From a virus: a stretch of DNA of 26,865 bases. Below are positions 1-26,865 of the stretch, piece after piece (the stretch's first letter is position 1; each line of letters begins with the position of its first letter). A program made the translations under genes and the position numbers. Under the pieces are notes generated by a model that did no database searches, was not told the DNA's origin, and saw only the letters and a program-made list of their open reading frames with translations. The DNA lies in the IMG/VR virus record IMGVR_UViG_3300047566_000068, positions 1-26,865 of that record; one strand, given 5' to 3'.

Positions 1-383
1 GTTTCATAGTCTTTCCACTTACGTTTCTTACTATCAAAGCCACAATCAATATCTAACCAAAAGATACGTTGTTCTTTTGCGTTAACACCTTTTCTTTCAG
101 TAGGTTCGATCCATGATGAGCAAGCAAAATATACGTCTTGTTTATCATCTAGAAACTTGTTTGATATTGATACTGCTTCATCGATAGTTTTTACAAACTT
201 AGGTGTGACTATATTCTTTTGGTCTTTGCCGCAGATGCAATAGTATCCATCATCGGGCCATACACTTTGTAGAAATTCTCTCGAAATAAAGTTTTTATTA
301 GTGCTATCTTATGCAATCGACAGATAGCGGTGCCGTATTGTTGACGTGGTTAAGGAGGAGGCCTTATACCACCCTACTTGCAT
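1..383 (-). CDS. PrimPol-type DNA primase, 5' end only, interrupted by an in-frame TAA
   Basis: The minus-strand frame running off the left edge encodes NKNFISREFLQSVWP, an FACSSWIEPTERKG stretch and WLDIDCGFD. The last fits the hhhDhD catalytic motif I of archaeo-eukaryotic primase-polymerases found in phage primase-helicases. The open frame from the edge reaches position 308 and contains no ATG, GTG or TTG. In the same frame, an ATG at 383-381 opens 24 codons (MQVGWYKASSLTTSTI onward) and ends at TAA 311-309, after which the primase frame continues as DSTNKNF. The two parts read naturally as one protein with a single nonsense codon. The ATG lies 9 nt after the HTH gene stop and has no clear Shine-Dalgarno. 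A 7-bp hairpin (303-309 with 322-328) surrounds the TAA. Primase identity is likely. Whether the stop is read through, a mutation or an assembly error is unknown. Confidence 0.6.
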
Positions 384-392
384 TGTAAGTAT

Positions 393-623
393 TTACATCT
401 GATTTATTTTATTTAGCAAAGCAGTTATACTTGACTCTGTCTGCCTTCCTGGTTTTGTTTTACCAGAGAACCAATCATACACCGTTTGACGAGAAACGTG
501 AAGGTCTTTAGCTACTTGACTTACAGGATACTTTAATGCTATGCATGCTCTTCCTAGTAAAGTGCCTACTGTCTCTCTAGCATTTTGATTAGCTTCTATC
601 ATTAATTGGGAGTAGCCACGCAT
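393..623 (-). CDS. Small helix-turn-helix DNA-binding protein (Cro/CI-like)
   Basis: A 76-aa protein with a clear helix-turn-helix around residues 33-55: PVSQVAKDLHVSRQTVYDWF, followed by a basic GKTKPGRQ. This is the Cro/CI-like or resolvase-like layout of small phage regulators. I chose the ATG at 623-621, two bases after the upstream stop. A TTG 12 nt further up is possible but less likely. It is the only recognisable HTH regulator in the left part of the window, which makes it a candidate binder of the palindromic operators at the minus-strand promoters. That link is inference. It could instead act in replication initiation with the adjacent primase. Confidence 0.75.
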   Translation of the reverse strand: MRGYSQLMIEANQNARETVGTLLGRACIALKYPVSQVAKDLHVSRQTVYDWFSGKTKPGRQTESSITALLNKINQM

Positions 624-625
624 GA

Positions 626-1537
626 TTACGCCCAATCTGATACTAAGTCATCTAAACTAACATCACCTTGATCTGCTTTTGGAGCAGGTTTCTCTACAGG
701 TTTCTCAGCGGCTCTCACAGTAGGTTCAGGTATATTATCTTCTACTTTAGGTGCAGCTACTTGAGGGCGTTGAATAGGTTGTTGTTTCTTTTGTTCAAAC
801 TCTTCACCGTCATCATCTTTGTTAGTATTCACTGATAATGTAATCGCACGTTTAGCTTCTTCTGATGTTGACTTAGCTTGACATACTGCATACTCTTCAT
901 CAGATAAACGTTTGATAGCTTTAAATCCTACCTTAGTGCTTGATGAGTCTTCATCAAAAGATACACGAGATACAACAGACATTAAGTTTTCACCATTGGC
1001 TCTAACATAATCTGTATATTCATGTAAAGGTCTGCAATCTTTTGTGCCATTACCAAAGATAGATTGTGCAGGTAATGTCATTTGATATACATCACCATTC
1101 AAATCATCAGCACGAACAACTGCAATACGTCTACTAAAGCGACAAGCTTTAGTGCCATTAGCCCCTGACCCTTTGATATTTTGTGGACAAGCTAAGCATG
1201 TGTCAGCTTGTTTCTCTACAACAGTATCATCGGGTCTTTGGCTATCAGATGACCAACATGATGGTGGTGGCATCTTTTCTCCTGGCACATATGCTTTCGA
1301 GAAATACATTCTATGCACATGTGGTGAGGCATTAACAATAACGACATCGAGTGCGTCTTGATTAGACTTTTCAACTTCTTTACCATTAATCATTAATCTA
1401 AATTTACTACCACGTATAGAAATACGTTTAGCAGTTACAGAACTTCCTGTGATGTTAGCAGTAAAGCCATCATCACGTCTGCTATGTTGTGCTACTGCGG
1501 TAGAACCTTGTGAAAATACATCTAATTCGTTACTCAT
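626..1537 (-). CDS. Cys-motif phage protein with SSB-like acidic tail (possible ssDNA-binding protein)
   Basis: 303 aa. Residues about 30-140 hold a compact domain with four cysteines (C94, C114, C117, C132), consistent with a zinc site. Residues about 150-215 look like a second ordered region (TLPAQSIFGNG, SVVSRVSFDED). The tail from about residue 240 is Pro/Lys/Glu-rich and disordered, and it ends in the acidic, aromatic tip DVSLDDLVSDWA. Acidic tips of this kind are typical of ssDNA-binding proteins such as bacterial SSB and T7 gp2.5, where they recruit partner enzymes. The gene sits in the replication module between primase and helicase, which fits. No family was recognised with certainty. 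It overlaps the upstream gene by ATGA and has an AGGAGA ribosome site. Confidence 0.6.
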   Translation of the reverse strand: MSNELDVFSQGSTAVAQHSRRDDGFTANITGSSVTAKRISIRGSKFRLMINGKEVEKSNQDALDVVIVNASPHVHRMYFSKAYVPGEKMPPPSCWSSDSQRPDDTVVEKQADTCLACPQNIKGSGANGTKACRFSRRIAVVRADDLNGDVYQMTLPAQSIFGNGTKDCRPLHEYTDYVRANGENLMSVVSRVSFDEDSSSTKVGFKAIKRLSDEEYAVCQAKSTSEEAKRAITLSVNTNKDDDGEEFEQKKQQPIQRPQVAAPKVEDNIPEPTVRAAEKPVEKPAPKADQGDVSLDDLVSDWA

Positions 1538-1941
1538 ACATTCTCCTTATTATCTCTAGACTTTGTTATTCTTACCGTATATTCGCTTGTTGCTTGTAAA
1601 CCTGGTGGTTGTTTATCAGGGTTTTGCTCCAAGTATTCTTTAATAGCTGACTGCACTAATCTCTTTTCAAAGAACTCAGGTAATTTATTTTCTAAAATAA
1701 AATCATACATACTAGGCCAATCATTTGACCAATACCTTGTCTTCAATGTCCTTGATAGTGTGCCAACTGATGTTTTCAAACTAGTTACATTTAAAGTTCT
1801 ACAAGCTTCATTAAGTGCTAAATCAACTTTATCTTTCTGCACTTTAATATCTGTAATTTGCTTTTCTAATTCATCAATCTTATCTCGCATATTGACAGAT
1901 GCTTGCATAAGCTTTTCTATTTTATTATTGTCTAATTCCAC
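1534..1941 (-). CDS. Coiled-coil phage protein of unknown function
   Basis: 135 aa. Residues 1-50 form a charged heptad-like helix (KIEKLMQASVNMRDKIDELE), followed by a compact C-terminal domain with WPSMYDFILENKLPEFFEKR and a QPPGLQATSEYTVRI segment. The latter layout recurs in phage proteins of unknown function, but I cannot name the family. It is the first gene after the promoter at 1971-1998 and has an AAGGAG site about 6 nt before the ATG. The ATGA overlap with the next gene suggests coupled translation with the possible ssDNA-binding protein. Confidence 0.7.
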   Translation of the reverse strand: MELDNNKIEKLMQASVNMRDKIDELEKQITDIKVQKDKVDLALNEACRTLNVTSLKTSVGTLSRTLKTRYWSNDWPSMYDFILENKLPEFFEKRLVQSAIKEYLEQNPDKQPPGLQATSEYTVRITKSRDNKENV

Positions 1942-1970
1942 ATAAACTCCTTTCTAATGTGAAGAGTGTT

Positions 1971-1998
1971 ATTATAGCACACACATTTACAATGTCAA
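1971..1998 (-). promoter_or_regulatory. Sigma-70 promoter with palindromic operator over the -35 box
   Basis: On the minus strand TTGACA (1998-1993), a 16-nt spacer, then TATAAT (1976-1971): both boxes match consensus. The start of transcription would be about 1964, 23 nt before the ATG at 1941. The -35 lies inside an imperfect copy of the TTGACA-W-TGTCAA palindrome (1986-1998) and overlaps the stop codon of the upstream HNH gene. It drives the coiled-coil, ssDNA-binding-like, HTH and primase genes. Confidence 0.75.
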
Positions 1999-2405
1999 CT
2001 AATTTCTTTATCAATTAAATGTCCATAAGTAAGTATTACCCAAAATGCAAACTGCAATAACTCTTCAGGTGTAGCATTACCTTTCATGGTATTAGCTTTA
2101 TTACTTATTACTTGTATATTTCCTTTTATATATCCTTTAGTATTATCAATTCTATCTAGTGATGGAGACCATGGTTTTCCTCCTGTTTTTTCATTATTAG
2201 GTTCTTTTTTTAATTCATATTTTGTAAATACTGGGCAATATTTAGGCATCACAACATCAGATACTTCAATATTAAATTCAATACTTTTTGCTTTGGCTCT
2301 TACTTTTGCTCTATTGTGCATATACCATTCAGGATTTTTAGCACGATACTCATTTTGCCAAACTTGCGCTTTTCTCCTTTGTGCTTTTGTATATACTCTA
2401 GGCAT
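1995..2405 (-). CDS. HNH-like (His-Me finger) endonuclease
   Basis: 136 aa from the ATG at 2405, which has a GGAGGAG site 8 nt upstream inside the helicase 3' end. The N-terminus is very basic (RVYTKAQRRKAQ). The core has CPVFTKYEL, then PSLDRIDNTKGYIKGNIQVIS and SNKANTMKGNATPEEL. This is the known variant layout in which a Cys, an S-L-D-R-I-D strand and an N-V-x-x-I-S helix replace the classical His-Asn-His finger. Such proteins are common stand-alone nucleases in phages, either homing-type or acting in DNA processing. It overlaps the helicase stop by 8 nt, so it is translationally coupled to it. Confidence 0.75.
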   Translation of the reverse strand: MPRVYTKAQRRKAQVWQNEYRAKNPEWYMHNRAKVRAKAKSIEFNIEVSDVVMPKYCPVFTKYELKKEPNNEKTGGKPWSPSLDRIDNTKGYIKGNIQVISNKANTMKGNATPEELLQFAFWVILTYGHLIDKEIS

Positions 2406-3957
2406 CACTAAACTCCTCCTTGTATAAATCAACTAATTTAACATGGTTGTCTATTTTGTTTTGCAACATCTTATATATCTTTTGTTCCACAGGAGAACCT
2501 TGTAAATGAACCACAGTCATTTTATTTTTTTGTCCTGCTCGATCAACACGTGCACAACACTGTATGTATGTTTCGACAGACATTACAGGTGACCAAAATA
2601 CGACTACGTTAGCTGCGTGGAGGGTAACACCATGCGATGCTGCTTGGGGTTGTATTACTAATACTTGTGGGTCTTTTGTTTCTTGAAAGCGTTTAAAAAT
2701 ATCAGAACGATTGTGCATAGATACATCACCATGTATTGCTGCACAAGGTATATGTTCTTTATTTAGTTCGGTCATAATTTTTTCTATACTATGGCGAAAT
2801 GGGCAGAATACGAGAACTTTGTGGCTTGCCTCTTCAATGATTTCTTTGAGAGCCGTCATACGATTAGATATATCAAACTCTATGACTTCTTGATTATCAG
2901 AATAGATTGCCCCTGCACTTACTTGTAGTAGTTTTGTGAGCATAACTCCTGCATTGACAACAGTTATTTCTTCACCTGAAGCTTCCATATACATATCTTT
3001 CTTAAGCTTCTTGTAATACTTATCTTGTTGTGGAGTTAGTGGGACTTCTCGTGTTGTATATAACACGTCAGGCAAATCTAAACATTCATCTTTAGTATAT
3101 CGAATGGCAGGTTGTAATGTTTTAAATACAATATCCTGTGCATTAAATCTAGGCACCCAGGTGAATTGGCTGACTTTTTGCATTACCATATCCTTAAATG
3201 TTCCTGCATATTTCGGGACGGATGCGGGGTTCACAAGTCTAGCCAATCCATATGCGTCAGCTGGTGATTGAGCAGCGGGTGTTCCTGTCATAAGCCATAA
3301 CCATGTCTGAGGTGTAAGCACACGATTTAATGACTTCCAGCGACGTGTCGTAACAGTTTTGACATAGTTTGCCTCATCGACAACAACTAAATCAAAACCG
3401 CCAGATTTGATTTCTTTCTCTACAATTTCTATACCATCGTAATTAATAATAACTACGTCTGTATTTTCTGCAAATACTTTCTTTCTCTTTTCAGCAGTGC
3501 CATGAGCAATACCTACAGTCCTATGCATAGCAGTTTTAAAGAAGTCTGATTGCCATGCTGCTTGCATAATAGATAGTGGGCATACAACTAACATACGTCT
3601 AATCTTACCTTGGTTCATCAAGTAATCAGCTGCCCAAATTACTGCTGATGTTTTACCTGTGCCTGCTTCACTTAAACAATACGCACGTCTATGTGCAGAC
3701 AAAAAAGTAGCAGTAGTTTTCTGATGGTCAAAAGGTTTATGGATACCTGGAAAGTTGTAGTCACGTGTTATAGGTGAGGGTGGATTTTTAACTTTCATGT
3801 CAGATAAAGTTATGACTTCATCTAGTCCCCAATTAACAGCTACTTGTGTAACGCCGTTCTCATAGGTTTTAACTACTTTACTCTTAGGTATTTTATCTAT
3901 TATTAATTCAGGGCGTTTTGTATTTACGATTAACGCCTTATCTTTGTATACTTCCAA
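2398..3957 (-). CDS. SNF2-family DEAD-like helicase
   Basis: 519 aa, two RecA-like domains. Motif I is SEAGTGKT (96-103). Motif II is DEAN (194-197), a variant of DEAH seen in many phage SNF2 proteins. Motif III is MTGTP (223-227). Motif V is in PQAASHGVTL and motif VI is ARVDRAGQ (469-476), typical of SNF2. The N-terminal ~60 residues precede the Q-like FDHQ. It probably translocates on duplex DNA to remodel forks or help recombination. The start is TTG at 3957 with AGGAG 6 nt upstream; no ATG is in place. A strong terminator lies about 20 nt upstream with no promoter in between, so expression probably needs read-through. Confidence 0.92.
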   Translation of the reverse strand: MEVYKDKALIVNTKRPELIIDKIPKSKVVKTYENGVTQVAVNWGLDEVITLSDMKVKNPPSPITRDYNFPGIHKPFDHQKTTATFLSAHRRAYCLSEAGTGKTSAVIWAADYLMNQGKIRRMLVVCPLSIMQAAWQSDFFKTAMHRTVGIAHGTAEKRKKVFAENTDVVIINYDGIEIVEKEIKSGGFDLVVVDEANYVKTVTTRRWKSLNRVLTPQTWLWLMTGTPAAQSPADAYGLARLVNPASVPKYAGTFKDMVMQKVSQFTWVPRFNAQDIVFKTLQPAIRYTKDECLDLPDVLYTTREVPLTPQQDKYYKKLKKDMYMEASGEEITVVNAGVMLTKLLQVSAGAIYSDNQEVIEFDISNRMTALKEIIEEASHKVLVFCPFRHSIEKIMTELNKEHIPCAAIHGDVSMHNRSDIFKRFQETKDPQVLVIQPQAASHGVTLHAANVVVFWSPVMSVETYIQCCARVDRAGQKNKMTVVHLQGSPVEQKIYKMLQNKIDNHVKLVDLYKEEFSDA

Positions 3958-3974
3958 TGCAATCTCCTAAAGTT

Positions 3975-4013
3975 AAAAATAGACGTGCCACCGAGAGAGG
4001 TAGTGACACGTCT
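3975..4013 (-). terminator. Rho-independent terminator or attenuator in front of the helicase
   Basis: On the minus strand a long stem (arms 4013-4002 and 3992-3981, core AGACGTG/CACGTCT plus a further five pairs with G-U wobbles) is followed by ATTTTTAA. It ends transcription coming from the HNH gene at 4109. It lies only about 20 nt before the helicase start. Confidence 0.65.
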
Positions 4014-4015
4014 AC

Positions 4016-4033
4016 ACACTGCAGTGTTAACAC
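4016..4033. repeat. Two overlapping perfect palindromes in the helicase leader
   Basis: ACACTGCAGTGT (4016-4027) and GTGTTAACAC (4024-4033) are perfect palindromes sharing four bases, directly 5' of the terminator stem on the minus strand. They could be a protein site or an alternative RNA fold that competes with the terminator. A further small hairpin (CCGCA 4085-4089 with TGCGG 4099-4103) follows the HNH stop. The rest of 3958-4108 has no coding potential. Confidence 0.5.
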
Positions 4034-4108
4034 CCAAGCGGAGTTTTGTTGAGGTTTAGCTTGTTATTAACTGACGTGGTTTTACCGCACTCACGCCTTG
4101 CGGGTCGA

Positions 4109-4411
4109 TTACTTTTTGTTCTTTTTGTTTTCTCTAGCAACAATCTTTTTGTTAGGTTTATTAGCTTTTACAGAGTGGTCGCTATTTCTATCTAGCGAGT
4201 CATTAATATTTTCATCTACTACTCGTAGATTACTTAATACATTTCTACCACCTTTGCTTAACGGAACGATATGGTCAACTGCTTTTCCGTCACCCTTATG
4301 CACTTTACCAGCTTTCATCATCATACGTCTAGCTTTATTTCTCTCTACACGCATTTTAATTTGTTCAGGTTTAGCTTTATATATGTTTTCTTTTTTATAA
4401 TCTCTTGCCAT
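4109..4411 (-). CDS. HNH endonuclease
   Basis: 100 aa from the ATG at 4411 (TAATG junction with the upstream nuclease gene, weak GGGGA site). The N-terminal half is basic (KPEQIKMRVERNKARRMMMK). The HNH core is AVDHIVPLSKGG followed by NLRVVDENIN, supplying the D-H, the Asn and the trailing polar residue. The C-terminus is a Lys/Asn tail. Small HNH proteins of this type nick or cut DNA in phage packaging, recombination or homing. Its place behind a Cas4/RecB-like nuclease favours a role in DNA processing. The long ORF on the opposite strand is a shadow. Confidence 0.8.
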   Translation of the reverse strand: MARDYKKENIYKAKPEQIKMRVERNKARRMMMKAGKVHKGDGKAVDHIVPLSKGGRNVLSNLRVVDENINDSLDRNSDHSVKANKPNKKIVARENKKNKK

Positions 4412-5085
4412 TATTTTCCCCAATGTGAGCATGATTGAACGGGACAGAACTTCCTGCAAGCAAAGTTAGGGACTGCATTAAACGTTCCTGACTTATGGGC
4501 GGCATCTATCCTATACGTTATTTTACCCCATTCTGCAAACATATCTTCAACTTTATCAGAAGTATAGTCTTCTTTCAATATCTCTTTTGACACCAAAAAT
4601 ACCAAGCCAGACTTGATTTTATTCATATCTGGAAAGTGTTTAAAAATAGCTACACTAAACAATGATAGCTGTCTAGTGTCGGCATATTGGCTAGACTTGC
4701 CTGTTTTATAGTCAATTAAGGTAGCCATTTTAGTTTCAGGGTTGATAACAAGTAAGTCAATAACTCCACGCCACCATACATCTTTAGCAAAGAAGTCACA
4801 GGGTTGTAAGTCTTTAGTTAAACCTAGCTTATACTCACAATATTTATCCCCTGGGATAGCTATTAACTTATCTAAAGTTGGTTTAAACATTTCAAACTTA
4901 GCAGGTAAAGCTTCAGCGTTCTTAACGTATAACTCACAAGCTTTGTGAACTTCATTACCATAAAGAAAATGCTCTGTGTTTGGGTCTTGCTTTATATCTT
5001 TGGCAACATATAGATGATAGTATTGCTTTGGACACTTCTCAAACGTTGTGGCACTAGAATACGACCATGTTTTTAATTCACTCAT
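4411..5085 (-). CDS. PD-(D/E)XK nuclease, Cas4/RecB-like with Fe-S cysteines
   Basis: 224 aa. The N-terminus WSYSSATTFEKCPKQYYH is the typical start of Cas4/RecB nucleases and carries the first cluster cysteine (C18). Then come GNEVHKACE (H47), RGVIDLLVI (D110) and LIDYKTGK (D125, K127) as the catalytic D...DxK set, and a Q motif near 139. The C-terminal FACRKFCPVQSC provides C210, C214 and C219, so C18 plus these three would hold a 4Fe-4S cluster as in Cas4 and AddB. In phages such proteins act as exonucleases in recombination. All key residues are present. Confidence 0.9.
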   Translation of the reverse strand: MSELKTWSYSSATTFEKCPKQYYHLYVAKDIKQDPNTEHFLYGNEVHKACELYVKNAEALPAKFEMFKPTLDKLIAIPGDKYCEYKLGLTKDLQPCDFFAKDVWWRGVIDLLVINPETKMATLIDYKTGKSSQYADTRQLSLFSVAIFKHFPDMNKIKSGLVFLVSKEILKEDYTSDKVEDMFAEWGKITYRIDAAHKSGTFNAVPNFACRKFCPVQSCSHWGK

Positions 5086-5293
5086 TATCTACCTTTTGGA
5101 CTTCGCCTGTTGATTTGTTAAGTTCGTATTCGTAATGTATGCCATCGTTGCCGTTCTGACCAATGACATCTATGCGGGACTTTTCTTTCTTTTTCTTACC
5201 AAAGATTAAATCCCAATTCTTTTCAAACATCTCGTTGTTTGGTTTAGATACTAACCATGCACCTGTAATGTCATTTTGTGAAGTCTTTTTCAT
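5078..5293 (-). CDS. Hypothetical protein (71 aa)
   Basis: A small, polar protein with an aromatic stretch GAWLVSKPNNEMFEKNWDLI and a lysine run GKKKKEK, ending in acidic residues. No family recognised. Its end overlaps the start of the Cas4/RecB-like nuclease by 8 nt, so the two are probably co-translated. It could be a small partner of the nuclease, but nothing in the sequence shows this. Confidence 0.65.
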   Translation of the reverse strand: MKKTSQNDITGAWLVSKPNNEMFEKNWDLIFGKKKKEKSRIDVIGQNGNDGIHYEYELNKSTGEVQKVDNE

Positions 5294-5294
5294 A

Positions 5295-5537
5295 CTATTC
5301 CCCGTAAAATGTATCTTTCAAATAATCTCGTAGCATTTCAACCAAACCTATAACCTCTAATCCACTTGCTCTTTGTAGTCTTGAATGATATGCAGCGATA
5401 TCATCATTGTTATCTAATGTTACGGCAGCATACATAATAAGTTCATCTCGTTCAACACGCCCTATCATTTCTTTTAGGTTAGCTATCATTTCTACTTTAG
5501 CTTCTTCATTAAGTTTTTTAAAGGGAACGGTTTTCAT
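5295..5537 (-). CDS. Hypothetical helical protein (80 aa)
   Basis: An acidic, mostly helical protein (FKKLNEEAKVEMIANLKEMI, LEVIGLVEMLRDYLKD). No family recognised and no membrane segment. It lies 8 nt downstream of the DNA polymerase stop, with AGGAGAC before the ATG, so it is part of the replication operon. Short helical proteins here often act as accessory factors, which is only a guess. Confidence 0.65.
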   Translation of the reverse strand: MKTVPFKKLNEEAKVEMIANLKEMIGRVERDELIMYAAVTLDNNDDIAAYHSRLQRASGLEVIGLVEMLRDYLKDTFYGE

Positions 5538-5545
5538 AAAGTCTC

Positions 5546-7372
5546 CTATTTAGCATCCATATAATTATCACCAACACCAACTTCACAACCTAACGGTAAG
5601 TCAGGACACCATGAAGGTGCAGTAGTCATACATTGTTGAACGTATGCTTTACATTCATCAACTTCAGTATCTTTACATAACATAACTAACTCGTCATGCA
5701 CAGTCATAACGACAGGATACCTTTTCGATACTTGAATTAATTGTTCAGCTATTATATCACGAGCGAGTGATTGTATGCAACGTTGAAATGTTTTAGATGG
5801 GTGAATATACTCAGGAATAATACTACGCCCAAACAACTTGTCATATACCCATGACTCCCCTGTTTCAGTCTTAAGCTTTCTTAAATTAGGTAGTCCTAAC
5901 ATCATGCCATTAGGTTTCATCATGCCTTCATGTGGCACACTTTCTATAATGTTGCCATTACCCATAGTGTAGTGATGCCCACTCCTAACACTTTCTAACA
6001 TCGTTCCTGCATCACCCCATGCTTCAACCAATTCGGGATTAGCTTTTCTATAAGCATAGACAATATTTTTAACTTCGTTTAAGTCTTTCTCAACACCACC
6101 TTGTTTTAAGATAGAGTGCATCTTATTAGCACCTACACCATAAATACCTGATAAGTTAACCACCTTAAAGATAAAGCGTAAGTCTTTAGATACTTCATCG
6201 TAGGGTGTGCCTGTAATGTCTGCGGCTGATTGTTTATATAAGTCAATACCATCTTTAATTTGCTGTATCTTTCCATGTGATTTAGCAAACCAATACGCTA
6301 ATCTTAACTCAATATTACTCAAGTCAGACGCTACAATCTTATAACCTTTTGGAGCACATATAGCTCGTCTAAGCTCTGATGTTCTTGGTAAGTTTTGCAA
6401 GTTAATCCCATCAACGCCTGACCATCGATGGGATACCACTGCCCCTGAATACTTTAATGGAACGGGTAATAATCCTCTGTTGGCTATTTGAATAAAGTTT
6501 TCTGTGCGTGTCTCTTCAATTGTCGACTTGTTGCCAATACGAGCAGCAGCCAAAGCTTGAACGTAAGTGTTTTCATGTTCAAGTAAAGCCTTAAATTCTT
6601 CATCAGTTTTTGCAAACGCATACGTTTCCTTTCCTGTAGTCGCACTCACTTTCATAGGTGGAGTCACACCTTGTTCAATAAGTAACTCAGCAAACTTAGG
6701 GTTACTCATCAACTCTTCTTTCTCAACGGTTACTTTAGCTAGTAACTTTTCTTTAGCGTCTTTAACTTGCGTCAGGTGTCGTAGTAATAAACCTTTATTA
6801 AGTTCTAGCTTAGGTTCTGTAAACATACGGATAGTTAAATCGATAAGCTTCATCTCAGGTGCAGTAAACTTATCTTTCATTTCTGTAAACAACTCGTAGG
6901 TTAATTCTACGTCATTGATACAATACTTGGCATATTCACCCATTTCACTTGCCGTAAAGTCTAATCGATGTTTACCTAAGGCGTTTAATACTTCTGTGCC
7001 TTTTTCACCAATACCATAAAACTTTGATAGGTTAGCTAATGATACAGACTCAGTTAACCCATGTAAGATTTGTCCCATACTCATGGTATCAAATAAACCT
7101 AGTGGGTGTATGTCATATATCCATGATAGGATAGCCGCATCGAACCTCATGTTATGTCCTAACACAAAATGTTCGTGCATGTTATATCCATCTAGGAATG
7201 CCTTAATCTCTGCATGTGTTCCTGTGCACCAACTTGTAACGCCATCAGCCTTAACTGCTACACCAATAGTTTCAAATTGTTCTGACCTGATATACTCTTC
7301 TGTCGTAAACTTCTTTAACCCATACTCTTTATCATAGTATGTTTCAAAGTCTAGCGTGATTAGTTTAGGCAT
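5546..7372 (-). CDS. Family A DNA polymerase with 3'-5' exonuclease
   Basis: 608 aa, the phage replicative polymerase. The exonuclease domain is intact: LDFET (D8, E10), NMRFD (N74, D78) and YCINDV (Y150, D154). The polymerase domain has motif A ASDLSNIELR (D350), motif B R399-x3-K403-x3-L407-S408-G-I-Y411-G, and motif C TVHDELV (H559, D560). By alignment to E. coli Pol I, Leu407 sits at Phe762 and Ser408 at Gly763. There is no 5' nuclease domain, as in T7-like enzymes. The opposite-strand ORFs are shadows. The upstream neighbour is a secreted-type protein and the downstream ones are small replication-operon genes. Confidence 0.96.
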   Translation of the reverse strand: MPKLITLDFETYYDKEYGLKKFTTEEYIRSEQFETIGVAVKADGVTSWCTGTHAEIKAFLDGYNMHEHFVLGHNMRFDAAILSWIYDIHPLGLFDTMSMGQILHGLTESVSLANLSKFYGIGEKGTEVLNALGKHRLDFTASEMGEYAKYCINDVELTYELFTEMKDKFTAPEMKLIDLTIRMFTEPKLELNKGLLLRHLTQVKDAKEKLLAKVTVEKEELMSNPKFAELLIEQGVTPPMKVSATTGKETYAFAKTDEEFKALLEHENTYVQALAAARIGNKSTIEETRTENFIQIANRGLLPVPLKYSGAVVSHRWSGVDGINLQNLPRTSELRRAICAPKGYKIVASDLSNIELRLAYWFAKSHGKIQQIKDGIDLYKQSAADITGTPYDEVSKDLRFIFKVVNLSGIYGVGANKMHSILKQGGVEKDLNEVKNIVYAYRKANPELVEAWGDAGTMLESVRSGHHYTMGNGNIIESVPHEGMMKPNGMMLGLPNLRKLKTETGESWVYDKLFGRSIIPEYIHPSKTFQRCIQSLARDIIAEQLIQVSKRYPVVMTVHDELVMLCKDTEVDECKAYVQQCMTTAPSWCPDLPLGCEVGVGDNYMDAK

Positions 7373-7672
7373 TTAATTCCAAACCTTTACGACCATGATT
7401 CTGCTGTCGCCCGTATAACAAACAGCTTGTCTATGATAGAACTTAAATCCTTTATCTTTAACGTCCCATTCCAGTCTACGTCCATGACAATACTCTAACT
7501 TACTATCTGTTTCACAAACAATCTCATTAGGCTTTAATTCAACCATACATACACTAGCACTTTGATTAGAACTACCACTAGACATAGCTGAACCTACCAC
7601 CATACCTAATAAGAACCCAGCATGTGCATTAATAGATAACAATAATCCGCTTATTAATAATATCTTTTTCAT
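7373..7672 (-). CDS. Small exported Cys-rich protein
   Basis: 99 aa from the ATG at 7672 (ATGA overlap with the gene before). The N-terminus MKKILLISGLLLSINAHAG is a clear signal peptide with an AHA|G cleavage site and no lipobox. Next comes a Gly/Ser-rich helix, then a domain with four cysteines (VCMVEL, IVCETD, YCHGRR, AVCYTG) that could form two disulfides in the periplasm. It stops just one base before the polymerase start. An exported product in the replication operon suggests envelope modification or superinfection exclusion. That is inference from export only. Confidence 0.7.
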   Translation of the reverse strand: MKKILLISGLLLSINAHAGFLLGMVVGSAMSSGSSNQSASVCMVELKPNEIVCETDSKLEYCHGRRLEWDVKDKGFKFYHRQAVCYTGDSRIMVVKVWN

Positions 7673-7914
7673 TTCAATATGCTCCAACAGATTTGTAGTT
7701 TAGCCCATAGTGATAGCTTGCCTGTGTTTGCTACCATGTAATCTGATAAAGCTTTTTGAATACCTGCTTGTAGTATTACTTCTCTACCTGCTTGGTTCAT
7801 ATCAAGTGTTAGCTTACAATCACCTGCTTTTGTATCTTTGATACTTACTACTTTGATATAGGGTTTTCTTAAATTTCTTACTGTTTTTTCAATCGCTTGT
7901 TTTTTTGTTACCAT
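7669..7914 (-). CDS. Hypothetical protein (81 aa)
   Basis: Basic N-terminus (MVTKKQAIEKTVRNLRKPYI), then a beta-rich segment and a helix ending LSLWAKLQICWSILK. No family recognised. It begins at a TAATG junction with the gene upstream and ends in an ATGA overlap with the exported Cys-rich protein, so all three are translated as a unit. The C-terminal hydrophobic stretch is too short for a confident membrane segment. Confidence 0.6.
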   Translation of the reverse strand: MVTKKQAIEKTVRNLRKPYIKVVSIKDTKAGDCKLTLDMNQAGREVILQAGIQKALSDYMVANTGKLSLWAKLQICWSILK

Positions 7915-8108
7915 TATTTCCCCCTGACTCTAGCTTTAACTGCATGCTCGTAGATAGCGGCGATGTCTATAATTTCTTCTGACTTGAGACCTTTAGGTCT
8001 GATTTTGATAACACCATGATGTATGGTGACGATAAGATTGCGTTCGCCACGATCGAATGTCGTAGCAGAAGTCTCCCTAATAGTAGGCTTCGTTGACTTT
8101 GTAGCCAT
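7914..8108 (-). CDS. Hypothetical small protein (64 aa)
   Basis: Start taken at ATG 8108 because AAGGAGAGAG lies just before it; a longer frame upstream has no such site. The product has a Thr/Ser-rich N-terminus, then NLIVTIHHGVIKIRPKG and a helix SEEIIDIAAIYEHAVKARV. The pattern of two strands and a helix suggests a small DNA-binding-like fold, but I do not recognise the family. Confidence 0.65.
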   Translation of the reverse strand: MATKSTKPTIRETSATTFDRGERNLIVTIHHGVIKIRPKGLKSEEIIDIAAIYEHAVKARVRGK

Positions 8109-8118
8109 GTCTCTCTCC

Positions 8119-8316
8119 TTATTTGCGTTTATTAACGTGGTAATCCCAATCGTCAGCACAATCTTTATCGCACCAACGTCTAGCATCACCTAACTTTTCA
8201 CCACAGTTCAAACAGAACCCTGTGCCTTGAATATATTTAATATTCTTCATCTCCTTACGGCGAAGGGCATCTTCGAGTTCTATCCTATCCTGCGTTTTAT
8301 CTGCATCATCTGACAT
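8119..8316 (-). CDS. Small zinc-ribbon protein
   Basis: 65 aa: a charged helix (RIELEDALRRKEMKNIKYIQ) followed by FCLNCGE and RRWCDKDCADDW, giving C35, C38, C49 and C53 as a likely zinc site. The order resembles short phage zinc-finger proteins of the DksA/TraR-like or DUF2116-like type, though without their diagnostic residues. It overlaps the preceding 49-aa membrane gene by 11 nt. A role as an RNA polymerase- or DNA-binding factor is possible but unproven. Confidence 0.7.
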   Translation of the reverse strand: MSDDADKTQDRIELEDALRRKEMKNIKYIQGTGFCLNCGEKLGDARRWCDKDCADDWDYHVNKRK

Positions 8317-8455
8317 GTTTTAGCTTTTGTAATACCAATCGAATTATAAATAAGTCAATCACTAAAGAAAAAACAAACGGCATGTCTTCCTCTAGAAATC
8401 TAAGTTCTAATCCTACCATAACTCCTGATATTAGTGCAAGCTTAAACACCCACAT
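8306..8455 (-). CDS. Small membrane protein (49 aa)
   Basis: The ATG at 8455 forms a TAATG junction with the upstream stop. The protein has two hydrophobic segments (WVFKLALISGVMVGLEL and MPFVFSLVIDLFIIRLVL) separated by FLEED, and a basic tail. Two short membrane helices with an acidic turn suit a class II holin-like or other small inner-membrane phage protein. Similar tiny proteins are common in phages and mostly uncharacterised. It is too short for usual ORF cut-offs but the gene junctions at both ends support it. Confidence 0.65.
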   Translation of the reverse strand: MWVFKLALISGVMVGLELRFLEEDMPFVFSLVIDLFIIRLVLQKLKHVR

Positions 8456-8820
8456 TATTCTTGTTCTCGAATAATGTAATACGTATTTTCACTATATTTT
8501 AATCCAACATTTTTGACAAACTCACCAACATTAGCTAGTTTTAATATGGATACTTTAGGGTCTTTTGTTTCAATATTTTTGCCTACATGCACATACTCTA
8601 ATTTATCACCACACAACTCCATATATGCTTCAAGTCTTGATAATGCTATATCACTTTGCATCATTTGTGATGGTGGCATGGGTGGTGCACTTGCTAATCC
8701 TCCAAACATTCCTCCTGTTCCTCCATTTGATATGGGCATTGATATAGCCTGCCCTGCTCCAGTTAATTGTGATGCTCTATTAGCAAATACACTTGTGAAT
8801 AATCCTCCAATAGCCATCAT
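8455..8820 (-). CDS. Two-part protein: Gly/Met/Pro-rich N-terminus and a domain shared with the gene at 9385
   Basis: 121 aa. Residues 1-55 are low-complexity (NGGTGGMFGG, APPMPPSQMM) after a short hydrophobic start. Residues about 60-121 form a domain with VSILKLANVGEFVKNVGL, very close to IAVLKLVDVGRYVKGVGI in the protein at 9385-9693. The two genes therefore share a duplicated domain. The function is unknown. The start overlaps the DUF3310 gene by ATGA. Confidence 0.65.
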   Translation of the reverse strand: MMAIGGLFTSVFANRASQLTGAGQAISMPISNGGTGGMFGGLASAPPMPPSQMMQSDIALSRLEAYMELCGDKLEYVHVGKNIETKDPKVSILKLANVGEFVKNVGLKYSENTYYIIREQE

Positions 8821-9092
8821 TTACCCCTTACTATTTGTTGTTCTGAAAACTTAACCAACCTATTGACATACCATTGTGCCTTCTTTAAATCTTGTAGGGC
8901 ATCGTCTTTATATCCTGTCCTTGATAAATACTTTAAGGCAGTCAGTCGTAAGTGTCCTGCAAACTCTTCAGGTGTTGACTTAGCCTCCATGTAATCGATG
9001 GCTTCAATGCCTCCACGTGTATAGTGTGGGGGATTGTTGACCATGTCTACAAACTTTTTATATTTATTTAGTATCTTTTTTAACATATTCAT
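8817..9092 (-). CDS. DUF3310 protein (T7 gp1.7-like domain)
   Basis: 91 aa. NPPHYTRGGIEAIDYME followed by LRLTALKYLSRTGYKDD and LQDLKKAQWYVNRLV is the DUF3310 signature. This domain also occurs in T7 gp1.7, a nucleotide kinase acting in phage nucleotide metabolism, but here it stands alone as in most phages. The His-Tyr and Lys-Tyr-Leu pairs are conserved. ATGA overlaps join it to both the VRR-NUC gene upstream and the two-part protein downstream. Assignment to the family is secure; the activity is inferred. Confidence 0.88.
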   Translation of the reverse strand: MNMLKKILNKYKKFVDMVNNPPHYTRGGIEAIDYMEAKSTPEEFAGHLRLTALKYLSRTGYKDDALQDLKKAQWYVNRLVKFSEQQIVRGK

Positions 9093-9388
9093 GTAAGTGT
9101 CTCCAATCGTTGTTCTAATGCGTCTAAACTATCTTCATTGACTACTAAGGCTATGCCACCATTATCACGTATAGCTTCGAGGTTACGAAGTTGTAACTCA
9201 GTAGGGCGATTGTTACCTGCCTTACATTCAATGCCCACAAACCTACCTCTAATACACGCAACAATATCAGGCACGCCTATACTTGTATAAGCCCCTGCAA
9301 TCGGAAAGAAGTAATACAAATGTCTTTCCTTCAACATCTTAACGACCTGTTGCTTTACCCACTTTTCTTTCACAGGTTGCTTTTTCAT
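9089..9388 (-). CDS. VRR-NUC domain nuclease
   Basis: 99 aa, a minimal VRR-NUC fold of the PD-(D/E)XK superfamily. Key residues: GVPDIVACIRG (D41), FVGIECKAG (E54-x-K56) and ELQLRNL (Q66), with a final ALVVNEDS strand. Stand-alone phage versions are thought to cut branched DNA such as Holliday junctions, supporting recombination and packaging. It sits between DUF3310 and a small hypothetical protein with ATGA overlaps on both sides. Confidence 0.9.
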   Translation of the reverse strand: MKKQPVKEKWVKQQVVKMLKERHLYYFFPIAGAYTSIGVPDIVACIRGRFVGIECKAGNNRPTELQLRNLEAIRDNGGIALVVNEDSLDALEQRLETLT

Positions 9389-9693
9389 TTAGGCATCTCC
9401 ATATACTTTTGCATAGCATGAGATTTTTTACTATGATACTCCATACCTTTTTGTGCTATGACTCTAAAGTCTAACTTCTGCATCATGGCTGTATTTATTT
9501 TACCTAATGCCTCTCGATACTCTAGATACACTTCGTCAGTGCTATCATCTGCTAACACATAGAATTGTCCATCACGAATACCTACACCTTTCACATACCT
9601 ACCCACATCTACAAGTTTTAAGACCGCTATCTTTTCCCTATCTTCAATAGGTATATCGGTAGAGTCTTTGTTAACTTCGTGGTATATCTTCAT
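9385..9693 (-). CDS. Hypothetical protein sharing a domain with the gene at 8455
   Basis: 102 aa. The central KIAVLKLVDVGRYVKGVGI segment and following DGQFYVLADD strand match the C-terminal half of the protein at 8455-8820. The C-terminal half here is different: helical and basic (VIAQKGMEYHSKKSHAMQK). No function recognised. It overlaps its neighbours by 4 nt on both sides. Confidence 0.65.
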   Translation of the reverse strand: MKIYHEVNKDSTDIPIEDREKIAVLKLVDVGRYVKGVGIRDGQFYVLADDSTDEVYLEYREALGKINTAMMQKLDFRVIAQKGMEYHSKKSHAMQKYMEMPK

Positions 9694-10076
9694 AGTTTCC
9701 CTTCTTTTTGTAATGCTTCTAAAGCTTCATATTGTTGTTGGCTTAAATAAAACTTTGTTGCTTTTTCTTCTAAGTCTTGTTGTTGCCGCATAGCCTGTAT
9801 CTTATTGATAGCTTCCTGCAAGGATTGTTGCGATAGTTCTTCTTGCTCTTCTTTCTCTGACTCTAATAACTTGTAGGCAATTCTTTCTTTTAACTTGCCA
9901 AGATTTATATTAGCTAGTTTTGTAAATAAAGCTTCATGCTCTTCGGTAGAGAAATATTTTTTGTAAGAATTTATTTCGCTTATCCAATTATGCTTTACTC
10001 CACCTACCCTATCCTGCACAAACTCATCAGGATTTGTTTCCATTCTATCTAAAAAGAATTTAACGGCGTCTCTCAT
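9690..10076 (-). CDS. Helical, Gln/Glu-rich hypothetical protein
   Basis: 128 aa. Residues 1-60 look globular (KFFLDRMETNPDEFVQ, KHNWISEINSYKKYFS). From about 65 on it is a long charged helix (ESEKEEQEELSQQSLQEA and onward) that probably forms a coiled coil. It directly follows the DUF3150-like gene with an ATGA overlap, so it may be a partner of the AAA+/VWA module. No family recognised. Confidence 0.65.
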   Translation of the reverse strand: MRDAVKFFLDRMETNPDEFVQDRVGGVKHNWISEINSYKKYFSTEEHEALFTKLANINLGKLKERIAYKLLESEKEEQEELSQQSLQEAINKIQAMRQQQDLEEKATKFYLSQQQYEALEALQKEGKL

Positions 10077-10915
10077 ATATTCTCCATGATTTGATTTACT
10101 TTACCTAGTATTTCTTTTCTTGCACCTTCGCTATCACGCAACTCATCAGCAGTAACACCTACTAACGATTGCTCTAGTGCTTGTCGTGCATTCTCTAATC
10201 TAGGGTCTTTTGTAACATTAAGCCTAGTTAATAGATTTGTCAACTCTAACGCATTATCTACCATACTATTTCTAAATATCTTTTTCTCATCACCTGATAA
10301 TCTATCAATCATATGTTCTAGCGTAGTATGCAATCTAGACCATGCGTCTGACATAGCAGCTTCAATCCTACCCTCGTATGCTTTCTGATATTCTTGTTGC
10401 ATTTCGTTACGAATATCGTCTGCAATATCTACACGAAAGTCATTTGTTTCAGGCACAGGCATAATAGTATATCTTAAGTTAAACTTATTTGCAATCTTAT
10501 CTGCTTCAGGGTATTCATTTCGGTCGAATAGTTTACCCAACTTAAATGCCATGCCTTGTATGATGTTTGGATATTGTTGTATAAACGTATTTATACGTGA
10601 TTTAAATTCAGCTTCATAAATACCTAGCTGATGTTTGTAATCAAAGAAGTTAGTCATAGGTAATAACCTTGTGCCTGTATCCGACCAAGGCAGAGTTTGC
10701 CTACCATGCCAATCACGAATTTCATTGGCAAGTTTAGTGATAGCATCTAGTTGGTCTGAACCTGCTAGGATATGTTTGTTATAATTACCTGCTTTGATTG
10801 TTGTATTCTTATTCACATCAATCTCCTTAGACACGTTCTTATCTAGTTTCCTAGCTGTCCATACTGATATGTTTAAGTCAATTAAAACTGCACTGCTTGA
10901 TATACTGATACTCAT
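10073..10915 (-). CDS. DUF3150-like helical protein, partner of the MoxR/VWA pair
   Basis: 280 aa, mostly helical. The N-terminus VLIDLNISVWTARKLDK with KAGNYNKHIL and the middle WSDTGTRLLPMTNFFDYKH fit my memory of DUF3150 proteins, which in large phages accompany a MoxR-type ATPase and a VWA protein. Residues about 150-260 are amphipathic helices (AYEGRIEAAMSDAWSRLHTT). The gene is in the same operon as the AAA+ gene at 13046 and the VWA gene at 11741. Its role is unknown. A structural clamp or substrate adaptor for the ATPase is a guess. Confidence 0.7.
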   Translation of the reverse strand: MSISISSSAVLIDLNISVWTARKLDKNVSKEIDVNKNTTIKAGNYNKHILAGSDQLDAITKLANEIRDWHGRQTLPWSDTGTRLLPMTNFFDYKHQLGIYEAEFKSRINTFIQQYPNIIQGMAFKLGKLFDRNEYPEADKIANKFNLRYTIMPVPETNDFRVDIADDIRNEMQQEYQKAYEGRIEAAMSDAWSRLHTTLEHMIDRLSGDEKKIFRNSMVDNALELTNLLTRLNVTKDPRLENARQALEQSLVGVTADELRDSEGARKEILGKVNQIMENI

Positions 10916-11133
10916 TTTATACTCTCTCCTGTTGTTATGTTATATAATGCATATGCTTCATCTTTTGTTAGATTGTCTGCGATGATTACATCATCAGCCA
11001 TACCCAACGTATGTTCTGTTAAAGCATACCCTTTCTTTCTTTTTATAATTGTATGTATGGTTCGTGCATACATTTCGTTAAAAGCGTCATGAAAAGTTTT
11101 AGTTGCTCGTTGTATTGTCATAGGTTTAGCCAT
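10912..11133 (-). CDS. Hypothetical protein (73 aa)
   Basis: MAKPMTIQRATKTFHDAFNE, then a basic patch IIKRKKGYA and an acidic helix NLTKDEAYALYNITTG. No family recognised. GGGAG precedes its ATG, and its stop overlaps the DUF3150-like start by ATGA, tying it to the ATPase module. Confidence 0.6.
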   Translation of the reverse strand: MAKPMTIQRATKTFHDAFNEMYARTIHTIIKRKKGYALTEHTLGMADDVIIADNLTKDEAYALYNITTGESIK

Positions 11134-11136
11134 GAT

Positions 11137-11682
11137 TTACTCCCAAGATTTAACTTCACTTACTTGAATAGGCACTATACCTAACTCTCGTTTCTCTAGC
11201 TTTGTTAAGAAGTCTTCCATGTAAAGTGATAGTGGTTGTTCAACTTTCATGGTTTTCTTAATTACTTTTTTGTATTCACCTAATCGATATGCACTAATAC
11301 TACCTCTAGGTTTTTGTTCATCAGCCATTTTTATATTTTCATCTAAAGCTTCAAGAAACCACTGACTTGGATTAGTTTCAGACAGTTTTTTCATTGAGCA
11401 AGCTCGCTTGACGGCGTCATAAAACGGATGACCGTTTGGTATATCCCTCCACTTAATATCATAAGTGTCATACAAAAAGAAAGCATAGGGTGTCCCTGAC
11501 TTATCTTGACGGCGTAACCATCGAGCCAAGTGTGATGTCATAGATGTCCCTCTAGATATACACCCTGTGCGGATTTGTTTTACAATGTTTTTAATTTGTC
11601 TATCCGTAAACAAACTAAAGTCTACATCTAATGTGATTTGTTTAGCATAGATAGCTAACTCGTTTGGTATAATTACAGGCAT
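11137..11682 (-). CDS. Hypothetical protein (181 aa) in the MoxR/VWA module
   Basis: The protein has a basic central region (IRTGCISRGTSMTSHLARWL, RRQDKSGTPYAFFLYD) and a helical C-terminus with SISAYRLGEYKKVIKKTM. No known domain recognised. It starts 19 nt after dyad A, with AAGGAGAGAG before the ATG. It is probably co-transcribed with the VWA gene. Confidence 0.65.
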   Translation of the reverse strand: MPVIIPNELAIYAKQITLDVDFSLFTDRQIKNIVKQIRTGCISRGTSMTSHLARWLRRQDKSGTPYAFFLYDTYDIKWRDIPNGHPFYDAVKRACSMKKLSETNPSQWFLEALDENIKMADEQKPRGSISAYRLGEYKKVIKKTMKVEQPLSLYMEDFLTKLEKRELGIVPIQVSEVKSWE

Positions 11683-11701
11683 TTCTCTCTCCTTAAGTTA
11701 T

Positions 11702-11735
11702 GTTCTGAATTGCACTATAAAGTGCAAAACGGAAC
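11702..11735 (-). promoter_or_regulatory. 34-bp dyad element A
   Basis: Outer arms GTTCTG (11702-11707) and CGGAAC (11730-11735), inner arms TTGCACT (11710-11716) and AGTGCAA (11721-11727). It lies between the VWA stop and the start of the gene at 11682, with no -10/-35 pair of its own. On the minus strand the 3' flank up to the ribosome site is almost identical to that of copy C. Confidence 0.8.
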
Positions 11736-11740
11736 GATTG

Positions 11741-12895
11741 TTAATCATCAATGTTAATTGTCTTACCATGTGGTGATGTGATATGTCTAGATGTAATAGC
11801 CCAAAGGGTTGGGTATTCCCAATTACCACCAAAGTCATCTTCAACATAACCATCGGTTAATATAATGATAGCTTCAGGTGCGATGCGTTTATCCTTGATA
11901 TACTGATTGACGCAACCGACATGAGTGCCACCTCCACCTGCAGGTTTTGTGGACTGAACCAACGCTTTGTAATCGCCTTGATTGTATGTCTCATGACCTG
12001 CGACTGCCGTATCCCAATACAACAACTCGATACTAGATGGGGATACATCATCACATATCGCTACAACTTCTGTTAGAAACTCATTGAGTTCCTTATCACC
12101 AATAGAACCTGATGTGTCAATACCAATCACGACTTGACCAATAGCTTCACCAATCATGCTAGGCATATAAATATCTTGTCCCAAGAAACGCTTGTGTGGT
12201 CGTTTCCATGAAGTTCTATCTTTGTTCTTACATGTGCTATTCACAAACTCACGCAACTGCTCACGCCAATTTACTTTAGGTTCAAGTATTTCTGTGACAG
12301 ACCTATTCTTATTACCTTGCATCTTGCCACGTATGATTTCACCTTGACGTAATGCTTGGTCTATCTGCTTGGCAGTTTCTTTAACTTCCTCATCAGATAA
12401 ACTTTCAGCACCTTCCCAATCATGTGTATCATGACCTGCTTGACCACCACCATTATCTTTGGCATCTTGCATAAGCTTGTCAAAGATTTGTTTGGTTGTC
12501 ATACCTTTATACTGCAAATCAAACAACGCACTATCGGGTCGTTGTGCTATCACACCATGTTCATCAGCTTCATGTATCGCATAGTTCACGACATAGTCAG
12601 CCGCCATGTTAGCCGCCATAGGATTTATCTTGAATAGCTTTTTCCATAGGTGCATATGTTGATAGACTTTGTGTAGTGCCTCATGCAACACGACAAAGTT
12701 TAGTTCTTTATCATCTAATGTTTTGATGAAGTCTGCGTTATACATGACATCACGACCATTGGTGCAAGCCGTTGGTATGTCATCTGTAAAGATAACCTTG
12801 CCCACCGACAACACGCCTGCAAACATACAAAACTCCTTGCTACGCATTATCGCTATGTGGGACTTTGTTATCCTTTGTTCACTTGTTAGTGCCAT
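11741..12895 (-). CDS. Metallopeptidase/VWA fusion protein (DUF2201-like)
   Basis: 384 aa. The N-terminal part has FVVLHEALHKVYQH, a HExxH zinc-peptidase motif at 71-75, with ADYVVNYAIHEAD following as the second helix. After a charged linker (about 145-205) comes a C-terminal VWA-like domain: VVIGIDTSGSIGD (MIDAS DxSGS, 260-264), GGGGTH (MIDAS Thr, about 320-325) and ILTDGY (347-349). This is the layout of DUF2201 proteins, which pair with MoxR AAA+ ATPases. It is separated from that ATPase gene only by a 52-aa gene. All metal-binding residues are present, so it is probably functional. AAGGAG precedes the ATG. Confidence 0.92.
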   Translation of the reverse strand: MALTSEQRITKSHIAIMRSKEFCMFAGVLSVGKVIFTDDIPTACTNGRDVMYNADFIKTLDDKELNFVVLHEALHKVYQHMHLWKKLFKINPMAANMAADYVVNYAIHEADEHGVIAQRPDSALFDLQYKGMTTKQIFDKLMQDAKDNGGGQAGHDTHDWEGAESLSDEEVKETAKQIDQALRQGEIIRGKMQGNKNRSVTEILEPKVNWREQLREFVNSTCKNKDRTSWKRPHKRFLGQDIYMPSMIGEAIGQVVIGIDTSGSIGDKELNEFLTEVVAICDDVSPSSIELLYWDTAVAGHETYNQGDYKALVQSTKPAGGGGTHVGCVNQYIKDKRIAPEAIIILTDGYVEDDFGGNWEYPTLWAITSRHITSPHGKTINIDD

Positions 12896-13037
12896 CTTTT
12901 ATCTCCTTGACATAATTGGTAGTATTGAATTGAGTTTTTAATATCTTCTGATTTTGGTCGTTCAATATATATTCTCTTGTGTCATCACCTACAATACCAA
13001 GATATGCATTTTTAAGTAACGCTTTTATATCTTGCAT
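12879..13037 (-). CDS. Small hypothetical protein between the ATPase and VWA genes (52 aa)
   Basis: The ATG at 13037 has a perfect GGAGG ribosome site that overlaps the ATPase stop codon. The reading frame (MQDIKALLKNAYLGIVGDDT to KDGTNK) ends in TGA at 12879 and overlaps the VWA start by 17 nt. The product is charged and soluble, with no known family. The tight fit between two interacting genes suggests it belongs to the same complex. Confidence 0.65.
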   Translation of the reverse strand: MQDIKALLKNAYLGIVGDDTREYILNDQNQKILKTQFNTTNYVKEIKDGTNK

Positions 13038-13045
13038 ATATCCTC

Positions 13046-14092
13046 CTAGAAGTATTGGTTGTTCTTAACTGCCCAATCAACAAACGATTTGTTCTGAGCC
13101 GCAACTGCCTTGCGTGATGATGCCATGATATTGACTGCAAACAAAGCTTGTATCTCCATAGGTAAGCGTTGTAGATAAACTAACCACGCATCCATATGTT
13201 CCTCTGTGATTGCCATGAGTTCTCGCATTACCAAGATGACACGAGCCGCAGGGTCGTTAGGCACATTAGCTTTCAATGGTTCTTTGTAGATACTTTCTTT
13301 GGTTGGTAGTGCATCGGCTAAACTGAAGTATGCAGACATATCACGAGCCGCAGACTCACCAAGTGTGCCACTCAACGCAACCATAGTCGTATCCTCACCG
13401 AGTGTTTGTCTATTCTTAACAATGAATGACGCTTTCTCTAACGAACGAGGGGAAACAAACGCCTCTTGTTGTTTGCGTGGATTGTATATATACATGTTTT
13501 CTTTCTGTGCTTCATCTGTATAACACGCTAGTGCATGGGGGAATTGTTTAACCCAAGCAACGACTTCAGGTGCTACTTGATTATCAATAGCCCAATTTAT
13601 CCATTCATCATCGTTAGGGTTGCGAACGATGACCGAAGTTAATCTGTTCTTGGCATGGGCTTTCATGCTATCGCCAACACCATCTGTTGTAAGATTACCT
13701 GTTGAATACACAATAGAGTCGGGGTGAAACTTAACTGCACCTAGTCTACGTTCTAACATGACAGGCAATAACATATTCTTGACAGGCTCACTAGCTTTCG
13801 TAATCTCGTCAAGCATGATGATGACAGGTTTGTTATCATGAATAGCAAAGCGTTCATTCGGATAGAATGTGGTAGTCTTTGTGTCATGGTTCATGGCAGG
13901 CATGGCAAGGTCGCCCAAGTCCAAGTCTGCACAATCAATATACACAGGTGTGTGGTCAGGAAATCGTTTAGATAATGATTTCAAGATTGATGACTTACCA
14001 ATGCCAGGTTGACCTTTTAGGTGAACCGTAACATCACGACCTATTGTTGCAATTAAATCTTCTGCTTGTTTCAAACTAATTTCTTGTTGCAT
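13046..14092 (-). CDS. MoxR-type AAA+ ATPase
   Basis: 348 aa. Walker A GQPGIGKS (27-34), Walker B VIIMLDE (90-96), sensor 1 STGN (130-133) and KNRLTS with R150 as the likely arginine finger. The order and the MLDEITKA motif fit the MoxR/CbbQ/GvpN branch, whose members remodel proteins together with a VWA partner. The C-terminal ~150 residues form the helical lid and an extra domain. It lies downstream of dyad B and is followed at once by the 52-aa gene and the VWA gene, giving a complete MoxR-VWA pair. Confidence 0.93.
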   Translation of the reverse strand: MQQEISLKQAEDLIATIGRDVTVHLKGQPGIGKSSILKSLSKRFPDHTPVYIDCADLDLGDLAMPAMNHDTKTTTFYPNERFAIHDNKPVIIMLDEITKASEPVKNMLLPVMLERRLGAVKFHPDSIVYSTGNLTTDGVGDSMKAHAKNRLTSVIVRNPNDDEWINWAIDNQVAPEVVAWVKQFPHALACYTDEAQKENMYIYNPRKQQEAFVSPRSLEKASFIVKNRQTLGEDTTMVALSGTLGESAARDMSAYFSLADALPTKESIYKEPLKANVPNDPAARVILVMRELMAITEEHMDAWLVYLQRLPMEIQALFAVNIMASSRKAVAAQNKSFVDWAVKNNQYF

Positions 14093-14112
14093 GATACTCT
14101 CTCCTATAAAAT

Positions 14113-14146
14113 GTTCTGATTAGCACTATAAAGTGCAAAACGGAAC
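14113..14146 (-). promoter_or_regulatory. 34-bp dyad element B
   Basis: GTTCTG (14113-14118), TAGCACT (14121-14127), AGTGCAA (14132-14138), CGGAAC (14141-14146), with one change in the left inner arm. It lies 20 nt before the AAA+ ATPase start and 3 nt after the stop of the gene upstream, inside the operon. Confidence 0.8.
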
Positions 14147-14149
14147 GGG

Positions 14150-14998
14150 TTAATTTACTTCTAATAAAACTTGTGGGTTTTCTAACTTAATTATCTTATC
14201 TAACCAACGTTTAATTATACCTATGTTGCAATAATAAACTTCTTTATGGTTAGGATAATTACCTACCCATTTTGTATGCTGACATTGTCTTAACGCATGG
14301 TAATATGCAAGATATGTTTTATCTTCATTAGCACATAATTGCGATACGCCTTCTGTGCCACGACTAGTATATTCATGCACTTGTTCACTTAACTTCTCAT
14401 CGTTAAACATACCTTCACCATTACTCAACTTCAACATGGTATCAGCATATTTAAGAAATGTTTTATACGGCTTACGCAACTCACGCATCTGACTTGCATC
14501 AAACTTATACTTAACTGCTTTCTCAAATTGTTCGGGATACAATGCTTTATTGTCATAACTTATGGCATACCAATCACGAGCATTCATAAAGTATCTTTCA
14601 TTACCTACCCATACTTCACATTCAATCTGATGATTTTTAACCATAGGACTTCTAGTAAAGGGTGAAGGCACATAGTATTTATGTTCAAACCCTCGTAGAC
14701 TATGCCCACTTATATACCAAACAAAATACTCTGTGCTCAATGATGGATAACCACCTAGCGTTATCTCTTTGTGTGTTGGATAGAACCTTACTAAATCCGT
14801 GTCGTAATATCCTGCAACATACACTTCAATACCATCAAGCATATCTTTGCGTATCCATTTCTCTTTCTCATATCTATCGCCCAATCTACGAACTGATTGG
14901 CTCTCACCACGCACAACTTTTCTACTATCAAACTCTTCTTTTGCCCTGTCATATGTTTCAATGCGAGGCATGTTATATACATTGATATGGAAACCCAT
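14150..14998 (-). CDS. Hypothetical protein (282 aa)
   Basis: N-terminus MGFHINVYNMPRIETYDRAK, then an aromatic-rich middle (SLSTEYFVWYISGHSLRGFE, VWVGNERYFMNARDWYAISY) and a C-terminal helical region with KWVGNYPNHKEVYYCNIG. No known domain recognised. It is in the same operon as the DUF6915-like gene and the ATPase, separated from the former by one base. Its aromatic, beta-rich look would suit a carbohydrate- or peptide-binding fold, but this is weak. Confidence 0.65.
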   Translation of the reverse strand: MGFHINVYNMPRIETYDRAKEEFDSRKVVRGESQSVRRLGDRYEKEKWIRKDMLDGIEVYVAGYYDTDLVRFYPTHKEITLGGYPSLSTEYFVWYISGHSLRGFEHKYYVPSPFTRSPMVKNHQIECEVWVGNERYFMNARDWYAISYDNKALYPEQFEKAVKYKFDASQMRELRKPYKTFLKYADTMLKLSNGEGMFNDEKLSEQVHEYTSRGTEGVSQLCANEDKTYLAYYHALRQCQHTKWVGNYPNHKEVYYCNIGIIKRWLDKIIKLENPQVLLEVN

Positions 14999-14999
14999 T

Positions 15000-15341
15000 T
15001 TATTCTCCCTCCTTCATGTCATAACCTCTATTCATCCAACTTACGAACTTCATGTTTTCAAGCCAATCTTGTATGGTCGGTATCCAACCACCACAATCTT
15101 CTTTTACATGTTGTTCACCAATCAGTCTTGTTGGGACTTCACGACCATCACTATTCACAATGAATAACCCAAATTGTCTTTCACATTCAAAGATACCTTG
15201 TGCATGATGTCTGATGGCTCTGTGTCTTGCGTCTGCAAAGCATTCTTTCGTTGCGTCAAACCAATCATGTATTGGTTGATAGTCTGACTCAACACCTCCC
15301 CACTTCTTTACAGATGTTTTAGAATGAAAATGTGTATTCAT
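15000..15341 (-). CDS. DUF6915-like protein
   Basis: 113 aa with conserved His and Trp residues: HFHSKTSVKKWGGVESDYQP, IHDWFDATKECFADARHRAI, RHHAQGIFECERQFG, then RLIGEQHVKEDCGGWIPT and DWLENM. This layout matches what I recall of DUF6915, a family of unknown function seen in phages and plasmids. Many conserved His, Asp and Glu side chains suggest a metal site. It overlaps the DUF6878-like gene by one base (TAATG). Confidence 0.7.
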   Translation of the reverse strand: MNTHFHSKTSVKKWGGVESDYQPIHDWFDATKECFADARHRAIRHHAQGIFECERQFGLFIVNSDGREVPTRLIGEQHVKEDCGGWIPTIQDWLENMKFVSWMNRGYDMKEGE

Positions 15342-15766
15342 TATTCGTTCTCCTCATCTAAATCAAACTCATGGTCTTCCGTTATCATCTCGTTGATACC
15401 AACATGAAGTATTGTTTTAGGTGGGTTTACTTTAAAATCAATTATCAATCTACCTTGACCACCTTCGTTGTTATACCAATCTAACCCTGTGCCATCTAAT
15501 GCCCGATAACATAAGTCTTCAATGACATCTTGAAGTAATGTGCGTTCTGTTGTAGGTTCTTGACTACCATATGTTTGCTTTGTCCATGCAATCATATCGT
15601 TGGGTATATCTTGTGGCTCATTGTTTTTGTCTAGGTAATACACGCTATCAATCTGACCACTATCGCCTGCACCACTAAACTCAACAACGACTTCATTTGC
15701 ACCGAGCAGATTTAACTGCGTGTAAAGAACTTCTTGTTCTTGTTTATTGATTTCATTCTTTGACAT
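15341..15766 (-). CDS. DUF6878-like protein
   Basis: 141 aa: VVVEFSGAGDSGQIDSVYYL, then IEDLCYRALDGTGLDWYNNE and GGQGRLIIDF, ending in an acidic tail. The FSGAGDSGQI and DWYNNEGGQGR blocks fit DUF6878, of unknown function. It is the first gene after the strong promoter at 15858-15887 and dyad C, with GAGGAG before the ATG, so it leads the operon that continues into the ATPase and VWA genes. Confidence 0.75.
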   Translation of the reverse strand: MSKNEINKQEQEVLYTQLNLLGANEVVVEFSGAGDSGQIDSVYYLDKNNEPQDIPNDMIAWTKQTYGSQEPTTERTLLQDVIEDLCYRALDGTGLDWYNNEGGQGRLIIDFKVNPPKTILHVGINEMITEDHEFDLDEENE

Positions 15767-15785
15767 ACTATACTCCTCAAGTTAT

Positions 15786-15819
15786 GTTCTGAATTGCACG
15801 ATAGAGTGCAAAACGGAAC
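15786..15819 (-). promoter_or_regulatory. 34-bp dyad element C
   Basis: GTTCTG (15786-15791), TTGCACG (15794-15800), AGTGCAA (15805-15811), CGGAAC (15814-15819). It lies between the promoter at 15858-15887 and the ATG at 15766, hence inside the transcribed leader. The leader block from the dyad to the ribosome site is nearly the same as at copy A. Confidence 0.82.
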
Positions 15820-15857
15820 GGGTTTATAAACATACTTCTACTACCAATTCAAATAAC

Positions 15858-15887
15858 ATTATACACTATAAACTTGACATTGTCAAG
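15858..15887 (-). promoter_or_regulatory. Consensus sigma-70 promoter with perfect palindromic operator
   Basis: Minus strand TTGACA (15886-15881), 17-nt spacer, TATAAT (15863-15858): a perfect consensus. The 15-bp palindrome CTTGACATTGTCAAG (15873-15887) covers the -35 box and the first part of the spacer, so a bound dimer would block RNA polymerase. Transcription would start near 15851 and give a leader of about 85 nt with dyad C. Confidence 0.88.
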
Positions 15888-15906
15888 TAAACACCGAAAA
15901 AAATTT

Positions 15907-16104
15907 TTACTTACTTTTATGTGATGAATTTAAACCTTTTAATAATTCATAGTCAGTTATCACAATATAATTTGATTTGGGCATAGGCACAATCGTATGT
16001 TTGTATGACCGAGCCTCTTCCTCGCCACACAATAAACAAGTGTGATACCCTAACTCGTAACGTTTTGTTTCTACTTCATCACCACATCTTATACATACTT
16101 TCAT
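15907..16104 (-). CDS. Small zinc-ribbon protein (65 aa)
   Basis: KVCIRCGDEVETKRYELGY followed by HTCLLCGEEEA gives two CxxC pairs (C4, C7, C23, C26), a classic zinc ribbon. A conserved-looking tail, TIVPMPKSNYIVI and LLKGLN, follows. Short zinc ribbons of this kind are frequent in phage early regions, often of unknown role. It overlaps the gene upstream by ATGA. The stop lies about 20 nt before the next promoter. Confidence 0.75.
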   Translation of the reverse strand: MKVCIRCGDEVETKRYELGYHTCLLCGEEEARSYKHTIVPMPKSNYIVITDYELLKGLNSSHKSK

Positions 16105-16277
16105 TTGATATACTCCTTCATGTTGTTATTCCATGTTTTAACTAACGCATAACGTCTTGCCTCTAACTCTGTGCGTGGTGTAGCAAAGTGATAATAATTC
16201 CCTGTAAAGAATTTGTTCTCTCTAATCTTGTCCCAATTTGCGTTGTGTGCAAATAGGTCTTTCTGTTTTTGCGTCAT
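16101..16277 (-). CDS. Hypothetical protein (58 aa)
   Basis: Start at ATG 16277, with AGGAG 8 nt upstream. The product begins MTQKQKDLFAHNANWDKIRE and has an aromatic NYYHFATPRTELEARRYALV. No family recognised. Its first 56 nt overlap the 3' end of the previous gene in another frame, which is long for this genome but supported by the ribosome site. Confidence 0.6.
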   Translation of the reverse strand: MTQKQKDLFAHNANWDKIRENKFFTGNYYHFATPRTELEARRYALVKTWNNNMKEYIK

Positions 16278-16446
16278 TTGCAAATCTCCTTTTAAGTTTA
16301 AAGTATCCCTGTTGTTCTAGGTATTTCAATCTATGCCAATTCAATATTAACTTATCATACATATCCTTCTGTGTTGCATGAGGATTATCTTGTAGCATTT
16401 TGTTAACTTTGTTGGCATGGCGCCTATCATCTAGCTTGGTATACAT
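16222..16446 (-). CDS. Small helical, possibly winged-helix protein (74 aa)
   Basis: Residues 1-50 (RRHANKVNKMLQDNPHATQK, DMYDKLILNWHRLKYLEQQG) look like a small DNA-binding helical domain with an HTH-like 'ATQKDMYDKL...LKYLEQQGY' layout. The C-terminus is basic. It begins at a TAATG junction with a 38-aa membrane gene. The last 56 nt overlap the next gene, so the C-terminal 18 residues may be non-essential. Confidence 0.55.
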   Translation of the reverse strand: MYTKLDDRRHANKVNKMLQDNPHATQKDMYDKLILNWHRLKYLEQQGYFKLKRRFANDAKTERPICTQRKLGQD

Positions 16447-16562
16447 TACTTCTGTTGCTCTACCTTTGTGGTATCTTGTGGTGCTTTGTTATCAAAGATA
16501 GGTGTATATACACCTAACCATATGGCTACATATATAATAGTTAAAACTCCGATTGCACTCAT
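16446..16562 (-). CDS. Single-span mini membrane protein (38 aa)
   Basis: Below usual ORF limits but well placed: the ATG at 16562 overlaps the upstream stop (ATGA) with AGGAG 10 nt before it, and the TAA overlaps the next ATG. The product is one membrane helix (AIGVLTIIYVAIWLGVYTP) and a polar tail ending KVEQQK. Its topology resembles small phage holin or antiholin-type proteins. The function is unknown. Confidence 0.6.
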   Translation of the reverse strand: MSAIGVLTIIYVAIWLGVYTPIFDNKAPQDTTKVEQQK

Positions 16563-16747
16563 AATAAACATTCTCCTACTAAATTAAATGCCTGTGTAAA
16601 GACATCTGTTGTGGTTTCTTTAATTACTTCTAACTTAACTACATTCTTGCCTTGCTCTTTGTGCCACTTCGCCTCTTTCGGTGTCCATCTATATTGACGC
16701 AACACTTCGCCGTCATCATCTACAACTGCATAAGTAAAAGGTATCAT
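16559..16747 (-). CDS. Hypothetical protein (62 aa)
   Basis: A short protein, IPFTYAVVDDDGEVLRQYRW then TPKEAKWHKEQGKNVVKLEV, resembling a small beta-hairpin plus helix. No family recognised. It overlaps both neighbours by 4 nt (ATGA), which supports it as a translated gene. Confidence 0.6.
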   Translation of the reverse strand: MIPFTYAVVDDDGEVLRQYRWTPKEAKWHKEQGKNVVKLEVIKETTTDVFTQAFNLVGECLL

Positions 16748-16992
16748 AGTCCACCATACGCATCAGCAAGACGCTTGGCATTATACTTCTGCCTATCCTT
16801 ACTAAATGTTTTCATAAACTCTTTAAAGTCTTTCTCGGTTGAATAATGTTGTAGCAACACAAGATACGCTTGGTTGATAGCATCGTATTCGGGTTCATCG
16901 GGAAACTGCAAATTGATTTTAAAGCCATCTTTCAATTCTTCTACCATTATCTTTTCACGAGTTTCGTCTGTCATTTCAATCATTACTTGCAT
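16744..16992 (-). CDS. Hypothetical protein (82 aa)
   Basis: An acidic, helical protein (EMTDETREKIMVEELKDGFK, EYDAINQAYLVLLQHYSTEK). I chose the ATG at 16992 because AGGAG sits 9 nt upstream; an ATG 9 nt further in is also possible. It overlaps the endolysin stop by 17 nt. No family recognised. Opposite-strand ORFs here are shadows. Confidence 0.6.
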   Translation of the reverse strand: MQVMIEMTDETREKIMVEELKDGFKINLQFPDEPEYDAINQAYLVLLQHYSTEKDFKEFMKTFSKDRQKYNAKRLADAYGGL

Positions 16993-17365
16993 ATTGCATC
17001 TCTCCTTTTTGTTTATAGAAAATTAAATTACTCCATCTTACCACAGGTTGCAACTTATACCATGATTTAGGTTTCTTAATACTCGTATCATGAAAGTTAG
17101 TCGCACCATAACTATAATCAACCTCTAACCTATGTAATACCTTGTATGCTATATCCACATACTCCTGTCGTATTACCGAAGGTGGTTTTATATACCCATA
17201 CCAACTGAATTGATATGGTCGTTTCATTTCACTACACACATTCTTATGATTAAATTCGGCTCGCCTCATCAATACATATCCTACTGCTATCTGTGCCTGT
17301 CGTGGCTCGGTAGCTGACTCCATGTATATGGTCGTGGCAAGACAAAGTAAAGCTTGGTCAATCAT
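16976..17365 (-). CDS. SleB-type cell wall hydrolase (endolysin)
   Basis: 129 aa. CLATTIYMESATEPRQAQ (catalytic Glu16) and IAVGYVLMRRAEF, then VCSEMKRPYQFSWYG and GATNFHDTS, ending in a YKQKGEMQ tail, match the Cell Wall Hydrolase / SleB family (Hydrolase_2). These cleave the glycan strand of peptidoglycan as lytic transglycosylases or amidases. There is no signal peptide, so export needs a holin. Several tiny membrane proteins nearby are candidates. It is unusual that the lysis enzyme is on the minus-strand early side. A strong GGAGG site precedes the ATG, after a short leader ORF with a hairpin. Confidence 0.85.
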   Translation of the reverse strand: MIDQALLCLATTIYMESATEPRQAQIAVGYVLMRRAEFNHKNVCSEMKRPYQFSWYGYIKPPSVIRQEYVDIAYKVLHRLEVDYSYGATNFHDTSIKKPKSWYKLQPVVRWSNLIFYKQKGEMQYASND

Positions 17366-17403
17366 ACTGACCTCCTTTATATTTGTTTAAACGAGTTTAG
17401 TTT

Positions 17404-17460
17404 ATAACCGAAAGGTTATTAGAATGTGAGAAAGCCCACGATTGATGCGAATGATTTCAT
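17404..17460 (-). promoter_or_regulatory. Leader ORF (13 codons) and hairpin before the endolysin
   Basis: An ATG at 17460 with AAGGAG 6 nt upstream opens MKSFASIVGFLTF and stops with TAA at 17419. The hairpin ATAACC/GGTTAT (17404-17409 with 17414-17419, 4-nt loop) starts at that stop codon. About 38 nt later the endolysin ATG follows its own ribosome site. The arrangement suggests a translated leader that controls the endolysin, or a very small hydrophobic peptide. Confidence 0.4.
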
Positions 17461-17477
17461 ATAGTTCTCCTTTATAA

Positions 17478-17723
17478 TTAGTCCTCACAACTGCCATTGA
17501 TACAGGCATTGTTGTTTAAGATTTCATCTTCAAGCGATGCGAGAGCATCTTGTTTCTCAATGTCTAGTGCTTTGGCATTGAGTTCTGCATACATATCTTT
17601 AGTATACGGCTCATACCTTACCACTAATCCTGCATCATGACAAGCATTTATATAGTCATCAAATAAAAACCTTGACACACTATCCGAGTTAATACTTAAA
17701 ACGATTGTGATTTTATTGCTCAT
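17478..17723 (-). CDS. Hypothetical protein (81 aa)
   Basis: N-terminal beta-helix pattern (NKITIVLSINSDSVSRFLFD, YINACHDAGLVVRYEPYTKD) followed by an acidic helix and a cysteine tail, NNNACINGSCED. No family recognised. It overlaps the last of the three tandem paralogs by 11 nt. Confidence 0.6.
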   Translation of the reverse strand: MSNKITIVLSINSDSVSRFLFDDYINACHDAGLVVRYEPYTKDMYAELNAKALDIEKQDALASLEDEILNNNACINGSCED

Positions 17724-17994
17724 GCTTTTCTCCTTTGTTAAACTTATCTAGCCACCTTCTTCCTCTAACTGATATCTCATACTTGTAATCTATGTCATCT
17801 GCAAACTTTAATAGTTTCATTCTATGCAAGTAATCATGGAAAGCCCATGACATTTTCTTGTCGTTGCGTTCAACAATTAAGTTTGCAAACTCCTCACCCC
17901 AATCCATAGTTAATAGCATGGATACAAGAAAGCTTTTAATCATTTCATTAGATACTTCACTTTCAGATATAACAGGTCTGTTAAAATTGCCCAT
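17713..17994 (-). CDS. Tandem winged-helix-like paralog 3
   Basis: 93 aa from ATG 17994. The C-terminal KYEISVRGRRWLDKF matches the same place in the two upstream genes, and its helical core (FHDYLHRMKLLKFADD) aligns with LHYRRMIKYG. The h-x-[IV]-x-x-x-G-R-x-W-L-D ending resembles the wing and last helix of small winged-helix regulators. It overlaps paralog 2 by 14 nt. The WLD is followed by 10 extra charged residues here. Confidence 0.6.
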   Translation of the reverse strand: MGNFNRPVISESEVSNEMIKSFLVSMLLTMDWGEEFANLIVERNDKKMSWAFHDYLHRMKLLKFADDIDYKYEISVRGRRWLDKFNKGEKHEQ

Positions 17995-18226
17995 CAAGCC
18001 ACTCCCTTCCGTTTGGTGCTAGGTCTATATGCCACACAAGCCCATTTACTTTGGATACTGATACTAGGTGTTTATCTAACGCATAGTTAAAGTAGTTATG
18101 CTCACCATCATCTTGGTTATCAACATCAAATTGGTTAGTCAGCATCCACTTCATCATATACTTTTTCATAGGGCTTTCAAATATGATGACATCATGCCAC
18201 CTACCTACTTCTTTATTTATGCTCAT
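17981..18226 (-). CDS. Tandem winged-helix-like paralog 2
   Basis: 81 aa from ATG 18226. The C-terminus WHIDLAPNGREWLDGQF has the shared GRxWLD motif. The core is more diverged: MKKYMMKWMLTNQFDVDN and NYFNYALDKHLVSVSK. Its ATG lies inside the TGGCTTGATG of paralog 1's WLD codons, and its own WLD codons hold the ATG of paralog 3 in the same way. Confidence 0.6.
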   Translation of the reverse strand: MSINKEVGRWHDVIIFESPMKKYMMKWMLTNQFDVDNQDDGEHNYFNYALDKHLVSVSKVNGLVWHIDLAPNGREWLDGQF

Positions 18227-18452
18227 CAAGCCACTTCCTTCCTCGTTCAGTTATAACAAAGTTCGGAAACACTTTGTTGCCATTAACACCATACTTAATC
18301 ATGCGTCTATAATGTAATACTCCTGCAAGTGTTGTATGCTGTTGATATTTAGGGTTCCACTCATAGTTTTCATACTCGTCTACCCAATTAGGACACATCA
18401 TTATCTCAAGCAATAACGCTCTTATTTTGTTAACTTCGTGGTCGTCTAACAT
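18213..18452 (-). CDS. Tandem winged-helix-like paralog 1
   Basis: 79 aa from ATG 18452, chosen for the GGAG 5 nt upstream; an ATG at 18479 lies inside dyad D and lacks a site. The protein has EVNKIRALLLEIMMCPNWVD, AGVLHYRRMIKYG and a C-terminal NFVITERGRKWLDEHK. The final motif is the clearest winged-helix-like 'h-x-I-T-x-x-G-R-x-W-L' of the three. It lies just downstream of dyad D. Confidence 0.62.
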   Translation of the reverse strand: MLDDHEVNKIRALLLEIMMCPNWVDEYENYEWNPKYQQHTTLAGVLHYRRMIKYGVNGNKVFPNFVITERGRKWLDEHK

Positions 18453-18741
18453 AATATCTCCGTTCCGTTTCGCACTCATCAGTGCATTTCAGACATTGGA
18501 TACACGCTTTGTCTATGAGTAAATCTTCATAGTGCCTTTCGGTGTAGAGAATATATCTAAACTTATCTAACTCCATGCGTGCATAGTCAATGAGTCTGCG
18601 TTCAACTTCCCAAGGTTTAGTAGATGTGATTTGATTATACAAAGCAAGCCACTCACTATCGTCAAAGTTATCTAGTATATCAGACACACGATAGTTTTTG
18701 GTTTGAGTTCTTACAACTTCTTTAACTTGGTCTATGTTCAT
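18430..18741 (-). CDS. Hypothetical protein with C-terminal four-cysteine motif (103 aa)
   Basis: Start at ATG 18741 because it forms an ATGA overlap with the 54-aa membrane gene. The protein is helical (NIDQVKEVVRTQTKNYRVSD, WEVERRLIDYARMELDKFRY) and ends in ACIQCLKCTDECETERR. C-x2-C-x2-C-x3-C is the spacing of a 4Fe-4S ferredoxin site but could equally hold zinc. Part of the motif is encoded by dyad D, so the cysteines may partly be a by-product of that element. It overlaps paralog 1 by 23 nt. Confidence 0.62.
   Translation of the reverse strand: MNIDQVKEVVRTQTKNYRVSDILDNFDDSEWLALYNQITSTKPWEVERRLIDYARMELDKFRYILYTERHYEDLLIDKACIQCLKCTDECETERRYYVRRPRS
18462..18495 (-). promoter_or_regulatory. 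34-bp dyad element D (within coding sequence)
   Basis: GTTCCG (18462-18467), TCGCACT (18470-18476), AGTGCAT (18481-18487), CAGACA (18490-18495). Same spacing as the other copies but a degraded right outer arm. It lies 9 nt before the start of paralog 1 and inside the end of the gene at 18430. Confidence 0.65.
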
Positions 18742-18902
18742 CGTAGCACCATGACTAACAATAAGAATATGTTGATACCCAATGACACCACCATGCAATT
18801 TCTTATACTTCGGTAGTGGTCTTTGTGAATTGTGGTATATTCAGACAAGTATATTTCCCTGTCATACTCACGCCATGATTTAAAGATTGGTTTTGTTTTC
18901 AT
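18738..18902 (-). CDS. Small membrane protein (54 aa)
   Basis: ATG at 18902 with GGAG 8 nt upstream. The soluble N-terminus (KTKPIFKSWREYDREIYLSE, HKDHYRSIRN) is followed by a C-terminal membrane helix (MVVSLGINIFLLLVMVLR), so it would be a tail-anchored or N-in protein. It ends in an ATGA overlap with the gene at 18741 and overlaps the gene before by 23 nt. Function unknown. Confidence 0.62.
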   Translation of the reverse strand: MKTKPIFKSWREYDREIYLSEYTTIHKDHYRSIRNCMVVSLGINIFLLLVMVLR

Positions 18903-19065
18903 TTTTTATCTCCGTTTCTACAAGTTCAATTTTGTCAATTTGTTTTCTTAAGTCATCAACTGATAACTCAAATAGTTTTCTTGCTCGTCTGATTTGATTA
19001 CGCATAATTACTTCTCTGCATATAAATCCACAAGCAAACCAAATGCCATAAATTATCCAATCCAT
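18880..19065 (-). CDS. Membrane-anchored coiled-coil protein (61 aa)
   Basis: One N-terminal membrane helix (DWIIYGIWFACGFICREVIM), then a basic and coiled-coil helix (RRARKLFELSVDDLRKQIDK). The layout is that of an i-spanin-like or small anchored phage protein, with no clear o-spanin partner nearby. It starts at a TAATG junction with the 32-aa protein upstream. Confidence 0.6.
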   Translation of the reverse strand: MDWIIYGIWFACGFICREVIMRNQIRRARKLFELSVDDLRKQIDKIELVETEIKNENKTNL

Positions 19066-19163
19066 TATCTATTCTCCTTATCAAAATAAACTATCAAGCA
19101 CCATACTATTAAAGTAATACCACAACCACCCAAAATATACATATCATAAATACTAAACATCAT
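19065..19163 (-). CDS. Mini membrane protein (32 aa)
   Basis: ATG at 19163 with GGAGAG before it and TAATG overlap with the next gene at 19065. The product is one membrane helix (YILGGCGITLIVWCLIVYFD). It is among several tiny membrane proteins on the way to the endolysin. Function unknown. Confidence 0.55.
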   Translation of the reverse strand: MMFSIYDMYILGGCGITLIVWCLIVYFDKENR

Positions 19164-19170
19164 TCTCTCC

Positions 19171-19293
19171 TTAATAATATTGTTCAAAAATTCTGTGCGG
19201 ATTGTTCTCACACATTTTCATAGCTGTTTCTTTATTGAGGTATTCAAATACCTCTTTGGTTTTAAAATCTACTACAAAATAGTTCTGTGTCAT
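19171..19293 (-). CDS. Small hypothetical protein (40 aa)
   Basis: ATG at 19293 with GGAG 7 nt upstream, directly behind dyad E. MTQNYFVVDFKTKEVFEYLN and KETAMKMCENNPHRIFEQYY suggest a two-strand, one-helix mini-domain of the kind that shows a hairpin 'YFVVDFKTKEVFEYL'. No family recognised. It fills the gap between the gene at 19318 and the mini membrane protein. Confidence 0.6.
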   Translation of the reverse strand: MTQNYFVVDFKTKEVFEYLNKETAMKMCENNPHRIFEQYY

Positions 19294-19304
19294 TTTTTTC
19301 TCCT

Positions 19305-19338
19305 ATTCTGTTTTGCACTAAATAGTGCAAATCGGTTT
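19305..19338 (-). promoter_or_regulatory. 34-bp dyad element E
   Basis: ATTCTG (19305-19310), TTGCACT (19313-19319), AGTGCAA (19324-19330), CGGTTT (19333-19338). Inner arms are perfect, outer arms partly lost. It spans the stop codon of the gene at 19318-19656 and abuts the ribosome site of the 40-aa gene. Confidence 0.7.
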
Positions 19339-19656
19339 TTCAAAAGTTAAGCAATTATTATAACTCCATAACTGATGTATTGCTCTAAACATCAGAAACG
19401 CATCGGGTTGATGTTCCCATGTGGGATTGTCAATACCTACCTTTTCGCCCAAGTCAACGTCATCATCATCAAAATAGGCACACTCAAACAGATATATGAC
19501 CTCATCAATAAACGCTTGAGATATATCAGTATGTTTTTCAAATAGGGCTTTCATTACCTTATCTCTTGCACGACTGCCAAACGGATACTTGTCCCATTCA
19601 TCTCTATATGAATTGACAATGTCGTTTGCTTTACTTAACCATAAATCAGACATCAT
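19318..19656 (-). CDS. Hypothetical protein (112 aa)
   Basis: An acidic protein with DLWLSKANDIVNSYRDEWDK, an SQAFIDEVIYLFECAYFDDD helix and an acidic loop DDDDVDLGEK. The last residues, KPICTI, are encoded by dyad E. Two ATGs lie together at 19656 and 19653; the second has better spacing to GAGGAG. It is the first gene of the long operon after the promoter at 19745-19774. No family recognised. Confidence 0.62.
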   Translation of the reverse strand: MMSDLWLSKANDIVNSYRDEWDKYPFGSRARDKVMKALFEKHTDISQAFIDEVIYLFECAYFDDDDVDLGEKVGIDNPTWEHQPDAFLMFRAIHQLWSYNNCLTFEKPICTI

Positions 19657-19672
19657 ATACTCCTCAAGTTAA

Positions 19673-19706
19673 GTTCGGAAATGCACTAAAAAGTGCAAAA
19701 CAGAAC
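19673..19706 (-). promoter_or_regulatory. 34-bp dyad element F
   Basis: GTTCGG (19673-19678), ATGCACT (19681-19687), AGTGCAA (19692-19698), CAGAAC (19701-19706). It is in the leader between the promoter at 19745-19774 and the ATG at 19656. The 3' flank on the minus strand (TTAACTTGAGGAG) matches that of copies A and C. Confidence 0.8.
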
Positions 19707-19744
19707 AGGTTAATAATGACTACTATTACTGACGCAACACAACC

Positions 19745-19774
19745 ATTATACCTTATATTCTTTACAATGTCAAG
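19745..19774 (-). promoter_or_regulatory. Consensus sigma-70 promoter with imperfect palindromic operator
   Basis: Minus strand TTGACA (19773-19768), 17-nt spacer, TATAAT (19750-19745), a perfect consensus. The operator here is TTTACAATGTCAAG, with one change from the palindrome in one half. It starts the operon running from 19656 down to at least the zinc-ribbon gene at 15907. Confidence 0.85.
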
Positions 19775-19860
19775 CAAACACAGACCACCAAATAGACCAC
19801 AAAGTTGACATTGTCTGTCATAAAAGTGTCATATAACAACACGTATAAATACGTTGATAG

Positions 19861-20430
19861 GTGTTTGATTTTTAGGAATTGGGTAAGGTAGTAGACATTG
19901 TTAACTTTGTGGTAGTATTGTCAAGTGGCTTGTTATAATATCAAGTGCTTGATTTATAAGGGTTTTTTATCGGTTGACATTGTATATTATAACACGCTAA
20001 GTCCTTGATTTTAAAGCAAAATAACATGACTCGTGAATTGACATTGTCTACTATAACAACGTAAGTCATTGATTTTTCAGTAATAATACATTATAACACG
20101 AAAAACGGCTCTGCGTGGTCTGGAGGAAAAGGCAGTAAAAAATCAAAAAACGATAGCCACAAAGTTTACAAAGTCAACTTAAAAAATTTTCTGACGAGGT
20201 AATTTCTGATTTTACGTGTTATAATGTATTTTTATATTAAGTAATTGATTTATATAGATATTTTATTTTTACACCTGCAAAACTTGACAATCGTAAGTCA
20301 TTGATTTTTCAGTAATATAACACTACCCTGACAATGTCAAGTTTGTAAGTCATTGATTTTTCAGTAATATAACAGGGCTTGTTATAATACACCCCATGCG
20401 TGTTATAATATACAATGTCAAGTGTTGACA
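19861..20430. repeat. Noncoding repeat region, candidate replication origin or control region
   Basis: The stretch 19775-20551 has no plausible gene. It holds three nearly exact copies of a 24-bp repeat with core AAGTCATTGATTTTTCAG (20061-20084, 20293-20316, 20345-20368) and diverged copies around 19944, 19997 and 20240. TTGATT cores lie at about 19949, 20005, 20069, 20246, 20301 and 20353, mostly 52-64 bp apart. Between them are copies of TTGACATTGT or its complement and of TTATAA runs. Iteron-like repeats in an AT-rich, gene-free stretch resemble phage origins or multi-operator control regions. No replication initiator gene adjoins it. Confidence 0.6.
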
Positions 20431-20551
20431 ATAAATCACACAGAAAGATGTAGCTACGAAGTTAAATTAGTTTTTCCTCGCCCACCCACCCACACACTTA
20501 TGACCGAACCACCCGAACCGAACTCGGAACGGGGTTAACAAAATTCAGACG

Positions 20552-20588
20552 AAAAAAAAAGGGCTCGTGGAATTAACCACGAACCCTT
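20552..20588 (-). terminator. Strong rho-independent terminator
   Basis: On the minus strand a 12-bp stem (20588-20577 with 20570-20559, one G-U pair, 6-nt loop) is followed by nine T. It lies 26 nt after the stop of the 227-aa coiled-coil gene. Confidence 0.92.
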
Positions 20589-20613
20589 AACCCTTATAAC
20601 TACGTTAACTTAG

Positions 20614-21297
20614 TTAACTTAATACTTTCTGAACTACTGCACGAACTTCTTTGTTAAGTCTTAACGCTATCAATTCACTTCTACCCTCTTGCGTTTTGAG
20701 TAGTCCGTTGAACCAATCTGTATATTGGGACTTGAAGTCCTTTAACTCTTGGCTTTCTTTGGCTTTCTCATCTTTTTCTAACTCTTGAGCTTTCTTAAAC
20801 ACTACGCTTGAAACCTCTTTGAATTTTTGTTTGCTTTCTTTGTCAGTTTTATCTGATAAGTTAACTAACTCTGATTTAAGATTTTCAATGCTAACGTGTT
20901 CATACTTCTTTTCTATTTCAGCTTGTTCAGCTTTCTTAGCTTGTTCATGCTTTGCAGTTTTGCTAGTGCCTTTGGGCTTTGTAATGCCGTCAGCTTTAAG
21001 AATAGCAACCACTTCTTTAGAGTAGTTAGAAGCCGTTGAGGGTAAAATTTCTTTGGTATTCACAAGTCTGTTTTCAAAGTCCGCAAATATCAATTCCCAG
21101 CGTTGCTTAGTGCAATCACTACCAATCAATGACTTGGTAGCTTTCGCAACCTTGAACACTAATTCACTACGTTTAAGCCCTGCATGATGAGCTTGGCTCA
21201 TTACATCTACCATTTCAACATCAATAAACTTCTTGTCTTGAACTGATAACACTTCTACTTGCTTTGCTGTTGCTGTTGCTGTTGTTTTCTTTGACAT
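20614..21297 (-). CDS. Charged coiled-coil protein (227 aa)
   Basis: Begins MSKKTTATATAKQVEVLSVQ, then an N-terminal globular region (residues about 20-110, with CTKQRWELIFADFENRL and SNYSKEVVAILKADGI), a Lys/Ala/Glu linker (TAKHEQAKKAEQAEIEKKYE) and a long C-terminal helical region. No family recognised. It is the only gene of a unit with its own consensus promoter, dyad G and strong terminator, so it is probably made in high amount early. A DNA- or RNA-binding regulator or scaffold would fit, and it is a possible binder of the dyad or palindrome. That is speculation. Confidence 0.75.
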   Translation of the reverse strand: MSKKTTATATAKQVEVLSVQDKKFIDVEMVDVMSQAHHAGLKRSELVFKVAKATKSLIGSDCTKQRWELIFADFENRLVNTKEILPSTASNYSKEVVAILKADGITKPKGTSKTAKHEQAKKAEQAEIEKKYEHVSIENLKSELVNLSDKTDKESKQKFKEVSSVVFKKAQELEKDEKAKESQELKDFKSQYTDWFNGLLKTQEGRSELIALRLNKEVRAVVQKVLS

Positions 21298-21329
21298 ATT
21301 AAACCTCTTTAAGTTAAGTTATAAAATTC

Positions 21330-21363
21330 GTTCTGCTTTGCACGATTGAGTGCAATTCAGAAC
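21330..21363 (-). promoter_or_regulatory. 34-bp dyad element G
   Basis: GTTCTG (21330-21335), TTGCACG (21338-21344), AGTGCAA (21349-21355), CAGAAC (21358-21363). Outer arms pair perfectly. It lies 32 nt before the ATG at 21297, in the leader made from the promoter at 21398-21426. Confidence 0.82.
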
Positions 21364-21397
21364 ACTTATGAACTGAGTTAACTCAATTCATACGAGC

Positions 21398-21426
21398 ATT
21401 ATAGCATAACTAATTGACAATGTCAA
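21398..21426 (-). promoter_or_regulatory. Consensus sigma-70 promoter with perfect palindromic operator
   Basis: Minus strand TTGACA (21426-21421), 17-nt spacer, TATAAT (21403-21398). The palindrome TTGACAATGTCAA (21414-21426) covers the -35. It drives the 227-aa coiled-coil gene through a leader of about 95 nt. Confidence 0.88.
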
Positions 21427-21502
21427 GTATATTATAAGGTATAACCCCTACTACCCCCCTATACCCCCAAAATTTTTTGGGACTCCCACACAGGCGCGTA
21501 CA

Positions 21503-21532
21503 TTGAACTTTGCACAAATAATAGGATATAAT
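21503..21532 (+). promoter_or_regulatory. Possible plus-strand promoter
   Basis: TTGAAC (21503-21508), 18-nt spacer, TATAAT (21527-21532). Transcription would start at about 21539, exactly where the structured RNA candidate begins. It is opposite in direction to the neighbouring genes. Confidence 0.5.
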
Positions 21533-21538
21533 TTAAAA

Positions 21539-21660
21539 ATGGGTTCGGTTAAGCCGACTTCAAAGGACATAGTAAGTTTGGCTTTTTTCGGCTTTCCGCC
21601 AGACAAGCAGTAACTATCAAATTTGCGAACCCACCCCCTTCTTTTTAAAAAGGGCATTTC
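21539..21660 (+). ncRNA. Structured small RNA candidate
   Basis: An outer 8-bp stem TGGGTTCG/CGAACCCA (21540-21547 with 21626-21633) encloses an inner 7-bp stem AAGCCGA/TCGGCTT (21551-21557 with 21588-21594), inside which CAAA and TTTG (21561-21564, 21577-21580) can pair. After it comes a CCCTT/AAGGG hairpin (about 21636-21654). A promoter-like pair precedes it. No long gene fits here. The 68-codon frame on the other strand lacks a ribosome site. It is not a tRNA. Confidence 0.4.
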
Positions 21661-21683
21661 AAAAAATTTTTTGCAAAAAATTT

Positions 21684-21708
21684 AAAAAAATGTGTAATAT
21701 ACTACACA
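21684..21708 (-). terminator. Rho-independent terminator after the metalloprotease
   Basis: On the minus strand TGTGTA, a 6-nt loop, TACACA (21708-21691), followed by seven T (21690-21684). It is AT-rich but well shaped, and it lies about 40 nt after the metalloprotease stop. Confidence 0.65.
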
Positions 21709-21748
21709 ATTTTCATTCATATTAAAAAAGTCAGAGGTTGAATGAAAA

Positions 21749-22093
21749 CTAAAAGGTCTTACGATTGTAGCCGTAGAGTTTGCAGATCTCATCTGCTAGT
21801 ACATCAAACCGCTCATCGTGCTTTTCATGGTCGTTGCTTTTTGGATTACGAGTGTAATTAAGAAGGTGAATCATTTCGTGATGTAGAACTTCAGAAACTT
21901 GCTTTAAAGATTTGCGTGACTTATCTATCTGTATACGCATAGGTGGAGTAAGAAATAACCCATAACAATCAGGACTATCTATAATTTCAAATTGTATTTT
22001 TACAGGGGCGGGCATCTTATAACGATTGAACGGAGGCATTGCAATAAAGCATTTATATAGCTGCCGTAACGTTCGCTTGTTACAAAATGTCAA
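21749..22093 (-). CDS. SprT-like HExxH metalloprotease
   Basis: 114 aa. VLHHEMIHLLNYTR carries the zinc motif HEMIH (72-76) and KHDERFDVLADEIC gives the likely third ligand (H92), as in SprT/SprT-like proteins of phages. There is no zinc-ribbon C-terminus. The start is TTG at 22093, in a TTGA overlap with the upstream stop like the ATGA junctions elsewhere; ATG at codon 19 is an alternative. Phage SprT-like proteins near the terminase are common, but their substrates are unknown. Confidence 0.82.
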   Translation of the reverse strand: MTFCNKRTLRQLYKCFIAMPPFNRYKMPAPVKIQFEIIDSPDCYGLFLTPPMRIQIDKSRKSLKQVSEVLHHEMIHLLNYTRNPKSNDHEKHDERFDVLADEICKLYGYNRKTF

Positions 22094-22482
22094 AACGAAT
22101 AAACCTCGAAATAAACCATAGCATTATTATTTTCAAATTTAACTGTAGGCAAATTTCTTGGTTTAAACAATTCAGGATTATATACACCAGTTGCATCTAT
22201 TTCAGGAAAGTAGATTAAAACAGAACGCATGCCATTCACATTATCCATTCTCCAGCAACCTTCATGATTAGCATGCCCTTTTTCAGTGGCATAAGCTGCA
22301 TAAGGATAGTTTTTTAAACCCATCTTAATAAACTCACAAGGTTCTTTAGTCAAAACAACTTCACCAGTCTCTGATTTCATAGAGAACTCTTTAATATCTT
22401 CTTGAGATTTACTTTCCATAGGCCATAATGCAACCCACCAAAGTAAAATTCCTGCAATAGTAATTGTGATGAGGTCTTTCAT
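22090..22482 (-). CDS. Signal-anchored hypothetical protein (130 aa)
   Basis: From ATG 22482 the product starts MKDLITITIAGILLWWVALW, one membrane helix or uncleaved signal. The outside domain has two cysteines (EPCEFI, EGCWRM) that could form a disulfide, and FPEIDATGVYNPELF. No family recognised. A GTG 6 nt upstream is an alternative start. A TATAAT (22494-22489) lies only 6 nt before the ATG and no ribosome site is seen, so the message may be leaderless. It is the first gene of the minus-strand block. Confidence 0.65.
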   Translation of the reverse strand: MKDLITITIAGILLWWVALWPMESKSQEDIKEFSMKSETGEVVLTKEPCEFIKMGLKNYPYAAYATEKGHANHEGCWRMDNVNGMRSVLIYFPEIDATGVYNPELFKPRNLPTVKFENNNAMVYFEVYSF

Positions 22483-22506
22483 GTACACATTATACTAAAA
22501 AAGTAC

Positions 22507-22535
22507 TTGATTTATATAATAAATTAGTATATAGT
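22507..22535 (+). promoter_or_regulatory. Promoter of the packaging/structural genes
   Basis: TTGATT (22507-22512), 17-nt spacer, TATAGT (22530-22535), about 50 nt before the small terminase ATG. Its upstream part, AAGTACTTGATTTATA, is the same kind of sequence as the AAGT-N2-TTGATTT repeats of the noncoding region. The TTGACATTGTCAA palindrome is absent, so it is probably controlled differently from the minus-strand promoters. Confidence 0.7.
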
Positions 22536-22586
22536 GCCGTCCAATAGCTGCAAAAATAAATTCAAGGATGTAAACAGCGACATTTT

Positions 22587-23168
22587 ATGGCAATAACCAT
22601 TATTCCAACGGCTAATGTGCCACTTCCTGACGACTTTGAGTCGGAAGAACCTACTACATTAGAACAAAAAGTCAAAGTAGCTGCTAAAACCATGCAAATT
22701 TTAGATGAAGCAGGGGCAGAAATCCCAGTTTCTACACAAGAAAAGCAAGAAGCTGAAGAAATATTTAAAAATTTTACAAATCCAGACATAACTGCTCCAT
22801 TAAATGCTGCTACTAAGCAAGCTTTGAATGTTCCTGCTACAGTTCAGCATTTATATGCGATGTTATCGGACTATGATCATCAAGTTGTACAAGAAGCCGT
22901 CCAATTGAGACGGTTTGTTACTAATAAACTAATAGAAGATGCAGGGTTATCAGATCCTAGACATAGATTGAAAGCATTAGAGTTACTTGGTAAGATAAGT
23001 GATGTGGGTTTATTTTCAGAAAAAACAGAAATTACTGTTAAAAACTTATCACAAGAAGATTTAGAAGCTCAAATTAAAGCTAAGATGTATAAAATACTAG
23101 GCAAGACTGCAGTTATTGATGCATCATTTGAAGTTGTTGAAACAAAAGACGTAACACCTGATATTTAA
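22587..23168 (+). CDS. Terminase small subunit candidate
   Basis: 193 aa. The C-terminal half has LRRFVTNKLIEDAGLSDPRH, then RLKALELLGKISDVGLFSEK and TEITVKNLS. This is a pattern known from small-terminase-like phage proteins just upstream of TerL. The N-terminus is acidic and helical. It would recognise the packaging site and load the large subunit onto DNA. It is immediately followed by TerL one base later. The ribosome site is weak (AAGGA about 19 nt before the ATG). Confidence 0.75.
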   Translation: MAITIIPTANVPLPDDFESEEPTTLEQKVKVAAKTMQILDEAGAEIPVSTQEKQEAEEIFKNFTNPDITAPLNAATKQALNVPATVQHLYAMLSDYDHQVVQEAVQLRRFVTNKLIEDAGLSDPRHRLKALELLGKISDVGLFSEKTEITVKNLSQEDLEAQIKAKMYKILGKTAVIDASFEVVETKDVTPDI

Positions 23169-23169
23169 T

Positions 23170-24711
23170 ATGGCGATACAAATACCAGGTGTCAGTGAAG
23201 CTGATATAGATAAAGCGTTAGCTAATATTTCTGTTCTTCCTCCTCATGAGCAGATGCAGTTTTTAGCACAGCTAAATGAATTAGAGAAAACACAAGAAGT
23301 ATCACAAAGACAGACTACATTTTTAGAATTTGTTAAACATGTTTATCCAGGATACAAAGTAGGAGCTCATCATAAAAAACTTGCACAAATCTTTGAAGAC
23401 ATTGCTAACGGAAAAAAGAAACGAGTTATTGTTAACATTGCTCCGCGACACGGGAAATCCGAACTCATCTCATATTTGGCACCGGCTTGGTTTTTGGGTA
23501 AATACCCGGCTAAGAAGATTATTATGGCATCTCATACAGCTGACCTTGCAGTTAACTTTGGTCGACGTGTTCGTAACCTTGTGGGTAGTGATGCTTATAA
23601 AGATGTTTTTCCCGAAGTAGAGTTACAAGCTGATAGCAAATCCGCATCTCGCTGGGGAACTAATTTTAATGGGGAGTACTTTGCCATCGGTGTGGGGGGT
23701 GCTCTTGCTGGTCGTGGCGCCGATTTATTTATCATTGATGATCCTCACTCAGAACAGGATGCGAAGCTCGGACGTCCGGATGTTTTTCTACCTGCTTGGG
23801 AGTGGTTTCAGTCTGGTCCTATTCAGCGTCTTATGCCAGGCGGTGCTATTATTGTAGTGATGACTAGGTGGTCTAAGTTAGATTTGACGGGCCAAATAGT
23901 TAACCAAATGGTAAAAAATGAAGGCGTGGATGAGTGGGAAGTTGTTGAATTTCCAGCGATTATTGAAGACAAAGAAGGTAACGAAGCTTCACTATGGCCA
24001 GAGTTTTGGCCACTAGAAGAACTAAAAGCAAAGAAGGCTTCACTTGATATACGATATTGGAATGCGCAATACTTACAGAACCCAGTATCAGAAGAAGGTG
24101 CCCTCATCAAACGTGAATGGTGGAAGATATGGGATAAAGAAGATCCACCAAGTTGCGAGTTTACGATTATGGCGCTTGATGCAGCCCAAGAAGCTAACAC
24201 AAGGGCTGATTATAATTCGTTAACTACGTGGGGTGTCTTTTTTAACGAAGAAACCAATAATTATAATATAATACTGCTAAATGCAATAAAGAAACGTTTG
24301 GAATTTCCAGAACTCAAAGAACTTGTTCTAGAAGAATATAAAGATTGGGAACCCGACGCATTCATAGTAGAAAAGAAATCTAACGGAGCAGCTCTCTATC
24401 AAGAGATGAGAAGGATGGGTGTTCCGATAGGAGAATTTACACCTGGAAAAGGGCAAGATAAGATTAGTCGCGTTAACTCTGTGGCAGACTTGTTTAGATC
24501 AGGAATAGTATGGGCACCCGATAGACGTTGGGCACATGAACTGATTGAAGAGTGTAATGACTTTCCTGCAGGTGCTAACGATGACCAAGTGGATAGTACA
24601 ACATTAGCCTTGATGCGCTTCAGACAAGGTGGGTTCATTAGATTACCTAATGATGAACCTGATGAGATATATGGCTTCAAGAGTAGTAGAAACAGATTGT
24701 ACTTAGTATGA
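23170..24711 (+). CDS. terL: Terminase large subunit (Terminase_6 type)
   Basis: 513 aa. Walker A is APRHGKSE (91-98) and Walker B LFIIDD (186-191), followed by the coupling MTRWSKLDLTG. The C-terminal RNase H-like nuclease has MALDAAQE (D337), FIVEKKSNG (E401) and GANDDQVDS (D471, D472, D475). All key residues are present. The N-terminus (about 1-60) is helical and probably binds the small subunit. It packages DNA into the procapsid and cuts concatemers. It ends in ATGA with the 56-aa gene that follows. Confidence 0.96.
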   Translation: MAIQIPGVSEADIDKALANISVLPPHEQMQFLAQLNELEKTQEVSQRQTTFLEFVKHVYPGYKVGAHHKKLAQIFEDIANGKKKRVIVNIAPRHGKSELISYLAPAWFLGKYPAKKIIMASHTADLAVNFGRRVRNLVGSDAYKDVFPEVELQADSKSASRWGTNFNGEYFAIGVGGALAGRGADLFIIDDPHSEQDAKLGRPDVFLPAWEWFQSGPIQRLMPGGAIIVVMTRWSKLDLTGQIVNQMVKNEGVDEWEVVEFPAIIEDKEGNEASLWPEFWPLEELKAKKASLDIRYWNAQYLQNPVSEEGALIKREWWKIWDKEDPPSCEFTIMALDAAQEANTRADYNSLTTWGVFFNEETNNYNIILLNAIKKRLEFPELKELVLEEYKDWEPDAFIVEKKSNGAALYQEMRRMGVPIGEFTPGKGQDKISRVNSVADLFRSGIVWAPDRRWAHELIEECNDFPAGANDDQVDSTTLALMRFRQGGFIRLPNDEPDEIYGFKSSRNRLYLV

Positions 24712-24878
24712 TTGTATATAGTGTCAAAGGTTTGTTTGATGGGCGTAAACGAAAAGTATGTAGAAGAATGTCAGACAAAAGCAAAAGAGTATATGCTAAG
24801 TTACATAAATACAGAAAAATGTGGTGGCATTTTAAAACAAGATGGGACCCGAACACGGACGAATTAACAGAGGAATAG
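24708..24878 (+). CDS. Small basic protein between terminase and portal (56 aa)
   Basis: ATGA overlap with terL. The product is very basic: IVYSVKGLFDGRKRKVCRRM, SDKSKRVYAKLHKYRKMWWH, then an acidic tail. No family recognised. The charge suggests DNA or RNA binding; a packaging accessory protein would suit the position. It ends 3 nt before the portal ATG. Confidence 0.6.
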   Translation: MIVYSVKGLFDGRKRKVCRRMSDKSKRVYAKLHKYRKMWWHFKTRWDPNTDELTEE

Positions 24879-24881
24879 AAT

Positions 24882-26865
24882 ATGGCAGTGAATATAGATA
24901 AAAGTGTAAGTCAAGCTCCAATGGGGTTAGAAGAATTAGCGAGTGCTCAACCAGACCTTGCTATTGAAATTGAAAATCCAGACTCAGTCACATTAGATGA
25001 TGGCAGTATGGAGATTACCATTGTGCCTGGTAAAGAAACTAATGATGAGTTTAATGCCAACCTTGCAGAGGATATGGATGAAGGACAACTTACAGAACTT
25101 GCAGGTGATCTTGTAGGTGAGTTTGATGCCGATGTTAATTCTAGAAAAGATTGGTTGACTACATACGTTGATGGTCTAGAGTTATTAGGATTAAAAGTAG
25201 AAGATAGAACAGAACCATGGCCTGGTGCATGTAACGTCTATCACCCACTCATGACTGAGGCATTAGTTAAATTCCAAGCGGAAACGATGATGGAAACATT
25301 TCCAGCAGCGGGTCCTGTCAAAACAGTTATTATAGGTAAGCAGACAAAAGAAAAAGAAGAAGCAGCTGAACGTGTTAAAGAAGATATGAACTATCAGTTA
25401 ACACAAGAGATGCCAGAATATAGACCTGAGCATGAAAGAATGTTATGGGGTCTAGGTTTAGCTGGTAATGCGTTTAAGAAAGTTTACTATGATCCGTCTC
25501 TAGAACGTCAAGTTTCGATGTATGTGCCAGCAGAAGATATTGTAGTCCCATATGGTGCGTCATCATTAGAAACTGCAGAACGTGTAACACACGTCATGCG
25601 TAAAACTAAAAATGAGTTACGTAAATTACAAGTAGCTGGGTTCTACCGTGATGTTGACTTAGGAGATCCGTTTATTGATATTGACGAAGCTGAACGTCGT
25701 ATCGCTGAGAAATTAGGGTTCAACCCAACAGAAGATGATCGATATAAAATCCTTGAGATGCACGTTAATATCGACTTAGAAAATGGTGATAGTGAAGATG
25801 GTATAGCACTGCCTTATGTTGTTACGATTGAAAAAGGTACAGGTACCATATTATCTATTAGACGTAATTGGAACCCAGATGATAAAAAGAAATTAAAACG
25901 TAACCACTTCGTTCACTATGGTTACATTCCTGGATTTGGTTTTTATTGCTTTGGCTTGATCCACCTGATAGGAGCTTTCGCGAAGTCAGGGACAATGATT
26001 CTACGTCAACTTGTAGATGCCGGTACATTATCTAATCTACCAGGTGGTATGAAGTCAAGAGGCTTAAGAATTAAAGGTGATGACACACCTATTGCTCCAG
26101 GTGAATGGAGAGATGTAGATGTACCATCAGGTGCTATACGTGACAACATCTTACCACTACCGTACAAAGAACCTTCACAAGTATTGCAAAGTTTGATGAA
26201 TCAGATTATTGAAGAAGGTCGTAGATTTGCATCTGCTGCTGATATGAAAGTATCTGATATGTCAGCTAATTCACCAGTAGGTACAACATTAGCGATTCTT
26301 GAAAGAACTCTTAAAGTCATGTCTGCAGTTCAAGCTCGTGTTTACTATGCGATGAAACAAGAGTTTAAATTACTTAAAGGCATTATTAGAGATTACACGC
26401 CAGAAGAATATAATTATGATCCTGAAATAGGTGACAGACGTGCTAAACAAGCTGATTATGATAATGTAGATGTTATACCTGTATCAGATCCTAATGCTGC
26501 TACAATGTCTCAAAAAGTTGTACAGTATCAAGCAGTTATGCAAATGGCTGCACAATATCCACAGATTTATGATTTAGCTGAACTTAATAAACAAATGTTA
26601 GAAGTTTTAGGTGTTAAGAATATTGGTAAATTAATCCCATCAGCTGACGATCAAAAACCAAAAGATCCTGTAACAGAAAATATGGATATTATTAATGGTA
26701 AACCAGCTAAAGCATTTATTTACCAAGATCATCAAGCACATATTCAAGTTCATATGGCTGCTATGCAAGATCCAAAAATTCAACAAATGGTTGGACAAAA
26801 TCCACAAGCTCAAACAATACAAGCTGCAGCAATGGCACATATTAATGAGCATGTAGCCTTTGAAT
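24882..26865 (+). CDS. Portal protein, 3' end outside the window
   Basis: At least 661 codons, open at the right edge. Signature blocks: DRTEPWPGACNVYHPL, METFPAAGPVKT, YRPEHERMLWGLGLAGNAFK and KVYYDPSLERQVSMYVPAED, then NPDDKKKLKRNHFVHYGYIP and FGFYCFGLIHLIGAFAKS. These are typical of long podovirus-type portals found in aquatic phages. The portal forms the dodecameric channel for DNA entry at the capsid vertex. The C-terminal part is rich in Gln and Ala. AGGA precedes the ATG by about 10 nt. Confidence 0.92.
   Translation, partial: MAVNIDKSVSQAPMGLEELASAQPDLAIEIENPDSVTLDDGSMEITIVPGKETNDEFNANLAEDMDEGQLTELAGDLVGEFDADVNSRKDWLTTYVDGLELLGLKVEDRTEPWPGACNVYHPLMTEALVKFQAETMMETFPAAGPVKTVIIGKQTKEKEEAAERVKEDMNYQLTQEMPEYRPEHERMLWGLGLAGNAFKKVYYDPSLERQVSMYVPAEDIVVPYGASSLETAERVTHVMRKTKNELRKLQVAGFYRDVDLGDPFIDIDEAERRIAEKLGFNPTEDDRYKILEMHVNIDLENGDSEDGIALPYVVTIEKGTGTILSIRRNWNPDDKKKLKRNHFVHYGYIPGFGFYCFGLIHLIGAFAKSGTMILRQLVDAGTLSNLPGGMKSRGLRIKGDDTPIAPGEWRDVDVPSGAIRDNILPLPYKEPSQVLQSLMNQIIEEGRRFASAADMKVSDMSANSPVGTTLAILERTLKVMSAVQARVYYAMKQEFKLLKGIIRDYTPEEYNYDPEIGDRRAKQADYDNVDVIPVSDPNAATMSQKVVQYQAVMQMAAQYPQIYDLAELNKQMLEVLGVKNIGKLIPSADDQKPKDPVTENMDIINGKPAKAFIYQDHQAHIQVHMAAMQDPKIQQMVGQNPQAQTIQAAAMAHINEHVAFE

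What the first reader, a model, noticed from the sequence alone, without database searches (positions are those of the whole stretch)
11702..21363. Seven-copy family of 34-bp dyads before minus-strand genes
Copies at 11702, 14113, 15786, 18462, 19305, 19673 and 21330 share outer arms GTTCYG/CRGAAC, inner arms TTGCACT/AGTGCAA, 2-nt and 4-nt spacers without exception, and all end 9-32 nt before a start codon. Three follow a consensus promoter; four are inside operons. So they are not promoters and have no T-run, which argues against terminators. In A, C and F the identity continues to the ribosome site. The arms vary by mismatches and not by clear compensatory pairs, so sequence recognition by a protein (on DNA or in the leader RNA) or RNase III-like processing, as in T7 early leaders, are the leading ideas. 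I know of no described element like this.
Basis: partly seen in the sequence, partly recalled or inferred. Interest (0 to 1): 0.82.

Follow-up and report, generated by a model that had tools for sequence, protein, structure and literature searches.

The report
Phage gene-start operators with swapping specificity
A group of uncultured phages places copies of one 34-letter mirror-image DNA site in front of their early genes; closely related phages use quite different site sequences, and the changes go hand in hand with one unknown fast-changing phage protein, which is therefore probably the regulator that binds the sites.

Summary
The seven dyads are real (five at up to 3 mismatches, 0 in 100 shuffles; the other two). 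The window belongs to a 66-kb tailed-phage genome. Relatives carry a dyad of the same geometry at the same gene starts, uniform inside each genome, but with sequences that differ between phages whose neighbouring genes are 87% identical. I count at least 15 types. Of 127 sites, 107 lie just before a start codon (random positions 19%). Others lie upstream of promoters or after terminators, and mismatches are not biased to G·U (18 G·U, 27 A·C): this favours DNA operators over RNA hairpins. The 227-aa gene at 20614-21297, itself behind a dyad, is the one gene that tracked dyad type in all three types tested (17 genomes; 11 of 11 further cases). It matches no known family convincingly. Best reading: dispersed operators of a self-regulating phage DNA-binding protein, resembling start-associated inverted repeats (ESAS, cluster EG) and stoperators. 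New variant of a known kind; binding and direction of control are untested.

The parts
11702..11735 (-). dyad A, 19 nt before the 181-aa gene 11137-11682; no consensus promoter directly upstream
14113..14146 (-). dyad B, before the MoxR-type ATPase gene 13046-14092; intra-operon
   Evidence: orthologous leaders
15786..15819 (-). dyad C, before the DUF6878 gene 15341-15766; behind a promoter
18462..18495 (-). dyad D (degenerate outer arm), inside the 3' part of ORF 18430-18798 and 9 nt before an ATG at 18452
   Evidence: (inverted repeats I4-I7)
19305..19338 (-). dyad E (degenerate outer arm), at the end of the 112-aa gene, before a 40-aa ORF starting at 19293
19673..19706 (-). dyad F, before the 112-aa gene 19318-19656; behind a promoter
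21330..21363 (-). dyad G, in the leader of the 227-aa head gene; behind a promoter
20614..21297 (-). head gene (227 aa), candidate cognate DNA-binding regulator, probably self-regulated; fast diverging, no convincing known family
21398..21426 (-). sigma-70-type promoter of the head gene, TTGACA-17-TATAAT
19745..19773 (-). sigma-70-type promoter before dyad F, TTGACA-17-TATAAT
15858..15886 (-). sigma-70-type promoter before dyad C, TTGACA-17-TATAAT
13046..14092 (-). MoxR-type ATPase, conserved target gene used to find relatives (61 loci, 62-100% identity)
11137..11682 (-). 181-aa gene, target behind a dyad; variable between phages
15341..15766 (-). DUF6878 protein, target behind promoter and dyad

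Best explanation
The dyads are dispersed operators of a phage-encoded, sequence-specific DNA-binding regulator. Each is two inverted bipartite half-sites (inner block 3-7 and outer block 12-15 bp from the centre). The regulator is most likely the product of the first early gene (227 aa, 20614-21297), which carries its own operator and so controls itself. Made early from a strong sigma-70 promoter, it would bind its own gene and a set of early and replication genes. It would most likely lower their transcription, by blocking RNA polymerase just downstream of promoters (dyad centre about 45 bp after the start) and as a roadblock between operon genes. Related phages have swapped regulator and sites together, giving mutually different specificities. 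Shown by computation: the sites, their placement, their uniformity in a genome, their in-place replacement, and the co-variation with the head gene. Inferred: that the head protein binds them, that control is at DNA level, and that it is negative.
For: Dyads at orthologous starts with changed sequence. Families of 3 or more in 38 of 48 contigs, against 1 of 144 shuffles. MoxR leaders, pairs with coding start at least 85% identical (195): the 130 pairs whose arms are under 65% identical have mean arms 36%, coding start 87%, ribosome site 79%, upstream flank 79%. 107 of 127 sites before a start, random positions 1498 of 7800. Head gene and dyads, 17 genomes: the 7 pairs with head identity of 60% or more have dyad similarity of at least 0.90; the other 129 (head 43% or less) at most 0.70; partial rank correlation 0.40 for head given MoxR, 0.00 for MoxR given head; 1 of 2000 permutations reached it. 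Seven pairs with MoxR 95-99% identical but different heads have dyad similarity 0.22-0.45. 11 of 11 further heads carry the predicted type. Among ORFs shared with all same-type genomes and at least 5 others, the head gene alone separates types in all three types tested. A mismatch in G021 led to a new dyad type beside its head gene. G·U 18, A·C 27. Dyads next to or upstream of head-gene promoters (G030:10574, G035:5993, L043:4283) and after terminators (G035:6882, G020:64047).
Against: No DNA-binding fold or family was recognised for the head protein, and in G010, G012, G013 and G034 it is slightly acidic (pI 5.4-5.6). The 174-181-aa gene behind dyad A separates types nearly as well in types 2 and 5 (gaps 22 and 48 points; head 20 and 49), though not in type 1. 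Most sites keep a narrow distance to the start codon (mode 37 nt from the centre), which a pure operator does not need. Copies match each other more often in forward than in reverse orientation (136 against 85 pairs, 27 ties). No integrase, serine recombinase or ParA was found and a pattern-based scan found no bacterial contig with this MoxR gene, so a classical lysogeny repressor is not indicated. Among the 17 genomes only three dyad types have more than one member (a fourth with further loci). In type 5 the head dyad lies inside the head coding sequence, so protein conservation helps to conserve it.
Confidence: 0.6

Rival explanations
1. The dyads act in the leader RNA: a phage RNA-binding protein recognises the hairpin before the ribosome site and controls translation, gene by gene in operons.
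For: 107 of 127 sites precede a start at a narrow distance; four of the seven window copies have no consensus promoter of their own; mild forward orientation preference.
Against: No G·U excess over A·C in mRNA sense (18 against 27); C·A mismatch in the outer arm of 4 of 7 window copies; sites upstream of promoters, after terminators and inside coding sequence; centre sequence variable among copies.
Confidence: 0.15
2. They are operators, but the cognate protein is another phage gene, for example one that travels with the head gene, the 174-181-aa gene, or a gene outside the contigs compared.
For: Several small ORFs are confined to one type, and the 174-181-aa gene separates types 2 and 5; the head protein has no recognised DNA-binding fold.
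Against: A head gene was read at the same place in all 17 genomes compared and separates the types; the HTH protein 393-635 does not track type; the 181-aa gene is 34% identical in same-type G016 but 80% in other-type G009.
Confidence: 0.19
3. RNase III-like processing sites or RNA-stabilising hairpins in leaders, as in T7 early mRNA.
For: Position in leaders and between operon genes.
Against: Structure-only recognition does not explain sequence uniformity inside a genome and sequence replacement between genomes; G·U is not preferred.
Confidence: 0.03
4. Dispersed partition (parS-like) or genome-organising sites.
For: Many dispersed dyads bound by one co-evolving protein would fit a ParB-like pattern.
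Against: No ParA-type ATPase in 12 records; sites tied to gene starts and, in G001 and G020, confined to the early region.
Confidence: 0.03

Closest known systems
Extended start-associated sequences (ESAS) of cluster K mycobacteriophages (PMC3203893, PMC11373665, PMC12699233; passages seen)
   Same: Inverted repeats just upstream of translation starts of non-structural genes; a consensus per genome; consensus differs between subclusters; authors argued from mismatches for DNA-binding sites rather than hairpins; factor unknown.
   Different: K1 differs from K2 and K3 at three positions, here both half-sites are replaced; ESAS contains a putative promoter in Adephagia, here a promoter, where found, lies mostly 70-112 bp upstream of the centre; ESAS repeats have a spacer of variable length and a 13-bp SAS partner; no co-varying protein in the passages seen.
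Start-proximal 18-bp inverted repeats of cluster EG Microbacterium phages (PMC7302621; passages seen)
   Same: 8-10 inverted repeats in short intergenic gaps, typically 14-22 bp before start codons; no repressor or integrase identified.
   Different: One sequence is conserved in all three phages; shorter; no candidate protein in the passages seen.
Cluster A mycobacteriophage operators and stoperators (PMC6550527; passages seen)
   Same: Dispersed sites of one phage regulator, some at promoters and most not; site consensus and repressor diverge together; a site at the repressor's own gene.
   Different: 13-bp, asymmetric and oriented sites; repressor with a helix-turn-helix; temperate phages.
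SPBRE and MrpR of SPbeta (PMC10516654; passages seen)
   Same: Repeated intergenic element bound by one phage master repressor of unexpected fold.
   Different: 15-bp motif; MrpR has a tyrosine-recombinase fold; prophage. No such fold was recognised here.
17-bp dyads of cluster O mycobacteriophages (PMC4351075; passages seen)
   Same: More than 30 dispersed dyads per genome, function unknown, denser towards the right genome end.
   Different: Not closely linked to starts, about a third in coding regions, the same sequence marked on the maps of all five phages.

Membership tests
Cluster K ESAS | inverted repeat immediately upstream of translation starts, non-structural genes | tested here: met
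   107 of 127 sites; no member of the G001 or G020 family lies in the structural half
Cluster K ESAS | linked 13-bp SAS over the ribosome site | tested here: inconclusive
   a TAAC...AGGAG-like stretch follows many sites, but no fixed 13-bp element was seen in the 26 leaders listed; not searched systematically
Cluster K ESAS | sigma-70-type promoter within the element (Adephagia) | tested here: not met
   55 sites had a promoter-like pair nearby: -35 at 79-87 bp before the centre in 34, 92-96 in 9, others 70-112 in 11, downstream in 1; 4 of 7 window copies have none
Cluster A stoperators | many dispersed sites of one sequence per genome, mostly not at promoters | tested here: met
Cluster A stoperators | 13-bp asymmetric, oriented site | tested here: not met
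   sites are dyads of about 30-34 bp
Cluster A stoperators | repressor with helix-turn-helix that co-varies with the sites | tested here: inconclusive
   a co-varying protein exists but no HTH family was found in it
Cluster A stoperators | temperate phage, sites silence a prophage | tested here: inconclusive
   integrase 0 of 13, serine recombinase 0 of 12, ParA 0 of 12 records; no bacterial contig with MoxR by pattern scan; most records are fragments
Cluster A stoperators | bound repressor blocks transcription elongation | not testable with these tools
   needs experiment
SPBRE and MrpR | regulator with tyrosine-recombinase fold | tested here: inconclusive
   no full match for two models; one phage-integrase domain (2key) appears at Foldseek E 3.4, probability 0.11, which means nothing
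RNase III processing sites | stem kept by base pairing, sequence free | tested here: not met
   sequence uniform per genome; G·U 18, A·C 27
parS and ParB partition | ParA ATPase in the same genome | tested here: inconclusive
   PF01656 0 of 12 records, found in all 14 control genomes; most records are fragments

The most novel reading that the evidence does not exclude
Phages without any sign of lysogeny carry a heteroimmunity-like system: a new family of all-helical DNA-binding proteins that represses its own and other early genes through dispersed start-proximal operators, diversified into at least 15 specificities by competition between co-infecting relatives.
Probability: 0.32. Interest if true: 0.85.

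Novelty: new variant of a known kind. Interest (0 to 1): 0.66.

Why it matters
Start-associated dyads have been described in several phage groups since 2011, with the binding factor and the reason for their place unknown in the passages seen (PMC3203893, PMC11373665, PMC7302621). Here nature supplies at least 15 site types on similar genetic backgrounds, two apparent recombinants and one candidate protein that follows the sites. That makes both questions testable with a gel shift and a reporter. If the head protein binds, it is a new DNA-binding family with bipartite half-sites, and an example of operator and regulator diversifying together in phages that look lytic.

Tried and rejected
Terminators: no T-run after the window copies; rejected. 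Promoters: these lie upstream of the dyads or are absent. N4-type hairpin promoters: considered from memory only; three copies sit in leaders of ordinary sigma-70-type promoters. RNA hairpin: set aside as the main reading on the pair test and site places. HTH protein 393-635 as cognate factor: conserved across types. 181-aa gene as cognate factor: separates types 2 and 5 but not type 1. 112-aa gene: confined to type 1, and the slot behind the second dyad holds similar-looking proteins in genomes of different type, by eye.

Relatives in GenBank: nothing at DNA level; MoxR at most 27% in the 20 hits listed of 323, all under 60%; head protein none for two queries. Four of the nearest by terminase (first 50,000 bases of each) show no start-linked dyad family; the groups of 3 and 6 in HTVC027P and HTVC023P are A/T-rich and partly overlapping, and look like composition.

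Folds: best VIA rows are the KaiA C-terminal domain and the AppA SCHIC domain, Z 7.0-7.7 over 78-81 residues, rmsd 2.8-5.8, under the level that means anything for helical bundles. A profile hit to 4eqq over 31 residues (E 0.00099) was not seen with the larger alignment and is taken as chance. Weak single-member hits: Pfam UVR 0.0025 and others, PHROGs 0.0038 and others, PADLOC Cas2a 2e-5 and three more, HU proteins E 0.13-0.15 (the chains are listed as 'DNA-binding protein', that they are HU is recalled). The parts of the models outside the four-helix bundle were barely tested by the fold searches.

Literature: phiC31 conserved inverted repeats came to mind (recalled); the search found no held paper. 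Searches showed no description of this element in this phage group; the library holds open-licence papers only.

Limits of the numbers. The first co-variation test gave weaker values (partial 0.32 for head given MoxR, 0.14 for MoxR given head). One search changed two things: dyads were each genome's largest family instead of MoxR-leader-seeded ones (which gave G021 the type of its recombinant leader), and similarity was taken over nine half-site positions instead of 34 columns. In one search the G034 family is misregistered (two of its three sites overlap). In one search the 26 leaders were chosen by me from 54 printed, and 'different type' was defined by arms under 65% identical; 29 of 195 pairs between 65% and 80% were dropped. 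One search examined 48 of 61 contigs (the 13 others were under 8 kb); for G007 one shuffle (4) exceeded the real family (3). Shuffles keep base composition only. The site sets contain orthologous sites of related genomes; identical ones were dropped, near-identical ones kept; sites scoring under 30 were left out; a few kept ones (G004:6356, G002:2742) are probably chance. The random control used 26 of 28 genomes. Modular inner and outer recognition was looked at and gave no clear rule.
Full report
WHAT WAS CHECKED. The seven dyads stand at the stated places. The full pattern with at most three mismatches finds five of them and nothing in 100 dinucleotide shuffles; the repeat finder adds 19305, and 18462 appears among its inverted repeats and by direct reading. 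All precede minus-strand genes by 9 to 32 nt. Three lie behind a TTGACA-17-TATAAT promoter. In mRNA sense 4 of 7 copies have C·A, one T·C and one T·G at the same outer position.

WHERE IT IS. The window has a terminase, a family A DNA polymerase, a helicase and a MoxR-type ATPase, hence a tailed phage. The 66-kb IMG/VR contig G001 encodes the same proteins at 100% and holds both ends of the window in an order that crosses its junction. Its two ends share about 200 bases, though not letter for letter in the script's test, so it looks complete. If so, the seven sites are the whole set of that genome: all lie within about 10 kb of the early region and none in the structural half. The nearest GenBank phages by terminase are at 52% identity or less among the 20 listed, under 60% in all 2624. 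No tyrosine integrase in 13 records, no large serine recombinase and no ParA in 12; a pattern-based scan of bacterial genome contigs found none with this MoxR gene. Most records are fragments, so this is weak evidence for a lytic life.

RELATIVES. A search with the MoxR protein gave 61 loci. Dyads of the window type are in only a few of them, but most of the 54 orthologous leaders printed show, by eye, a dyad of the same geometry with another sequence; L040 and L042-L045 do not. In 26 leaders that I chose from these, 25 reach 8 of 9 core pairs; the 26th, L028, has its dyad off the centre chosen there. Each genome repeats its own dyad before several early genes. A finder that knows no sequence sees a family of three or more in 38 of 48 contigs and in 1 of 144 shuffles; nine of the ten misses are contigs under 14 kb. 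G026, L043 and L044, which lack a dyad at MoxR, have six or seven elsewhere. Counting distinct half-site pairs by eye over searches gives at least 15 types.

REPLACED IN PLACE. Among 195 pairs of these 26 phages whose MoxR coding start is at least 85% identical, 36 have arms at least 80% identical (mean 99%) and 130 have arms under 65% (mean 36%, near what unrelated sequence gives with the better of two orientations). In those 130 the coding start is 87%, the ribosome site 79% and the upstream flank 79% identical. So the dyad is exchanged while what surrounds it stays.

DNA OR RNA. Over 118 distinct sites symmetric pairing is kept at positions 3-7 and 12-15 from the centre and weak at 8-10. 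At nine core positions 954 pairs are Watson-Crick, 18 G·U, 27 A·C and 63 other; an mRNA hairpin under selection should keep G·U above A·C. In G030 a dyad lies directly before the -10 and expected -35 of the head-gene promoter, in G035 and L043 it lies upstream of that promoter, and in G035 (6882) and G020 (64047) dyads follow a terminator (reading). In type 5 the head dyad lies about 100 nt inside the head coding sequence. These places do not suit a leader RNA element. In the other direction, 107 of 127 sites precede a start codon, against 1498 of 7800 random positions, and copies agree more often in forward orientation (136 pairs against 85, 27 ties). Of 55 sites with a promoter-like pair nearby, the -35 lies 79-87 bp before the dyad centre in 34 and 92-96 bp in 9, which places the centre about 45 or 58 bp after the transcription start.

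THE CANDIDATE PROTEIN. A search of 40 records with the 227-aa head protein found it in 10. It is 77-79% identical in the two other genomes of the window's dyad type (G016, G019), 28-45% in three others by tblastn and undetected in the rest of 29, although MoxR is 67-95% identical. Direct reading of the same place shows a head gene of 189-244 aa in 17 genomes, as low as 15% identical to the window's in the 15 that were aligned. With dyad type defined by each genome's largest dyad family, the seven pairs with head identity of 60% or more have dyad similarity of at least 0.90, and the other 129 pairs (head at most 43%) at most 0.70; the partial rank correlation of head with dyad given MoxR is 0.40 and of MoxR with dyad given head 0.00; 1 of 2000 label permutations reached the observed value. 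An earlier version of the test gave 0.32 and 0.14. Pairs with MoxR 95-99% identical but different heads (7) have dyad similarity 0.22-0.45. Eleven further head genes fetched by similarity (69-97% to a reference) all carry the predicted type near the head gene, 15-17 of 18 half-site positions, next best type at most 13. In type 5 part of this is forced by the coding sequence.

OTHER GENES. Among ORFs found in all same-type genomes and in at least five of other type (18 for G001, 28 for G012, 24 for G018), those that separate types by more than 15 points are the head gene in all three, and the 174-181-aa gene behind dyad A in G012 and G018 only. In type 1 that gene is 34% identical within the type and 80% to a genome of another type. 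Small ORFs confined to one type exist too. So the head gene is the best candidate, not the only one possible.

EXCEPTIONS THAT TEST THE RULE. G021 has a MoxR leader dyad of type 2 but a head protein unlike type 2. Looking beside its head gene revealed a new dyad type, TGTGAATA with CTCACG-like inner arms, with five members by the finder. G015 has one site identical to a G014 site (15257) besides five of its own type. Both are best read as recent recombinants that have kept one or two foreign sites.

STRUCTURE. Two AlphaFold models of head proteins that share 23% identity give the same layout: a four-helix bundle, a linker with an invariant proline, two shorter helices, a helix of 45-49 residues and C-terminal helices (pLDDT 82, pTM 0.44; pLDDT 78, pTM 0.48). 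No family and no trustworthy fold match were found. DNA binding is therefore an inference from co-variation only.

MECHANISM. The most likely scheme is an early regulator that binds its own leader and those of other early genes and lowers their transcription, near promoters by interference with the starting polymerase and between operon genes as a roadblock. Activation cannot be excluded. The narrow distance to the ribosome site is not explained by this; it may only reflect that the short gap between stop codon and ribosome site is the free place.

KNOWN RELATIVES OF THE IDEA. Cluster K ESAS repeats, cluster EG repeats, cluster O dyads, cluster A stoperators and the SPbeta SPBRE are the closest kinds (passages seen). 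The authors of the cluster K paper already argued from mismatches that such repeats are DNA-binding sites with subcluster specificities, and found the link to translation starts puzzling. What is new here is the extent of replacement, the number of site types, the link to one protein, and the phage group. HTVC027P, a distant terminase relative, is called obligately lytic (passage) and has no start-linked dyad family in its first 50,000 bases.

One search showed that the 174-181-aa gene also separates two of three types. I therefore raised the rival of another cognate gene (0.17 to 0.19) and lowered the best explanation (0.62 to 0.60) and the novel case (0.33 to 0.32).

Noticed in passing
21364-21397 and head leaders of G020, G021, L131, L132, L142: Between promoter and dyad of the head gene lies a second small hairpin or dyad of the form ATGAATTGA...TCAATTCAT, similar across dyad types by eye, so not type-specific.
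   Followed up: no
19720-20600: Stretch with repeated TTGACATTGT...TATAACA units and copies of GTAAGTCATTGATTTTTCAGTAATA (families D3 and D4); looks like an array of promoters; similar sequence occurs in relatives (for example G011, G020).
   Followed up: no
promoters at 21398-21426, 15858-15886: The -35 region is itself a small dyad, TTGACAATGTCAA or TTGACATTGTCAA, also seen in leaders of relatives.
   Followed up: no
G015 15257 and G021 14720, 10947: Single dyads of a foreign type in otherwise uniform genomes, probable marks of recent recombination.
   Followed up: partly
G001 ends: The 66-kb contig shares about 200 bases between its ends although classed as linear; the window spans its junction.
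   Followed up: partly
11741-12895: PHROG names the MoxR neighbour 'HNH endonuclease', while its place beside MoxR suggests a VWA-type partner (from memory).
   Followed up: no
11137-11682: The 174-181-aa gene behind dyad A is also unusually variable and separates dyad types 2 and 5 but not 1.
   Followed up: partly
G030:11405, G031:6041, L043:5104: A dyad sits directly after the head gene and before a terminator-like hairpin in three types.
   Followed up: partly
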